Source: Methanospirillum stamsii (GTDB lineage Archaea; Halobacteriota; Methanomicrobia; Methanomicrobiales; Methanospirillaceae). Taken from it: DNA of 64,000 nt. Both the position numbers and the translations under genes were made by a program. Under the pieces are notes generated by a model. The model made no database searches. It was given only the letters and a program-made list of their open reading frames with translations, and had not been told where the DNA came from. Each line of letters begins with the position of its first letter. The first letter of the stretch is position 1. The stretch spans positions 1 to 64,000 of the forward strand of contig NZ_QGMZ01000012.1 in the NCBI RefSeq assembly GCF_003173335.1, in the 5' to 3' direction. Positions 1-64,000 of the stretch are shown here, one piece after another.

Positions 1-347
1 TGTTCCCCTCGAAACAACTAACCCCGGCCGCTGGCTCCTGATATTTCAGGAAGCGTGTGGGATAACAAAGTTGCATTGATCAACATATATAGACTTCGAT
101 TTGATCCTGAAAAATACAAACAATCATTCATGGAATTAATTGCCGGATCAGACCCTCTTGAACCCCTCTATCATATCAGTCAATAATTTTTCCCTATTTT
201 CAAAAATACACGCAAAAAATCTATTGGCGCGGATTGAAGAAAATTAGGTATTACGCATACCACAACAGTAAAAAAAGTTTATCTTACTCACCAATATTTG
301 ATCAATATTATTAGCAATAAAACAAAATTTGTTTTGGAGTTCTTAAC
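1..347. other. Leader region with a possible gene remnant upstream of cbiM
   Basis: No complete gene is visible here. One forward frame is open from about 22 to a TAA at 184-186 and reads like the C-terminal tail of a protein (ending DPLEPLYHISQ), but an in-frame stop at 19-21 precedes it and no convincing start with a ribosome binding site exists. It may be a decayed remnant or the shifted end of a gene left of the window. From 187 to 347 the DNA is AT-rich and contains two inverted repeats: 247-261 (5-bp arms) and 319-335 (8-bp arms). This part is probably the cbi promoter and leader. Confidence 0.35.
319..335. promoter_or_regulatory. 17-bp palindrome just before the cbiM ribosome binding site
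   Basis: AAAACAAA and its exact complement TTTGTTTT flank a single central base. The element ends directly against GGAG (336-339), the cbiM Shine-Dalgarno sequence. A second imperfectly related element, GGTAT-N5-ATACC, lies at 247-261. Either could bind a metal- or cobamide-responsive repressor, or the 17-mer could mask the ribosome binding site. Function is inference; AT-rich palindromes also arise by chance. Confidence 0.35.
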
Positions 348-1037
348 ATGCACGTAATGGAAGGTTTTCTCCCCCCCCTATGGGCGGCAATTTGGTGGAT
401 TATTGCTCTCCCCTTTATTATCTATGGATTTATTCAGCTGAAGAAAATCATTAATGACAACAGAGATGTGTTACCGCTTCTTGGAATATGTGGTGCCCTT
501 ATCTTTATCCTTTCAGCACTTAAACTTCCATCAGTAACCGGCAGTTGTTCTCATCCGACAGGAACGGGTCTTTCAGCGATTATTTTCGGCCCATTTATTA
601 CAGCAATCATCGGATTCATCGTTCTTCTATTCCAATCTCTCTTCCTTGCACATGGTGGACTTTCCACTCTCGGTGCAAACACATTTTCAATGGCAATTTG
701 CGGGCCGTTTCTTGGATATTATGTATATCGAGCTTTGAAGGACACAAAAGTGAACATCTATATCACCGTGTTCATCGCTGTTGCTCTTGCTGATCTTTTC
801 ACGTATGTGATCACCGCATTAGAATTAGCACTTGCATATCCTGCAGAAGCGACTGGTTTCATTGGTTCATTTATAACATTTCTGGGTATTTTCGCAGTCA
901 CTCAGGTACCCCTTGCCATACTTGAAGGAGCTGTTCTTGCACTCGTATTCAAGTATATTGTGAATATTAAACCCGAAATACTCATCAAGTTAAAAATTTT
1001 CTCTGAAGAAAAAATAAATGCAGCCAGGGAGGTGTAA
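348..1037 (+). CDS. cbiM: Cobalt ECF transporter substrate-binding membrane subunit CbiM
   Basis: CbiM is the integral membrane component that captures Co2+ in the CbiMNQO importer. The protein begins Met-His (MHVMEGFLPP), the hallmark N-terminus whose amino group and His2 bind the metal in this family. A conserved GSCSHPTGTG segment around His69 supplies a further ligand region. The 229 residues are mostly hydrophobic, with about six or seven membrane segments, the usual size. GGAG sits 8 bases before the ATG. cbiN follows after 3 bases, so this is the first gene of a cbiMNQO operon leading into corrin synthesis genes, which favours cobalt over nickel. Confidence 0.95.
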   Translation: MHVMEGFLPPLWAAIWWIIALPFIIYGFIQLKKIINDNRDVLPLLGICGALIFILSALKLPSVTGSCSHPTGTGLSAIIFGPFITAIIGFIVLLFQSLFLAHGGLSTLGANTFSMAICGPFLGYYVYRALKDTKVNIYITVFIAVALADLFTYVITALELALAYPAEATGFIGSFITFLGIFAVTQVPLAILEGAVLALVFKYIVNIKPEILIKLKIFSEEKINAAREV

Positions 1038-1040
1038 GGA

Positions 1041-1340
1041 ATGAAATATCAGTTTGAATTAATAGTTGGAGTTATTATCGTCTTATTCATCAGCGTGTTT
1101 CTTTACACAGCATCTATTAACCCGGATGCGGAATATGGAGGATCAGACGGTGTTGGTTCTGCAGTGGTCTCCGAGATGACCGGGATTCCGGAAGATGAAA
1201 TACGGCCGTTAATTCCTCAATGGGCACCACCAAGTGGCGAGATTGAATCAGGCTTGTTTGCATTACAGGCTGCTTTTGGTGGCATAATCCTTGGACTTGG
1301 ATTTGGTTATCTGTTAGGGCAACGAAAAATTGAGCAGTAA
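1041..1340 (+). CDS. cbiN: Cobalt transporter accessory subunit CbiN
   Basis: CbiN is a small membrane protein that works with CbiM during cobalt loading. The 99-residue product has an N-terminal membrane segment (about residues 7-24), an acidic extracytoplasmic loop and a second glycine-rich segment near residues 75-93, the standard CbiN layout. The loop includes the family-like NPDAEYGGSDG stretch. Its stop codon shares one base with the cbiQ start, so translation of the two is probably coupled. A dedicated CbiN is typical of cobalt rather than most nickel ECF systems. Confidence 0.93.
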   Translation: MKYQFELIVGVIIVLFISVFLYTASINPDAEYGGSDGVGSAVVSEMTGIPEDEIRPLIPQWAPPSGEIESGLFALQAAFGGIILGLGFGYLLGQRKIEQ

Positions 1341-2128
1341 TGTTTGTTCATGATTTCCTTGAGGAAGCAGCTCAGAAAAATGCTCTGCTCATGATAAATC
1401 CCTTCACCAAGCTTCTGCTTGGTTTAGGATCTATCATTCTCACACTCTTTTCTCCAAATTTCATTAGTCCGCTCATTCTGACAATTTCTTTAAGCTTAAT
1501 CATAATTTACCTGGCAAAGATAAATCCGCTTTTTTATTTGAGATTGCTGACCATACCATTAAGTTTTGCGATTTTAAGCGTAATGGTTATTGTTTTAATT
1601 TCAGGAGGAGAAGAAAAAATATGGTCATATAATCTTTTTTCAATCTTACCTCTCTCAATTACTTCAGAAAGTATTCAAAAAGGATTACTGGTATTTTTCA
1701 GAGTGATGGCTGGAATGTGTGCATTATTTTTTATTTCTCTGACAACACCCATGACAGATCTGTTTGGAGTCATGAAAAAATTCAAAATCCCGGATCTCTT
1801 TATTGACCTATCAATGATTATTTATCGTTTTATCTTTATTTTTATGGGAAAAGCCCATCAGATTCACCATGCACAATTGATGAGACTTGGATACTCCAAA
1901 CCAAAAGAGGCACTACGCTCCTACAGCATGCTCTTTGGCAGTATATTTATCACGTCCTGGGATGCCGGAGAGCATTTCATTAATGCTATGGATTGTCGTT
2001 GTTACAATGGAAAATTCGCAAAATATCTTGATTATAACCCAATAGAGAAATCATCATTTGGCTATGTTTTTCTCTTTCTTCTTGGAATTACTGCGCTTAT
2101 CGTTGTAACAAACAGTTATTCATTATAG
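1340..2128 (+). CDS. cbiQ: Cobalt ECF transporter T component CbiQ
   Basis: This is the transmembrane coupling protein that links CbiM to the ATPase CbiO. The 262 residues contain several hydrophobic segments. The cytoplasmic coupling-helix region about residues 175-195 carries an AQLMRLGYSKPKEA stretch resembling the Ala-Arg-Gly motif of EcfT/CbiQ proteins, here with Leu in place of the usual Arg-Gly pattern. The start overlaps the cbiN stop by one base and cbiO follows 8 bases after its end. Confidence 0.93.
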   Translation: MFVHDFLEEAAQKNALLMINPFTKLLLGLGSIILTLFSPNFISPLILTISLSLIIIYLAKINPLFYLRLLTIPLSFAILSVMVIVLISGGEEKIWSYNLFSILPLSITSESIQKGLLVFFRVMAGMCALFFISLTTPMTDLFGVMKKFKIPDLFIDLSMIIYRFIFIFMGKAHQIHHAQLMRLGYSKPKEALRSYSMLFGSIFITSWDAGEHFINAMDCRCYNGKFAKYLDYNPIEKSSFGYVFLFLLGITALIVVTNSYSL

Positions 2129-2136
2129 GATGATTT

Positions 2137-3318
2137 ATGAAATCACTCATTGAAATTCAAAATATTTCTTACTGTTACTCTCAAAATTCACCTGCGATTC
2201 ATAAAATAAACCTCTCAATACAAAGCGGTGAAAAAATAGCTCTGGTCGGATCAAACGGAGCAGGAAAATCAACCCTCCTTCTTACCCTGAATGGAATGCT
2301 AGAACCGAAAAAGGGACATATCTCTTTTCAAGGCACTCCAATCTCATATGACAGACGAGCACTGCGAATAATAAGACAAAAAATCGGATTTGTTTTTCAG
2401 GATCCGGATGTCCAGATTGTCGCTCCGACAGTATGGCAGGATGTAGCATTTGGCCCGACAAATCTGGATTACCCGGAAGATAAAATCAGAGAGGTTGTTC
2501 AGGAAGCGCTGCGCAAAGTGGGTCTTGAAGGATTTGATAAACGCCCGCCTTATCACCTATCAGGAGGGGAGAAAAAACGGGTAGCAATAGCCGGAGTCCT
2601 TGCAATGGACCCGGAGGTTCTCATCCTTGATGAGCCGACCAGTATGCTAGATCCAGCCGGAAGTGAAGACATTATGGATCTCCTTGATGAACTCAACCAT
2701 CAGGGAAAAACCATAATCATCTCAACCCATGATGTTGAGCTCGCGTATCCCTGGGCTGACAGAATTATCCTCATGGAAAATGGAGGCATAATAGCATCAG
2801 GCACACCGGAGAATGCCTTTTCAGATAAGGAACTTGTAAAAAGGGCCAGGCTGAAAACCCCCATTTTGCTTGAACTCTGCCAGGAACTGGCTGCCCGCGG
2901 AATAAAAAACGGGGGAAGACTTCCCACCACTGTTCTGGATATCATCCGGATTATCGAAAATGAGCATCACGGAACTATCCGACTTTCAGAAAACGGATAT
3001 GGGATAATCCATGTCGGAGATGTCGACCTCCAATCGGGGGAAAAAGTAAACGCCCTTGTTAAAAAAATGCACCATGATACCATCGGAGTTATGGGCAGCA
3101 GGGCAAAGATATGCGCTAGACAATGGGGAATCAACCCGGATATCTCCTATGCGGTCATCGATAAATGTATACTTCAGGCAATGAATGGAAAATCAAGCCT
3201 AATTTTAACAACCGCAGGGATGGTGAGCAGGGTAATTGAACGGGTAACGCACTTTAATCAGACTAACAATCGTTCAATCCCGGTTCAGAAAATAATATCA
3301 GAAGATCCTACCGGATAA
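2137..3318 (+). CDS. cbiO: Cobalt ECF transporter ATPase CbiO with a C-terminal extension
   Basis: The ATPase energises cobalt import. Residues 1-250 form an ABC domain with Walker A GSNGAGKST (38-46), Q-loop FVFQDPD near 86-92, signature LSGGE (141-145), Walker B VLILDEP (161-167) and a switch His in STHD. The 393-residue length exceeds the usual roughly 280. Residues from about 255 form an extra domain containing GVMGSRAK and a hydrophobic SLILTTAGMV strand. I recall similar tails on some archaeal CbiO proteins, but their role is unknown to me. The gene ends the transporter operon; cbiT begins about 70 bases later on the same strand. Confidence 0.93.
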   Translation: MKSLIEIQNISYCYSQNSPAIHKINLSIQSGEKIALVGSNGAGKSTLLLTLNGMLEPKKGHISFQGTPISYDRRALRIIRQKIGFVFQDPDVQIVAPTVWQDVAFGPTNLDYPEDKIREVVQEALRKVGLEGFDKRPPYHLSGGEKKRVAIAGVLAMDPEVLILDEPTSMLDPAGSEDIMDLLDELNHQGKTIIISTHDVELAYPWADRIILMENGGIIASGTPENAFSDKELVKRARLKTPILLELCQELAARGIKNGGRLPTTVLDIIRIIENEHHGTIRLSENGYGIIHVGDVDLQSGEKVNALVKKMHHDTIGVMGSRAKICARQWGINPDISYAVIDKCILQAMNGKSSLILTTAGMVSRVIERVTHFNQTNNRSIPVQKIISEDPTG

Positions 3319-3387
3319 CCCTGATTTTTTAGCTGAAATGAAACCCAATCACTTTTGTGGAAATTAAAGCAAATGGATACGGAGCAT

Positions 3388-3936
3388 ATGACAATGTGTC
3401 CACTGGAAAAACCCCCAACAGGAGGTCCGACAAAGGATGAAATTCTCGCAATTGCTCTGCAGAAACTTGGGTTACATCCTGATGATATCTTTGCAGATAT
3501 TGGATGCGGCACAGGAAAGGTAACCATTACTACCTCCCCCCTTGTCTCCGAAATTCATGCAATCGATGTCAGGGAAGAAGCATCCAGATGGACAGAACAA
3601 GAAATTATACGACTTAATATCAGGAATGTGACAATCCATCACAAAGATGCAGTAGAGGTTCTCTCTTCCCTAGAAAAACTCGATACAGCTTTTGTAGGTG
3701 GTTCAAGAAATCTGACGGATGTTCTTTTTCATTTGGCCAGGCTCAGGGTCAGAACTGTTGTTATCTCTGCAGTTCTCCTGGAGACCCTGAATAGTGCAAT
3801 AAAAACATTACAGGAGTATGAGATGTTTCATGAAGTAATCCACATACAGGTATCAAAAAGCATGCCTCTGGCAGGAGGAATTATGCTCAAACCAATAGAT
3901 CCGGTATATTTGATTATTGGAGGGAGGAAAGAATGA
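3388..3936 (+). CDS. cbiT: Cobalt-precorrin-6B C15-methyltransferase (decarboxylating) CbiT
   Basis: CbiT methylates C15 of the corrin ring and removes the C12 acetate carboxyl in anaerobic cobalamin synthesis. The protein has a Rossmann methyltransferase fold with SAM motif DIGCGTGK near residues 35-42 and the family GGPTKDEI segment near its N-terminus. I chose ATG 3388 because GGAG lies 4 bases upstream. The frame also opens at TTG 3355 and ATG 3373, which would add up to 11 residues. The product is about 182 residues, normal for stand-alone CbiT. It overlaps cbiL by 4 bases. Confidence 0.92.
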   Translation: MTMCPLEKPPTGGPTKDEILAIALQKLGLHPDDIFADIGCGTGKVTITTSPLVSEIHAIDVREEASRWTEQEIIRLNIRNVTIHHKDAVEVLSSLEKLDTAFVGGSRNLTDVLFHLARLRVRTVVISAVLLETLNSAIKTLQEYEMFHEVIHIQVSKSMPLAGGIMLKPIDPVYLIIGGRKE

Positions 3937-4544
3937 TTACCGGTCTTGGTCTTGGACCGGGAGACCCTGAACTTTTAACGCTAAAAGCGGTCCGACTTTT
4001 ACAGGAAGCAGACTGCGTTTACATTCCAGGGGGTCTTGCGCGTAGACTTGTTGAGCCATATTGTGATCCAATCGAACTCTCCTTTCCGATGAGTCATGAT
4101 GAAGAGATGATCAGGAATCAGATAATTCAAAACGCCGAGATCATTGCCAAAGATGCACGCGAGAGAGATGTCGTTTTCGGTATCATCGGAGATCCAAATA
4201 TCTTCTCAACATTTTCCCGCCTTGCAGTTATCATGCAGGAAAACCACCCGGAGATAACCATCAGAACTATCCCAGGCATTTCTTCGATAACGGCACTGAT
4301 GTCTGAAACCGGTCTTCCGATAACCGGCGGGTTCTGTGTGACTGATGGCAGCGGAATACGATCACAGATCCGGATGAAAGTAAGAAAGCCCAGAGAGATT
4401 GCAGAATCCCTCCGGGAAGATGGGTACTCCAGGTTTGCACTGGTTGAGCGGATGTACATGGAAGGTATGCAGGTCCTCCATGGGGATGAAATTCCAGAAG
4501 AAAGCAGTTACTTTTCCCTCCTTTATGCAGAGCGTGATGTATGA
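3933..4544 (+). CDS. cbiL: Cobalt-precorrin-2 C20-methyltransferase CbiL
   Basis: The enzyme transfers a methyl group from SAM to C20 of cobalt-factor II or precorrin-2. The N-terminal GLGLGPGDPELLTLKA is the class III tetrapyrrole methylase signature, and PGISSITALMS is a second conserved SAM-site segment. At 203 residues it is slightly short of the usual 210-240. Position within cbiT-L-F-G supports CbiL over other methylases of the same fold. Start and stop overlap both neighbours by 4 bases (ATGA type), implying coupled translation. Confidence 0.9.
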   Translation: MITGLGLGPGDPELLTLKAVRLLQEADCVYIPGGLARRLVEPYCDPIELSFPMSHDEEMIRNQIIQNAEIIAKDARERDVVFGIIGDPNIFSTFSRLAVIMQENHPEITIRTIPGISSITALMSETGLPITGGFCVTDGSGIRSQIRMKVRKPREIAESLREDGYSRFALVERMYMEGMQVLHGDEIPEESSYFSLLYAERDV

Positions 4545-5257
4545 ATAAAATCTGGTTTATTGGAGCAGGACCAGGAGATCCAGAACTGATAACAGTAAAG
4601 GGACGAAAAATTCTCGATAGTGCTGATATCCTCATCTATGCCGGATCCCTGGTAAACCCGGACCTTGTTGCCAGTTCTCCGGCTATAGAGAAATATGACA
4701 GCAATGGAATGAGCCTTGAAGAGATGATCCCTATCATGATTTCCGGAGTTAATTCCGGGAAACAGGTAGTAAGACTTCATTCCGGGGACCCGGCACTTTA
4801 CGGAGCGATTATTGAGCAGATTTCCCTTCTGAAAGAACAGGGGATTACCGTAGAAGTAGTTCCTGGTGTCTCATCACTTTTCGGAGCTGCCGCAGCCCTG
4901 TCATCACAACTTACACTCCGGGGAGTATCAGAGTCGGTCATCATCACAAGACCCGCTGGCGCTACTCTTGAAAAAGATAAGATAGAGGAACTCTCACAAT
5001 CAGGGGAGACCATGGCAGTGTTTTTAGGTACTGACAAACTGGAAGATATCACCCGGCGCCTTTCCTGTCCCCCGGATACAACCGCTGTGGTAGTTTACCA
5101 TGCCACCTGGCCGGACCAGAAGATTGTCAGGGGAACTGTTCAGGACATTGCAAAAAAAGCGGCTGATGCTGGAATAACCAAATCAGCACTCCTTCTGGTT
5201 GGAGAAGTTTTTTCCGAGAATCCAAAAGGGCACATAAGGTCAGTTTTATACTCATGA
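4541..5257 (+). CDS. cbiF: Cobalt-precorrin-4 C11-methyltransferase CbiF
   Basis: CbiF adds the methyl group at C11. The product has the N-terminal GAGPGDPELITVKG motif, the CbiF-typical YAGSLVNPDL segment, the HSGDPALYGA glycine-rich site and PGVSSLFGAAAAL, all in the order expected for this methylase. At 238 residues it is close to the usual 250. It overlaps cbiL and cbiG by 4 bases each. Assignment as CbiF rather than CbiL or CbiH rests on the AGSL motif. Confidence 0.93.
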   Translation: MNKIWFIGAGPGDPELITVKGRKILDSADILIYAGSLVNPDLVASSPAIEKYDSNGMSLEEMIPIMISGVNSGKQVVRLHSGDPALYGAIIEQISLLKEQGITVEVVPGVSSLFGAAAALSSQLTLRGVSESVIITRPAGATLEKDKIEELSQSGETMAVFLGTDKLEDITRRLSCPPDTTAVVVYHATWPDQKIVRGTVQDIAKKAADAGITKSALLLVGEVFSENPKGHIRSVLYS

Positions 5258-6129
5258 ACCAGACGGTTGTTACAGCACTTCCCTATTTCAGGGAGAAGGG
5301 AGAGCAGATTGCGACGGCAGTTGGTGCCCGGTTTATACCCTACGAAGCTGGCATTTTTACTGAACTCTACCATTCAGCAGAGCAAATCATTGCAATCATG
5401 GCAGCAGGCATTGTGATAAGAAGTCTTGCACCTCTTATGACCGATAAATGGAGAGATCCTGCAGTCGTGGTCATCAGCCCGGATATGAGATATGCCATCC
5501 CCATTTTGGGCGGGCATCATGGGGGAAATGACCTTGCATATCTCCTGCAGGAGCGCTGTAACCTTATTCCGGTCATTACTACTGCAACCGAAGCAACGGG
5601 TAAAGATGCAGTTGAAGTTATTGCGAAAAGCGAAAACCTCCGGATTGTAAACACATCTTCTACCAGGCAGGCAAACGCGGCAATTCTTACCGGCACAGCA
5701 GGTGTCTACCGGGTCAGTGAACCAGGCATGGTCATCGCGAGTCCGGGAGTTTCCTTCCTTGTTGCAGAGGGCAGATTCTCAGTCGGGATAGGATGTCGCC
5801 TTGGAACACCGGCAGATGAGATAATCTCCGCGATAAACACCGCATTTGAAAATGCAGGAATATCAAAGGAGGATGTGGCCATATTTGCATCAGTGGCCCT
5901 CAAGGCTCATGAACCAGGCCTTCTTGATGCAATACGAGCACTAGGTGCTAACATCATCTTCTTACAACCCTCCGACCTCAGTGAAACAGAAACTCTTTCA
6001 AAATCAGCGGCATCGCGATTCGGGCTTCCGGGAGTTGCAGAACCTGCAGCTCTAGCGGTATCCGTCCGTCACCAGTTAATCATGCAGAAACAGGTATTTG
6101 GAAATGTCACCATCGCCATCGCAGAATAA
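5254..6129 (+). CDS. cbiG: Cobalt-precorrin-5A hydrolase CbiG
   Basis: CbiG opens the delta-lactone of cobalt-precorrin-5A and releases acetaldehyde, the ring-contraction step of the anaerobic route. The N-terminal domain (about 1-130) carries IMAAGIVIRSLAPLMTDKWRDPAVVV and the GGHHGGNDLA segment. The C-terminal domain (about 170-291) begins with GIGCRLGTPADEI, both diagnostic of CbiG. At 291 residues it is shorter than enterobacterial CbiG, the reduction lying mainly in the linker. cbiH starts within its last codons. Confidence 0.93.
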   Translation: MNQTVVTALPYFREKGEQIATAVGARFIPYEAGIFTELYHSAEQIIAIMAAGIVIRSLAPLMTDKWRDPAVVVISPDMRYAIPILGGHHGGNDLAYLLQERCNLIPVITTATEATGKDAVEVIAKSENLRIVNTSSTRQANAAILTGTAGVYRVSEPGMVIASPGVSFLVAEGRFSVGIGCRLGTPADEIISAINTAFENAGISKEDVAIFASVALKAHEPGLLDAIRALGANIIFLQPSDLSETETLSKSAASRFGLPGVAEPAALAVSVRHQLIMQKQVFGNVTIAIAE

Positions 6130-6892
6130 ATCCGGTTCCCTGACGGTTGTCGGGATCGGTCCGGGAAGCCCTGAAATGCTCACCAGGGCTGCGGAACTGG
6201 CAATAGGCCAGGCAGATATTGTCATTGGAAATGATTTTTATATCGACCAGATCCCCCACCTGCTTAAAGAACAGGAAGTCATTAAAAGCAGAATGGGAAA
6301 GGAAGTTGACCGGGCAAAACAGGCAATCAGTCTTGCACAGGAAAAACATGTGGTCATGGTTTCAGGAGGAGACCCAGGTGTATATGGAATGGCCGGACTT
6401 ATCCTTGAGATGACTGAACAAACCTCTCCTGACCTTGCAGTAGAGGTAATCCCGGGCATTACGGCAGCTAGCGCGGGAGCTGCCCTCCTTGGAGCTCCTC
6501 TCACCAATGACTTTGCAGTAATCAGTCTTTCAGATCTACTCACACCACGGGAAATCATCGAAAAAAGAATCCGGGCACTCTGTTCTGCTGCAATTCCGAT
6601 GGTTCTCTACAATCCGAAAAGCAGAACCCGTACGAGCTTATTTGAAGATGTCATAGTTATTGCCCGGGAACACCTTTCAGATGACACTCCGGTGGGCATT
6701 GTAAAAGATGCATACAGACCGGACCAGAGGATAATCGTTACAACACTCCGCGAAGTAATGGATGTTGAAGACAGCGTTGATATGCACACCGTCGTTTTTA
6801 TTGGCGGAGAAGAAACACGCATGCTCAGGAGATATAACAATGCCAGAGGAATGTTCACCCCCCGTGGATACCACAGAAAATATGAATACTGA
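6104..6892 (+). CDS. cbiH: Cobalt-precorrin-3 C17-methyltransferase CbiH (CobJ family)
   Basis: The enzyme methylates C17 and drives ring contraction with formation of the delta-lactone. GIGPGSPEMLTRAA and VSGGDPGVYGMAGL are the methylase and CbiH/CobJ signatures, followed by PGITAASAGAALLGAPL and LYNPKSRTR. I prefer ATG 6104; a TTG at 6098 in the same frame would add two residues. It overlaps the end of cbiG by about 26 bases. The length (about 262) matches single-domain CbiH without fused ferredoxin or CbiG parts. Confidence 0.92.
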   Translation: MSPSPSQNKSGSLTVVGIGPGSPEMLTRAAELAIGQADIVIGNDFYIDQIPHLLKEQEVIKSRMGKEVDRAKQAISLAQEKHVVMVSGGDPGVYGMAGLILEMTEQTSPDLAVEVIPGITAASAGAALLGAPLTNDFAVISLSDLLTPREIIEKRIRALCSAAIPMVLYNPKSRTRTSLFEDVIVIAREHLSDDTPVGIVKDAYRPDQRIIVTTLREVMDVEDSVDMHTVVFIGGEETRMLRRYNNARGMFTPRGYHRKYEY

Positions 6893-7514
6893 TTATACTG
6901 ACATCGGTGCCGATACCGCTGAAGGATATGCCATATCAAGCAAGTCACGAGATTTAGCCAGAAAAAAAATTGGGAATAACGGCCCTCTTGACCGGATACG
7001 CCAGCGCTGTTCCATCGCGGTGGGTGACTTTGCCATGGCTGACCTCATGAGATTTCACGGCGACCCGGTGATGACCGGACTTTCTGCACTGAAAAACAGA
7101 GCCACCATTTACACAGATATCAGAATGGTGCAGACCGGTATCCAGAAGAAAGGCCATTTTAGTGAAGTAAAATGTATCCTCGATACCCCCTGCACTCCTG
7201 ATTCAACCGGAAAGACCCGGACTTCTATTGCACTCATGGCTCTTGGAGAGCAGTTAAACGGTTCAATCATAGTGATAGGAAATGCGCCATCTGCACTTCT
7301 GGCTCTTTGTGATCTCATACAAAAAGGAACCCTCCCTGCTCTTGTGATCGGGATACCAGTCGGGTTCGTAAATGCTGCGGAGTCAAAGGAACTTCTTCGC
7401 ACCCTGGATATCCCTTCCATATCAAACGAAGGAACACGAGGGGGCACTCCGGTAGCGGTTGCTGCAATGAATGAGATAATCACCATGTTTGCAGAAGAAA
7501 ACAGCACACTCTGA
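6840..7514 (+). CDS. cbiC: Cobalt-precorrin-8 methylmutase CbiC
   Basis: CbiC moves the methyl group from C11 to C12 to give cobyrinate. Diagnostic segments include GDFAMADLMRF, the INNG-type region replaced by SALKNRATIYTDIRMVQTGI, and IGNAPSALLAL and PVGFVNAAESKE near the C-terminus. I start it at ATG 6840, 7 bases after AGGAGA. The next ATG, 6882, gives a 210-residue form that fits the family length equally well but has no clear ribosome binding site. Depending on the start, it overlaps cbiH by 53 or 11 bases. Confidence 0.9.
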   Translation: MPEECSPPVDTTENMNTDYTDIGADTAEGYAISSKSRDLARKKIGNNGPLDRIRQRCSIAVGDFAMADLMRFHGDPVMTGLSALKNRATIYTDIRMVQTGIQKKGHFSEVKCILDTPCTPDSTGKTRTSIALMALGEQLNGSIIVIGNAPSALLALCDLIQKGTLPALVIGIPVGFVNAAESKELLRTLDIPSISNEGTRGGTPVAVAAMNEIITMFAEENSTL

Positions 7515-7518
7515 TACT

Positions 7519-8532
7519 ATGCAGGATCCCGTCAGTGGATTTGATTATCCTGTATCCTGGGTGGAACGCTGTAATAACCCAGGTTTATTGGAGTTAGTAG
7601 ATAAGGGACTTGCAATTCTTACCGCAGATGGGGAAGTAAGAAAACGGGGGTTTACCACCGGAACAACTGCCGCAGCCGCCGCTAAAGCAGCAGTGCTTTC
7701 CCTGGCTGGAGATGATATCAGGGAGGTCACTATCCTGACACCATCAAATATCCGCATCCACATCCCGGTATTTGCAGAGAACGGAACCGGGAGGTGCAAA
7801 AAATACTCCGGAGATTATCCGGGAGATGTAACCGCAGGGCTTGAGTTTGTTGCACAGGCATCCCCGTCTGTATCTTCCAGTGAAACAAAATTGACATTTG
7901 GCCCAGGAATCGGAATATGGGATAGGGATATTCCCCGGTATAAAAAAGGTGAACCGGCAGTATCATTTCAGGTTATGGATGAAATCAGAACTGCGATTAA
8001 TGAAGCAATCGCAGAGATCGGCATTTCAGAAATTTCAGTGATGATATACGCCCCCAACGGAGTTGAGGTTGCAGAAAAAACACTGAACCGCAAGGTAGGA
8101 GTTGTCGAAGGGATATCAGTTCTTGGTACAACAGGGTTTGTCGAACCCTGGGATGATCATCTTGAACAGACCGTCTGTGAACGGGCAGCAGGCGCAGAAC
8201 GGGTTGTCCTCACAACCGGAAGGATAGGCATGCGGTATGCTAGAATGCTTTTTCCGGACCATGAAGTTATCCTGGCAGGTTCTCGACTTGGGACCATTAT
8301 TCCTCATCTTACCGGAAGGATAATCATCTGCGGTCTTCCGGCACTGGTTCTAAAGTATGTGAATCCCCGGTTCCTGGAAAATACCGGATATCCTACGGTT
8401 GAAGAGATGACAGGTTCTGAATTTTTTATACCGGCAATGCATGCCGCATTTGAGATGTATAAAACACAGCACCCGGATATCAGGATCGTTATTGTGAACC
8501 GTGAAGGAGAAATAATCGGAGATTCGGAATGA
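7519..8532 (+). CDS. cbiD: Cobalt-precorrin-5B C1-methyltransferase CbiD
   Basis: CbiD performs the C1 methylation specific to the anaerobic pathway. The RKRGFTTGTTAAAAAKAA segment near residues 42-58 is the CbiD N-terminal signature, and the central GPGIGIWDRDIP and C-terminal GYPTVEEMTGSEFF segments also fit. The open frame extends back to a TTG at 7489, inside cbiC; ATG 7519, 4 bases beyond the cbiC stop, is the more natural start and gives 337 residues. Its end overlaps cbiE by 4 bases. Presence of CbiD plus CbiG establishes the early-cobalt route. Confidence 0.93.
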   Translation: MQDPVSGFDYPVSWVERCNNPGLLELVDKGLAILTADGEVRKRGFTTGTTAAAAAKAAVLSLAGDDIREVTILTPSNIRIHIPVFAENGTGRCKKYSGDYPGDVTAGLEFVAQASPSVSSSETKLTFGPGIGIWDRDIPRYKKGEPAVSFQVMDEIRTAINEAIAEIGISEISVMIYAPNGVEVAEKTLNRKVGVVEGISVLGTTGFVEPWDDHLEQTVCERAAGAERVVLTTGRIGMRYARMLFPDHEVILAGSRLGTIIPHLTGRIIICGLPALVLKYVNPRFLENTGYPTVEEMTGSEFFIPAMHAAFEMYKTQHPDIRIVIVNREGEIIGDSE

Positions 8533-9119
8533 AAATCGTCGGTGTAGGTTGTGGTCCGGGAATGCTCACTGAATCGGCAATAACAGTGATACGATCCGCT
8601 CGTCTTATTGTGGGATCGGAGAGGGCAATCAATCTTGTAAAATCCCACATATCCAGGAATGCCGAGGTCAGGATCATTGAAGATTATTCATCACTGCGGC
8701 AACTCCCGAATGATGCAATTGTTCTCTCAACCGGAGATCCCATGGTTTCGGGACTTGGGTATCTTGGCGGAGAGATAACACCAGGAATATCCTCGATACA
8801 ATTAGGAGCTGCACGAACAGGAATTTCCCTCACAAACCTGTTCATCATCACCGCCCATGGAAGGGACCATGAAAAAGCAATCGATGATTGCTGTGAAATG
8901 CATGTAAAGGGAAGAAAATCGTGTATCATTGCCGACCCCCGGTTTCCTGTAAATACCCTGGCCAGCAGTCTTTCAAGACTCTCCATTCCCGCACGAATAA
9001 TTATCTGTGAAAATCTTGGATATCCGGATGAAAAAATACACGAAGGCACTGCTCAAAACCCTCCGGTTCCTGAGGGGAATATTTACATCCTATTTGTTAC
9101 AAATACTGAAAAATCCTGA
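8529..9119 (+). CDS. cbiE: Cobalt-precorrin-7 C5-methyltransferase CbiE
   Basis: CbiE methylates C5. It has the methylase N-terminus MKIVGVGCGPGMLTESA and the CbiE-typical GSERAINL and LSTGDPMVSGLGYL motifs. The 196-residue length equals a stand-alone CbiE; in many bacteria CbiE and CbiT are fused, but here they sit at opposite ends of the corrin cluster. It is the last gene of the operon. cbiA, cbiJ, chelatase and siroheme genes are absent from this window, so they must lie elsewhere. Confidence 0.93.
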   Translation: MKIVGVGCGPGMLTESAITVIRSARLIVGSERAINLVKSHISRNAEVRIIEDYSSLRQLPNDAIVLSTGDPMVSGLGYLGGEITPGISSIQLGAARTGISLTNLFIITAHGRDHEKAIDDCCEMHVKGRKSCIIADPRFPVNTLASSLSRLSIPARIIICENLGYPDEKIHEGTAQNPPVPEGNIYILFVTNTEKS

Positions 9120-9140
9120 AAAACAATAGTGGAAAAGGGG

Positions 9141-9199
9141 ATTGGTCTCTGCACCCTTGGGGCAGTCAACCAGTGATATCGGGTATCACAGAGACCAAT
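9141..9199. repeat. Structured intergenic element after the cbi operon (three-way-junction-like fold)
   Basis: ATTGGTCTCTG (9141-9151) pairs perfectly with CAGAGACCAAT (9189-9199). Inside the 37-base loop two smaller hairpins can form: TGC.CCC/GGGGCA near 9150-9163 and TGATA/TATCA at 9174-9188. Together these fold into a closing 11-bp stem with two arms. It starts 21 bases after the cbiE stop. Candidates are an mRNA 3' stabilising structure, a small RNA or a short repetitive element; nothing in the sequence decides between them. Confidence 0.5.
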
Positions 9200-9434
9200 G
9201 GGGTCTTCATCGAACATTCTCCTCCTACAAGAACCTCATGAATTGATACACACATTTGATGGGGGGTGTGAAATGAGGCATTTCACATGTATGCGTCAGG
9301 TGTTATTCGGATGGGGGGGTGTCTCCATGCAGGTTCTAATGCAGAGAGGTAATTATAGGTTATTTTTGAGATATATTAAATTTAGCCCCAGTGACCTCAT
9401 GAATACGTGATTTGATTTTTATTTTTAAGATTTA

Positions 9435-9443
9435 AATTAGGCA
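9435..9443. repeat. Left copy of a 9-bp direct repeat flanking the transposase
   Basis: AATTAGGCA here recurs in the same orientation at 11078-11086, 25 bases after the transposase stop. The pair could be a target-site duplication of an old insertion of about 1.63 kb. The sequences just inside the repeats are not inverted copies of each other, so the element boundary is unproven and AT-rich chance similarity is possible. Confidence 0.3.
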
Positions 9444-9523
9444 ACCGATTTTGTCATCATATTTCTAATCATTACCTAATAAAAAACAAAATTATAAAAT
9501 ATACAGCATGCCTATAAAGATAT

Positions 9524-11053
9524 GTGAAAACGACAACCCGGGTCAAAAAGATCAACGGGCATGAATACCTGTATGAGATCACCTACTATTATGATAAAGA
9601 GTCTAGAAGAACCAGGCAAAAAAGCAGATATCTCGGTAAAAATGTAGACGGGCAACCAGTCAGGGTCAGAGAAAAAGCAAAAACACCTGAACGAGTCTAC
9701 GCCTATGGAGAGTTCATTCCGTACCTGCAGGCCGTGAAAAACCTCCGTATTCAGGAGATTCTGGGATCACACCTCACAGACCATGAAGTCAGATTATTCC
9801 TGGCACTTCTTTTTGCAGGAATTCATCATCCGGATGCATTACACTCACCAGCGTCCTGGTATGAATCTACTGTCCTCCCCCGGGTATTTTCAGGTCTGAA
9901 AATAACAACCCAGAGCATCACCAGGCTCCTGAAAAAACTTGGTGAGGGCTCAATTCACCTCAGTATATGCAGAGCACTCTCCCAGATTCCGGATAGCGGG
10001 AACATGCGTGTGTTCAGTATTGATCTACCGATGTCCAAACCGACTACCTGGAATAAGGGAGTCACTCATCAGAGTATTGAACCAATTGTCCTTTTTTATG
10101 ACAATATTGAGAACATACCTGTAGGATACCTCTCATCAGCGAGATATCTCATCACCTCAGACCTTGTGAAAGCGATAAGCGCAGGGATGAGCCTCTTCTC
10201 TGGGAAAAAGGCAACAATAATTTCAGGTAAAAATTTTGAATCCTCAATGAATCTGTATGGGGCCATATATAGTGAAATACCCCTCATTTTTCCCCTGGAT
10301 CCGGAACATGATCTTATCAAAGATGAGATCAAACAGCACCGCTCTGAATTAATGCACCCTAAAAATCTGAAAATTTTCCGTGGAGAGACATTATTTGTAA
10401 TTCCAGTAAACCTCACGCTGGAAACCCATCATCTGAAGGGATATATCATTTATAGTCCCCGGCAGGAAGAGGAAATAAGGGAACGGTACGCCGAAGATAT
10501 CGATCTCATTCTCGAAAATCTCAATGAAAAGCCAATATACCGCTGGGTAAACCCTGCTGAGGCAGTTGCGGATGTTGCCGGAATATACAACCAGTTCCTC
10601 CAATGGAAAGTTGAAGATAACCGGATGTTTGTTGACGTAAAAAGAAAGGCACTCGGAAAATACCTGAAAAATAGTGGAATATCGGTAATTATCACCGGAG
10701 ATCCCGAATATCAGTGGGATACCTGTCTTGAGTGGCTTGAAGAACGTGCAGAAGCTGAAGATTTCATTACTACTTTTCTTAAGAATTTCCAGGTTTTCCC
10801 ACTTACTGTTGACAGTGATGTAATGAAGAACGGGGCTTTTCTTATTGCTTTCATCGCTCTCGTTATTGAACGATGGGTACATGAGCAATATACAAAATCA
10901 GGACTTCTGTCAATATATACATCAGAGAGAATACTTCTGGAACTGATGAAAATCCGCTTGATTGGACTTGGAAATGAAAGAGTCATCGTGACAGGGCTGT
11001 CCTCAAGACAAAAAGAGATTCTTGACTCTCTCAAATGGAGTGCGGAACTCTGA
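9524..11053 (+). CDS. IS1634-like transposase, probably catalytically inactive
   Basis: The 509-residue product has the layout of IS1634/IS4-superfamily transposases: an N-terminal GHEYLYEITYYYD region, a DDE catalytic fold, and a C-terminal GAFLIAFIALVIERWV helix. The first acidic residue may be D167 in FSID, and E412 in AEDFITTFLKN matches the IE..F..LK motif. The second Asp, normally in DRGFYSEEN, aligns with Gly235 in SGKNFESSMN. The start is GTG 9524 without a clear ribosome binding site. No terminal inverted repeats were found, only a 9-bp direct repeat outside the gene. It may be a dead or domesticated transposase. Confidence 0.75.
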   Translation: MKTTTRVKKINGHEYLYEITYYYDKESRRTRQKSRYLGKNVDGQPVRVREKAKTPERVYAYGEFIPYLQAVKNLRIQEILGSHLTDHEVRLFLALLFAGIHHPDALHSPASWYESTVLPRVFSGLKITTQSITRLLKKLGEGSIHLSICRALSQIPDSGNMRVFSIDLPMSKPTTWNKGVTHQSIEPIVLFYDNIENIPVGYLSSARYLITSDLVKAISAGMSLFSGKKATIISGKNFESSMNLYGAIYSEIPLIFPLDPEHDLIKDEIKQHRSELMHPKNLKIFRGETLFVIPVNLTLETHHLKGYIIYSPRQEEEIRERYAEDIDLILENLNEKPIYRWVNPAEAVADVAGIYNQFLQWKVEDNRMFVDVKRKALGKYLKNSGISVIITGDPEYQWDTCLEWLEERAEAEDFITTFLKNFQVFPLTVDSDVMKNGAFLIAFIALVIERWVHEQYTKSGLLSIYTSERILLELMKIRLIGLGNERVIVTGLSSRQKEILDSLKWSAEL

Positions 11054-11077
11054 AAAATATCCCTTTTATTACATTCT

Positions 11078-11086
11078 AATTAGGCA
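11078..11086. repeat. Right copy of the 9-bp direct repeat flanking the transposase
   Basis: Same AATTAGGCA as at 9435-9443, located between the transposase stop and the convergent mutY-like gene. See the left copy for interpretation. Confidence 0.3.
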
Positions 11087-11157
11087 TTTTTTTCAGGATT
11101 ACCATACCAAATCTTTGTTTAGGCACGCACCCCCTGTACCTCGGAACGCGTAAAATA

Positions 11158-11997
11158 TCAGGAGAAATGGATGGTGGTATGATCTTTTACAATGAGCCCT
11201 TCAATTATCATTTGGGAAATAATCTTTTCAGTTCTTGAATGTTGATCCCCCACTATTCCAACCAGTTGATTATACTGTGTCGGCCCGTTCTCAAGGAGGA
11301 TTTTTATGACCTGCCCCCGTATCTCCCGGTCTGAACCAGCGAAGGGTGACTGCACCGCATAATGCCTGCTCCTCCGGTTTGGATTCTTTATCTTTCCGGC
11401 AAGAAATGTTCCATAATCCATCAGGCTGTAATACCACTCGCGTGGATTATTTTTATTTAGCGCACGGCTGATAACCGGAATGATCTCCTTGTCAGAAACA
11501 TCCGCTTGATCTTGAAAGAAATGGTGAATAAATACCCGCCGGATATTAGTTTCAATAAAAACAACCGGACGATTATATGAAAAAGCGACAATAGACCCGG
11601 CAGTAGCAGTTCCAATCCCAGGCAGAGTTTTTAGAATTTCCGGATCATCCGGCACTATTCCATTCCATTTTTCTACAATCGCCCGGGAAATCTCCAGGAG
11701 ATATTTCGCCCGCCGGTTATAGCCAAGACCCTGCCAGGCTCTCATGACATCTTCGAGGGATGCTCCGGCAAGTGCATTAAAATCCGGAAACGTCTGGATA
11801 AACTGCGGAAATTTATCCATCACCCTTGGCACCTGTGTCTGCTGAAGCATTATCTCCGATACCACCACCCGGAACGGGGTGATGTCATCCCGCCATGGCA
11901 TCGGGCGCTTATTTTTTTCATAAAATTCCGCCAGGTAAGCATTAAACTGCGAAATGGCATCAGAGTCAGCAGGATTATAATACTTATCCATGTTCAC
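11158..11997 (-). CDS. MutY-like HhH-GPD DNA glycosylase without iron-sulfur cluster
   Basis: The fold is that of MutY, which removes A opposite 8-oxoG. Residues 43-55 hold VVVSEIMLQQTQV with the catalytic-type Glu48; the helix-hairpin-helix LPGIGTATAGSI is at 125-136. Two family features are missing: the catalytic Asp of the LDxNVxRV motif is Glu149 (FIETNIRRVF), and the protein contains no cysteine, so the C-terminal 4Fe-4S loop is absent. The C-terminal 60 residues look like a winged helix in place of the 8-oxoG recognition domain. It is probably an adenine or mismatch glycosylase variant, and substrate is uncertain. It lies next to a photolyase gene. Confidence 0.85.
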   Translation of the reverse strand: MNMDKYYNPADSDAISQFNAYLAEFYEKNKRPMPWRDDITPFRVVVSEIMLQQTQVPRVMDKFPQFIQTFPDFNALAGASLEDVMRAWQGLGYNRRAKYLLEISRAIVEKWNGIVPDDPEILKTLPGIGTATAGSIVAFSYNRPVVFIETNIRRVFIHHFFQDQADVSDKEIIPVISRALNKNNPREWYYSLMDYGTFLAGKIKNPNRRSRHYAVQSPFAGSDREIRGQVIKILLENGPTQYNQLVGIVGDQHSRTEKIISQMIIEGLIVKDHTTIHFS

Positions 11998-12064
11998 CTT
12001 GGGATCTGTTTAGTGAGGCCTTATCAGGGGCCTTGAGTGATTGAACCGGAAACCAGGATCAGGA

Positions 12065-13411
12065 TCAGGAATACAGCTCGAGCATCCGACCCACCCATCC
12101 GTCCAGCCTGAACTTACGCCGGAGTCCTGCCTCATTCATGTACCGGATGGTTCCGAATATCGGGCGCTCCTTCCATGGGCGATCATGTTTGCCAAAACAC
12201 CAGGCAACCCCACAGTAACCATTCGGGTCACGCCCATCCAGTTCATACCGGTTATTGAGAGAAAGCGCAATGTTATACGCCTCTTCAGGTGTTTCGGTCC
12301 ATTCAAGGATCTTCTTTCCCCAATACATACGAAGGTACCCATGCAGGTATCCGGTCCGAATCATCGAGAGTTGCATGGTATTCCATGCCGTATCATGAGT
12401 CCTGCACTGCTCAAAATCTGCCAGCGTGTATGAATATTCCCGTGTATCGATCCGGTGTTTTTCAAGGGTCTTTTTTGTCCATTCCGGAAGTCCTTCATAG
12501 TCATCATACCGGGGATTATACCAGACAAAATTGTGTGATAACTCCCGACGAACGATGAGTTGTTCCAGGAATGTATTTGTTCCCGGTCCGGGATGTTCCA
12601 TCACCCGGAGGGCGATATAAAGCGGTGATATATGACCGAAATGTAAGTATGCGCTCAAATATGATGTCGCACGGGCTGTCGGATCATTGTGGGTGGTCTC
12701 ATACCGGTCAATGGTGCCAGAGAGGAATGCAGAGAGATAATTGTCTGCAGCTGTCTCTCCTCCGGGAAGAAAGTGAGAAGAAGTATCGTCTTTGATTCGT
12801 TCCTGTGTGAACTGCTGCTCTGCTCCGACCGGGATCCCCGTGAATGGCTGATAGTCCTGGGATTCCACCTGCACATGCCGACTGGTGAGGGTGTGCAGAA
12901 AAGTGGGTAGTTGCCGGGTAATTTTTGGCCTGAATGTTCCTGCCGACCATTCTTCTTTTGGTGAAGCAACCTGAACCGGCACGATCAGGTTGGTCTCTAC
13001 AATCACTACCTTACAGGGAACGGTATCAATGACCTTTTGCCTCCATTCCCGCTGAAGCCGGATCCAGCCCTGATCGGTCACCATCATGCATGCATCGTCT
13101 ACAATCCGGGGAATGATATCAACCGGACTCCCGGACAGGATCTGAAATCCGATTCCCCGCTTGGAGAAAGAACGATTCACGTCCTGAAGACCCTCCCATA
13201 AAAACCGGTAATGAACTGGTGTTGCCTCAGGATAGGATTGGGCAAGGCAAAAGACGACGATGAGAGGTTTTTTTAGTTCGTTCGATCTTTCAATTGCATA
13301 TTCAAGGGCATGATTATATCTGGTCCTGACCGCTGATTGCATCCAATAGAGGATGTACGAACCCTTCGATTCCTGATTATTGAATGAAGTAATGCGTTCA
13401 GGCTGGATCAT
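12065..13411 (-). CDS. phr: Class II CPD deoxyribodipyrimidine photolyase
   Basis: The enzyme uses light and FAD to split cyclobutane pyrimidine dimers. The N-terminal photolyase domain begins YILYWMQSAVRTRYNHALEYA, the class II hallmark. The FAD domain holds LIVRRELSHNFVWYNPRYD, WNTMQLSMIRTGYLHGYLRMYW and near the end ELDGRDPNGYCGVAWCFG and DRPWKERPIFGTIRYM, all typical of class II. At 448 residues it is normal length. It is transcribed in the same direction as the upstream-coded mutSL genes and the mutY homologue, but wide gaps suggest separate promoters. Confidence 0.95.
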   Translation of the reverse strand: MIQPERITSFNNQESKGSYILYWMQSAVRTRYNHALEYAIERSNELKKPLIVVFCLAQSYPEATPVHYRFLWEGLQDVNRSFSKRGIGFQILSGSPVDIIPRIVDDACMMVTDQGWIRLQREWRQKVIDTVPCKVVIVETNLIVPVQVASPKEEWSAGTFRPKITRQLPTFLHTLTSRHVQVESQDYQPFTGIPVGAEQQFTQERIKDDTSSHFLPGGETAADNYLSAFLSGTIDRYETTHNDPTARATSYLSAYLHFGHISPLYIALRVMEHPGPGTNTFLEQLIVRRELSHNFVWYNPRYDDYEGLPEWTKKTLEKHRIDTREYSYTLADFEQCRTHDTAWNTMQLSMIRTGYLHGYLRMYWGKKILEWTETPEEAYNIALSLNNRYELDGRDPNGYCGVAWCFGKHDRPWKERPIFGTIRYMNEAGLRRKFRLDGWVGRMLELYS

Positions 13412-13503
13412 AATTTACACCAGATGCCACAGATTTTTTATCCGGAAATATTACATGCTCTTAATAATCACAGATATGTAAGTTCATCATGAGATGAGGA
13501 CTT

Positions 13504-13797
13504 ATGACTTGTGCATACACGGGAATTATAAAAAGATCTGGAGATTTTTACATTGGTCTTTGTCTTGAACTCAATGTCGCCAGTCAGGGAGATAGTATTG
13601 AGGACGCAACCACGATGCTTCAGGAAGCATGTAAGGAGTACCTTTCTTTTGTCAAAGAAGAAGGTATCGAAGATGAGATAAAGCCGGTCTCGTTGGATCT
13701 GCTCAGAGAGTTTCTTATTGGAGACGAGATGTCCTCTAATTCGAATGGTCGTTTGTTTTCAAAAAAAATAACAATCTCCGATCCCTGTGCCGCATAA
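13504..13797 (+). CDS. HicB-family antitoxin-like protein
   Basis: The 97-residue product has the HicB partial RNase-H-like fold: YTGIIKRSGDFYIGLCLELNVASQGDSIEDATTMLQEACKEYLSF, with the usual hydrophobic strands and the GxSxEEA-type helix start. HicB neutralises the mRNA interferase HicA. It precedes a HicA-like gene on the same strand, the reverse of the most common hicAB order but widely seen in archaea. There is no obvious DNA-binding C-terminal domain; the tail is short and polar. Function as antitoxin is inferred from family and pairing. Confidence 0.8.
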   Translation: MTCAYTGIIKRSGDFYIGLCLELNVASQGDSIEDATTMLQEACKEYLSFVKEEGIEDEIKPVSLDLLREFLIGDEMSSNSNGRLFSKKITISDPCAA

Positions 13798-13807
13798 ATT
13801 ACCCCCG

Positions 13808-14026
13808 ATGCCAAGCAGAAAATTTGTGGCCCTGTTGACTAAAGGCAATGCACGGTTAATTCGTCAGCGCGGAACGAGTCACGCAATATTTGAGAGAATA
13901 TCCGGAGGAATAAAATACCATGCACCGGTGGTTATGGCAAAAGATGAGTTGTCTTCTCATTATATGCTGATTGTTCTTCGGCAACTGGGGTTCACCGATG
14001 ACGAAATTGAGGATTTATTGGGATAA
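13808..14026 (+). CDS. HicA-family toxin-like mRNA interferase
   Basis: HicA toxins are small double-stranded-RNA-binding-fold proteins that cleave mRNA. MPSRKFVALLTKGNARLIRQRGTSHAIF matches the family, with the catalytic His in GTSHAIF at about residue 25 and the C-terminal YMLIVLRQLGFTDDEIEDLL helix. I start it at ATG 13808, 11 bases after the hicB-like stop. A GTG at 13787 in frame would overlap that gene and add seven residues. At about 72 residues the length is normal. Confidence 0.8.
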   Translation: MPSRKFVALLTKGNARLIRQRGTSHAIFERISGGIKYHAPVVMAKDELSSHYMLIVLRQLGFTDDEIEDLLG

Positions 14027-14087
14027 TTAGGTTGTCGGATGACGGAGTATTCCTCCTCTTTTCCGATATTGCTCATTTTATTAGACA

Positions 14088-14288
14088 TTACTTTGTCTCT
14101 AATGAGAAATTTCTCATAAGATTACTCATAATCTCTGGATTCATATGGAGAAGTTCAATCCCAACAATTCTGTTATCTTTGGCATAATCCAGAATAACTC
14201 CTGATTTAACCTCTTCAGAACCCACAATTGGTGATTCATCAAACCGAATATAACAAGCTCTGATGACAGAATCTATAATAATTTTCAT
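14088..14288 (-). CDS. DUF2283-family small protein
   Basis: The protein shows the DUF2283 pattern: MKIIIDSVIRACYIRF at the start, an acidic middle, GVILDYAKDNRIVGIELL, then a short amphipathic tail. Members are about 60-70 residues and often lie beside toxin-antitoxin genes such as DUF4258 partners; their function is unknown. I start at ATG 14288; the frame continues upstream to GTG 14309. The hicBA pair sits convergently next to it. The gene is separated from mutL by only about 40 bases and may be read from the mutSL transcript side. Confidence 0.65.
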   Translation of the reverse strand: MKIIIDSVIRACYIRFDESPIVGSEEVKSGVILDYAKDNRIVGIELLHMNPEIMSNLMRNFSLETK

Positions 14289-14328
14289 CCTTGTATTGAA
14301 AAACACCACGTTTCAGAGTTTAATGAAA

Positions 14329-16128
14329 CTATACCCTTTTAAACATTTTTCCTAATTCCTGACTTGAGAACGAGATTATCGTCGGCCTGCCATGCGGACA
14401 GGTCCAGGGATCAGCAGTCTGTGACAACTGGGTGATTATATCCATTCCCTGTTCCGGGGTGAGCACCGCTCCTGCCTTAACCGCACTTCTGCATGAAACA
14501 AGCCGGAGAACCCGTTCTTTTAACCTGACTGGTCCCTCGTCCTCTGAAAGGATCGTTCCAATGAGCTCCCTGACCGTTTCAGGATCCTCATACCTCCCTA
14601 GGACCACCGGAACACCCCGCACACACCAGGTATCCTGACCAAAGGGTTCAATAATAAATCCTTCATCGGTGAGAACCGGAAGAACAGAGGGAATAAACCC
14701 GGCCTCGGAAGGGCTGAGGGTGAGCACTACCGGGGCAATCAGTTCCTGGGTTTTCAGGTGCAAAGACTCCTGCTGTTTTAACTGATCATACCTGACCCGT
14801 TCATGGGCTGCATGCTGATCAATCAGGAATAATGCCCCGGTCTTATCACTTGCAACAATATATGTCCCACCGACCTGCCCAATCCAGAAGAGCTCGGGGA
14901 ATCGTTCATCCCTGACCGCAGCAGCATCCGCACTCTCCTGTAACCTCGACTGCAGGAGCTGGCGTGATGTGGTCCGGTACCCGGCAAGGGTTGCTTCACA
15001 TACCTGTCGTGCAACCGGAGCCGCTGTTATCGTTCCATACCGGACGGGAGCTGGTGCCGGAGAAGGAATATCAGAGAGAGAGATCTGGGCATCTTCATCC
15101 ATCCCGGCCGGGAGGTCTAGCAAATCTGCATCGTCAAGTGCCCTTCTGACCGTCCGGACAAGCAGGTCAAGGATCTTTCGTTCTGCGGAGAACCTGACCT
15201 CACGCTTGGTCGGATGGATATTCGCATCCACCTCTGCCGGAGGGATTTCAAGCATCAGAACCGCAACCGGCCAGACATTGCCGGGTATCAGGGAACCATA
15301 TGCCCGTTTTACAGCAGATATCATCGCAGGGGCCTGAACAAGGCGACCGTTCACGGCAATAAGAAACCGCTGGCGATTCTGTTTAACCAGTTTCGGGAGC
15401 GATACAAGGCCGGTCACGAGGGTATTACCATCCTCGCCTCTGATGGGGATCATCATTCCTGCATCAGACGGGTAGAGTGCCCTGAAGATATCAGAAAGAT
15501 CAGATCCTCCATGGGTGGAGAACTTCTCAATACCATTTACGAGGTACCTGAAGGTGATGTCCGGATACAGGCATGCAAATGACTCAAGAAGTGACGTGAT
15601 GTGGGCAACCTCTGTCTGCAGGCTTTTCAGGAACTTCCGACGTGCAGGTGTGTTAAAAAACACCTCCTCAACAGTTATCGAGGTCCCGTTCGGTGCCCCG
15701 GTCTCGGTACATTCGACGACCTCTCCCCCCGTGATCCGAAACCGGATTGCTGTCTCCGATTCTTTCGGCTTTGTGACCATCGTCACGTAGGAGACAGCCG
15801 CAATACTCGCAAGTGCCTCCCCCCGAAATCCAAGAGTCCGGCAGGAAAGCAGATCATCGCCGGTCCTTATCTTGCTTGTGGCATGGGCAAGAAAGGCAAT
15901 ACTGACCTCTGAAGAAGGAATGCCAACCCCGTCATCGGTGATCCTGATGCGGGTAATCATCCCATGTGCGGTAGAGAGTTCCACCGTAATCCGTGATGAT
16001 GCCGCGTCTATAGCATTCTCGACCAGTTCTTTAACGATGGAAACCGGACGGTCCACCACCTCTCCGGCAGCAATCAGATGGACGGTGGATTCATCAAGGA
16101 CCTGGATGACCGGGGCAGATTCTCTCAT
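14329..16128 (-). CDS. mutL: DNA mismatch repair protein MutL
   Basis: MutL couples mismatch recognition by MutS to strand processing. The N-terminal GHKL ATPase (about 1-330) has ELVENAIDAASS, DDGVGI and GFRGEALASIAAV motifs. The C-terminal dimerisation domain has a DQHAAHERVRYD motif that resembles the metal-binding site of nicking MutL proteins, with Asp replacing the final Glu, plus LVSCRSAVKAG and CPHGRPT. These suggest latent endonuclease activity, consistent with the absence of MutH. The 599-residue length is normal. It overlaps mutS by 4 bases; both are bacterial-type genes, an accepted lateral acquisition in mesophilic methanogens. Confidence 0.95.
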   Translation of the reverse strand: MRESAPVIQVLDESTVHLIAAGEVVDRPVSIVKELVENAIDAASSRITVELSTAHGMITRIRITDDGVGIPSSEVSIAFLAHATSKIRTGDDLLSCRTLGFRGEALASIAAVSYVTMVTKPKESETAIRFRITGGEVVECTETGAPNGTSITVEEVFFNTPARRKFLKSLQTEVAHITSLLESFACLYPDITFRYLVNGIEKFSTHGGSDLSDIFRALYPSDAGMMIPIRGEDGNTLVTGLVSLPKLVKQNRQRFLIAVNGRLVQAPAMISAVKRAYGSLIPGNVWPVAVLMLEIPPAEVDANIHPTKREVRFSAERKILDLLVRTVRRALDDADLLDLPAGMDEDAQISLSDIPSPAPAPVRYGTITAAPVARQVCEATLAGYRTTSRQLLQSRLQESADAAAVRDERFPELFWIGQVGGTYIVASDKTGALFLIDQHAAHERVRYDQLKQQESLHLKTQELIAPVVLTLSPSEAGFIPSVLPVLTDEGFIIEPFGQDTWCVRGVPVVLGRYEDPETVRELIGTILSEDEGPVRLKERVLRLVSCRSAVKAGAVLTPEQGMDIITQLSQTADPWTCPHGRPTIISFSSQELGKMFKRV

Positions 16129-18803
16129 GGATGTCGTGCCTTCTCCTGCAGACCGGAAAGGATAGTGAGTGCCTGCATCGGTGTGATCTCATTGACCTGA
16201 AGGGAACGGAGTTCTTCCCGCAGGGGATCAGGCCTGGACTCCCTGACTGGATCATTACCGGCATCAAGAAGGATCATCTGGGTGTACCGCTTGACACTTC
16301 CGCCCATCAAATCCTCACCGCTCATGATCCGTTTCATCAGTTCTTCAGACCGGGTGACAACCGAAGCCGGGACTCCGGCAAGCTGAGCCACATGGATACC
16401 ATAACTCCGGTCAGTTGCACCGGGCACCAGTTTCCGAAGAAATATGACGTCCTTGTCTGTCTCTTTTACCGCAAAATGACAATTCCTGACACGTTTCAGG
16501 TCTGCTTCTATCCCGACAATCTCATGGAAATGGGTTGCAAAAAGACATCGCGGCCCTTTAGACCTCTTACCGTGAAGGTGCTCGAGGACAGCTTTTGCAA
16601 TACAATAGCCGTCAAGGGTGCTGGTCCCTCTACCAATCTCATCAAGGACAACGAGGCTCCTCTCCGTTGCATGATTGAGAATGGTTGCAAGTTCAATCAT
16701 CTCAACCATAAAGGTACTCTGCCCGGAGGCAAGATCATCAAACGCCCCGACCCTGGTAAATATCCGGTCAACAACACCGACTCTGGCATAAGTAGCTGGA
16801 ACATAACTCCCCATCTGGGCAAGAATGATGGAAAGGGCCACACTACGCATGTAGGTGGACTTTCCAGCCATGTTTGCCCCGGTGATGATCAGAATCTGGT
16901 CTGATCCTGCAGAGAGTTCTGCATCGTTGGGGACAAAACCTCCCCCAATACTACTTTCAACAACCGGATGACGTCCTTCCCGAATCAGAAGGGTTGGTTC
17001 ATCAACAAGTTCAGGTCTGACATACTGGTGTTTGAGTGCTGCTTCAGCAAGTCCTGCATAGAGGTCAATCTTTCCAATCGCATGGGCGATCTCCTGAAGA
17101 GCCGGAACCTCCTTGCTGGCCAGTTCAAGAATTTCCTTAAATATCTCCTCTTCAAGACTCAGCAGCCGCTCATCTGCCGTTGCTATCTGGGACTCCATCT
17201 CGCGGAGTGCTGGAACCGTATACCGTTCACCATTGGCTGTCGTCTGGCGGCGTTCATAATCATCAGGAACACTTGCGAGATTTGCCTTTGTTATCTCGAT
17301 GTAATATCCAAATACTGCGTTGTATTTTATTTTCAGGGATTTTATCCCGGTCCGTTCCTTCTCCTGCTGCTCAAGGTCTGCGATCCATTGTTTCCCGTTT
17401 CGTGAGATGGTCCGGAGATGATCAAGCTCCTCATGATACCCATCCTGTATCACCCCTCCTTTTCGGACCAGGGCGGGTGGGTCCTCGACAATTGCTTTGG
17501 TAATAATATCAGCCAGAGGGGTGATGTCCCTTATCCCGGCGATTGCATCGGACAGTTCTTCAGGAATATCATGCTCGGTTGAAAAGACTAACTTAAGGTT
17601 CTTCACTGATTCATTTGCTGAAGCAAGGGTTACCAGATCACGCGGACTTGCATTTCCATAGCTTACCCTGCCCGCAATCCGTTCAAGATCAGGAAACCGG
17701 TGGATACGGGTCCGGACCTCATCCCTGACTGCTGACCGGTCAATACAATACGATACGGCATCAAGCCGGCGGTTAATTGCTCCCGGGTCCAGAAGTGGTG
17801 CAGCAATTCTTCGTCGCAAGAGACGGCGACCCATCGGGGTCAGGGTCATGTCAATGGTAGCAACAAGGGTTCCTTCTTCGGTCCGGTCCCGGATATTCTG
17901 TAGTACCTCGAGGTTCCGCAGGGTAACGGCATCAAGGACAAGCTGTGATCCAATATCTGACCGATGGACTGACCTGATATGAGATAATGAATCAAACTGG
18001 GTCTTCTGGGCATACAACAGTGCAGCTCCTGCTGCTATGGTTCCTGCAGGATAGCCGGCACAGGGTAGATCCTCCGGCTCTTTGATACCAAACTGTCTGC
18101 AAAGAGCCTCCTCCGCTGACTCCTGTGTAAAGAGTGTGGGATTCTGGGATGATACAAGCGATAGGGCAAGATGCAAAAACCTGATAAGATCCTCACCTGT
18201 CCCTTCAGGAACAATACATTCTGATGGATGATATCGTGCTGCTTCAGAACGGATACCATCATTCATATCCTGTGATGGAATCTCGGTAAACTGAAAGTCT
18301 CCGATTGAGATGTCGATGAAAGATAATCCGACCCGTTTCTTTTTCAGGTCAGGATAAACTGCCATCAGGTATCGTGCCTTTTCAGTTGAGAGAAGAGCAG
18401 CATCGATGACGGTTCCGGGTGTGACGACTCTGACGACCGCCCTCTTCACAATCCCTTTCGCTTTTTTCGGATCCTCGACCTGTTCACAGATGGCAACCTT
18501 GTACCCTTTGCTGATCATGCGGGACAGGTAGGTATCCAAGGCATGGTACGGGACCCCGGCGAGCGGGATCTCCTGACCATCCGGCATCCGACCCCGTGAG
18601 GTCAGGGTGATATCCAGAACCCGGGCGCAAATCCGGGCATCATCGCAGAATGTCTCATAAAAATCACCCATCCGAAAGAAGATGACACAATCTGGATACT
18701 GCTTTTTAGCATCGTAGAATTGTTGCATTGCCGGCGTTATTTTCCCCGGTTTTTCTGTACTTCCCTTTTGCCCGGTTTCTTTCTGGGCTGCCGGATCACT
18801 CAT
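16125..18803 (-). CDS. mutS: DNA mismatch recognition protein MutS
   Basis: MutS binds mispaired bases and small loops. The mismatch-binding domain has FFRMGDFYETFCDDA with the Phe-X-Glu wedge. The ATPase domain near the C-terminus has GANMAGKSTYMRS (Walker A), DEIGRGTSTLDG (Walker B) and FATHFHEI. At 892 residues it is a MutS1-type protein, with a short tail after the ATPase. It heads the mutSL operon, divergent from argC across a 143-base gap that must hold both promoters. Confidence 0.96.
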   Translation of the reverse strand: MSDPAAQKETGQKGSTEKPGKITPAMQQFYDAKKQYPDCVIFFRMGDFYETFCDDARICARVLDITLTSRGRMPDGQEIPLAGVPYHALDTYLSRMISKGYKVAICEQVEDPKKAKGIVKRAVVRVVTPGTVIDAALLSTEKARYLMAVYPDLKKKRVGLSFIDISIGDFQFTEIPSQDMNDGIRSEAARYHPSECIVPEGTGEDLIRFLHLALSLVSSQNPTLFTQESAEEALCRQFGIKEPEDLPCAGYPAGTIAAGAALLYAQKTQFDSLSHIRSVHRSDIGSQLVLDAVTLRNLEVLQNIRDRTEEGTLVATIDMTLTPMGRRLLRRRIAAPLLDPGAINRRLDAVSYCIDRSAVRDEVRTRIHRFPDLERIAGRVSYGNASPRDLVTLASANESVKNLKLVFSTEHDIPEELSDAIAGIRDITPLADIITKAIVEDPPALVRKGGVIQDGYHEELDHLRTISRNGKQWIADLEQQEKERTGIKSLKIKYNAVFGYYIEITKANLASVPDDYERRQTTANGERYTVPALREMESQIATADERLLSLEEEIFKEILELASKEVPALQEIAHAIGKIDLYAGLAEAALKHQYVRPELVDEPTLLIREGRHPVVESSIGGGFVPNDAELSAGSDQILIITGANMAGKSTYMRSVALSIILAQMGSYVPATYARVGVVDRIFTRVGAFDDLASGQSTFMVEMIELATILNHATERSLVVLDEIGRGTSTLDGYCIAKAVLEHLHGKRSKGPRCLFATHFHEIVGIEADLKRVRNCHFAVKETDKDVIFLRKLVPGATDRSYGIHVAQLAGVPASVVTRSEELMKRIMSGEDLMGGSVKRYTQMILLDAGNDPVRESRPDPLREELRSLQVNEITPMQALTILSGLQEKARHP

Positions 18804-18946
18804 GACTGGTACACATTAGGAAAGAAAGACCAAAATGGTAACCTCATCGTTCTGAAACCCCGCCCTTTTCAGGATGATTTAAGAATCAAACGCAATTCAG
18901 CAGGAATAATGATAGTATTAAACCTCTAAAGACCAGAAACTCTTCT

Positions 18947-19933
18947 ATGAAAGCTGCAATCATCGGCGCTTCCGGATACACCGGTGGAGAACTGATCCGA
19001 CTGATGCAATCACACCCTCATGTGACCATTGATGTTGCAACATCCAGGCAGCTGGCAGGCAGGCCAGTGACGTCCCAACATCCCCATCTCAAGGGTTTTT
19101 GTAATCTTACCTTTGAAAATCCGGATATATCTGCACTTGATACAGATATTGCGTTCCTCGCAGTACCACATACCGCTGCAATGGCATATGTTCCGGACCT
19201 GCTCGAACAGGGAATAAAAATAATAGACCTCTCTGCAGATTACCGTCTCCCAAAGGCAGTCTTTGAAGAAGTATACGGGACACCACATACCGCATGGAAG
19301 GATATTCCCTACGGGCTTTGTGAATTACATCGGGATGCTTGTAAAAATGCACCATTTGTCTCAAACCCCGGCTGCTTTCCGACCGGTGCTACCCTTGCAG
19401 CAGCGCCCCTGGCTGAAAAAGCACATACTGTCATCTATGACTCCAAAACCGGAGTGTCCGGTGCTGGTGACAGTCCGTCAGCAACAACCCATTTCCCAAA
19501 TGTGGGGGATAATTTCACAGCATATAAACTGACCAGTCACCGCCACCTTGCCGAGATGAGACAGGAACTGGTCCACCTTGGATCACCGGCCCGGTGCTAC
19601 TTCACCCCCCATCTCCTTCCGGTAAATCGGGGAATTCTCACCACAGCCCATATCCTGCTTGATGAACCAATCGAGCAGAAAGAGGTTGAGAAATTATACC
19701 AGGACTATTATAAAAACGAACCATTTGTCAGGTACCAGCGACCGTCCCTCAATTCAGTCAGAGGATCCAACTTCTGCGACCTGATGGTTGAAGCCTCAGA
19801 AAACCGGGTTGTAGCAGTGTCGGTTATTGATAACCTGGTAAAGGGAGCAAGTGGTCAGGCAATACAGAATATGAATCTTATGTGTGGATGGGACGAGACA
19901 ACCGGGCTCATGACCCCGGGGATGCTTCCCTGA
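18947..19933 (+). CDS. argC: N-acetyl-gamma-glutamyl-phosphate reductase ArgC
   Basis: ArgC reduces N-acetylglutamyl phosphate to the semialdehyde in arginine synthesis. The N-terminal [21 protein letters not shown] binds NADP. The active-site Cys is in [14 protein letters not shown] (about Cys143), followed by [15 protein letters not shown] and the ACYTPHLLPV-like stretch [14 protein letters not shown]. At 328 residues it is normal. It begins the argC-CBS-argJ-argB operon. Confidence 0.96.
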
Positions 19934-19943
19934 CGGAGAAAAT

Positions 19944-20420
19944 ATGATTGTTCGTAATGCAATGACAAAAGACCCGGTGACCTGCCAGGCAGGCGACAAA
20001 ATTGCCGATGTTGCCGGAGTAATGCGAAGCAGAAAGATAGGCGGAATCCCCATCCTTGAGGGAGATACACTCATCGGGATTGTTACCGAAACCGATATCA
20101 TTCAGCTCCTTATGACAAAAGGACCTTCTGATGATCTCTGGCTCCCGTCCCCCCTTGAGATCATCGAACTCCCGGTCAGGGAATTCATCAACTGGGAACA
20201 TACGAAAAAAGCCCTGACCGATATCAGACAGAAGAAGATAGCAGACATTATGAGTAAACCGGTGATCACCATCTCTCCAGATGATGACATCGAGACTGCA
20301 GCACAGAGGATGCTTGAGAAGAAGATTGACCGTCTCTGTGTTACAGAAAATAACAAACTTATTGGCATAATCACCCGTGAGGACATTGTCTGGTCTCTGG
20401 CGGGCGAGAAGGGTATGTAA
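19944..20420 (+). CDS. Tandem CBS-domain protein in the arginine operon
   Basis: The 158-residue protein consists of two CBS domains (about 1-60 and 85-158), each opening with a motif of the type DIMSKPVITISPDDDIETAA and containing a strand such as IGGIPILEGDTLIGIVTETDI. CBS pairs bind adenine nucleotides or SAM and regulate other proteins. It has no attached enzyme. Its place between argC and argJ, 10 bases after one and 1 base before the other, suggests a nucleotide-sensing role linked to this operon, but that is inference. Confidence 0.88.
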   Translation: MIVRNAMTKDPVTCQAGDKIADVAGVMRSRKIGGIPILEGDTLIGIVTETDIIQLLMTKGPSDDLWLPSPLEIIELPVREFINWEHTKKALTDIRQKKIADIMSKPVITISPDDDIETAAQRMLEKKIDRLCVTENNKLIGIITREDIVWSLAGEKGM

Positions 20421-20421
20421 G

Positions 20422-21573
20422 ATGCAATCAATTTGTGCAATAGAGGGAGTAAAAGCTGCAGGGATCAAAGAAGGCAAATACGGCCTTGCACTTATCCAGG
20501 CGGAGGGAACCGCTGCAGCTGCATTTACCATGAATAAGGCGAGCGCAGCCCCCATCATCCTCATGCGTGAACGGATAAAAAAAGGGTACCTGACCGCTAC
20601 GATAACAAACAGTGGCTGTGCAAATGCCCTTACCGGAAAACAGGGAATATCAGATGCCATGGAGATGGCTGCAATAACCGGAGAATATCTTGGTGTTGAG
20701 CCGGAGACTGTTGGTGTTGCAAGTACCGGGGTCATCAGCCGGTTCCTGAACCTGCCCCTTATCCGGGATCAGTGCTCACGCATTGCCCCGGCACTTACCC
20801 ATAGTGCGGATGCAGAAATTGCTGCTGCCCGAGCAATTATGACTACCGACCTGACCGAGAAACATGCTCTGGTTGAAAAAGATGGGTTTGTTATCGGGGG
20901 AATCTGTAAAGGTTCAGGAATGATAGCCCCGAATATGGGTACCATGCTCGGGTATGTGTATACCGATGCAGAGATAAGCCAGCCCGATCTTCAGGAGGCA
21001 CTGAAATCCGCTGTCCGGCGGAGTTTCAACCGGGTTGTTGTTGATGGTGACACCAGCACCAATGATGTAGTATTTCTCACCGCTACCGGAGCAGCAGGAA
21101 AAGTTCCAAAAGATGAGTTTGCAAAAGCGCTGGAGGAGTGCTGCACGATCCTTGGAAAACAGATCGCAAAGGATGGTGAGGGAGCAACAAAGATGATAGA
21201 GGTGGTTGTCAGAAATGCCCGGACCGAGGATGATGCTGAACTTGTTGCCCGGACGATTGTGGGGTCGCCTCTTGTTAAGACCGCAGTATACGGAGAAGAT
21301 CCAAACTGGGGACGTATCGTTGCGGCAGCAGGAAGATCAGGTGCTGATATTGATCCCGAGATCGTCTCCTGCTGGATTGCAAACCGGAATATCAGGGCAC
21401 AGGTATGCGACCGTGGCACCATTTCAGCCGACCTCACACAGGCAAAAGCTGCACTTTCAGGTAGTGAAGTAAGAATAGAACTGGACCTTGCCATGGGAAA
21501 AGAACAGGCAACGGCATGGGGCTGCGATCTCACGGAAAAATACGTGGAAATTAACGGGAAGTACACCACATGA
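20422..21573 (+). CDS. argJ: Bifunctional ornithine acetyltransferase/N-acetylglutamate synthase ArgJ
   Basis: ArgJ transfers acetyl from N-acetylornithine to glutamate, making the arginine pathway cyclic. It is synthesised as a precursor that cuts itself before a Thr; here the site is NMGTMLG with Thr174. Other family segments are [20 protein letters not shown] and DPNWGRI. I start at ATG 20422, one base after the upstream CBS stop; the open frame runs further back into that gene. The product is 383 residues, slightly short of 400. The start of argB overlaps by 4 bases. Confidence 0.95.
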
Positions 21574-22454
21574 AACGTGAAGATGTCCTGATGCAGGCTC
21601 TGCCCTACATCCAGAAATTCCATGGCAGGAGTATGGTCATCAAGCTTGGTGGTCATGCCATGGTTGACACTGATATCATGGATACCGTGATCAGGGACGT
21701 GGTCCTTCTCCAGCTGGTCGGGATCAAATGTGTCATTGTTCATGGGGGGGGTCCGGAGATCACCGAGAAGATGAAAGCGATGGGAAAAAAGCCACGCTTT
21801 GTATCCGGGCTTCGGATTACCGATGATGATACCCTTGAAGTTGCCCAGATGGTACTTGTCGGTAAGATAAACTCCAAGATCGTCTCACTTGTCTCCCGGG
21901 CAGGCGGAAGAGCTGTCGGGATATCCGGAAATGATGCAAACCTTATCATCGCTAAGAAGATGGAACGACAGAAGGTCAGGATTGACAACCATGAAGAAGA
22001 GGTAGACCTTGGACATGTCGGTGAGATAGAAGAGATTCGCCCGGCTGTCCTTCACACCCTTCTGGATAACCAGTTTATACCAGTAATCTCACCACTTGCT
22101 ATCGACCGGAATGGCAATGACCTGAACATTAATGCAGATACCGCAGCCGGGGAACTTGCCATTGCCCTTGGTGCATACAAACTTATCAGTATGACTGACG
22201 TTGACGGGATCATGGACCGTGAACGGACAAAGGTCTTCCACCGGATGACTCCCCAGGATGCAGAGAATCTTATTGCATCGGGAGTGGTTTCAGAGGGAAT
22301 GATTCCAAAAGTGCTTGCAGTCCTTCGTGCCCTTCAGGGAGGAGTCCCGTACGCACATATTATTAACGGCAACCTTGCTCATAATCTGATTATGGAACTC
22401 TTCACATCAGAAGGTGTGGGAACAATGATAACCGACCGGGATGACGAGGTGTAA
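21570..22454 (+). CDS. argB: Acetylglutamate kinase ArgB
   Basis: ArgB phosphorylates N-acetylglutamate. The amino acid kinase fold shows [24 protein letters not shown] and [18 protein letters not shown], which bind ATP and substrate, and [13 protein letters not shown] of the acetylglutamate site. At 294 residues it is a normal length. The end overlaps the next gene by 14 bases. Confidence 0.96.
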
Positions 22455-23631
22455 CTACAGATTGATCGGAAAAATTTCTTTTGCCTGCATTATAACCGTT
22501 TTTTTCTTTTTTATAACCGCAGCAGTGAGTGGTTCAGTGTACCTGAAAAACGGAACTGAAATCACAGAAGATAATGCCTATATCACAATTTTACAGGATC
22601 AAAATACCACTTCTGAAAATTTTTCCATTACGTTCTTTTATAACACCCATTGTGGGGCCTGCCACACTGCGATGTCCTATCTTGATGATTACCAGGAACT
22701 AAATCCAGGGGTTGTTATCTCATATTATGACCTTTTTAACAGTACGGAAAACAGGGAACTGTTTGAAGGGATAAAAAAGGAATACAACCGGCAATATGCC
22801 TCGGTCCCGATTATTTTCATGGGGAATGCTGTTCTTGAGGGGGCTGGTGCAATCAGGACAAACTTTGAGCCGCTGGTTTCCGGATATGCAGGAAAAAACT
22901 CACCCGGGTTTTCAAGTCCAACGCCTCAGGCAGTCATTTCACCTGTATCATCCGGACATGAGGGGATCAGTATCCCTCTCATTGTTGGAGCTGGGCTGCT
23001 TGATGGCATTAATCCCTGCGCATTTGCGGTTTTGGTAATTCTTCTGATTTACCTGATGAGTCTTGGCAGCAGGAAACAGATGATCCTGGCCGGAATTGTC
23101 TACTCATCCGCAGTGTTTTTCTTTTATTTCCTCTCCGGAGTGGGCCTGTTTACCATTATCCAGACAACCGGACTTGTAAAAGCCTTTTCATTTCTTGCTG
23201 CGGTATTCGCGATTATTGCCGGCATACTCATGATTAAGGATGCGTTCTATCCGGGGAAAGGGCCGTCACTTGCTATTCCGGAGGCCAGAAAAGGAACAAT
23301 AAGCAGATATATTGAAAAATCATCCATTCCGTCCGCATTCATATTAGGTATCCTTGTCGGAATGTTTGAACTCCCATGCACCGGAGGGATTTACCTGGCT
23401 ATTCTCTCGATGATCTCTCTCCGGATGGATATTGGTTCCGGTCTTGGATACCTCCTTATTTACAACCTGGCGTTTATTATCCCACTTCTTGTTATCATTG
23501 GCCTGGTTGCATGGGGATTACCACCGGAACGGGTAAACGAATTCAGAGTTGAACAAAGAAGAGTTATCAGGATTATAATCGGATGTGTGATGTTCTTCTT
23601 TGCTGCAATAATCCTGCTTGAATTATTCTGA
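22441..23631 (+). CDS. Membrane thiol protein: thioredoxin-like domain fused to a CcdA/DsbD-type domain
   Basis: The protein has an N-terminal membrane anchor or signal (about 8-27), then an extracytoplasmic thioredoxin-like domain with a CGAC active site ([19 protein letters not shown], about residues 72-75). Residues 175-396 form six membrane segments of the CcdA family with the paired cysteines in INPCAF and ELPCTGG. CcdA-type proteins carry electrons from cytoplasmic thioredoxin across the membrane; fusion to a thioredoxin domain suggests a self-contained relay to outside proteins. It overlaps argB by 14 bases, although no metabolic link to arginine is obvious. Confidence 0.85.
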
Positions 23632-23633
23632 AT

Positions 23634-23927
23634 TCAATCAACCTTTTTTTCACGTGATTCCTCCTGGAAGTCCTCACTCATCCGGACCAGTAACTGAAAT
23701 ATCTCCTGCACTGATGCAGGATCCAGACCAAGACGTGAAGATTCCAATGCAGCCCGTTCAAGTACCACGTGAGCCTGGTCAGGAACCCTGACCGGAAGTC
23801 CCTGCCTTTCTTTTTCCCTGGCTATGTCCCGGACTATTTTCATTCTTTCCGCTATGAGACTGATTATGGCAAGGTCTTTTTCTTCAATGGAGTGACGAAG
23901 TTGGTCAAGTGACATCTTCAGTATCAT
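23634..23927 (-). CDS. Chorismate mutase, AroQ type (unusual active site)
   Basis: The enzyme converts chorismate to prephenate. The 97-residue all-helical AroQ pattern is clear: LRHSIEEKDLAIISLIAERMKIVRDIAREKE with Arg11, Arg28 and Lys39, and Gln88 near the end. The usual D-x-x-R-E segment reads DQAHV (50-54), so the Arg and Glu at the ends of that motif are His and Val here. The mutase may be weaker or have altered specificity. It is convergent with the thioredoxin/CcdA gene, the two stop codons being 2 bases apart. Confidence 0.8.
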   Translation of the reverse strand: MILKMSLDQLRHSIEEKDLAIISLIAERMKIVRDIAREKERQGLPVRVPDQAHVVLERAALESSRLGLDPASVQEIFQLLVRMSEDFQEESREKKVD

Positions 23928-24104
23928 TGGTGTTTGTGAGTAATAGGAGGAATGGATATACCAAAATGTTGGATATATTCTGGATCATTTACTTTGTCCA
24001 TGGTTGATATCCAAAGTTAACGTTGCTATACCAACTCCATTTCAAACTCTTCCACGAAGCAGACTCTCATCTTTTTTTGATTGTTAAAACCTAATCTGAT
24101 AAGA

Positions 24105-24515
24105 ATGAACAGGAATATCAGAATTATCCTTTACGGAATTATTGTATGGCTAATCCCTTTCCTTGTTGCAATACCCTTCTATTCGCCGGATGGAACAATA
24201 CAGGTAAGTGATCAGCTTTTTAAAAGTATCATGATTGTAACCGGATCCATTGTCGGGGCATATCTCCTCATCAGGCTTTTTTCCGATATCCAGGAGAAAT
24301 TTATCCAAACAGGCTGGATAATCGGGGGGATATGGCTGATTATAAACTGGTTTTTGGATGCTGTTATCCTCCTTCCGCTAAACGGCATGGACCCGGCCAC
24401 ATATTTCAGCCAGATAGGACTGCGATACCTGATGATCCCGGTAATGAGCATTATGGGAGGATATATTGGAGAAAATGCAAAAAAGGGAAGAATTGATCCC
24501 TCTGCATACCATTGA
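24105..24515 (+). CDS. Small integral membrane protein of unknown function
   Basis: The product is about 136 residues with four predicted membrane segments: near residues 5-24, 40-60, 72-90 and 105-125. No family motif is recognised. I prefer ATG 24105; the frame opens at TTG 24081. A polar tail follows the last segment. Neighbours on both sides are unrelated, so it is probably monocistronic. Confidence 0.6.
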   Translation: MNRNIRIILYGIIVWLIPFLVAIPFYSPDGTIQVSDQLFKSIMIVTGSIVGAYLLIRLFSDIQEKFIQTGWIIGGIWLIINWFLDAVILLPLNGMDPATYFSQIGLRYLMIPVMSIMGGYIGENAKKGRIDPSAYH

Positions 24516-24987
24516 ATCACGAACCGGTCATGAAATATCCTCAATTCGGGGGTTTTTTCCAAAAATATATGTCTGAAAATATGGCCCCTCAAAATAAGGG
24601 AAAAATAAAGCCTAAATGATGGAAATCGCACAGAATGCCCTCTTATAGCCTCACGCTATTGGACCTATTTAAAGGGGGTTATCCTACCCTCACTGAGTAT
24701 GAGATCCGGCAATACCGTCCCACCACAAAGGCGTCTGGAATTCGCCTTTTTGTCCCCCAATTAAGAAAAAACGCACTATATGAAAAAATACTCGGATTTA
24801 AAGCAAGAAATGGTGGTTCCAAGTTTTAAATAATCGACCCCGGTATCTTTATCAAAAATAATACAACGATTTCCCTCGACCATGGCTCTCTTTGAAGCAT
24901 CCGGAAATTATGAATCCAGCGATTCTGGAAAATAGAGAGGAAAAGATACAGGTTTACATAAAAAGGGAGACAGTATACATCAGAAAA
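24516..24987. other. 472-base region without a convincing gene
   Basis: The stretch holds AT-rich segments, a run GGGGGTTTTTT near 24548 and a 64-codon frame (24635-24829) with no recognised motif or clear ribosome binding site. I see no RNA gene or repeat. It may contain transcription ends of the two convergent flanking genes. Confidence 0.4.
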
Positions 24988-25383
24988 TCATATCCTCCTG
25001 CGAGACAGGGATGTACTCATTGCCAGAGAAATACCCTTTCTGATACAGGAATATCCTTCATCATTATATCCGGTCTTACAAAGGGTCAACCCCTTATTAT
25101 ACCAGATCTCTGCATTATATGGATCGTAATCCAAAGCTTTGCCATACCAGAGCAGTGCCTCTTCATGATTCCCCATACATGAAAAGACATCTGCAATACC
25201 CTGAAGAGCCTTAGTATTATTCGGTTCTTTTTCAACAATTTTCTGGTATAACCGGAGGGCATTATCAAATTCCCCGTTCATCTGGCATTCACAGGCCATA
25301 TAAAAGACTGACCCGGGTACCGGATTAATAATGTCAGATATTCGTTCGTATGTAGTCTTTCCCTCTGTTCCCATTGTAATCAT
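24988..25383 (-). CDS. Short TPR-repeat protein
   Basis: The 131-residue protein has about three tetratricopeptide repeats: MACECQMNGEFDNALRLYQKIVEKEPNN, ALQGIADVFSCMGNHEEALLWYGKALDYDPYN and IWYNKGLTLCKTGYNDEGYSCIRKGI. These form a helical superhelix for protein binding. No other domain is present and no partner is indicated. AGGAA lies directly before the first ATG; the second ATG (25374) has better spacing to it, so the true protein may lack three residues. Confidence 0.7.
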   Translation of the reverse strand: MITMGTEGKTTYERISDIINPVPGSVFYMACECQMNGEFDNALRLYQKIVEKEPNNTKALQGIADVFSCMGNHEEALLWYGKALDYDPYNAEIWYNKGLTLCKTGYNDEGYSCIRKGISLAMSTSLSRRRI

Positions 25384-25786
25384 TTCCTAGATAAACGAAT
25401 CCGGGAGATATTACCCCAAGACGCTTAACACACACAATAATACCATGTAATTCCCATAAACCCCGGTTCTCCGGCAGTCAAAGGTTTTTGTGAAAACAAC
25501 ATACATCCCTTTTACGAATCTCTTGTCCATAAAGTACCACAAAATGAATGCGGAATTGTTTTCACATTTTTTAAATCTTGAGGTAATTGAGAGTTAATTT
25601 AATTAGAGTATATAAATATGCCAATCAGAAATGCAAAGCAGTAATGCTATGCATAAAAAAATAAAAAACAAAGAATGGAAATTTTTTAGAAGAGAATTAT
25701 AGGAGTTATCCAGGAAAATCCAGACTTGTTATTCGGAAAATTTCCCCGGAACAGAAACCTTCAATTACAAACCTTTCTCATCAGAT
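25384..25786. other. 403-base AT-rich region with a strong TATA-like element
   Basis: No gene is visible. At 25609-25619 TATATAAATAT is a good archaeal TATA box readable on either strand. On the minus strand it could serve the TPR gene with a leader of about 200 bases; on the plus strand no gene follows for about 1.1 kb. Between 25653 and 25669 long A runs give T runs on the minus strand, a likely terminator for the cheW gene. A small hairpin with GNRA-type loop GTAA lies at 25633-25652. Confidence 0.45.
25609..25619. promoter_or_regulatory. TATA-box-like element
   Basis: TATATAAATAT matches the archaeal TATA consensus; the minus strand reads ATATTTATATA. Direction is ambiguous. See the surrounding intergenic entry for the two options. 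Confidence 0.45.
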
Positions 25787-26356
25787 TCAGAGATCTGATT
25801 CGATTTTTGTGATCATCGTCCTGATATCAAGCCAGACGATTAGACCACTTTTATCCTTTTCTCCGGCAACTTTTGTTTTCTTTCTGATGACACCGAGAAT
25901 ATCCCGGTGAGATTTTTGTGAGGCCGAATTATCTTTATCAATATCTTCCTGGCTGTATGTCGTAACTGAAAACACATCGTCAACCAGAATACCAATGGGT
26001 TTTTCGGTAATTGATCGATCTAATACAATTATTCTTGATTTTTTCTTTCCGGATGCTTCGGTTGTAATATGCATCAGATCTTTAAGATCAATGATAGTTG
26101 TAATCATACCCCGAAGATCAATGATTCCCTTAAGATATGAGGGAGTACTGGGAAGTGGAGTTACCTCTGTCTGGGTAATTACTTCACGGGTATCAAAGAG
26201 ATCTATTGCAAAAAGTTCATTCCCTAAGACAAATTCAACAACCTGGATGGTACCAGCCCCTTTCGTCCTTATCCTTGACGCTATATGAACCGGCGACTGA
26301 ACAACAGAACTTTCGTCTTCAATTGTTGCCTGGGCCTCAACACTATAAGTTGCCAT
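25787..26356 (-). CDS. CheW-domain protein 1
   Basis: CheW links chemoreceptors to the kinase CheA. After a polar N-terminal extension of about 38 residues, the CheW fold is clear: VVEFVLGNELFAIDLFDTREVI, PSYLKGIIDLRGMITTIIDLKDLM, SRIIVLDR and GILVDDVFSVTT. The 189-residue length exceeds the 150 typical of CheW. No cheA or receptor gene is nearby; two further CheW-domain genes lie within 3.4 kb. Confidence 0.88.
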   Translation of the reverse strand: MATYSVEAQATIEDESSVVQSPVHIASRIRTKGAGTIQVVEFVLGNELFAIDLFDTREVITQTEVTPLPSTPSYLKGIIDLRGMITTIIDLKDLMHITTEASGKKKSRIIVLDRSITEKPIGILVDDVFSVTTYSQEDIDKDNSASQKSHRDILGVIRKKTKVAGEKDKSGLIVWLDIRTMITKIESDL

Positions 26357-26717
26357 GATGATCCTCTTAGTTAATACTGATACTTATTCTGTAGAGCCTT
26401 AAACTTACTCCTGTGCTCGGTAATAATTCATTGACAAATACCAAAGGGTGATCCTTTGCATCTACTGAACATTCCAATAACCATCTAATTAGCGATAAAT
26501 GCCACAATTTTGAGGTTTTTGGCAAGATCTAGACGAATTCGACTGGAAATAGAGGGGTCTTGAAGCAAACTCCATATTCCGGACAATTGATGATATGAGT
26601 TTCAAAAGTTAGTCTAATTGCGCTTTTTTAAAAAACCTCTGATCAAAAGACTCAAGAAGAGAGGATCATACGTTCCATCCGTCAAACCATTGTATAATTG
26701 GAACAAATATCTTACCC
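26357..26717. other. 361-base divergent intergenic region
   Basis: It separates the minus-strand CheW gene from the plus-strand M50 protease gene and must contain both promoters. A short hairpin AAAGG-N5-CCTTT is present near 26446-26460. No gene, tRNA or longer repeat is visible. Confidence 0.4.
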
Positions 26718-27335
26718 ATGCAAATATGGGATCAAATACCCCTTCGTGAAAGAAGAGATCTACTTGTCGCATGGCTGGCCCTTTCTGCGGCATTTACCCT
26801 GGCAATGGTCTGGGGACAACGATTAGACCCGCTTATTATCGGCCAGTTCTTTGTTATTTCTCTTGTAACCGCCGGAATTGCGTTCATCATTCATGAAATG
26901 GCGCACAAATTCACTGCAATGAAGTACGGATACTGGGCAGAGTTCCAGATGAATAGTATGATGCTGGTTGTCGCAGTTGCCATGGCCGCACTTGCAGGTA
27001 TTGTATTTGCAGCTCCTGGGGCAACAATGATTTATGGGAACCAGATCTCCCGTGAAGAGAACGGGAAAATTTCTCTTGCAGGCCCGGTTAGTAACCTACT
27101 TCTCATAATACCATTCGCAGCGTTGGCATTTTTAGGGCATACTCCGGGACTGTACCTTCTTGCCATCATCGGAGTTGTGGGAATAAAAATAAACGCAATG
27201 ATTGCTGCATTCAATCTTCTGCCTATCGGCCCCCTTGACGGTGCAAAAATTCTCGCATGGAACCCGGCTGTTTTTGCAGGAGTTTTTCTGATAGCCTTTG
27301 GAATTCTCTTTGGTTCATTAAGCGGATTCTTTTAA
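26718..27335 (+). CDS. M50-family (site-2 protease type) membrane metalloprotease
   Basis: The 205-residue membrane protein has the zinc motif HEMAH (IIHEMAHKFTAMKYG, about residues 59-63) in the second membrane segment and the partner motif NLLPIGPLDGAKI near the C-terminus, where Asp supplies the third ligand. A GNQISREENGKISLAGPVSNL loop resembles that of archaeal minimal SREBP site-2 proteases. It cleaves within membranes; the substrate is unknown. It stands alone between chemotaxis-type genes. Confidence 0.85.
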   Translation: MQIWDQIPLRERRDLLVAWLALSAAFTLAMVWGQRLDPLIIGQFFVISLVTAGIAFIIHEMAHKFTAMKYGYWAEFQMNSMMLVVAVAMAALAGIVFAAPGATMIYGNQISREENGKISLAGPVSNLLLIIPFAALAFLGHTPGLYLLAIIGVVGIKINAMIAAFNLLPIGPLDGAKILAWNPAVFAGVFLIAFGILFGSLSGFF

Positions 27336-27423
27336 TTTCAAACAGATTTCCACCCGGATTCGTCAAAACCCGGGTGACTACTCTTTTCACCCAGCAAACA
27401 TATCAGGTATCAGGCTGAGGTAT

Positions 27424-28359
27424 GTGCTATCCATGGTACTGGAAGAAGAGATCTGGTTTTCATCAGAAGGAGAGGCACAGGAATGTTCCCGTATCTTTAG
27501 AAAGATGAATATTTCAGCCCATATCAGAACAAAGGTAGAGCTTGAAAACATGGTTCAATATAAAGCACCCTATTCTGCATTAAAAGGAATAATAGAAGAG
27601 GAAATTGAGAGGATACGAAGTGCAGAAGACGATGATGTGGAAGAACTCACCGAATCATATCAGGAAATGTGCGATTATCTGAAAACTATTCATGACCTGA
27701 TGGAAAAGACATTTACAGAAAAATCACCGGGGGACCACATCGGAACAACCGTCTATGACTTCTTCATCAAAGAAGGAAAAATGCCGGAAGATGAAGAGTC
27801 AATGGTTGCTTTTTTTCATGAAGCCGTCCTCATCCGGGTTTTAGAGCTCAACAATTTAATAGATATCAATGAAGAAGGGATGACTCTTGCCAGAACCATC
27901 TCCCCGGATGACGCACAGATGGTGATATTTGAAGATGAGATACCCCCATTGAGGGAAGAAGCCCTCCAGAAATGGAATATTCAGAGAAGTCTTGAATCAA
28001 AAGATATCCTCTCATACATTGTAACAACCAGCCCGGATATTGTATTCCTCGAAGACCTGACCGAACTGGAAAATTTCTTTGAACGAATTGAATATGATCC
28101 TGAAAACTTGTCTTTCTTCGTCAACTTACAGGTAAAACAGGTATTGGTGGCTGAGATAATCAGCATGATTCAAAAGACAGGGAAAAATACCCGGGAGCAG
28201 TTGATCGTAGAATTTATACACTATGAATTCCCGATTCATGACGAAATGATGGGTATTGGCCTGCACCTTTCACAAGATTTCATCGGAGGAGTTCTTGATG
28301 ACCTGAAAAAAACAGGAATCCTGAAGGGTAAGGATTCCAAACTGAAAGTCATAATATAA
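27424..28359 (+). CDS. Unknown acidic protein, probable C-terminal winged helix
   Basis: I do not recognise this 311-residue protein. It is acidic and helical throughout, with an EEEIERIRSAEDDDVEELTESYQEM coiled-coil-like segment near residues 60-85 and no membrane segments. The last 60 residues (ISMIQKTGKNTREQLIVEFIHYEF, then LDDLKKTGILKGKDSKLKVI) look like a winged helix with the final beta hairpin. The start is uncertain: GTG 27424 lies 3 bases after GAGG, ATG 27433 lies 12 bases after it. It is convergent with a CheW gene 9 bases downstream. Confidence 0.65.
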   Translation: MLSMVLEEEIWFSSEGEAQECSRIFRKMNISAHIRTKVELENMVQYKAPYSALKGIIEEEIERIRSAEDDDVEELTESYQEMCDYLKTIHDLMEKTFTEKSPGDHIGTTVYDFFIKEGKMPEDEESMVAFFHEAVLIRVLELNNLIDINEEGMTLARTISPDDAQMVIFEDEIPPLREEALQKWNIQRSLESKDILSYIVTTSPDIVFLEDLTELENFFERIEYDPENLSFFVNLQVKQVLVAEIISMIQKTGKNTREQLIVEFIHYEFPIHDEMMGIGLHLSQDFIGGVLDDLKKTGILKGKDSKLKVII

Positions 28360-28368
28360 GATACAATT

Positions 28369-28965
28369 TTATTTTTTCGCATTTTTCCTGTATTCATCCG
28401 AAAGCAGGTACTCCGGATTAAACAATGCAGTCAGTCGGAATGTTATCGTGTCAGACTGTCCGTCATCAGTAATAGTCCGGATAAGATCTTCAAAATCTAT
28501 CCAGACAAGATCATCATTACCTGCAGCATACTGTCTCCCGTTCTGGTGCAAAAAGGTATCAAGAGAACATTTCAAAAAGCCAAGCATGAAATTATTCTGA
28601 ATCTTTGTATCAGACCGGTCCAGAAGATTCACGACAGAATCCGGAACTTCCATGATGCCATAGACATCATCCACCAGCATCCCGAACCTTGTTGCACTCT
28701 GATTTTCAGGAACGAATACGATTATTTTCTTTTTTAACCCTTCTTTAGCCAGAGGGATAATCTTCCGGATATCAATAACCTTGACAACTTCTTCCCTGAT
28801 GTGAATGATTCCGGGAATAAAATCCGGTGCCCCGGGGAGAGGAATTTTTACCTGGTCCTGAACAATTTCACGGATATAAGAAACCTGGGCCCCATACAGT
28901 CCTTCTCCCAATGCAAATAATAATAACCGGTGAATGATTTCCTTATCTGCAGGCATCAGTTCCAT
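28369..28965 (-). CDS. CheW-domain protein 2
   Basis: The 198-residue product carries a CheW fold: LLFALGEGLYGAQVSYIREIV, PDFIPGIIHIREEVVKVIDIRKII, KIIVFVPE and GMLVDDVYGIMEV. An extra C-terminal tail of about 25 residues follows. It probably acts as an adaptor in a signalling complex. Its start faces the third CheW gene across 163 bases, so the two are divergent. Confidence 0.85.
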   Translation of the reverse strand: MELMPADKEIIHRLLLFALGEGLYGAQVSYIREIVQDQVKIPLPGAPDFIPGIIHIREEVVKVIDIRKIIPLAKEGLKKKIIVFVPENQSATRFGMLVDDVYGIMEVPDSVVNLLDRSDTKIQNNFMLGFLKCSLDTFLHQNGRQYAAGNDDLVWIDFEDLIRTITDDGQSDTITFRLTALFNPEYLLSDEYRKNAKK

Positions 28966-29128
28966 TCTCCAAAGGATAATACAGACGAATCAGCCGGGAA
29001 CGGTCTGACTCTTGCATTTATCGTATGAACAGTATAAGAGATAGGATTTTGCATCATATGCGGGCGATGATCGAAGAATTTGAATAGGGGGAACTCTGAA
29101 GATAACATCAACAAAAGACCGGATTATC

Positions 29129-29665
29129 ATGCAGGACCATCTGACGCTTATTGAGATACTATTAGGAAGAGACCGTTATCTTATTGATGGTGATATGATC
29201 GATAAGTTTGTCAGACCACTAAAAACAATGTCAGTGTATGATGCTCCTCCCTATATTGAAGGGATGGCAAAATGGGGTGATGAGATGATCCCGGTCATAA
29301 ATATCGCTCCACTTCTCGGGATGGAACGGGATGAATCGAGCAAACAACGAACGCTCATTGTTCATAAGGGATCAGTGAGTGAACATGAGATGGCTGTTTC
29401 GGTTGATGACGTATTCAATGTCCGGACCGTTCTACCCGGAGATATCATGCCTGCAGATATTTCAGCCTGCGAAGGGATGGAAGAATACGTAAAAGGATTA
29501 ATCCGCCTGAAAATTGTGACCGATGAGAACGAGGAAGAAATTCTTCTTTTATACCTGAACCTCTATAAGATGCTTACTGACTTATTGCGGGGCAGAATTG
29601 CGCGGCCATCTCCGGATTTTTATATCTGGAGATGGGATTCCACAGATAAAACAAAAACAGTCTGA
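29129..29665 (+). CDS. CheW-domain protein 3
   Basis: The fold is CheW-like but more diverged: LTLIEILLGRDRYLIDGDMIDKFVRP, PPYIEGMAKWGDEMIPVINIAPLLG, TLIVHKG and AVSVDDVFNVRTV. It is 178 residues long, with an extended C-terminal part (DEEEILLLYLNLYKMLTDLL). No CheA or receptor gene is present in the window. It precedes hisD but is separated from it by 65 bases with its own TATA-like sequence. Confidence 0.8.
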   Translation: MQDHLTLIEILLGRDRYLIDGDMIDKFVRPLKTMSVYDAPPYIEGMAKWGDEMIPVINIAPLLGMERDESSKQRTLIVHKGSVSEHEMAVSVDDVFNVRTVLPGDIMPADISACEGMEEYVKGLIRLKIVTDENEEEILLLYLNLYKMLTDLLRGRIARPSPDFYIWRWDSTDKTKTV

Positions 29666-29730
29666 TATCCGGTCAGGTGTCCAGTCAGTCTGACAACCCA
29701 TTTTTTTAAAGCCATGCCTATGTACTACCC

Positions 29731-30993
29731 ATGAACTGGAGTCCGGTAGAACTGGAGGACTGGCTGATACGACAGAAAAGCACCCTTGATGAAGTCAGAG
29801 GTTCTGTTGAGACGATAATAAATGAGGTAAGGACTCGCGGGGACGCAGCACTACTGGATTATGCTGAAAAATTTGACGGGGTAAGACCTGATGCCGTCAA
29901 AATGAGTAATGCTGACAGAGATGCTGCATACGAAGTTGTTTCGCCGGATGTTGCTGAAGCTCTTTCTGAAGCATATGCAAGAATTAGCCGGTTTCACGAA
30001 CTCCAGCGTCGTGATGATCTCTGGCTGGTCTCAACCGAACCCGGCATCACCCTTGGAGTAAAAACCACTCCGCTTTCCCGGGTCGGGATATATGTTCCCG
30101 GAGGGCGTGCTTCTTACCCGTCAACCGTTCTGATGTGTGCAGTTCCGGCAAAGGTAGCCGGTGTTGAGAAGGTTATCTGCTGCACTCCGCCACCGGTAAA
30201 TCCACTGACGGTTGTTGCCTGCGATATCGCTGATGTTGATGACATCTATCTTACCGGTGGTGCACAGGCAATTGCTGCAATGACCTACGGAACTGAGAGC
30301 ATTCAGCCGGTGGAGAAGATAGTAGGACCAGGAAACAGGTATGTTACCGCTGCAAAGATGATGGTCAGAGAACAGGTGGAGATAGACTTTCCTGCCGGAC
30401 CATCAGAGATAGCCATCATTGCTGATGAAAGTGCAAAACCTGATTTCATCGCAGCGGATATCATCGCCCAGTCAGAACATGATCCCTTATCTGCATCAAT
30501 TCTCATAACCACCAGTGAAAAACTGGCTGGTGAAGTGGGAAGATATGTAAAGAAACTTGCCGGAGAAGCAGACCGGAAAGAGATAATCAGGCAGTCCCTC
30601 TCAAGGTCAGGATATCTTATCGTGAAAGATCCTATGGAAGCAGCGGATGCATCCAATATCATAGCGCCTGAACACCTCGCAATTCAGGTCACCGATCCGT
30701 TGTCACTCATGGGAAGAATAAAAAATGCAGGATCTATCTTTGTCGGGCCATATGCAGCAGTTGCCTGTGGGGACTATGCATCAGGAACAAACCATGTCCT
30801 CCCGACCGCAGGAAATGCCCGGTATTATTCAGGTCTGAATGTGGCACATTTCACCAAAACATCAACCATCCAGATGATTGAAAAACAGGGACTTGAAGAG
30901 ATTGGAGATATTGTTGAAACCATTGCAGATGCTGAGGGACTGACTGCCCATGCTGACTCGATCCGGATCCGGAGAAAAAAACCTACCAACTGA
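29731..30993 (+). CDS. hisD: Histidinol dehydrogenase HisD
   Basis: HisD performs the last two steps of histidine synthesis, oxidising histidinol to histidine with NAD and zinc. Signatures include GIYVPGGRASYPSTVLM, GPGNRYVTAAKMMV, FPAGPSEIAIIADESA, the zinc-site AQSEHD and PEHLAIQV, and the C-terminal SGTNHVLPT. At 420 residues it is normal. The stop lies inside the end of the convergent BrxD-like gene (11-base overlap). Confidence 0.96.
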   Translation: MNWSPVELEDWLIRQKSTLDEVRGSVETIINEVRTRGDAALLDYAEKFDGVRPDAVKMSNADRDAAYEVVSPDVAEALSEAYARISRFHELQRRDDLWLVSTEPGITLGVKTTPLSRVGIYVPGGRASYPSTVLMCAVPAKVAGVEKVICCTPPPVNPLTVVACDIADVDDIYLTGGAQAIAAMTYGTESIQPVEKIVGPGNRYVTAAKMMVREQVEIDFPAGPSEIAIIADESAKPDFIAADIIAQSEHDPLSASILITTSEKLAGEVGRYVKKLAGEADRKEIIRQSLSRSGYLIVKDPMEAADASNIIAPEHLAIQVTDPLSLMGRIKNAGSIFVGPYAAVACGDYASGTNHVLPTAGNARYYSGLNVAHFTKTSTIQMIEKQGLEEIGDIVETIADAEGLTAHADSIRIRRKKPTN

Positions 30994-32284
30994 TCCGGAT
31001 TACCGCTTTTTCTTCTTCCGTAAGTACCGGCCCGAGTGATTCCGGACTGATATCATACCCGGCCATGGGATCAAAATCTGGATAGAGATCGCACTTATCC
31101 AGGATATCCACAAATTCACGAAGGAATATCCTGGGCATAACATCAATTCTTCCACCGAAATGGCTGCAGATACGTTCGACCATGGTCCGGATAAACCGGT
31201 GGGATATCCTGTTTCTGTCAACTTCGCCATATGCAGAAGCATAGACACCCGTCACCCGGAGAGCGACCTCCTCCAGTTTTCTGGCGTCAAAAGATTTCAG
31301 TACTATCTGTGTCTGTCTCGGGTTGGGAAATCCTGCATGTTCCGGGACCATACCTATCCGTTCATACAGCGGGGGGACTGATTTCATACCCCGTGCCCCG
31401 TCATATAGAAGCGGTGTTCCTCCGATTATAATGAACCAGTGCGGAAGAAGGCCACCGTCAAGTGCATCAATAATCTGAACCAGGTTTCGATATCCCCGGT
31501 CACGAAGGTTCCGGGGAAGACTCTGGGTAATTTCAAGTTCATCAAGAGCAAGGGCACATCCAAGGTATCCGGCACCCCGTGCGACAAGGGATACAACCTG
31601 CATGAACGATAGAACCGAACCATCATCAACCCCGCCCCTGATACCTGCCTGCTGTTTTACCCCCCGCCCAACCTGGGATTCTCCGGCCAGCCACCCGATT
31701 GCCGCCTGTGCGGTCTTGAAATCACCTGCATCTGATGCCTGGTAATATGTCCGGATCATTGCTGCAAGAGAGGAATGGATTTCACTGATATCAGAAAGGG
31801 CATGTTCCACCTCTTTTAAAACAAGACTGTCGATTAAACCCTGATCATTCAAAGAACCAGCATCCCGGTTCCGGACCCGTTCTTCTATTGCAAATAACCA
31901 GCCGTCAATTAAAGAGCGAAGGGCATTTTCCTCACCTCCCGCAACAAGAGAGGTCATCATCCGGGTGTATATCGTACTCAACTTATACAGGGGGTTTGTA
32001 GGTGATAGCGGAACACGTGCGGTTACAAACCCTTCTTCCCGGGCAATTTCAAGAGCTCTGGATATCAGAAATGTTTTTCCGGAGCCGTATTCACCACGGA
32101 CTGCCTTAATATCAGCCCCGGATCGTGCAACCAGTCTGAGTTGATCACGAATTGCCTGCTCTTCTGATTCCAGACCAACAGCAAATCTTGAAAGGCCCTG
32201 TGCAGGGACGGTGCCTCTTCGTAAGGCATTGATTATCCCGATACTTTCCAGCACAACCGGCTCTACCGGTTCAGGGACCTGCAT
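30983..32284 (-). CDS. BrxD-like (DUF2791-type) ATPase
   Basis: The 433-residue protein has Walker A GEYGSGKT at 64-71 and Walker B ALALDELE with Asp248 and Glu249. Features such as RYGSGKTF-like P-loop context, LARGAGYLGCALALDELE and the C-terminal RIFLREFVDILD match the BREX ATP-binding family (DUF2791, BrxD). BrxD is a component of some BREX phage-defence systems, but none of the other BREX genes (pglX, pglZ, brxC, brxL) is nearby. Its 14-base overlap with a TPR/winged-helix gene suggests a different, two-component unit. Function is unknown. Confidence 0.8.
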   Translation of the reverse strand: MQVPEPVEPVVLESIGIINALRRGTVPAQGLSRFAVGLESEEQAIRDQLRLVARSGADIKAVRGEYGSGKTFLISRALEIAREEGFVTARVPLSPTNPLYKLSTIYTRMMTSLVAGGEENALRSLIDGWLFAIEERVRNRDAGSLNDQGLIDSLVLKEVEHALSDISEIHSSLAAMIRTYYQASDAGDFKTAQAAIGWLAGESQVGRGVKQQAGIRGGVDDGSVLSFMQVVSLVARGAGYLGCALALDELEITQSLPRNLRDRGYRNLVQIIDALDGGLLPHWFIIIGGTPLLYDGARGMKSVPPLYERIGMVPEHAGFPNPRQTQIVLKSFDARKLEEVALRVTGVYASAYGEVDRNRISHRFIRTMVERICSHFGGRIDVMPRIFLREFVDILDKCDLYPDFDPMAGYDISPESLGPVLTEEEKAVIRISW

Positions 32285-34031
32285 ACCGATATACCTCTCC
32301 TGATTCAGTTATGCCTTCTTTCATAAGTATCTGCCACCCGCCTGCAGAGGTTTTTCGCATCAGGCGGTTCATCAGACCTGCTATCCGCTTTGTCCCACAA
32401 ACAGTACGGAGCTCTAATTCAGAACACACCAGATGTCGTCTCATATACTGGAGCACCGCTTCTTCAGCAGATGTAAGACCGGGAATTGTGAGACTTCTGC
32501 TGAAATTACTCTTCTCCTGCTCCGGATTATCGAAGGTATATCTGACCGGAAGTCCGGGTGTTTTACAGGACATCAGGAGAGAGAACAGGTGATCAGCCAT
32601 TTTCTTCTCCTGAGCAGGCACATGTGCAAGGGCTTTCAGGCACAGAATCATTCCTTCTCCGTATCGTCCATTTTTCAACTCCTCTGATGCAAGAAGACCA
32701 GCAACCTGGCAAAAGATTCTTTTTCCGCGGGTTGAAGAGACGGGAAGACATTTCTGAAATTTATCATGGAGAAAATGGAGCAGATTTACATTTTCAGAGA
32801 TGTTTTCAAGAGCAGATGCAGCGACAAACTCAAGGTCTCGTACCTTTCCGGTATTTTTCAGGATATAGGTGATTATTTTTTCCCATTCACGCATGTTCCC
32901 CGTCCTTTCCAGGTACGCAGCATATAATAGACCTCCCTTTACTATGTCTGACCGGAATGCTTTCTGAAAATACTGATGGGCAAGATCATGCCTGCCTGTT
33001 CTTTCTGCGCAAAGACCTGCAAAGGCTGCATAGGAGGGATGAAGAACCTGCCCGGCTTTTTCCATCAGATCCTCTTCTGACTGATGATTTAACCTGACAA
33101 TTTCTAAATATTCATTCAGCCACCTCATAATGTCATCTGCGGATGCTACAGGAGGATCCGGAAAGAGCACTGACTTATAGATCTCTTCCGCACGGGGTAA
33201 TTCACCAAGCCTCAACAGTGAAGAGCAGATAAGAGTCCGGACACCAGGATCAGTTATCCCTGACAGGTATGTTGAACAGACCCCTGCTGCTTCTCTATCC
33301 CGCTTTTGCACCTGTAACAACCGGACATACTCTACAATAACCGGTATTGTGCCGGTCCTGGCAATCCGGGGAAGGATAACAGAATCAGCCTTCTCCGGTG
33401 AAAGGCCTGTAATGGCTCTGACGAGAAGAACAAATTCATCATCAGAGGGATTTTTTTCCGGATTGATTTCAGAAAAGATCTCTTCAACTCTTCCTGCTTC
33501 AGATAATGCCCGCAGGTATTCAGGACGGCAGCAGGAAGGACGGTTGTTATGCAAATATAATTGGATAGCCTCTTCAGGGTTTTCATTGCGAAGATGGGCA
33601 TCCATTAACCTGCATAGATCGCGTGAGTTTTCAGAAAGAGTATACAGCCGGTTTAAAACTGGTATTGCTGCAGAATAATCTTCCTGTGACATTACATATT
33701 CAGCATACCATAAGAGTCCGTCCCGGTTATCCGGGTCAAGACAGACCGCATCTGAAAATACTGCCCGCGCCTCATCGTCACCCCGTTCTTTTAGTATCCG
33801 GCCAAGATAGATACAGACTTCAGCAGAATCAGGAACCGTAACCCGGAGATCACGAAGGCAGACCTCCGCATCATCAATGGATCCGGTCTCGATAAGAGAG
33901 ACTGCTTCAAGAATCCTTATCGGAACATCTCTCTCTCCTGGAGAAAGACCATGAATAAAACCAAGACATTCAGTATAATGTCCCTTTTCAAACAGACCAA
34001 GTGCTTTTTTGTGTATCTGTTCAGGAATCAT
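32271..34031 (-). CDS. Large TPR-repeat protein with C-terminal winged helix
   Basis: The 586-residue protein is built of tetratricopeptide-like helical repeats from residue 1 to about 480, for example ALGLFEKGHYTECLGFIHGLSP, CLRDLRVTVPDSAEVCIYLGRILKERGDDEARAVFSDAVCLDPDN and AEIYKSVLFPD. The last 80 residues (LTSAEEAVLQYMRRHLVCSELELRTVCGTKRIAGLMNRLMRK) look like a winged helix. It probably binds a partner protein and perhaps nucleic acid. It overlaps the GT2 gene upstream by 11 bases and the BrxD-like ATPase downstream by 14, so the three are co-translated. Confidence 0.75.
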   Translation of the reverse strand: MIPEQIHKKALGLFEKGHYTECLGFIHGLSPGERDVPIRILEAVSLIETGSIDDAEVCLRDLRVTVPDSAEVCIYLGRILKERGDDEARAVFSDAVCLDPDNRDGLLWYAEYVMSQEDYSAAIPVLNRLYTLSENSRDLCRLMDAHLRNENPEEAIQLYLHNNRPSCCRPEYLRALSEAGRVEEIFSEINPEKNPSDDEFVLLVRAITGLSPEKADSVILPRIARTGTIPVIVEYVRLLQVQKRDREAAGVCSTYLSGITDPGVRTLICSSLLRLGELPRAEEIYKSVLFPDPPVASADDIMRWLNEYLEIVRLNHQSEEDLMEKAGQVLHPSYAAFAGLCAERTGRHDLAHQYFQKAFRSDIVKGGLLYAAYLERTGNMREWEKIITYILKNTGKVRDLEFVAASALENISENVNLLHFLHDKFQKCLPVSSTRGKRIFCQVAGLLASEELKNGRYGEGMILCLKALAHVPAQEKKMADHLFSLLMSCKTPGLPVRYTFDNPEQEKSNFSRSLTIPGLTSAEEAVLQYMRRHLVCSELELRTVCGTKRIAGLMNRLMRKTSAGGWQILMKEGITESGEVYRYAGP

Positions 34032-34725
34032 GTGGCAGGGTATGAGTCCTTATCCGTAGGAGTGTTGCCAACATTGCGATGGTATCAGATAGTCTGAGCC
34101 GTGAATCCAGCGTGTCATTCCATATAACCGGAACTTCAATGAGTGAATATCCCCGTTTTTTTAACTGCCATAACAGTTCCACATCAAACTCGAAGCCTCT
34201 GCAGTGGAGATGGGGAAGAACTGTATAAATTGCCTCTTTTCGGAATAATTTTGCCCCGCATTGGGTATCGTGGAAAGGAAGACCGAACATCAGGCGGATA
34301 AGGCCATTAAATGCCCGACTCTGAATTCTCCTGTATAGTGGCTGTTTCCGGTGAATCACCTGACCGGGGAGATGACGTGAACCGATGATGCCGTCATGAT
34401 GGCCGATGAGACTGCATAGCCTTATTAATTCTGAAACTGACGTGGAATTATCTGCATCCATAAAGCCAATCAGAGGTGCTGATGCCTTTTTAAAACCAGT
34501 ATACACCCCTCCTCCTTTTCCAAGCCGGTGAGGAAAAGAGTAACATTGGATATTTAATTCATCGTGTGTTTCGGCATAGTTCCGGATTATAAAATCTGTA
34601 TTGTCATCTCCATCGCAGATAAAAATATATTCAATTTCCGGATTGGTCAATCCTTCAAGAAGGGGTGAGATCCGGGTTTCTTCATTATATGCAGGGATAA
34701 CGATGCTAAAAGATGGCTCTGTCAT
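34021..34725 (-). CDS. Family 2 glycosyltransferase (dolichyl-phosphate sugar synthase-like)
   Basis: The 234-residue enzyme begins FSIVIPAYNEETRISPLLEGL and contains FICDGDDNTD, the metal-binding DMDADN-like GFMDADNSTSVSEL, GSRHLPGQVIHRKQPLYRRI and FHDTQCGAKLFRKEAI, as in DPM1/ALG5-type synthases that charge a polyprenyl phosphate with mannose or glucose. No membrane anchor is visible. Its product could feed protein glycosylation. It is the first gene of the three-gene overlapping unit with the TPR and BrxD-like genes. Confidence 0.85.
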   Translation of the reverse strand: MTEPSFSIVIPAYNEETRISPLLEGLTNPEIEYIFICDGDDNTDFIIRNYAETHDELNIQCYSFPHRLGKGGGVYTGFKKASAPLIGFMDADNSTSVSELIRLCSLIGHHDGIIGSRHLPGQVIHRKQPLYRRIQSRAFNGLIRLMFGLPFHDTQCGAKLFRKEAIYTVLPHLHCRGFEFDVELLWQLKKRGYSLIEVPVIWNDTLDSRLRLSDTIAMLATLLRIRTHTLPHDS

Positions 34726-34834
34726 TGATGGTTTTCAAATTAATACGTTACCTTAACTGTTTCAGTGGATATCCTCATATGTGTTCCCCATTATGAACGG
34801 TATCATCAATCCTGCTTAACGTGAAATAATAGGT

Positions 34835-35254
34835 ATGAATTATCTTGATGAAATTCGTGGAAGAGGACAGGAGGCCAATCCATTTTTCTGTCTTATGGGG
34901 ATAAAACCGATAGAATTTGGAGAGGGAAAGGCACGGCTTGCCATGGATGTCCGCGATGACATGAAAAACGGAGAAGGGTGGCTCCAGGGCGGAATATTCA
35001 CCGCCATCGGGGATGAAGCAATCGCTCTTGCCATTTACACATTACTTTCCGAGGGAGAGACCATCGCGACCGTGTCATGTACGACAAATTTTATCAGGGG
35101 GATTCAGAACGGAACCATCCACGCAGATGGGATAGTTATCAGAAAAGGCAGACAGATGATCTATGCGGAAGCTTCAATAACCAATGCGAAGGATGAAAGT
35201 CTCCTCGCAAGGTGCTATGCATCTTTTATAGTACGGACCTCCCCGGGCACATAA
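34835..35254 (+). CDS. PaaI-type hotdog-fold thioesterase
   Basis: The 139-residue protein has the hotdog thioesterase layout: NPFFCLMGIKPIEFGEGKARLAMDV, the NGEGWLQGGIFTAIGDEAIALAI helix and TTNFIRGIQNGTIHADGIVIRKGRQMIYAEASI. It probably hydrolyses an acyl- or aryl-CoA; the substrate is unknown. The usual N/HG..HGG..a pattern reads GWLQGG here. It precedes pyrG by 49 bases on the same strand. Confidence 0.85.
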   Translation: MNYLDEIRGRGQEANPFFCLMGIKPIEFGEGKARLAMDVRDDMKNGEGWLQGGIFTAIGDEAIALAIYTLLSEGETIATVSCTTNFIRGIQNGTIHADGIVIRKGRQMIYAEASITNAKDESLLARCYASFIVRTSPGT

Positions 35255-35303
35255 TAGAAGTGGTATTACAATCAACATTTGAGCAGGTTTTGGGAGGAGC
35301 ATA

Positions 35304-36887
35304 GTGAAGTATATATTTGTTACCGGGGGTGTGATGAGCGGGCTTGGAAAAGGTATTACCGCTGCATCCATCGGACGTTTACTAAAAAACCGGGGATATC
35401 AGGTTACAGCGGTGAAAATTGACCCGTACCTGAATATTGATGCAGGAACAATGAACCCGGCCCAGCATGGAGAAGTATTTGTCCTCCATGATGGAGGAGA
35501 AGTGGATCTTGACCTTGGTAACTATGAACGGTTCCTGGACATAGAACTCAACTCTTCCCATAATATCACAACAGGCAAAGTGTATCGGCTTGTCATCAAC
35601 AAGGAACGGAAAGGTGACTTTTTAGGTCAGACAGTCCAGATTATCCCGCATATCACCGACCAGATTAAGGAATGCATCAGGTCGGCAGCAGAAGAACCGG
35701 TCTTTAATGGAAAACCAGCGGATATCTGTATTGTTGAAGTTGGTGGAACCGTCGGAGATATAGAGAGTATGCCATTTCTCGAAGCAGTCAGGCAGATGAG
35801 AAGTGAACTTGTGATATCGGACCGGGCCCTTGTTCATGTTACCCTGATGCCTTCGGATTCAATGGGTGATCTCAAGACAAAACCCACCCAGCACTCCGTA
35901 AAAGCACTTCGTGAACTTGGTCTCTTCACGGATATCATCGTCGGCAGAAGTGAACGGCCATTAAATACTCATACCAAGAAAAAACTTGCTTCTCTTTGTG
36001 ATATTCCACAAAACGGAATAATTAGTGCAGCCACCCTGTCTGATATTTATCAGTGTCCGATGGAACTTGAGAAGGAAGGGCTTGCTACCGTGCTTTGCCA
36101 GCTGCTCCAGCTCGTAAATGAAGTGGCTGACCGTGAATGGTACCGGGTGGTTACAAGGGAATATACTCACCGGATTACCGTTGGAATAGTAAGTAAATAT
36201 GGAAAGGAAGATGTTTATCTCTCCATTAAAGAAGCACTCAAACACGCAGGAAGGGCACTTTCAACCGAAGTCTCAATCAGGTGGATGGATGCAGAGCGGG
36301 TAGACGCTGCTGATCTTCGGGAATGTGATGGAATACTTATCCCAGGCGGATTTGGAATCAGGGGAATTGAAGGAAAAATCAGTGCAATACAACTCTGTCG
36401 TGAAGAAAAGATTCCACTTCTGGGGCTCTGTCTTGGATTCCAGTTATCAGTTGTAGAGTTCACACGACATGTCCTTGGAATCGCCGATGCCTGCAGCAGC
36501 GAATGTGGAGATGGAACTGCGGTTATTACCATACTGCCAGAGCAGGAAGGTGTCGAAAACCTTGGTGGCACCATGAGACTTGGTGACTGGCAGGTCACAA
36601 TAAAGCCAGGAACCCGTGCCTTTGAACTCTATAAAAAACCTGAAATAACCGAAAGGCACCGACACCGGTATGAGGTTGATCCTTCATTTATCAGCCAGCT
36701 TGAAGAGGCAGGTCTGGTTTTTTCAGGAACAAATAAGAACAGAATGGAAATAGCAGAGATAGTGGATCACCCGTTCTTCTTTGCAACACAGTTTCATCCG
36801 GAGTTCAGGTCACGGCCAACCCGTCCGTCTCCACCATTCCTCGGATTTGTTGAGGCATGTATGAAAAACAGAGGGAAGGGAGAATAA
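35304..36887 (+). CDS. pyrG: CTP synthase PyrG
   Basis: PyrG aminates UTP to CTP using glutamine. The synthetase domain starts [27 protein letters not shown] and continues with [15 protein letters not shown] and [23 protein letters not shown]. The class I glutaminase domain has [14 protein letters not shown] with the nucleophile Cys and QFHPEF. The start is GTG 35304, preceded by GGGAGGAG at 35292-35299. The 527-residue length is normal. The stop overlaps the guaA subunit B start (TAATG). Confidence 0.96.
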
Positions 36888-37804
36888 TGGTAAAAACAGA
36901 GAAATTTATTGCTGAAGCAATTCGCAGGATTCAGGCTGAATCCGGAGATGAGAAAGTAGTCATCGCATTATCAGGGGGAGTAGATAGTTCAGTATGTGCT
37001 GAGCTTGCCTCCCGCGCCATTGGTGACCGCCTTATCCCCATCTACGTGGATACAGGCCTTATGAGAAAAGGGGAAACTGCACGGATATCAGAGATATTCG
37101 GCCACCTCGGATTAAAAGTGGTACATGCAGCAGACGAGTTTCTCGATGCCCTTGAGGGAGAAGAGGACCCGGAGAAGAAACGAAAGATTGTAGGGGAACG
37201 ATTCATTCGTGTCTTTGAACGGGAAGCTAAAGCAACCGGTGCAAAATATCTTCTCCAGGGAACAATTTACCCGGACTGTATTGAAAGTGAGGGAGGAATA
37301 AAAAGTCACCACAATGTCGGCGGTCTTCCCCTTTCGATGGAGTTTCAAAAGGTAATTGAACCACTCCGGGAACTCTATAAAGACGAAGTAAGGGAAGTTG
37401 CAGAGGCTCTGGATCTCCCAAAGGAGATTGCCCACCGGATGCCATTTCCCGGTCCGGGACTTTCGGTCAGGGTTGTCGGAAAGGTTACCCGTGAATCCAT
37501 TGAGGTAGTCAGAGAGGCAAATGCCATCATCGAGGATGTCCTCGTAGAGAAGTACCGGCCATGGCAATGTCTTGGTGCCCTTGTCGGACGTGGGACAGGG
37601 GTGAAAGGGGATAACAGGCTTTTTGGCTGGATAGTATCAGTCCGGGCAGTAAACTCCCGTGACGGCATGACCGCAGATCCTATTGAGATTGCATTTGCCG
37701 ACCTTCAGGAGATAGAGTCCAGGATTACTTCCACTATACCCAGTGTTGCCCGGGTGGTATACGACATCACTCCCAAACCTCCTGCAACGATAGAATACGA
37801 ATAA
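36887..37804 (+). CDS. guaAB: GMP synthase subunit B (ATP pyrophosphatase), GuaA C-terminal type
   Basis: Archaea split GMP synthase into a glutaminase and this XMP-adenylating subunit. The PP-loop is [16 protein letters not shown], followed by [24 protein letters not shown] and [13 protein letters not shown]. The C-terminus ends KPPATIEYE, as in all GuaA proteins. I start at ATG 36887, sharing a base with the pyrG stop and preceded by GGGAAGGGAG; the frame is open 30 bases further back within pyrG. The product is 305 residues. The glutaminase subunit is not in this window. Confidence 0.95.
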
Positions 37805-37824
37805 ACAAAATTTGAGTTGATATT

Positions 37825-38964
37825 GTGAATTACGAAAAAGATTATCGCGAACTTGATTCATCATACTACATGCCCGCTTTCGGCCGGGACATGATGCTGG
37901 TCAAAGGATCAGGATCTACTGTTACGGATGCGGATGGAAAAACATACCTGGACTTTGTTGCAGGAATTGCTGTGTGCAGCACCGGACACTGTCACCCGAA
38001 GGTAGTAAAAGCCATACAGGATCAGGCAGCAGAACTCATCCACTGCTCAAACCTGTATTATGTTCCTCACCAGGCAACACTGGCAAAACGTCTTGTTGAG
38101 TATAGCGGACTTAAAAAGGCCTTTTTTTCTAACTCCGGCGCAGAAGCAAATGAGGGTGCAATCAAACTGGCCCGGGTCCGGACAGGAAAAACTGAGTTTG
38201 TCGCCTGTGAAGACGGGTTTCATGGCCGTACCATGGCATCCCTCTCATGTACCCACAAACCCGCAATCAGGGAACCATTTCTTCCCTTAAACCCCCGGTG
38301 TTCTTTCGTTCCGTATGGAGATGCAGAGGCCATCAAAAAGGCAATAACAAAGGACACCGCAGGAGTCATTGTAGAACCAATCCAGGGAGAAGCAGGGGTT
38401 ATCATTCCTCCGAAGGGGTACCTTAAAGAGATCCGTGAGATCTGTGACGAAAAAGATGTCCTCATGATCCTTGATGAGGTTCAGACAGGAATGGGGCGAA
38501 CAGGGAAATGGTTTGCATACCAGCACGAAGGTATTCTGCCTGATATTGTAAGCATTGCAAAAGGAATTGCAAGTGGTTTTCCGATGGGAGCTATCGTAGC
38601 ACGTGAGGGCCTTGAATTTTCCCGGTCAGAACATGGAAGCACCTTTGCCGGAGGGCCCATCGCCTGTGCGGCAGCAATCGCCACTCTGGATGTCATTGAT
38701 GAAATCCTGCCCACCATTTCACGAAAAGGAGAACATCTGAAGCGCTTACTTTCAGCATACAACCCGCGGTCAATGGGCCTGATGACAGGAATAACTCTCG
38801 GGGATGCATGTCCGGCAGTCCAACAGTACTGCAAAGAGCAGGGAGTTCTGGTGAACTGTGCTGCTCATGGAAATCTCCGGCTTATCCCTCCCCTGGTAAT
38901 TCGTGAAGAGGAGATAGAGAAGGGATGCGGAGTCATTGATGCAGCAATCAAAACAGCCTGCTAA
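37825..38964 (+). CDS. argD: Acetylornithine aminotransferase ArgD
   Basis: ArgD transaminates N-acetylglutamate semialdehyde in arginine synthesis and often also serves lysine synthesis. The class III aminotransferase signatures are FFSNSGAEANEGAIKLAR, FHGRTMASLSCTHKP, LMILDEVQTGMGRTGKWFAYQ and the PLP-lysine region IVSIAKGIASGFPMGAIVA. The 379-residue length is normal. The start is GTG 37825. The end overlaps hisC by about 26 bases. Confidence 0.94.
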   Translation: MNYEKDYRELDSSYYMPAFGRDMMLVKGSGSTVTDADGKTYLDFVAGIAVCSTGHCHPKVVKAIQDQAAELIHCSNLYYVPHQATLAKRLVEYSGLKKAFFSNSGAEANEGAIKLARVRTGKTEFVACEDGFHGRTMASLSCTHKPAIREPFLPLNPRCSFVPYGDAEAIKKAITKDTAGVIVEPIQGEAGVIIPPKGYLKEIREICDEKDVLMILDEVQTGMGRTGKWFAYQHEGILPDIVSIAKGIASGFPMGAIVAREGLEFSRSEHGSTFAGGPIACAAAIATLDVIDEILPTISRKGEHLKRLLSAYNPRSMGLMTGITLGDACPAVQQYCKEQGVLVNCAAHGNLRLIPPLVIREEEIEKGCGVIDAAIKTAC

Positions 38965-40015
38965 ATTAATCCGGGACATGTACCGCCAGGGTACATCCTA
39001 TGTTTTTGCCAAAAAACCAGGGGATATTGCAAAGGAATACGGGTTTGAAAAAGTTGCCAGACTTGCAAGTAATGAAAACCCCTTTGGCCCTTCGAAAAAA
39101 GCATTAGAAGAGGCTGCATCAGCCCTTTCATCAATGCACCAGTACCCAGACACTGTCCATGCATCACTTATCAGGGCTCTCAAAGACTATCACGGTGACT
39201 TTGATTTTGTTACCGGAGTCGGAATGGACGGGGTGATAGAAACCTGTATCAGAGTACTGATAAACCCGGGAGATATTGTTGCAATATCCACCCCGACATT
39301 CTCATTTTATGGGCTGGCTGCAGCGGCGCAGGGAGCAGAAATCAGAAATATACCCCGCTCAGATGATTTCACAGTGGACATACAGGGATTTATCGCCGGA
39401 GCAAGGGATGCAAAGATCTCATTTCTTTGTTCACCGAATAATCCGTCAGGAACCGTAACTTCAGCCGGAGATATTGAAATAATCCTTCAGAATATAACCG
39501 GGATGCTCTTTCTTGACAACGCCTATGTTGAATTTTCAGACGAAGAATACAGATACTTGTTAAAAAAATATGATAACCTTCTCATCGGCAGAACCATGTC
39601 AAAAGTGTTCGGTCTTGCAGGCTGCAGGGTTGGTTATGCGTTTGTTCCGGACTGGTTTAAACCGGTATATGATAAAGCAGCAACCCCTTTTACCCTTAAT
39701 ACCATTTCAGCAGCGGCTGCAACCGGCGCCCTTCATGACCAGGAATATATTATAAAAACGATTCAATATACCCGGGATTGGCGTGAAAAAGTGATGAGAG
39801 AATCCCCTAAACCGGTATTTCCAAGCGGCGCAAATTTTCTGATGATAGATACTGCCCCTCTGACCGGAGACCAGGCATCAGAGTTTTTCGCAAAGAACGG
39901 AGTTCTTGTCCGTTCATGTAAAAGTTTTCCCGGACTTTCAGATCATTATATCAGGGTTTGTGCCGGAGAAGAATGGGAGAATTCACGCTTCCTTGAGGTA
40001 CTCCGCGCATTATGA
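38939..40015 (+). CDS. hisC: Histidinol-phosphate aminotransferase HisC
   Basis: HisC makes histidinol phosphate from imidazoleacetol phosphate. Features are KVARLASNENPFGPSKKALEEA at the N-terminus, FLCSPNNPSGTVTS, MLFLDNAYVEFSDE and the PLP-lysine segment GRTMSKVFGLAGCRVGYAF. ATG 38939 is preceded by a TTG one codon earlier in the same frame. The product is about 358 residues. It overlaps argD at its start and the AK6-type kinase by 4 bases at its end. Confidence 0.94.
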   Translation: MQQSKQPAKLIRDMYRQGTSYVFAKKPGDIAKEYGFEKVARLASNENPFGPSKKALEEAASALSSMHQYPDTVHASLIRALKDYHGDFDFVTGVGMDGVIETCIRVLINPGDIVAISTPTFSFYGLAAAAQGAEIRNIPRSDDFTVDIQGFIAGARDAKISFLCSPNNPSGTVTSAGDIEIILQNITGMLFLDNAYVEFSDEEYRYLLKKYDNLLIGRTMSKVFGLAGCRVGYAFVPDWFKPVYDKAATPFTLNTISAAAATGALHDQEYIIKTIQYTRDWREKVMRESPKPVFPSGANFLMIDTAPLTGDQASEFFAKNGVLVRSCKSFPGLSDHYIRVCAGEEWENSRFLEVLRAL

Positions 40016-40524
40016 TGATCGCCTTATCCGGAACTCCAGGTACCGGAAAAAGTTCTGTTGCTGATATGCTGCTTCAAAATGGGATCACGGTAATCAGAGC
40101 CACTGAAACTGTTGATCCATATCGCCTGGGCGCTGATCCTGACCGGGATACCGATATCATCGATGATGAACAGTGGGCTAAAGAATTTCGTCCCATAGAC
40201 GGGGTCGTGGAAGGACATCTCTCACATCTCCTTCGTGCGGATCGGATAATCATACTGAGATGCAGGCCTGATATTTTAAAAGAACGGCTAGAAAGGAGAG
40301 GATATTCTGAAGACAAAGTCAGAGAGAACGTCGAGGCAGAACTTCTTGACGTTATCCTTGCAGAAGCTGTCGATATCCATGGGCCTGAAAAGATCTATGA
40401 AATTGACACAACCAAAGACGATATGACATCTGTTACAAGAAAAGTTTTAGAAGTAATCACGGGAACCGCAACACCTGCATCAGGAACCGTTGACTGGCTC
40501 ATTGCCTGTGGAGATATGCTATGA
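40012..40524 (+). CDS. AK6/Fap7-type adenylate kinase-like NTPase
   Basis: The 170-residue protein has the P-loop LSGTPGTGKSSVADML at its start and the lid-like region RCRPDILKERLERRGYSEDKVRENVEAELLDVI that defines the AK6/Fap7 family. In eukaryotes Fap7 acts in late maturation of the small ribosomal subunit; archaeal members bind ribosomal protein S11 in the cases studied. The C-terminal 30 residues go beyond the core. It overlaps both neighbours by 4 bases. Confidence 0.9.
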   Translation: MMIALSGTPGTGKSSVADMLLQNGITVIRATETVDPYRLGADPDRDTDIIDDEQWAKEFRPIDGVVEGHLSHLLRADRIIILRCRPDILKERLERRGYSEDKVRENVEAELLDVILAEAVDIHGPEKIYEIDTTKDDMTSVTRKVLEVITGTATPASGTVDWLIACGDML

Positions 40525-41114
40525 CGCTTGATTCTTATCGTGACCATGTAAAACCAATAATTGACCCGGTGGTGTCCGGATGTCTGCGGCTAGGAATAAC
40601 TCCGGATACCTGTACTGTCCTCTCCCTCATTGCTGCTGCTGGAGCAGGGATTGGTTTTTATTTTTATGAAATCGGGATAGGGACGCTCTGTATTCTTCTC
40701 AATGCAATTTTTGATGCACTTGACGGATCCATCGCCCGGGCTATGTCAATACAAAGTCTCAGAGGTGATTTCCTTGACCACACCGTGGACAGGTATGCTG
40801 ACATCTTCATGATCTGTGGAATATTCGCCGGACCGCTCTGTCCCTGGCAGATCGGAGTATTCGGCATGACCGGCGTCCTTATGGCATCATACCTTGGGAC
40901 ACAAGCCCAGGCAGTCGGGATAGGAAGATTTTATGGAGGATTTCTCGGAAGGGCTGACCGGCTTATCCTGCTCATAGGTGCAGGAATACTGTCACTCATA
41001 TCATCTATTCTGATACTTGGATTATCCCTTTTTGCATGGGTATTATTCATTTTTGGAGTATTTGGACACATTACCGCCGCACAGCGGTTTATGCATGTCT
41101 GGAAACAACTCTGA
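40521..41114 (+). CDS. CDP-alcohol phosphatidyltransferase family membrane enzyme
   Basis: The signature D-x2-DG-x2-AR-x8-G-x3-D-x3-D is complete: DALDGSIARAMSIQSLRGDF, then LDHTVD. About six membrane segments are present in 197 residues. Such archaeal enzymes make archaetidylinositol phosphate or archaetidylserine from CDP-archaeol; its placement after an AK6-type kinase gene does not settle which. The start overlaps that gene by 4 bases. Confidence 0.9.
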   Translation: MTLDSYRDHVKPIIDPVVSGCLRLGITPDTCTVLSLIAAAGAGIGFYFYEIGIGTLCILLNAIFDALDGSIARAMSIQSLRGDFLDHTVDRYADIFMICGIFAGPLCPWQIGVFGMTGVLMASYLGTQAQAVGIGRFYGGFLGRADRLILLIGAGILSLISSILILGLSLFAWVLFIFGVFGHITAAQRFMHVWKQL

Positions 41115-41129
41115 ACCCTAAAAGGGTTT

Positions 41130-43709
41130 TCATAATTTCTTTCCAATCATCTGCACACTGGCATTCATAAAGAGCCAGTACCCCTTCGTCGGATCCATTT
41201 CTGATCCAACGCTATCAACTCCTTTTGTCACCGGTGCCAGATACCGCTGTTTTACTGCATCATACCCGATTGCATAACTCCAGAATTCTTCAACTGATCG
41301 GAATGCTTCATCCGCTGAAACGGTCATTACATCAGCGAAACTGACCAGGTTCCATCCGGTATCCAGAGTCCGGGTAAGGTTTTGCTGAGGACCTTCCTGA
41401 GAGATTACAAGTGGCACGGTGACCATTTCAGGGACATACATGAAAAATGCAGAAAGGGGTGAGAGAGGATAATCCCTGCCCACCCGGGCCCATGATCCCG
41501 ACGTGCTGTTCCAGGTAAAAACCGAATGCCCGGCGGTATTCACACCAGACAGGATTTCCATGATATCATATCCCTGTTCAAGGGTAACCGGAACTGATAC
41601 GAGATTCCACCCGGGAATCAGAGTCATATTCAGATAATTCGGGGATACCGCAACAACATATGCCGGCTTTTTGATATCTTCGCATCCGGTATCAGACTCA
41701 CAGGCATGAAGGGAAGGAGAATAGATACCAGCCGTATCATAACAGTGGAAAGGGTTTCGCTCGACCGTCTTCTGACCATCACCGAAATCAAGTTCAGACT
41801 GCTGCATGTTTCCGGTTAGTTTATAGGAAGTATAAAGAGGGGCAACTCCCCGTACTGGAAGTCCTGAGAAATCGTACGAAATATCTTCTTGTTTTAAAAC
41901 TTCAATAACCTGTGACTTTGTACCCCGACAGTCCCCGGCCCCCCAGACCGTAAAGGTCACATTGTACTCACCAGGTTCGTCAAAACGATGATCTACGATT
42001 TTTTCCGTATCAGTAACCGTATCACCAAAATTCCAGTACCGTTTCTCGGTATAATCAAGAGTGGTATCAGTGAAATGAACCGTAAGTGGTGCATATCCGC
42101 TTGGAGGGTAAGCAGTGAATGATGGTTTTGGGACAGCATGAGCGGTGATATAATTCTCTTTCACCACCTCTTCAGTCTGGTTTGTAAAAACATCTGTCAA
42201 AGTAACCGTATAAGGCCCCGGGAACTGGTAACAGTGGAACGGATTCTTGTCTTCACTGGTATCCCCGTCACCAAACTCCCATAACCTTGAGAGAGGGATT
42301 TCAGGAGACTGTTCATTGAACTGTACACAGTGAGGTGCACACCCTGAAAGTGGTGTTGCAGTAAAATCAAGTTTTTTCTTCGGTTTTACCGTTATTTCCT
42401 TAACCGTTATAGCATTACATCCGCATACCCCGTTCACCACAAGCGAAACCTGGTATGTGCCTTCTGAACTGTATGTATGTTTTACCGCAGCACCTTCCGC
42501 TCCACTTCCATCACCAAAAACCCAGCTGTATTTCAGACCTTCCGGAGCGTCCGTGGAAAATGAATACTCATTCGGTGTACTGCCTGCTGCAACCAGGATT
42601 CTGGGCTGATGCACCATGACAGGAGAGGGATATTCAATGGTGTCACAAAAATCGTTTGAACAGTAGGTAAGAGAAGGAAAATACGTCCCACTGGTCCCAA
42701 AACAATGGGTAGCGGATGCACCGGTTCCCGTACTATTATCTCCAAAATTAAACGTCCATGACTGTGTGGGATTTGTAATACCATACGTAACACAGAGCGG
42801 AGCGATGCCTTCAAGAGGAGTTACTGAAAATTCAGGGATTATTTTCGGAGTATATACAAGATACCTGTTCTTTGTTATAGTATAAGGAGCCCCGTCCCGG
42901 GTATATGTCATGGAGACGGTATATGCTCCGGAATCCGCATAACAATGGACCGGACTCTCTTCGTATGATTCTCCCCCGTCACCAAAATCCCATTTAAAAT
43001 CGTCTGCTTCTCCCGTCACTACGAACCTTGTACATACCGGAGCAGTTCCATTCGTCCTTTCAGCAATGAAATCAATATCATTCCCCTGCTCAACTTCAAT
43101 ATAGTTGAATTTTGATATCTTGTCACATGAACCAGCAAGGCAATAGGTAAGGGTGGGACTATAGTTACCAGGGTAGACAAACTGGTGACGAGGGTTCATT
43201 TCAGTGACATCATCACTCCCGTCTCCAAAATGCCATATAATATTTGTCGGATTACCGGTAATGGAAAACTGTGTTGTCAGAGGTGCTGAACCATTGGTAG
43301 GACTGGCACTAAAATCCACAAATAATTCAGGATCAAGCACTTTTATGCAGTCAGGCTTGGATACTTCTCCGGCTATTGTTCCATAATAATATTTGAGTTT
43401 TACCCAGTAGATTCCTTTCTGACGGTAACAATGAACTGGATTCATAACATTTGATGTTGCCCCGTCACCAAAATCCCAAGAATATTCACCTTTTGGTCCG
43501 GAGACGGTGAATTGTACACAAAGGGGAGGATATCCTTCAAAAGGAGATGCAGTAAAGTCAACGACCCATTCTGCAGAGAGGTTGGTGGTATTATTCGTAA
43601 GATTTGTTTCATCCTCATCTGATTCTGCCAGACAGACAGATGAAACGCTAAATAGAGCCAGCATGAACAATACGATAATTCCAATAAGAACATGACCGCT
43701 TCTCTGCAT
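41130..43709 (-). CDS. Secreted multi-PKD surface protein with two C-terminal GWNLV repeats
   Basis: A signal peptide (about 1-29, ending SVCLA) is followed by eight PKD domains, each with a WxFGDG-type core (for example YSWDFGDGATSNVMNPVHCY). The C-terminal 160 residues hold two copies of a GWNLVSVPVTL / GWNLVSFADVM unit. No membrane anchor or sorting tail is visible, so it may be held in the envelope by other contacts. Cysteines recur at matching places in several PKD repeats. I use ATG 43709, although GTG 43712 one codon earlier has better spacing to AGGAG. Likely role: cell-surface adhesion or structure. Confidence 0.88.
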   Translation of the reverse strand: MQRSGHVLIGIIVLFMLALFSVSSVCLAESDEDETNLTNNTTNLSAEWVVDFTASPFEGYPPLCVQFTVSGPKGEYSWDFGDGATSNVMNPVHCYRQKGIYWVKLKYYYGTIAGEVSKPDCIKVLDPELFVDFSASPTNGSAPLTTQFSITGNPTNIIWHFGDGSDDVTEMNPRHQFVYPGNYSPTLTYCLAGSCDKISKFNYIEVEQGNDIDFIAERTNGTAPVCTRFVVTGEADDFKWDFGDGGESYEESPVHCYADSGAYTVSMTYTRDGAPYTITKNRYLVYTPKIIPEFSVTPLEGIAPLCVTYGITNPTQSWTFNFGDNSTGTGASATHCFGTSGTYFPSLTYCSNDFCDTIEYPSPVMVHQPRILVAAGSTPNEYSFSTDAPEGLKYSWVFGDGSGAEGAAVKHTYSSEGTYQVSLVVNGVCGCNAITVKEITVKPKKKLDFTATPLSGCAPHCVQFNEQSPEIPLSRLWEFGDGDTSEDKNPFHCYQFPGPYTVTLTDVFTNQTEEVVKENYITAHAVPKPSFTAYPPSGYAPLTVHFTDTTLDYTEKRYWNFGDTVTDTEKIVDHRFDEPGEYNVTFTVWGAGDCRGTKSQVIEVLKQEDISYDFSGLPVRGVAPLYTSYKLTGNMQQSELDFGDGQKTVERNPFHCYDTAGIYSPSLHACESDTGCEDIKKPAYVVAVSPNYLNMTLIPGWNLVSVPVTLEQGYDIMEILSGVNTAGHSVFTWNSTSGSWARVGRDYPLSPLSAFFMYVPEMVTVPLVISQEGPQQNLTRTLDTGWNLVSFADVMTVSADEAFRSVEEFWSYAIGYDAVKQRYLAPVTKGVDSVGSEMDPTKGYWLFMNASVQMIGKKL

Positions 43710-43761
43710 CACACAAAAACTCCTGTAAACGAGTTATAATCAGGTACCGTATGGTGATTAA

Positions 43762-43775
43762 ACTATAAAATAAGT
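43762..43775 (-). promoter_or_regulatory. TATA-like promoter of the PKD protein gene
   Basis: The minus strand reads TTATTTTATAGTTTA, about 55-65 bases before the start codon, in a 76-base gap after the flap endonuclease gene. Spacing allows a leader of about 30 bases that carries AGGAG. Confidence 0.4.
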
Positions 43776-43788
43776 CATGAAAAAGAGG

Positions 43789-44790
43789 TTAAAACCAGCT
43801 CTCCAGAGTTTTCTGTTTCTCCTTTTTCGCAATTTTGTCAAGAACCGGGTTTACCCGGTCTGGAGAAAAGCTGTATTCATCACAAAGAAAGGAGAAAACT
43901 CCATCCCTGTCAACCGGAGAAGTTTCCAGATTATACGAATCAGTTACTGGTGGTTTCTGAAAAAACAGGCGAACAGGTTCAGGGTCAAACCCTGGTGATT
44001 TATCCCGGATAATACCATCAAACTCTCCATTCTTTACCTTTTTTAGTCCGGTTTTTGCCCCGATACCTTTTATACCCGGATTAAAATCAGTTCCGGTGAG
44101 GATTGCAATATCCACCAGATCTTCTCTGCTGATCTCAAGGGTTTGCAGAACATCGGATAGAGTAATCCGTTCAGGCTGGATTGTTACCTGTCTTCCATGG
44201 ATACGGCGTTTTCCGGAGATGGTGAGATTCCGGACCAGTACCGGGGTTCCAAAAAGGAGCGTGTCATAATCCTGTGAAATAACATAATCCACATCACCCT
44301 TACGTGCCATGTATGCAGCCTGTGCTTCTCCTTCTGAAGGGGCATTCACAACCGGAAGTCCCATGAACTGAAGCAGAGTCCTTGCAGAAGAGATGATATG
44401 CTCATCGACAACTGAACTGGACATGGCGTACCTGAATGCTCCGGTAAGGTCTCCTTTTCTCTTTGCTTCATCCCACTTCTCTTTTGACTCATCGCGGATA
44501 TCTCTTCTATCCTGTATTGTGGAACTTTTCATCTCCGGTGGTTTTCCATCAAACACAAAGACCGGACGTATTCCCTGCTGCAAAAAATTTGCGGTACGAA
44601 AGAAGAGACCAGAGAGGTGAGATGTGACTCTTCCTTCATCATCCATGAGAGGAGTCCCATCAGGTTGTCTGATGATGGAAAGAAACTGGTATAGCGCGTT
44701 GAATGTATCAACCGCTGCTACTCCGGTCAGTTCATCCTGACCTGCCGGATGTTTAAATTCAGTGAGAATATCTTTTAGTGCAACACCCAT
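43789..44790 (-). CDS. fen: Flap endonuclease FEN-1
   Basis: FEN-1 removes 5' flaps during Okazaki fragment maturation and repair. The N region (MGVALKDIL..., [10 protein letters not shown]) and the I region ([32 protein letters not shown]) give the seven-acid metal site. [21 protein letters not shown] is the helix-hairpin-helix segment. The C-terminus ends QKTLESWF, a textbook PCNA-interacting peptide. At 333 residues it is normal for archaea. It is 7 bases downstream of a small membrane protein gene. Confidence 0.96.
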
Positions 44791-44797
44791 GGTAAGC

Positions 44798-45112
44798 CTA
44801 CCGGTAGATCCTTCTTGTCAGGTCATTTTGCGTATCAAGAACCAATCTGGATGTTTCTTCATATTTCTGTTTCAGAGAAACAGCCTGGTCATCAATTGCA
44901 CGATGTATCCCTCTTCCTTGAACTTTTACTCCCAGGATCAGGTTTTCCAGCCTGATGAAAATATACCAGATAAGAAAGATGATGGGAAGCGTCATCAGGA
45001 GAAGTCCGATTATCGCTTCAATTGGGAATGAATATGCAGTTCCTATTAGTATACACCCAGAGGTAACCATCAGGAGAGGAACAATACCGGCCAGAAGGAT
45101 CCGATCATCCAT
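44798..45112 (-). CDS. Small membrane protein with two membrane segments
   Basis: The 104-residue product has membrane segments near residues 5-25 and 33-53, then a positively charged, helical C-terminal tail ([31 protein letters not shown]). No family is recognised. It lies 7 bases before the fen gene and is probably co-transcribed with it; a functional link to DNA repair is not evident. Confidence 0.65.
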
Positions 45113-45156
45113 ATATTCAGATAGGTGGTTCTCCCATGATTTAAGTACTGTTTAAT

Positions 45157-46086
45157 ATGAGATCAAAGGAACAATTCCGGGAGTTACTTGCCCTATTAGC
45201 AATGCCGGTGATGCTCCTTGCTGTCGGGATTGGATCAGTTCTTCTTGCAGTACCCATGACCGCTTCAGGGTACGTTGTTTTTGAGGATCCTGAATCTTTA
45301 TCAAATCCGATCTGGTTTATCGCCATGCTCCTTGTCTTTACAGGATTTCTTCTCGTCCTTATCCGATATAAATTCAAACGGTTTCTTGACTGGATAATCC
45401 GGATATCACTCTTTATTGCATATATCTATGTTTTTTCCGGACTTGCCGGGCTTATCACCAATTTGGATATAGCTCTGGTTTTTGGTATCATCGCAGCTGC
45501 CTGTGCAACCCTGCTCCTGTGGAAATACCCGGAGTGGTACGTTGTGGATATTCTCGGGGTTCTCCTGGCTGCAGGGGTCGCTTCCATGTTTGGGATATCA
45601 TTAGAGCCGGTCCCGGTTATCCTCCTGTTAATTCTCCTCGCACTCTATGATGCAATATCAGTCTATAAAACAAAACACATGCTCACCCTTGCTGATGGAG
45701 TTATTGAGGGACGGATGCCTATCATGGTGGTTGTTCCAAAAAAACAGGGATACTCCTTCATCAGAGACGGGATTGGCGGAACGATATCTCCGGATGAGAA
45801 ATTAGAGACAGATTCACCAAAACATGACCGGGCTGCATATCTTATGGGTCTTGGAGACCTCATCATGCCATCAATCCTGGTGACCTCGGCGGCAGTTTTT
45901 ATGCCCGGAGGAGGACTTGGTATTTTCAGTATTCCATCAATAGGAGCTCTTATTGGCTCACTTGCAGGACTTTATATTCTGCTCCGCTCAGTTCAGTCTG
46001 GAAAACCACAGGCAGGACTTCCTCCATTAAATGGTGGTGCGATACTAGGTTTTCTAATCGGATGGATGCTCATGAATTTTACCTGA
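45157..46086 (+). CDS. Presenilin/signal-peptide-peptidase-type intramembrane aspartyl protease
   Basis: The protein is an archaeal presenilin homologue (DUF1119/PSH group); a member from Methanoculleus marisnigri has a known crystal structure. About nine membrane segments are present in 309 residues. The catalytic aspartates are Asp165 in LALYDAIS (YD motif) and Asp234 in MGLGDLIMPS (GxGD motif), and AGLPPLNGGA (286-295) replaces the PAL motif. Its natural substrates are unknown. An ABC exporter follows 22 bases downstream on the same strand. Confidence 0.92.
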   Translation: MRSKEQFRELLALLAMPVMLLAVGIGSVLLAVPMTASGYVVFEDPESLSNPIWFIAMLLVFTGFLLVLIRYKFKRFLDWIIRISLFIAYIYVFSGLAGLITNLDIALVFGIIAAACATLLLWKYPEWYVVDILGVLLAAGVASMFGISLEPVPVILLLILLALYDAISVYKTKHMLTLADGVIEGRMPIMVVVPKKQGYSFIRDGIGGTISPDEKLETDSPKHDRAAYLMGLGDLIMPSILVTSAAVFMPGGGLGIFSIPSIGALIGSLAGLYILLRSVQSGKPQAGLPPLNGGAILGFLIGWMLMNFT

Positions 46087-46108
46087 TCAACTTCCAGGAG
46101 AAAGATAA

Positions 46109-47020
46109 ATGAACTTACCAGTCATTGAAGCCAGCGGCCTGATAAAACGATACCGGGACCTGACTGCAGTGAATTCTATTCATTTTTCAGTCCCAAAAGG
46201 AGAACTATTCGGGTTTCTTGGTCCGAATGGTGCAGGTAAAACAACAACCATGAAAATGGTTCAGTGTGTCTCGCCCCGGACAGATGGAACGCTCCGGGTT
46301 TTTGGTATGGACCCTGATACCAGTGGCAGGGAAATTCGCAAGCGAATTGGTGTTGTACCCCAGGAGACAAACCTGGATCCCGACCTGAGTGTTTTTGACA
46401 ATCTTTCGATGTATGCACGCTTCTTTGATATATCATCCCAGGATGCTGATTTCCGGGCGCAGGAACTTTTAGAATTTTTCGAACTGGAGACCAAGAGAGA
46501 TACCATTATTGAAAAATTATCCGGGGGGATGAAAAGAAGACTTCTTCTGGCACGTGCTCTTATTAACCGACCAGAACTCCTTATCCTTGATGAACCGACC
46601 ATCGGCCTTGATCCCCAGGCCAGGCATCATATCTGGGAGAAATTGATAAAATTACGGGCAGACGGGCACACAATAGTTCTCACCACCCATTATCTTGATG
46701 AAGCGGCCCGCCTCTGTGACCGGCTTGTCATCATGGATGTGGGATCCATTCTGGTTGAGGGTTCTCCGGATTTCCTTGTCAGCCATTATATCGGCATGGA
46801 TATTGTAGAGACTGAAAACACACCTGAAGTAGCATTATTTCTTGAAAAAGCAGGCATCCCATATGAAAAAGGTGGAGAAATGATTCAGGTAAGAACCACA
46901 GATCCGGGAAAAATTGCAGATGCCCTACGGGATACCTTTCAGTCTATCCGGGTCATCATCCGGCCAGGTTCACTCGAAGATGTCTTCTTACTATTAACCG
47001 GGAGGAGGATCCGGGACTAA
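46109..47020 (+). CDS. ABC exporter ATP-binding subunit
   Basis: The 303-residue protein has the DrrA-type ABC layout: Walker A FLGPNGAGKTTTMKM, Q-loop VPQETNLD, signature KLSGGMKRRLLLARAL, Walker B LLILDEPTIGLDP and a switch His in LTTHYLDEA. A C-terminal domain of about 70 residues typical of ABC-2 exporters follows. The ATG is preceded by CAGGAGAAAGATAA. It pairs with the permease gene one base downstream; the substrate (drug, lipid or polysaccharide) is not predictable. Confidence 0.93.
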   Translation: MNLPVIEASGLIKRYRDLTAVNSIHFSVPKGELFGFLGPNGAGKTTTMKMVQCVSPRTDGTLRVFGMDPDTSGREIRKRIGVVPQETNLDPDLSVFDNLSMYARFFDISSQDADFRAQELLEFFELETKRDTIIEKLSGGMKRRLLLARALINRPELLILDEPTIGLDPQARHHIWEKLIKLRADGHTIVLTTHYLDEAARLCDRLVIMDVGSILVEGSPDFLVSHYIGMDIVETENTPEVALFLEKAGIPYEKGGEMIQVRTTDPGKIADALRDTFQSIRVIIRPGSLEDVFLLLTGRRIRD

Positions 47021-47021
47021 A

Positions 47022-47807
47022 ATGAAGACACATATGCATCTTCGAGCCTGTCTCAACGGAGTGTTCCGGGTATGGCTGAGAAATGCTCTCGTGTTTCGGA
47101 AAAATATCCGTGTCAATCTCATTCCCCCGTTTATAGAACCACTCCTGTACCTTGGAGCCATTGGATTTGGTATAGGCACTTATATCACAGATATTGATGG
47201 ACTCCCGTATGTCAGATTCATAGCTCCGGCAATTCTTGCTGCTTCGGTAATGAACGCATCATTTTTTGAATGTGCTTACGGAACCTACGTCAGGATGTAT
47301 TACCAGAAAACATTTGATGCAATTCTGGCAACACCCGTAACACTCAAAGAAGTAATTCTTGGCGAAATTGTGTGGGGAGCTACGAGGGGATTGATTTCTG
47401 CACTCTCTATAAGTATCATCCTCTTCCTGTTTGGTCTTGCATCGCCTGGGGGACTCCTTATTGCCATTCCACTTTCATTCATTGCCGGTATTTTATTTGC
47501 AAGTATTGCCGCATGCTTCTCAGCTCTATCTCCCTCTATCGACACCATTTCTTACCCGGCAACACTCTTTATTGCACCAATGTTTCTCTTTTCCGGAACA
47601 TTTTTTCCCTTGCACCTTCTTCCCCAGGTTGTTCAATATCTTGCTCTGGCCTTCCTGCCTTTAACCCATGTAGTCAGCCTTACCCGGGCTCTCCTGACCG
47701 GAACAACCGATACCATGTGGGCACTCAATATGACATGGATAGCCATTGGAATCACCGTCTTTTCATATCTTGCGATCCGACTTTTTGAGCGGAGACTGAT
47801 TGTATGA
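47022..47807 (+). CDS. ABC-2 type exporter permease
   Basis: The 261-residue protein has six membrane segments and the ABC-2 conserved region YLALAFLPLTHVVSLTRALLTG near the C-terminus, as in DrrB/NodJ proteins. It begins 1 base after the ATPase gene stop and surely forms a transporter with it. The stop lies about 30 bases before the convergent aminotransferase gene. Confidence 0.92.
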   Translation: MKTHMHLRACLNGVFRVWLRNALVFRKNIRVNLIPPFIEPLLYLGAIGFGIGTYITDIDGLPYVRFIAPAILAASVMNASFFECAYGTYVRMYYQKTFDAILATPVTLKEVILGEIVWGATRGLISALSISIILFLFGLASPGGLLIAIPLSFIAGILFASIAACFSALSPSIDTISYPATLFIAPMFLFSGTFFPLHLLPQVVQYLALAFLPLTHVVSLTRALLTGTTDTMWALNMTWIAIGITVFSYLAIRLFERRLIV

Positions 47808-47836
47808 CTGAAAGTTATTTACTCTCCATGAAAAAG

Positions 47837-49018
47837 TTATGTTGAAGTAAAAGTCTTCAGAACTTCGGACAAACGCCGTATCCCTTCTTCAATCTGATCG
47901 AATGAAGAATTTGAAAAGTTCAGCCTCATGGTATTTTCTCCACCTCCATGAGTGTAGAAGGGTATACCTGGGAGAACTGCAATTTTTTTCTCCAATGCCT
48001 TATTAAATACTTCAAGTGAAGAACAACCATCCGGCAGTGTTACCCATATAAACATCCCTCCATCAGGGATTGTATAAGAAACAGAATCAGGAAATTCTTT
48101 TTTTATAGCATTCAGCATGCATTCACATTGTTTCTGGTAAGTTTCAGTTATCTTCCGGATATAGGAATCAATAGGATATTCAGATAAATACCGGGAAATG
48201 ATTCTCTGGGCAAGAATACTCGAATGAAGATCAGTAGCCTGTTTGGCAGTAACCAGCTGGGTCATAACTTCTTTCGGAGCACAAACCCAACCCATTCTCA
48301 TCCCCGGGGTAATAATCTTTGAAAAAGACCCATTCATGACAACCTGGTCAGGGATATATTTCTTTACCGGTGTTGGAATATCTCCGGCAAACCTGATCTC
48401 ACCATATGCATCATCCTCGATAAACATCGAGTCACTGCTCCCGATAATACCTGCAACTTCTCTTCTTTTTGTTTCAGACCAGGTGACTCCGGAGGGATTT
48501 TGTGAGTTTGGAACTCCATAAAAGAACCGGCATTTCTTCTCCATAGAATCTCTGACATCATCGATAACAGGACCATCATACTCCAGTTTTATCGGAACAA
48601 AATCTGCTTCATATAAAGAAAAAGCCTGTATAGCTCCAAGATATCCTGGTTCTTCAATTGCGACAGGTGTTCCTTTATCAATGAATACTTTTCCACATAA
48701 ATCCAGGCATTGCTGTGAACCATGAGTTATAAGGATTTCATCCGGGGATACAGACAAACCATACCGGTGTGCATAACGGTCTGCTACCCATTCACGAAGA
48801 GGGAGGTATCCTTCAGTGGTTGCATACTGAAGAGCTGCAGCACCCTCATCAGAGATAACATCTTTTGCAACCTCTGCAAGTTCCCTGACTGGAAATACTG
48901 TCGGATTTGGAAGCCCTCCGGCAAATGAAATAATATCCGGGCATTCAGTTACTTTTAACGTCTCACGAATGAAAGACCGTGGAGTTTTTCCCATACGTTC
49001 AGCAAACAGGCTGCTCAT
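47837..49018 (-). CDS. PLP-dependent aminotransferase, 2-aminoadipate/aromatic type (class I/II)
   Basis: The 393-residue enzyme is of the MocR/LysN-like fold type I group: ISFAGGLPNPTVFP near the N-terminus, LQYATTEGYLPLREWVADRY, HGSQQCLDLCGKVFID, PNSQNPSGVTW and the PLP-lysine segment MNGSFSKIITPGMRMGWV. It probably transaminates an aromatic, branched or 2-amino-dicarboxylic acid; the sequence does not fix the substrate. It stands alone. Confidence 0.88.
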   Translation of the reverse strand: MSSLFAERMGKTPRSFIRETLKVTECPDIISFAGGLPNPTVFPVRELAEVAKDVISDEGAAALQYATTEGYLPLREWVADRYAHRYGLSVSPDEILITHGSQQCLDLCGKVFIDKGTPVAIEEPGYLGAIQAFSLYEADFVPIKLEYDGPVIDDVRDSMEKKCRFFYGVPNSQNPSGVTWSETKRREVAGIIGSSDSMFIEDDAYGEIRFAGDIPTPVKKYIPDQVVMNGSFSKIITPGMRMGWVCAPKEVMTQLVTAKQATDLHSSILAQRIISRYLSEYPIDSYIRKITETYQKQCECMLNAIKKEFPDSVSYTIPDGGMFIWVTLPDGCSSLEVFNKALEKKIAVLPGIPFYTHGGGENTMRLNFSNSSFDQIEEGIRRLSEVLKTFTST

Positions 49019-49171
49019 GATATCTCATATGTTAGCCTGAATCCCATTTTGGTCTTTGTATGAAAAACCGATATCCAGGTAGAAGAATAAAGCAGCGGCT
49101 GAAGAGAAATATTTCCAAAAAAAAGAACCCTGGTGAAAAACCAGGGAAATCAGATATTAAATCTGATTATT

Positions 49172-51682
49172 TTATGCAGTTGCGTTTACAGGTTCTTCTG
49201 CTGCAGTTGCGTTTTCAGCTGCTTCTGCAACAGGTTCTTCTGCAACAGGTTCTTCTGCAACAGGTACTTCAGTTACAACCGGGGTTGCAACTGCGACTGG
49301 TGCTGCGCCTGCTTCAACAACATTGAAGAGAGCGGTCTCAACGACATCGGTGGTAACACCTGCGACACGGACGATGTACTCATCCGGCTTGAAGGTGCTT
49401 GCATCGACGGTAAAGCTCCACTTGTTCAGACCATCAGTGCCCTGCTGGACCTTGATAGTTCCGGTTGCACCGTTGAACTCACCACTCTGTGACTTGTCGG
49501 TCGGCTTGAATGAAGAGGAAGTTACCTCGACAAGCAGATCGTTGTCATCGTACATGAGGTTGGTGGTACCGGCAATCTCGAACTTGGAACCAACAGACTG
49601 CTCACCGATCGGGTTGATGGTGACCTTTGGCTCCTCAACGAGGAACTGCATCTTGGTGTAGATATCGTCTACCATTGCAGAGTCGATTGCCTTGACAAGT
49701 GCTTCTGCTGCATCAGTTCCCTGAAGTGCACCTGCTCCACCAATTCTGAAGAGTTCAGAGTCACGGGTTGGGTATGCACCAAGGACCTTCTGTGGCTCGA
49801 GCGGGTTGTCTGGATAGACATCAAACTCGTTGTTGTACATCGGGTGCTGAACAACTACAAAGTACTGTCCTGCATAGAGTGATGCAGTCTCAGCGCTCTT
49901 GATTTCGTGTTCGAATGACATGTCATCGTTCACGGACTCAGTTGCGTAAAGGACTTTGTTCTTTCCAAGGATCCACAATGCGATACCCTTGGACGGGTCG
50001 CCTTCTGCGGTTCCACGGACGTACAGCTTGTCACCCTTTGCAACAACACTTGCAGATGCGGTTGCCTGGATGTATGGTTTCTTGATCACGAGTGAGACAG
50101 TGTCATACTGAGCGTCACTGAGGTGATCCTTGTCGCGCGGGGCGCTGACTGCGTATACAGTGTAGGTTCCTGCATCCATCTCAAGGTTGGCGGTCTGCCA
50201 CTTGAATTCGTAGTTGTCATCGTCCTGGACATCAGCCTGATCAAAGGATGCTGCCTGGTCGTTGTTGACTTCCTTACGTGGAGATTTCAGCATTCCTCCG
50301 TTGGTTGGGAGGTTTGGACCGGTTATGAAGAGATAGGTAAGATCAGTCTCGGAGTTAGTACCGGAGAGCTTGACTTCCTCACCAAGGTAGTAGCTCTGGT
50401 CACCAGATGCGACGATGGTTACATCGCCCTTCTCTACCTTGACATCGACCTCATCAGACTTGTACTGGCTGCCGGACTTGCGTTCGACACGGATTGTGTA
50501 CTTCTTGTCCTTGGTGTCTTTGGAACTCTTCCACTCAACGGTTCTGGTACCACTGGAATTGAGTTTTACAAGTGCGTAGAACTTGGTTCCGTGATAGTCG
50601 GGATCATCGGGGACATCCTGCTTGATGCTCTTCCCTGCTCCGCCTTCATACTGGTACTTACCGATTTCGTACGGACCTGCGGCTGCGTCCTGCTTGACAT
50701 CAGCCTGGGTGTCGAGGATCATCGGTGGCTGGTCATCGGGCTGTCCGGTCATTGAGCCGGTTCCCTTTACCCAGACATAGTACTCAGCATTTGGGACACC
50801 AGTGATGGTGACAGAGAAGGGGTTGCCACGGACTACATTGTCCTTGTTGGCTTCGATCTTCACCTGGTCGGTGGCGATCTGAACACTCTTTACTGCAGAG
50901 ATAGTCTTACCGGTGTAGTCAGAACCATCAGGTGCGGTGTACTGATCCTTCATGCTGTTGGCATTACACTCAGCCCAGACGGTGTAGGTACCTGCCTTGT
51001 ACATGCGGTTTCCATACTTGTCCTCGGCTGCAGTGTTCCATCCGTCATTAGTTGCAGGCTCAGTGTGCTTGTTATCTGGAGATACCCAGTACCAAAGCTG
51101 CTGGTTGACTGCAAGCTGGGTCAGTGCAATTTCTTTACCATTGTTTCCAACGAGGTTGGTGTAAACACCACCATCTGCACTCTTTACTTTGATCTTGAAA
51201 GGTGCATCTGCAGGCTGGTAACCCGGACGGGTGATAATGCTCTGCATGTTGGTCTCAACGACAAAGTTACCGTAGTTTCCTACTGGAATTGCCTTGCCAG
51301 TTACGTCTTCATCAACAGATCCATCCCAGACCTTAAGGTTAAGGGAAGGTTCCTTGATGTTAAATGCAAGCTGACCTTTTACGCTGCCATTCCACTGATA
51401 CCAGTTGCCGGTTTTTCCGACGAAGATATCTGGGGAGACATAAAAGGACTGTGCGTTGGTTACCTGCTGAATATCTGCAGGCTGCTCAGTCTCAGTGTTG
51501 GTACCTGGCTGCCACCATGCAATCTGGCTTACGCCACCGGTTGCTGCAGAGACATCAAGACTCTTCTCACCAAGGAAGACTTCTCCTCCGGCGGGAATCT
51601 TGTTGATTGCTGCAGTAGCGGGGAATGCCATGACTGCAAGTGCAACGAGCACCATCATGACAACTGCAAATCGTGCGTTCAT
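49172..51682 (-). CDS. DUF3821-type surface-layer protein
   Basis: The 836-residue protein has a signal peptide of about 25 residues (MNARFAVVMMVLVALAVMAF, then PATAA) followed directly by the IPAGGEVFLGEKSLDVSAAT start of DUF3821, a family I associate with major surface proteins of Methanomicrobiales. The rest is a series of beta-sandwich-like units rich in Asp, Lys and Tyr. The C-terminal 40 residues are a low-complexity Pro-Val-Ala-Glu tail (PVAEEPVAEEPVAEA) without PGF-CTERM or membrane anchor. GGAGG lies 8 bases before the ATG. Rich codon bias and a long leader suggest high expression. Confidence 0.82.
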   Translation of the reverse strand: MNARFAVVMMVLVALAVMAFPATAAINKIPAGGEVFLGEKSLDVSAATGGVSQIAWWQPGTNTETEQPADIQQVTNAQSFYVSPDIFVGKTGNWYQWNGSVKGQLAFNIKEPSLNLKVWDGSVDEDVTGKAIPVGNYGNFVVETNMQSIITRPGYQPADAPFKIKVKSADGGVYTNLVGNNGKEIALTQLAVNQQLWYWVSPDNKHTEPATNDGWNTAAEDKYGNRMYKAGTYTVWAECNANSMKDQYTAPDGSDYTGKTISAVKSVQIATDQVKIEANKDNVVRGNPFSVTITGVPNAEYYVWVKGTGSMTGQPDDQPPMILDTQADVKQDAAAGPYEIGKYQYEGGAGKSIKQDVPDDPDYHGTKFYALVKLNSSGTRTVEWKSSKDTKDKKYTIRVERKSGSQYKSDEVDVKVEKGDVTIVASGDQSYYLGEEVKLSGTNSETDLTYLFITGPNLPTNGGMLKSPRKEVNNDQAASFDQADVQDDDNYEFKWQTANLEMDAGTYTVYAVSAPRDKDHLSDAQYDTVSLVIKKPYIQATASASVVAKGDKLYVRGTAEGDPSKGIALWILGKNKVLYATESVNDDMSFEHEIKSAETASLYAGQYFVVVQHPMYNNEFDVYPDNPLEPQKVLGAYPTRDSELFRIGGAGALQGTDAAEALVKAIDSAMVDDIYTKMQFLVEEPKVTINPIGEQSVGSKFEIAGTTNLMYDDNDLLVEVTSSSFKPTDKSQSGEFNGATGTIKVQQGTDGLNKWSFTVDASTFKPDEYIVRVAGVTTDVVETALFNVVEAGAAPVAVATPVVTEVPVAEEPVAEEPVAEAAENATAAEEPVNATA
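49221..49275. repeat. 15-bp tandem repeats encoding the PVAEE tail of the surface protein
   Basis: Units of the form TTCTGCAACAGGTTC repeat about three times with one variant copy. On the coding strand they encode PVAEE-type pentapeptides. Such runs can expand or contract by slippage, changing tail length. They also create a spurious cysteine-rich frame on the plus strand. Confidence 0.8.
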
Positions 51683-52200
51683 TACATGTCCTCCGAATGA
51701 AAACGACCCATACTTCTGACATCAGCATGTTAATCCTGATGACTTCCGGTATGGAATACTCCGAGAGTAACTCCGAAGTATCATTACTTAGTTGTCTGAT
51801 ATCCTTTATATTCTTGCGATCCGAATTACCGGAGTTTGAAAACCCGGACCTCTGGAGAAAGGGGAAATGTAATAAAATTGAACCTCTTTTTGAGAATATA
51901 ACACAGATTGAGGCATATAATGATATGAGGAGAAAGTATATAATACATCGTAAAAAAACTTAAGACTAATACCGCTTTTCTTTTGTATACAGCGCCGCAC
52001 AAAAATCTGAATGGGAACTATATTTTTTTCCTGACCGCTGTTTTTCCAAAATAACTTCATGTTAAAAGTCATAACGCTGCCATTCATGAATTAAACTCCC
52101 TTATGAATGGAACAGATTATCCTGAAAATGTATGCGGGTTTTGTACGTGTGCCGCAGTATTTCTCGAAAAAAATTTAGGGCTTTGGACACGGTGTCCTTA
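51683..52200. other. 518-base upstream region of the surface-layer gene
   Basis: No gene is evident; a 96-codon plus-strand frame (51673-51963) has no family resemblance. Two minus-strand TATA-like sequences occur, AATATAAAG at 51804-51812 and ATTATATACTT at about 51935-51945, so the surface-gene leader is about 100 or 230 bases. The leader can form CATCAG-N10-CTGATG at 51720-51741 and TACTC-CGA-GAGTA near 51759-51771. A 13-bp palindrome GGACAC-G-GTGTCC is at 52185-52197 next to the tRNA gene. Confidence 0.5.
51935..51945 (-). promoter_or_regulatory. Upstream TATA-like promoter of the surface-layer gene
   Basis: The minus strand reads ATTATATACTT, close to the archaeal consensus. Transcription from here would start near 51915 and give a leader of about 230 bases. 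A second weaker candidate is at 51804-51812. Confidence 0.4.
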
Positions 52201-52273
52201 AGCCTCAGCCGAGATTTGAACTCGGGACCTGTTGATTACAAGTCAACCGCTCTGCCAGCTAAGCCACTGAGGC
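52201..52273 (-). tRNA. tRNA-Thr (anticodon TGT)
   Basis: The minus strand folds into a full cloverleaf: acceptor stem GCCTCAG/CTGAGGC, D arm with GGCTTAGCTGGCAGAGC, anticodon stem GTTGA/TCAAC around loop CTTGTAA, and a TpsiC arm with GTTCAAATC. The anticodon TGT (positions 52238-52240 on the plus strand read ACA) reads ACA/ACG threonine codons. The discriminator base is T, as expected for archaeal tRNA-Thr. No intron and no encoded CCA. Confidence 0.96.
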
Positions 52274-52356
52274 GCGGAAACATGTAGAACCTATCAACAC
52301 ATAAAGATAGTGTTTGATCGGTTTCTTTTTCCACTTCTGGTACAGACCAATCAGGA

Positions 52357-53583
52357 ATGGTACAGCTCACAGTGGATATCGGAGGCAGACCAGGGATTGA
52401 TTGCCGGGGATTTTGCTCATACTGTTATTTTAAACACGCCCAGGAACTCCCTCCATTTGGATGCAAATACTGCCTGCAGTTCACAAAGGGCTGCGATTAC
52501 TGCTCAAGAAGTGTTCAGGAAAAGTACTCCGGATTTCTCCCGCTCCGCGAGGTTGCTGAAAATGTTCTTTCAGATCTTCAGAGACTATCCGGGGATTTAA
52601 CCAGGATCACTATTTCAGGAGGAGGAGATCCCAGTTGCTACCCGGAATTTATGGAACTCGTAGAACTCCTCTCATCGCTCGAAGCCCCGCTCCACATCGG
52701 ATATACCAGTGGTAAAGGATTCGATAACCCGGATATCGCCGAATTTATGGTAGAGAAAGGGATGACGGAGATCTCATTCACCGTGTTTTCCAGTGATCCT
52801 TCTTTAAGAAGGAAGTATATGCATGACCCGACACCTGAAGCCTCCTTAGAGATCCTTGCACGCCTGGCCAGTAAGATAGATGTCTACAGCGCACTTGTTA
52901 TCCTACCCGGGATCAATGACGGAGAGAAACTGACAGAAACAGTCATGTGGCTTGAATCTGTAGGGGTGAAGGGACTCATTCTTATGAGATTTGCAAATAC
53001 AAGTAATCAGGGACTCATTCTTAATAATGCACCGGTTATCCCGGGACAGACGATCCATTCCGTTGAAGAATTTGCTGAAATAGTCAGGAAAGTCAGAGAC
53101 ATAACAACCATGCGGGTTTCAGGGACACCGCTTTGTGATCCGGACCTTCAGTCTCCCTTTATACTGGCAAATGAGGCAGAAATCCTGGGAAAACTTCCCA
53201 CAATAACTAAAAGAGCGGGCGTTATCACTGGAAGTATCGCAGCCCCTTTCATCAAAAAAATCCTGGATCAAAGAGGTGGAGAAAACCAGGTTATACAGGT
53301 AGAAAAAGAGATAGCCGACCTGATAATCATTGATGATTTAAAGAGGTTGCCCATCTCTGACCTGCCTGAAACTCTAATCATCCCAGGAAGATCTTTTGTC
53401 CATATCAGGGAAGCCGAAGAAATATTGTCCAGCGATGGAAATGTAAGAACCATAATCCGGGGACCTGACATGCTTACAGCCGATGGTGAAACATCCATGG
53501 GAATGACCAGGGATGAAGTTCTGGAACTTGAACTGGACGGCTTTCGGACTCTCATTAATCTTATCAATCAATGGGGGAACTGA
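52357..53583 (+). CDS. mmp10: Methanogenesis marker protein 10, radical SAM arginine methylase of McrA
   Basis: Mmp10 is a cobalamin-dependent radical SAM enzyme that methylates a conserved arginine of methyl-coenzyme M reductase. The start MVQLTVDIGGRPGIDCRGFCSYCYFK is characteristic. The radical SAM cluster cysteines are C16, C20 and C23 (Cx3Cx2C), and a second cysteine set C36, C39, C46 and C49 follows. TISGGGDPSCYPE is the SAM-binding segment. At 408 residues it is normal. It is found essentially in methanogens and related archaea. The cobalamin made via the cbi genes at 3-9 kb is its likely cofactor. Confidence 0.93.
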   Translation: MVQLTVDIGGRPGIDCRGFCSYCYFKHAQELPPFGCKYCLQFTKGCDYCSRSVQEKYSGFLPLREVAENVLSDLQRLSGDLTRITISGGGDPSCYPEFMELVELLSSLEAPLHIGYTSGKGFDNPDIAEFMVEKGMTEISFTVFSSDPSLRRKYMHDPTPEASLEILARLASKIDVYSALVILPGINDGEKLTETVMWLESVGVKGLILMRFANTSNQGLILNNAPVIPGQTIHSVEEFAEIVRKVRDITTMRVSGTPLCDPDLQSPFILANEAEILGKLPTITKRAGVITGSIAAPFIKKILDQRGGENQVIQVEKEIADLIIIDDLKRLPISDLPETLIIPGRSFVHIREAEEILSSDGNVRTIIRGPDMLTADGETSMGMTRDEVLELELDGFRTLINLINQWGN

Positions 53584-53655
53584 CGGCATGCTTATTATCT
53601 GCGAATTGTAACATATTACCGCACTTTTTATAGTGCTGGCAGATGCAAATCCGAC

Positions 53656-53696
53656 GTGATAGTTATGTCACTGCCCCTAATCCGGGCTTTGGGATT
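53656..53696 (+). promoter_or_regulatory. Potentially structured leader of rps15
   Basis: Between a TATA-like TTTTTATAG near 53626 and the rps15 start lie GTGA-N8-TCAC (53656-53671) and AATCC-N8-GGATT (53679-53696). Ribosomal protein genes are often autoregulated through such leaders, but the stems are short and their role is inference. Confidence 0.3.
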
Positions 53697-53773
53697 GCAG
53701 AGAGTTGGCAGGTTATCATATCTGACTCTTTTCTCTCTCTGGATTTTGCACTGTTTTACAGGAGGATATAGAA

Positions 53774-54232
53774 ATGGCACGAATGCATGCCCGCAGAAGA
53801 GGTATCTCACGCTCAGTCAGACCCTACCGGACAGAAGCACCGGAATGGTCTAACAGGGATAAAGAAACCATCACAAAGCAGATAATCGACCTGCGCAAAC
53901 AAGGACTCTCCACCGCTGAAATAGGTCTTATCATGCGGGACAAATTTGGAGTTCCCAGTGTAAAGCTCGCAACGGGCAAAAAAATCAACCAGATCCTGAG
54001 GGAAAACAGTCTTGCAACTGAAATTCCTGAAGACCTGCGGAACCTTATCGAAACAGCACTCGGTATGCGTAAACATCTCTCTGAAAATAAGAGAGATATT
54101 CACAACAAACGCCAGTTAATGCTGACTGAGTCAAAGGTGCGCAGACTGGTAAAATATTACGTGAAGAGCAAAAAACTCCCCGCAGGCTGGGTATACAAAC
54201 CAGAAACCGCAGAAATTCTTCTGTCCAGATAA
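53774..54232 (+). CDS. rps15: Small ribosomal subunit protein uS15 (S15/S13e)
   Basis: The protein begins MARMHARRRGISRSVRPYR, the archaeal/eukaryotic-specific extension, and contains LGMRKHLSENKRDIHNKRQLMLTESKVRRLVKYY, the S15 core that binds 16S rRNA helices 20-22. The 152-residue length is that of archaeal S15. AGGAGG lies 9-14 bases before the ATG. A TATA-like box near 53626 gives a leader of about 120 bases with possible hairpins. The DHH phosphoesterase gene follows 11 bases later. Confidence 0.97.
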   Translation: MARMHARRRGISRSVRPYRTEAPEWSNRDKETITKQIIDLRKQGLSTAEIGLIMRDKFGVPSVKLATGKKINQILRENSLATEIPEDLRNLIETALGMRKHLSENKRDIHNKRQLMLTESKVRRLVKYYVKSKKLPAGWVYKPETAEILLSR

Positions 54233-54243
54233 TTACGGTAGAT

Positions 54244-55470
54244 ATGTCCATTGATACTGCTGCAAAAGATCTTGCATCCGAGCTCTTAAGACAGGAATAC
54301 GTTGAGGTGCTCTGTCATCATGATGCAGATGGTATCGCAGCAGGAACAATCATGGCAACAGCACTATACAGGGCACGCATCCCATTCCGGCTCCGGATAA
54401 CCAACCGATTAACCGAAGAGAATGTCCCAGCATTAAAACCGCTGCTTCTCTGCGATCTCGGGGCAGGACTATCCGGACTTCCTGAAGATACCATGGTCAT
54501 TGACCATCATGTACCCTTTTTTGAAGGACCATATCATGTGAATCCAAGACTTGATGGTATAGACGGTGACCTTGAACTCTCGGCAGCTGGCGCAGCATAC
54601 CTTGTTGCAAATGCTCTTGGAGATAACCGCGACCTTGCAGGTCTCGTCCTTCTCGGAATTATTGGAGATGGACAAAAAGTAACCGGAAAAAACCAGGATA
54701 TCTATTTTGAAGCACTTGCAAACGGTATAACTACCAAAAAGCGAGGAATGATACTACCTGGCAGAACATACAAAGAACAGGTTATGCTTTCAACTGAACC
54801 CTTTTTTAAAGGGATCTCAGGATCAGAAGAAGAATCTGACAACCTGATATCAATGGCTTCAGATGGTGAAGAACTATCAATGGATACCCTCTGTTCACTT
54901 CTGGTAATCCATGCTTCAGAAATTTGCCGTCCCGAAGTTTTGCATAATCTGTGGGGTGATGTCTGGCATCTTGAACGGGAAGTCGTTGAAAATGCTCATG
55001 ATCTGGCATTCATTGTCGATGCATGTGGAAAAGCAGGTGAGGGAAGTGTTGCAGCATCCCTTTGTCTGCGTTCACCACAAAAGATAGATCTAGCCTATGA
55101 AACTGCCAGAAACCACCGCCTTGAACTTATCAGGGAGATGAACCAGTACTTCACCTTACCGCAAACCCATGAGGTCACTCCGGTTTTTTGCAGTAAAAAA
55201 TCATTGTCAAGTGATTTGGCCGATGTTATCCATAGAAATATTCCTGGTTACCTTCCGGTTATTGTAGCATTCAGAAATGATGACGGAACCTGTTCGTGTT
55301 CAATCAGAACAAGACAAAAGACCGGGGCATTTCTTGGTGATGTGGTGCATGAACTGGCCGGGGAATGTGGTGGATCCGGAGGGGGTCATCAGTACCGGGC
55401 TGGAGCTACAATATCCTGTGACCGGCTGGATGCATTTGTTTCAGGGATTGCGGAGGTATGCAATACATGA
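54244..55470 (+). CDS. Archaeal RecJ-like DHH phosphoesterase
   Basis: The 408-residue protein has the DHH family motifs: LCHHDADGIAAGTIMATAL (motif I), DLGAGL (II), VIDHHVPF (the DHH motif, III) and LVLLGIIGDGQK (IV). A DHHA1-type C-terminal domain with GGSGGGHQYRAGATI follows. Archaeal relatives (RecJ/GAN) are 5'-3' single-strand nucleases or GINS partners; some hydrolyse cyclic dinucleotides. Its place between rps15 and pcc1, overlapping pcc1 by 13 bases, is common in archaea. Confidence 0.88.
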   Translation: MSIDTAAKDLASELLRQEYVEVLCHHDADGIAAGTIMATALYRARIPFRLRITNRLTEENVPALKPLLLCDLGAGLSGLPEDTMVIDHHVPFFEGPYHVNPRLDGIDGDLELSAAGAAYLVANALGDNRDLAGLVLLGIIGDGQKVTGKNQDIYFEALANGITTKKRGMILPGRTYKEQVMLSTEPFFKGISGSEEESDNLISMASDGEELSMDTLCSLLVIHASEICRPEVLHNLWGDVWHLEREVVENAHDLAFIVDACGKAGEGSVAASLCLRSPQKIDLAYETARNHRLELIREMNQYFTLPQTHEVTPVFCSKKSLSSDLADVIHRNIPGYLPVIVAFRNDDGTCSCSIRTRQKTGAFLGDVVHELAGECGGSGGGHQYRAGATISCDRLDAFVSGIAEVCNT

Positions 55471-55691
55471 AAATCGAAGGAATAATTCGTACTAGGCATA
55501 ACATGGCCTTTTGCATTGCAGAATCTGTGGCAACAGACAACCTCTCCGAAATGGATACCCGTGCTGAAAATGGCTATGTTATTACACATATTACAAGTAC
55601 CAGAATACGGTCGGTAATTGCTTCAATGGACGATTATATTACTAATATCACCGTTGCAGAAGAACTCTGTAAGAAAACTCAATCAGCATAA
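55458..55691 (+). CDS. pcc1: KEOPS complex subunit Pcc1
   Basis: Pcc1 is the small dimerising subunit of KEOPS, which makes the t6A modification of tRNAs that read ANN codons. The 77-residue sequence has the two-strand, one-helix pattern of the family with TDNLSEMDTRAENGYVITHITSTRIRSVIASMDDYITNITVAEEL. A second ATG at 55467 would remove three residues. It overlaps the DHH gene and is 24 bases before rps1e. A tRNA-Thr gene with a t6A-type anticodon lies 3 kb away. Confidence 0.88.
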   Translation: MQYMKIEGIIRTRHNMAFCIAESVATDNLSEMDTRAENGYVITHITSTRIRSVIASMDDYITNITVAEELCKKTQSA

Positions 55692-55715
55692 ATTCATGTA
55701 AAAAAGGTGTGAATA

Positions 55716-56312
55716 ATGGCAGCGAAAAAACCAACAGGTAGAAGAGTCGACGGATGGAAAGCAAAATCCTGGTACAAGATATACAGCCCTGAGAATGTCG
55801 GGAAAGTGTACCTTGGTGACACTGTTTCAGACGTCCCGGAAAAACTTATCGGACGGGTGATCAATGCACCTCTCTCCGAACTGGTAAATGATTATACCAA
55901 GCAGAATGTCAAGATGAAATTCGCCGTAACCAATGTTGCTGGCGATTCAGCATACACTTCATTCATTGGTCATGAAATTGCGCGTGATTTTATCAGATCA
56001 CTCGTAAAACGCCGGACTTCACGGATTGACTGTGTGGTCAACTTTGTAAGTAAGGATGGGTGTAAGGTTCGGGCAACCGTTACCTGTTTCACTCTTATCC
56101 GGGCAGATCAGAGCCAGCAGCACGAAATACGCAGAATCCTGACACAGGATGTACTGACATTCGGAACCGAAAATGAACTCGGTGTTTTTGTCAACAACAT
56201 CATCAATGGGGATCTTGCTAAAGAACTCTTTAAAAAAGTGAAAGAACTTCACCCGGTGCGCCGTGTTGAAGTCATTAAAACCAAAGTAGAACTTCCCAAA
56301 AGCTCTGCTTAA
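55716..56312 (+). CDS. rps1e: Small ribosomal subunit protein eS1 (S3Ae)
   Basis: The 198-residue protein starts KRVDGWKAKSWYKIYSPENVGKVYLGDT-like and contains VKRRTSRIDCVVNFVSKDGCKVRATVTCFTLIRADQSQQHEIRRIL, hallmarks of archaeal/eukaryotic S3Ae. AAAGGTG lies upstream of the ATG. It is followed by a run of nine T (56315-56323), a likely transcription terminator, so the rps15-DHH-pcc1-rps1e unit ends here. Confidence 0.96.
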   Translation: MAAKKPTGRRVDGWKAKSWYKIYSPENVGKVYLGDTVSDVPEKLIGRVINAPLSELVNDYTKQNVKMKFAVTNVAGDSAYTSFIGHEIARDFIRSLVKRRTSRIDCVVNFVSKDGCKVRATVTCFTLIRADQSQQHEIRRILTQDVLTFGTENELGVFVNNIINGDLAKELFKKVKELHPVRRVEVIKTKVELPKSSA

Positions 56313-56314
56313 TC

Positions 56315-56323
56315 TTTTTTTTT
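56315..56323 (+). terminator. T-run terminator after rps1e
   Basis: Nine consecutive T residues begin 3 bases after the rps1e stop codon. Archaeal RNA polymerase ends efficiently at such runs without a hairpin. Confidence 0.5.
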
Positions 56324-56459
56324 GTAAACCTTCCTGGTTACATTCAGATTTTGATATAAGTTACACACCTGATTATGGATCATGGTGATGTAGAGGGAAG
56401 ACCAAACGTTATGAGAATCCCGACAGAGATATTCTGACACGGGGATCCAGGTGTAATGA

Positions 56460-57737
56460 ATGCTCGATATACGATTTGTCCGGGAACAACCTGAAATAGT
56501 TAAGGCCGATCTCAGGAAAAGAAATGCTGACGAGAAGATAGCATGGGTTGATGACCTGCTGGAACTGGACATCAGGCACCGTGAACTCATCGGGCAGACG
56601 AATGAACTCCGGAGAAGAAGAAACTCCATATCATATGATATCAACCGGGCAAAAAAGGCCGGCGAGGATGCGGGAGAACTTATTACCGAGGCTGCAAACC
56701 TTCCAAAACGAATAAAAGAGAACGAAACTTACCTGGAAGAGGTTTCAGATAAAATCCATTATTATCTCATGCGTCTTCCGAATATTCTTCACGAGAGTGT
56801 TCCTGTTGGTGCTGACGATACGGAGAATGTTGAAATATACAAATATGGAACCCCTCGTTCTTTTGATTTTGAACTCATCAATCATGGTCAGCTTGCATCA
56901 GACAATAACTGGGCCGATTTTGAACGGGCTACAAAAACTTCAGGTGCCGGATTTTATTTTCTAAAAGGGAGTCTTGTCCTTCTTGATCTGGCACTCCAGC
57001 GCTTTACCCTGGATCTTTTAATGAAAAAGGGATATTTACCGGTAATTCCACCTTACATGATAAACCGGAAATCATACGAGGAGGTGACAGATCTTGATGA
57101 TTTTGAAAAGGTCATGTATAAAATTGAAGATGATGATGCGTACCTGATTGCAACCAGTGAGCACCCGATCGCAGCAATGTACCAGGATGAGATATTCGAA
57201 GAAAAAGATCTCCCTATCAGGTTCGCAGGACTTTCACCCTGTTTCAGGAGGGAAATAGGATCACACGGTCTTGACACAAAAGGACTGTTCCGCGTTCACC
57301 AGTTTCATAAAGTCGAACAATTCGTCTATTGTCATCCGGATGAATCCTGGACAATTCATGAGGAATTACGGGATAACGCCGAGCAGGTATTCCGGGAACT
57401 AAATCTTCCATACAGAATTGTGAATATCTGTACTGGTGATATTGGAACCGTCGCAGCCAAAAAATACGACATTGAAGCATGGATGCCGCGAGAAAATGCT
57501 TACCGGGAAGTTGTTTCATGTTCAAACTGTACGGCGTACCAGGCGGTCAGACTAAATATTAAAGTCAGGGACAAGCATGATTTCGAAACCAAGCAATATG
57601 TTCACACCCTGAACTCAACTGCAATTGCCACATCACGTGCTATGCGTGCCATCCTTGAAAATTACCAGCAGGAAGATGGAAGGGTCGAGATACCAAAAGT
57701 TCTCAGACCATACATGAATGACAAAGAATTCCTCTGA
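56460..57737 (+). CDS. serS: Seryl-tRNA synthetase, canonical type
   Basis: SerRS charges tRNA-Ser and the precursor of selenocysteine tRNA. The N-terminal coiled-coil arm (about 30-100) is followed by class II motifs: FRREIGSHGLDTKGLFRVHQFHKVEQF (motif 2) and the AIATSRAMRAILENYQ end (motif 3). TGDIGTVAAKKYDIEAWMP and SCSNCTAYQAVRLNI lie between. This is the standard SerRS and not the atypical form of some methanogens. Length 425 residues. The upstream 147 bases contain its promoter. Confidence 0.96.
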   Translation: MLDIRFVREQPEIVKADLRKRNADEKIAWVDDLLELDIRHRELIGQTNELRRRRNSISYDINRAKKAGEDAGELITEAANLPKRIKENETYLEEVSDKIHYYLMRLPNILHESVPVGADDTENVEIYKYGTPRSFDFELINHGQLASDNNWADFERATKTSGAGFYFLKGSLVLLDLALQRFTLDLLMKKGYLPVIPPYMINRKSYEEVTDLDDFEKVMYKIEDDDAYLIATSEHPIAAMYQDEIFEEKDLPIRFAGLSPCFRREIGSHGLDTKGLFRVHQFHKVEQFVYCHPDESWTIHEELRDNAEQVFRELNLPYRIVNICTGDIGTVAAKKYDIEAWMPRENAYREVVSCSNCTAYQAVRLNIKVRDKHDFETKQYVHTLNSTAIATSRAMRAILENYQQEDGRVEIPKVLRPYMNDKEFL

Positions 57738-57827
57738 AATATTTGCATTATTCCATTCAGAATTTCTTTTTTTATTCCATGTAATCCCATAATAAAACGG
57801 ATCTTTTTTAACGAATTCTGACAGATT

Positions 57828-58676
57828 GTGTCCTACACCATGACCATCGCAGACCTTCTGGAAATACAAGAGATAACACTGTCAGAACCCCTCTTTTCCG
57901 ATCTTCTTTACCAGGATATGGATACCATCATCTTACAAGAGCCAATAGAAAAAGGTAAGATTCTGGTTGATGAAGAAGAAAACCCGGTTATTTTTGCAGG
58001 ATATAATTCAAATATTGGATGGATAGGTTGTTGTACATTGTTTCGAAATCCATCCCTGCCCCTGATCGAATATTTCGAAGAGGCAGAACTGGAGATGTAC
58101 CAGGAGAACAGATCCATAGTAACTGACACCGTAAGGGAATACTATAGTAAAAATCTCCAAAAGACGGTTCTTCCCGGACCTGATGATCTCAATCCCAACC
58201 GGGCAAGTAGTATTGATGAACTTCTGAAAAAGACCATGGGTTTTGAAACCGGATCTCTCTGTCTGGATTGTTGCTGTGGAACCGGAGTTGGATCCATGGT
58301 TATGAGAGATCATGGAATGATCCCTCTCGCCTATGACAATGATGAATCTCTCCTTGTGAGGGGGATGAATGAAGGAAGATTAAAGCCTGAACGAACGATG
58401 TGGATTGACGGCAGGCTTATCAATGATTTTCTAACAGAACCAGTACCAGTATCCTGCGGATTTATGATAGGAGAAGTTCATTCATTTAATGCTCATATCT
58501 GGAAGGACATTATTATCGCGGCCTGCAATGCTTCTGAAAAGATTTTATTCACTACAGGAACCGAACCTGAAATCATCCAGGTTAAAGACTGGGCATCAGA
58601 GGCCGGAAAAAAAGTTGAGATATTTGAATCTGATTCTGATCCGATTTATGATCGGTGGATATGTTTTTCTGAATGA
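57828..58676 (+). CDS. Unknown SAM-dependent methyltransferase-like protein
   Basis: The 282-residue protein has a methyltransferase motif I, CLDCCCGTGVGSM (145-157), after an N-terminal domain of about 130 residues with no recognised family. Three adjacent cysteines replace the usual hydrophobic and glycine positions. The start is GTG 57828, with ATG 57840 as alternative. It lies alone between serS and glnK. Substrate is unknown; a protein or small-molecule target is equally possible. Confidence 0.6.
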   Translation: MSYTMTIADLLEIQEITLSEPLFSDLLYQDMDTIILQEPIEKGKILVDEEENPVIFAGYNSNIGWIGCCTLFRNPSLPLIEYFEEAELEMYQENRSIVTDTVREYYSKNLQKTVLPGPDDLNPNRASSIDELLKKTMGFETGSLCLDCCCGTGVGSMVMRDHGMIPLAYDNDESLLVRGMNEGRLKPERTMWIDGRLINDFLTEPVPVSCGFMIGEVHSFNAHIWKDIIIAACNASEKILFTTGTEPEIIQVKDWASEAGKKVEIFESDSDPIYDRWICFSE

Positions 58677-58681
58677 ATTTT

Positions 58682-60222
<1,541 letters not shown>

Positions 60223-60461
60223 ATTTTTTTCACCTGTTGATCACCAGTATTGCTGATAGGGTATCATTGTCGGATTAGAGTTTCGTTCACCAATCATCAC
60301 TAACAATGATACATTCAGCCTTCCCCAGTGGGTCTGATCCACTTGGGTAGTAAGAAGTTGTCTTCTACCATTTATAAAATTTGTGCTGAAAGAACTGCCA
60401 AGATCTTGAAAATATTACATAAAATACAAAAAAATTAAAAAAGCAGGTTGAATCTAATATA
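60223..60461 (-). promoter_or_regulatory. Structured leader/promoter region of amt-glnK
   Basis: Read on the minus strand: a helicase terminator (T-rich, 60424-60442), a TATA-like ATTTTATAAATG near 60368-60379, a hairpin CCCAGTGG/CCAC.TGGG (60324-60347 with one bulged base), then a perfect 10-bp inverted repeat GTATCATTGT/ACAATGATAC (60261-60270 and 60303-60312, 32-base spacer), and AGGTGA before the ATG. If transcription starts near 60345, the long repeat lies in the 5' leader and the other hairpin straddles or begins it. This may regulate amt by nitrogen status. No GGAA-N6-TTCC (NrpR-type) site is visible. Confidence 0.5.
60424..60442 (-). terminator. T-rich terminator after the helicase gene
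   Basis: On the minus strand the region reads GCTTTTTTAATTTTTTTGTATTTT shortly after the helicase stop codon, two close T runs. It separates this unit from amt-glnK. Confidence 0.5.
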
Positions 60462-62564
60462 CTAACGGTTTTTTATTCTTCTTCCTCTTCGTTTCTTTTT
60501 CCTGCCTGCATCATCACTACCAGAGGAAGTTTTTTTATTTTTTTCTTCTGCCACTTCTTCATCTGATGCGCATTCAAGATCTGAAAGAATATCCAGGGGA
60601 TCTTTCATCTCATGGACAAGCCCCATGATACGTGATAACCTTTCTACCCCGATGAAATGCTCAGCCATCACCCGTGCAAGAGGGCTGAGACGAATATTCC
60701 CTTTTTCCAAAGAAATCAGGTTTTTCCGAAGGAGAACCTCTTCAACCGGTTCGGTTTCACCCACAAGGGTTCCCTCAATCTTCTCCATGGATTCCCGTAT
60801 CCCTTTACAGATAACTGCGTTTGCAACATAGAGTTCAGAACTTTGTTCAAGAGTATACTGAGGAGCTACTTCACCCATCTCACCTTTCAGAAGACCCATT
60901 GCCACTTCTTCTTCTGTCAGGTGGGAACCTCTGATATAACTGCCACCAGGCTCGGCAAGAATGACAACCTTCCCTAGATCATGATAATCGGGTCTTCCGG
61001 CCCTTCCAGACATCTGCTGAAACTCCTGAACCGTGAGCCACTCAATGCCCATTGCAAGTGAATCAAAAATTACCTGAGATGCCGGAAAATCAACTCCTGC
61101 AGCAAGAGCTGCGGTAGTGACTACTGCTCGAAGTTGTCCCTTCTCAAATTTTTCTTCGACCAGCCTTCTCTCGGAATGGGTAAGACCGGCATGGTATGGG
61201 GCAACTCCCTCACCGATTTTCTCTGCAATAATATGACATCGGGCTCTTGAGTTGGTGAAAATTATCGTCTGCCCATGATACCCTTTTTCAGACACACGAT
61301 TGTATTCTTCTGCGACAAAAGCACGTTCAGTGGGGATTTTTTGTTCTCTCTCCGTAAAGATGAGGTATCGCTCAAGAGAAACCGGCCTGTCATCATACCG
61401 GACCAGCTGGCAGCCAAGTTTTGCAGCAAGAAGTTTAGGATGACCGATAGTTGCACTCAGGTAAAGATATTGAGCTTTTGGAGAGGCAAATTTCATTCTT
61501 GAAATGAGTCCGTCAACACGATGACCACGGTCACGATCCTCGAGCATCTGGACCTCATCAATGATAACAGTCCCAATACCAGAAAGAGACTCTCCAAGAC
61601 GCATGAGATGATCTATCCCTTCATAGGTAGCTACCAGAATCCCTGCATCAGCATTTCTATTGGCAGGTCTTCGGTTTTCTTTTACCATTATCCGACTTGA
61701 ACCGGTAATAATAGAGACATCAGTGAGATGTCCGTATTTTTGGGAGAAACGTTCATATTTCTGGTATGCAAGAGCGACAAGCGGGACCAGGAAAAGAACT
61801 CTTCCTCTTTTCTCAAGATAGTTTTTAAGACCTGCCATCTCACCAATGAAGGTTTTTCCACTGGCTGTGGCGGATACCACAAGAAGGTCTTTGCCATATA
61901 ATAACCCGGCCTCTACTGCCAGCTGCTGAACCGGCATCAGGAATTCCACACCACAGGCTGAAACAAATGAATGAGGAAAAGGGAGTTCTTCAATTTTCAA
62001 TGTCTTTAAAACCGGATGAGCTTCCAGTCGGTCATACATGGTGTGACCCATTGATAGCCTGTCTGGCTCAATGGTTGCCAAAACCCGGTCGACACTCCGG
62101 TACTTTTCCAGGAGTTCATCAAGGTGCGTAAGAGCTGACCTCCCAAGTCGTCCCATATGGATAAGTTCCCTGCGAAGCTCTTTTCTAGCACAGTCCATGC
62201 AAATTTCTTCATGCTCTCCGAAAGTAACCGCATTCTTTTTATCTAGTTCGGTTACCCTGTCATCCATGAGGCAGAACCTGCACAGAGAAACATAAGAAAA
62301 TTGAATCTGAAGATCCTGAAGAAAAGATTCAAAGGGCTTGTCTCTTGAAGTCAGATGAACCCTGGCACGACGAAGATGTGTAACGAGATCCTTACTGGGA
62401 GTATTCCGGTATCCACCACTTTTTGTGTGACGAATCCTGTATTTTACCGGTCTGATACCTTTAGGGGTATCAATCAGTTCAAGCATTCCGGTAATCCGGA
62501 TATGATGGGTATCAAGGTATAATACCCGATAATATTTTTTTGTCGGCTGAATTATTGCCTTCAT
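60462..62564 (-). CDS. Archaeal Ski2-like DEAD/DEAH RNA helicase with N-terminal zinc domain (DUF5814)
   Basis: The 700-residue protein begins with a roughly 200-residue DUF5814-type domain with a zinc site of C95, C98, C122 and C125. Two helicase domains follow: Walker A VSATASGKT (230-238), DEVQ motif in VIIDEVQML, motif III LSAT and motif VI QMSGRAGRP. A charged tail rich in Lys and Arg (DDAGRKKKRRGRRIKNR) ends it. Related archaeal ASH-Ski2 helicases are reported to work with the nuclease aRNase J in RNA decay. It overlaps the regulator gene upstream by 4 bases. Confidence 0.88.
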   Translation of the reverse strand: MKAIIQPTKKYYRVLYLDTHHIRITGMLELIDTPKGIRPVKYRIRHTKSGGYRNTPSKDLVTHLRRARVHLTSRDKPFESFLQDLQIQFSYVSLCRFCLMDDRVTELDKKNAVTFGEHEEICMDCARKELRRELIHMGRLGRSALTHLDELLEKYRSVDRVLATIEPDRLSMGHTMYDRLEAHPVLKTLKIEELPFPHSFVSACGVEFLMPVQQLAVEAGLLYGKDLLVVSATASGKTFIGEMAGLKNYLEKRGRVLFLVPLVALAYQKYERFSQKYGHLTDVSIITGSSRIMVKENRRPANRNADAGILVATYEGIDHLMRLGESLSGIGTVIIDEVQMLEDRDRGHRVDGLISRMKFASPKAQYLYLSATIGHPKLLAAKLGCQLVRYDDRPVSLERYLIFTEREQKIPTERAFVAEEYNRVSEKGYHGQTIIFTNSRARCHIIAEKIGEGVAPYHAGLTHSERRLVEEKFEKGQLRAVVTTAALAAGVDFPASQVIFDSLAMGIEWLTVQEFQQMSGRAGRPDYHDLGKVVILAEPGGSYIRGSHLTEEEVAMGLLKGEMGEVAPQYTLEQSSELYVANAVICKGIRESMEKIEGTLVGETEPVEEVLLRKNLISLEKGNIRLSPLARVMAEHFIGVERLSRIMGLVHEMKDPLDILSDLECASDEEVAEEKNKKTSSGSDDAGRKKKRRGRRIKNR

Positions 62565-63373
62565 GCAGACACCAGGTCATGGATTTCATAACCAAGGTCT
62601 GCCTGTTCTAATTGTTTGAGAAAATCCGTGAAAAATTCATCAACTATGACAATGGCACAGGGAATACCATGAAGTGCTGCTTCTACTGCCCCCTCACGTG
62701 AACCAAAGTATAAATCCGGAACCCGGTCAATTTTTTTCAAAGATACCCATGCTTCAAGGCCCACACAGGCAACCACCGTAACCCTGCTGATTACTTCTTT
62801 TAAGAGATCATACCTGACTTTTCGTGATCCGCCCCTCTCAACCCGCGGAACCTTGCAGACCAGAACCGTTGATTCACGATGTGTAATGATTCCGTCAAGA
62901 TTTGAAATCCCGACATCTTCACCCTTCGGAGTGTCAGATACTGCAATACCATTCGCTGACTGACGTTTCTTCGAAGCATATAACAGACCATTTTTCATAT
63001 ACACTCCGGCAGATTCTCCTTTCTTAAAATCATCAGCTGCAATAGCAGTCCAGACCGATACCTGTTTAATGATATCATTCCGGATGTGTTTTGCGAATGT
63101 TTCAAGCACTTCAGCGTGATGCAGAATCCACTCTATGCCCTCCCTGGTAACCTCATACCTTCCCCGTCCAGGGGCTTTGAGCATACCTTCTTCGGTCAGT
63201 TCTCTGACATACTCCGATATCGCCTGGGGAGTTACACCAAGACCAGCTGCTACTTCCTGCTGACGGATAGCAGGCTGATGAGCAGCAATATCGACGAGTA
63301 TCTGAAAACGGGTTACGTCCCGTTTATTTTTCAGGATTGTATATCCAGGATCATCTTCATTCATCCAAAACAA
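62561..63373 (-). CDS. Winged-helix protein with C-terminal conserved domain
   Basis: The 270-residue protein opens with a winged helix (about 15-80): RFQILVDIAAHQPAIRQQEVAAGLGVTPQAISEYVRELTEEGMLKAPGRGRYEVTREG. The rest (about 90-270) is a mixed alpha/beta domain without a known enzyme motif. It is MarR-like in its helix pattern but not closely tied to any family I can name. Overlap with the helicase (4 bases) and the next regulator (17 bases) shows a shared transcript. Confidence 0.75.
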   Translation of the reverse strand: MFWMNEDDPGYTILKNKRDVTRFQILVDIAAHQPAIRQQEVAAGLGVTPQAISEYVRELTEEGMLKAPGRGRYEVTREGIEWILHHAEVLETFAKHIRNDIIKQVSVWTAIAADDFKKGESAGVYMKNGLLYASKKRQSANGIAVSDTPKGEDVGISNLDGIITHRESTVLVCKVPRVERGGSRKVRYDLLKEVISRVTVVACVGLEAWVSLKKIDRVPDLYFGSREGAVEAALHGIPCAIVIVDEFFTDFLKQLEQADLGYEIHDLVSA

Positions 63374-63863
63374 CCAGTCCCTGTCCTTTTACATCAAGAT
63401 GGGGAATTCTTTTTGCGATCCCTTTGATGAAAACCGGAGAAACTCCAAACTTTCTAGCGATATCAATAATTGAGGAATTACCTTTTAATAGTTCTGCTTC
63501 TACGCTATCACCTTTCATTTTCAGATCATCCCCGTTTGTAAATGCTATCGCAAGCAGATCTCCGAGATCTGAAAAGTTACACTGAAAGTTCGCTCGGACC
63601 TTACTGTAATTGGCCCGGTATTCTTTCTCCGGTTTCTTCCCTGGTTCAGGCATTCTCCACTTTTCCTCAATAAGATTGCCCTTGCGAAGAAGGAGCAGTC
63701 CATCCCGTACAAATTCTGCTCCCACCACATCACTGAGCTCTGAACACGTCATCCAGTTTTTATTCAGGAGTTCGAGAATTTTCTTATACTGGGTGTTATT
63801 AAACACCACAAAAAGGGGAACCAGCTCCACCGGATCATTCACAATCCTCACATGACCCGTCAA
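63357..63863 (-). CDS. Winged-helix transcriptional regulator (ArsR-like)
   Basis: The 168-residue protein has an ArsR-like winged helix (about 18-75: LFVVFNNTQYKKILELLNKNWMTCSELSDVVGAEFVRDGLLLLRKGNLIEEKW) and a helical second domain ending in an IIDIARKFGVSPVFIKGIAKRI helix-turn-helix-like segment. It lacks the metal-binding cysteine motif of metal sensors. It is the first gene of the helicase unit and is divergent from hypF with 57 bases between them. Confidence 0.72.
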   Translation of the reverse strand: MTGHVRIVNDPVELVPLFVVFNNTQYKKILELLNKNWMTCSELSDVVGAEFVRDGLLLLRKGNLIEEKWRMPEPGKKPEKEYRANYSKVRANFQCNFSDLGDLLAIAFTNGDDLKMKGDSVEAELLKGNSSIIDIARKFGVSPVFIKGIAKRIPHLDVKGQGLVVLDE

Positions 63864-63920
63864 TTCAAAACCCTATTATAATATCGTTGGATAAAAAATT
63901 AAAGGTTTGTTGTACTAAAA

Positions 63921-64000
63921 ATGCCAAATAAAGGCCATATTTTCATAAGGGGTATCGTTCAGGGCGTAGGATTCCGCCCGTTTGTGTATGCAAGGGCCAT
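63921..64000 (+). CDS. hypF: Carbamoyltransferase HypF, N-terminal part (cut by window end)
   Basis: From ATG 63921 the frame reads MPNKGHIFIRGIVQGVGFRP and continues FVYARA to the window end. This is the acylphosphatase-like domain of HypF, which makes the cyano ligands of [NiFe]-hydrogenase from carbamoyl phosphate. Only about 26 residues are visible. ATTAAAGGTTTG upstream is promoter- or ribosome-binding-like. HypF function is inferred from the GIVQGVGFRPFVY motif. Confidence 0.85.
   Translation, partial: MPNKGHIFIRGIVQGVGFRPFVYARA

Follow-up and report, generated by a model that had tools for sequence, protein, structure and literature searches.

A degenerate IS1634-like transposase gene in Methanospirillum: domestication and a probable role as a DNA-binding autoregulator

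How does the gene of an insertion sequence transposase come to keep an intact reading frame after decay of its active site? The question is posed by a gene at positions 9524-11053 of the window, the whole 64,000-nucleotide stretch of Methanospirillum stamsii DNA that was analysed. The initial annotation described an IS1634-like transposase with the second catalytic Asp replaced by Gly, and suggested retention for another role such as DNA binding. Sequence comparison with relatives makes domestication near certain. The reading put forward here, with a probability of roughly 0.6, is that the dead transposase has turned into a DNA-binding autoregulator fixed at one locus.

An IS1634-like transposase with a degenerate active site

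The gene and the parts of it that are discussed below are as follows.

9524-11053, plus strand: IS1634-like transposase gene, domesticated as judged by orthologues, common flanks and dN/dS; GTG start, 509 amino acids, open frame
9524-9703, plus strand: N-terminal domain (residues 1-60), putatively DNA-binding; basic (net +9), predicted three-stranded beta sheet
10016-10018, plus strand: Ser165 codon, in the first catalytic Asp column of the alignment
10226-10228, plus strand: Gly235 codon, in the second catalytic Asp column; Gly in 10/10 Methanospirillum rows, Asp in 19/19 intact-type rows
10757-10759, plus strand: Glu412 codon, the catalytic Glu, kept by alignment

The 509-codon frame claimed in the annotation is confirmed, with no stop on the plus strand from the GTG start onwards. 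The NCBIfam transpos_IS1634 profile matches the protein at E 5e-15 and 55.5 bits, short of the family's curated cut-off of 100, and the best stretch of the match spans residues 263-505; a Pfam search up to E 1 gave zero matches. The closest named records bear the names Methanospirillum or Methanomicrobiales. A full-length model built from 7 sequences (pLDDT 69.8, pTM 0.58; residues 206-257 below 50) has Tn5 transposase as its nearest structural neighbour (Z 11.9), with 287-289 residues superposed at an rmsd of 5.1-5.5, and the predicted structure displays an RNase H-like fold in a Tn5-like arrangement. A viral structure library yielded one match, an IS4 transposase (E 1.7e-4). The product is a DDE transposase of the IS1634/Tn5-like kind, in agreement with the family first proposed.

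The active site was read from an alignment of the protein with the Methanospirillum rows, the rows of a second degenerate lineage (family B, below) and 19 intact-type relatives. All 19 intact-type rows have the second Asp and the Glu, and 18 of them have the first Asp; these rows include several near-identical copies and are not 19 independent cases. The replacement at G235 is as annotated. The alignment adds S165 and the absence of the GYNRD motif, neither of which had been noted. The residue in the first-Asp column varies across the Methanospirillum rows (S, N, T, M, E or D), and the Glu412 position is Glu in 10/10. No alternative Asp column able to fill the active site is found in the alignment, which leaves the suggested domestication standing. 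By alignment, two of the three catalytic acids are gone and E412 remains. The complete DDE triad is described as perfectly conserved across groups (PMC2266710), a pattern from which S165/G235/E412 departs.

A single gene at a fixed position

Full-length, stop-free orthologues are found in nine other Methanospirillum genomes and in one genome of a related genus, g6. Among the 12 Methanospirillum genomes searched, identity is 77-84% in six others and 52-53% in three; in G010, a 75% complete genome, a C-terminal fragment at the end of a contig is all that was found, and G002, which is 67% complete, gave no match assignable to this transposase lineage. The g6 orthologue (L056) is 36% identical to the window protein. 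At eight of the 11 loci the gene stands between cbi genes (cbiE) and mutY; at two more one flank is cut off by a contig end, and one lacks mutY. At the G006 locus (L049, C280) the cbi side is present and mutY was not found in the 2 kb available; by eye, the downstream sequence of L049 resembles the frame after mutY in L008.

The site is also found empty. A cbiE match is present in 68 genomes; loci were sampled from 30 of them, 10 with the gene and 20 without. At eight of these 20 gene-free loci mutY lies convergent with cbiE within 267-426 bp; it is farther off in the flank at five and not seen at seven, two of which are near a contig end. In other genera of the family cbiE and mutY can thus be convergent neighbours, and the insertion most likely took place at a junction that was already there. 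An orthologous position across species and an empty site in relatives are features of a domesticated gene.

In a midpoint-rooted tree of 37 proteins, from which seven fragments or near-copies had been excluded beforehand, the Methanospirillum copies, the g6 copy and a copy from g36 (L073) form one clade (support 97/96), and the intact-type proteins group weakly (59/84). The g6 orthologue retains Asp, Asp and Glu and has lost the GYNRD motif. Since all three acids are present there, loss of catalysis followed fixation. The g36 copy has Asn at the second position and Arg at the third; its surroundings are different, and an ndk-like gene follows it downstream. Three further relatives, L014-L016, are found in Methanocrinis natronophilus; they are cut by contig ends, as is often the case with repeated mobile copies, and in its N-terminal part L015 shares 52% identity, and L016 73%, with the window protein.

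The element ends of intact relatives are of the CCTGASTTCCC type. Near the gene, the best match to this pattern leaves 4 mismatches on either side (9120-9523 and 11054-11400); the means for shuffled sequence are 3.9 (left) and 3.4 (right), and the real flanks are no better. Four control relatives gave 0, 0, 0 and 2 mismatches at the left and 3, 0, 1 and 2 at the right, the 3 belonging to L058, whose right end is thus missed by the pattern. The terminal inverted repeats, which the annotation likewise did not find, appear to be gone and the element ends are no longer definable. A target duplication of 5-6 bp is given for the IS1634 family (PMC2266710).

The organism's own genome holds one copy of the gene and no close copy with inverted repeats. 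The other matches in it are two full-length homologues (29% and 25% identical) and four weak, partial ones. Neither several copies nor a variable position was observed: the gene is single in its own genome and the flanks are common to the 11 loci where readable, with mutY absent at one.

Purifying selection among close homologues, which the annotation had predicted for a domesticated gene, is evident. By the Nei-Gojobori method dN/dS is 0.033 (G003/G001), 0.041 (G011/G004), 0.047 (window/G007) and 0.052 (G005/G001). Neighbour genes in the same pairs range from 0.053 to 0.22, and the dead transposase lies below every one compared in its pair. In G003/G001 its dS of 0.26 is like that of several neighbours (0.15-0.45) and its dN of 0.009 is the lowest (neighbours 0.022-0.066). 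The ratios for window/G007 and G005/G001 are partly lowered because dS is high (2.1 vs 0.33-1.28 for neighbours, and 1.55 vs 0.39-1.55, respectively). Over all pairs, finite ratios are 0.033-0.088 within the main clade and 0.044-0.059 within the second clade; between clades, where dS is saturated, they are 0.14-0.26 or not finite.

Conserved sites at the promoter and an adjacent RNA candidate

The sequence around the gene displays short sites that bear on its present role.

9437-9446, plus strand: distal site TTAGGCAACC, with TAGGCA starting at -86
9492-9503, plus strand: putative TATA box of the transposase gene, TTATAAAATATA, read from the sequence
9509-9514, plus strand: proximal site TGCCTA at -15, between the putative TATA box and the start codon
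11081-11086, plus strand: downstream TAGGCA, copy 1, from locus comparison
11120-11125, plus strand: downstream TAGGCA, copy 2, from locus comparison

The distal TAGGCA is at -85 or -86 in 10/10 Methanospirillum loci; in the g6 locus its position is -86. The proximal TGCCTA is at -15 in 10/10 Methanospirillum loci and absent from the g6 locus. One or two downstream copies of TAGGCA are present in 9/10 Methanospirillum loci, in pairs 38-41 bp apart in 7/10. In an alignment of 10 Methanospirillum rows, compared from the RNA promoter to the start codon, 12/12 site columns are invariant vs 16/125 others (Fisher p 5e-10, for sites picked after the alignment was inspected). Intact-type L058 has TTAGGCA near its left end and TGCCTA just ahead of its start codon, a pair at -93/-18, and other intact relatives display variants such as TAGGCGC.

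The pattern TTAGGCA-N55-75-TGCCTA is found at the dead-transposase gene in 7/7 Methanospirillum genomes searched and once elsewhere (G001). A reversed control pattern has 2-11 matches per genome in the same seven, above the real pattern; in the g6 genome (G058) the real pattern has no match and the control has 1. As the control is the more frequent, it is the position of the pair and not its number that stands out. A genome-wide regulon for the paired site was considered and rejected, there being no enrichment elsewhere in the seven Methanospirillum genomes and G058.

Conserved, operator-like sites at a gene's own promoter are a feature of transcription regulators. Archaeal repressors often bind between the TATA box and the start codon. 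Residues 1-65 are the slowest-changing part of the protein: between the two Methanospirillum clades their median dN is 0.058, compared with 0.42 over its full length. Conservation of the N-terminal domain extends to intact relatives. Comparison of a model of this domain with PDB folds gave no row above Z 3.6 and a best Foldseek E of 0.28, none convincing. The site pair and the conserved basic domain suggest, indirectly, that the protein binds DNA, and the interpretation put forward in the annotation is supported.

The comparison shows the following course of events. An IS1634-like element inserted between cbiE and mutY in an ancestor of Methanospirillum and g6; its ends were lost, and in Methanospirillum the catalytic Asp residues also, with a fixed host gene as the result. 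The protein keeps its N-terminal domain and Tn5-like scaffold and most likely binds the old subterminal sites of the element, TAGGCA/TGCCTA, which frame its promoter. By covering the stretch from TATA box to start codon it would repress its own transcription, and via the distal site it might act on an adjacent, divergent RNA gene. Intact relatives also have the site pair, so self-regulation could be an ancestral trait that does not explain why the gene was kept. Also counting against the autoregulator are the conservation of the N-terminal domain in intact relatives and its unconvincing fold matches, the lack of enrichment of the paired pattern, its absence from the g6 genome, the complete triad of the g6 orthologue, the arrangement in g36 described below and the between-clade dN/dS values. 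The order of events is legible in living genomes, from the empty site through a copy with all acids (g6) to copies that have lost acids and kept the sites.

The RNA gene is a candidate that lies between cbiE and the dead transposase gene, probably divergent from the latter.

9131-9352, minus strand favoured: structured non-coding RNA candidate; TATA-like sequence at 9372-9380 (minus), 3' hairpin, T-rich tail

Its features include a pair of C-rich CCCCCATC motifs, a TATA-like box and a hairpin resembling a terminator. Over a block of ∼250 bp the window shares 92-97% identity with seven other Methanospirillum genomes and 80-81% with three more, although for most of these pairs the gene is close to saturation at synonymous sites. 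In the comparison with L045, the window gene's dS of 2.1 exceeds the 0.33-1.28 of its neighbours, yet the adjacent RNA block is 97% identical. An Rfam search up to E 10 gave two chance matches, neither over 9131-9352. A small coding gene at this place was rejected: a minus-strand Shine-Dalgarno-like GGAGGAG and an ATG are present, but between species the frame is interrupted by gaps of a single base.

The strand was assessed from base pairing. Read on the minus strand, the 3' hairpin has 112 Watson-Crick pairs, 8 G-U pairs and 0 mispairs in 120 cells, compared with 8 mispairs on the plus strand (10 Methanospirillum rows; G058 was omitted, 7 of its 12 pairs being broken or gapped). The P1 stem, in 13 rows and 117 cells, has 4 mispairs on the minus strand vs 15 on the plus, 11 of the latter at one pair. 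Folding energy favours the plus strand: all 11 rows fold more stably on it, with a consensus energy of -42.0 vs -29.8 kcal/mol and 7 vs 5 doubly changed pairs. A TATA-like sequence lies at the minus-strand 5′ end, and the minus strand is favoured.

A model of the 5′ domain, built from 13 of the 14 sequences found so that only G010 is an independent find, detects the RNA in 14/81 genomes of the family, and extending the search to the 232 genomes of the class adds none. The 14 are 11/12 Methanospirillum, one g6 and two g36. A match in G088 (E 0.008) was dropped as it falls within a coding frame. The 14 genomes are those with this transposase lineage, of which only fragments are present in G010 and G166; short N-terminal transposase fragments in G171, G185 and G188 were not assigned to any lineage. 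This co-occurrence may count as one event, because the three genera may form one clade. In g36 the RNA and the protein gene are in different contexts, and no TAGGCA is present within ∼220 bp upstream of the RNA.

Possible roles of the protein and a second degenerate lineage

The element resembles the IS1634 family (IS4 superfamily) in sequence family, size, Tn5-like fold and internal TTAGGCA/TGCCTA, as in L058. It differs in the loss of two of three acids, the lack of detectable terminal repeats, its single copy, fixed position and vertical inheritance.

A trans-dominant inhibitor is one kind of function that such a protein could have. It would bind the ends of related insertion sequences, pair with active transposases and confer immunity. 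The scaffold and the mobile-type sites are kept, and the family relatives L058 and L074 have TTAGGCA near the left end. The Tn5 inhibitor, a transposase derivative without transposition activity, is also among the structural neighbours of the model (1b7e, Z 8.2); it lacks the N-terminal DNA-binding part, whereas the N-terminal part is the best conserved in the window protein. Three intact Methanospirillum homologues whose flanks were inspected, L002, L029 and L030, however, have a different sequence where the site would be, TAGGCGCATA, and a position constant throughout the genus, with a dN/dS near 0.04, exceeds the needs of passing immunity. Such an inhibitor is considered unlikely.

It can also be imagined that the dead transposase and the adjacent structured RNA form one regulatory module, in which the protein, for example, controls or binds the RNA. 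This would be a DDE counterpart of the nuclease-dead TnpB regulators and seems quite unlikely; the RNA candidate is a separate lead, open to testing. TldR proteins are nuclease-dead TnpB proteins recruited as RNA-guided repressors (PMC13418256). As described there, they too are transposon proteins without catalysis that have become fixed genes, with DNA binding kept in TldR and probable here. Unlike TldR, the present protein is a DDE transposase, its recognition would be protein-based and the neighbouring RNA displays no sign of guiding.

A purely structural role, with the upstream and downstream TAGGCA sites joined in a transpososome-like complex and no regulation of transcription, is distinctly improbable. 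The sites do flank the gene, with at least one downstream copy in 9/10 Methanospirillum loci, but the downstream sites shift in position and are missing in G004, and the 147 bp of downstream sequence available for the intact relative L058 contain no such site. It is more improbable still that the protein remains a nuclease or recombinase with other active-site residues, at this locus only: Glu412 is present in 10/10 and the g6 orthologue has Asp, Asp and Glu, but in Methanospirillum the first-Asp column varies among S/N/T/M/E/D, the second is Gly and GYNRD is gone. A recently inactivated copy on its way to a pseudogene, as the lost ends and active-site residues might suggest, is ruled out by synteny, stop-free orthologues in 11 genomes, strong purifying selection and the same Gly in 10/10.

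For the favoured autoregulator there are partial parallels elsewhere. The plant FHY3/FAR1 transcription factors are likewise regulators derived from a transposase; theirs is of Mutator-type origin, whereas here the host is an archaeon and the origin IS1634-type. Literature judged by titles and abstract openings contained no domesticated DDE transposase acting as an archaeal regulator. In a review of prokaryotic recruitment (PMC8987985), at least three of the four mentions of transposase relate to how Cas1 arose.

A second degenerate lineage, family B, forms a separate clade in the 37-protein tree (100/100), by which its inclusion in the lineage of the window gene is ruled out. Its members are L003/L055 (G000 C29:26165-27658), L027, L032-L036, L040-L042 and L066. 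The second catalytic Asp is missing in 11/11 rows and the same gene block lies alongside in 5/7 regions compared. TTAGGCA or its complement is found upstream in 7/8 of the rows inspected.
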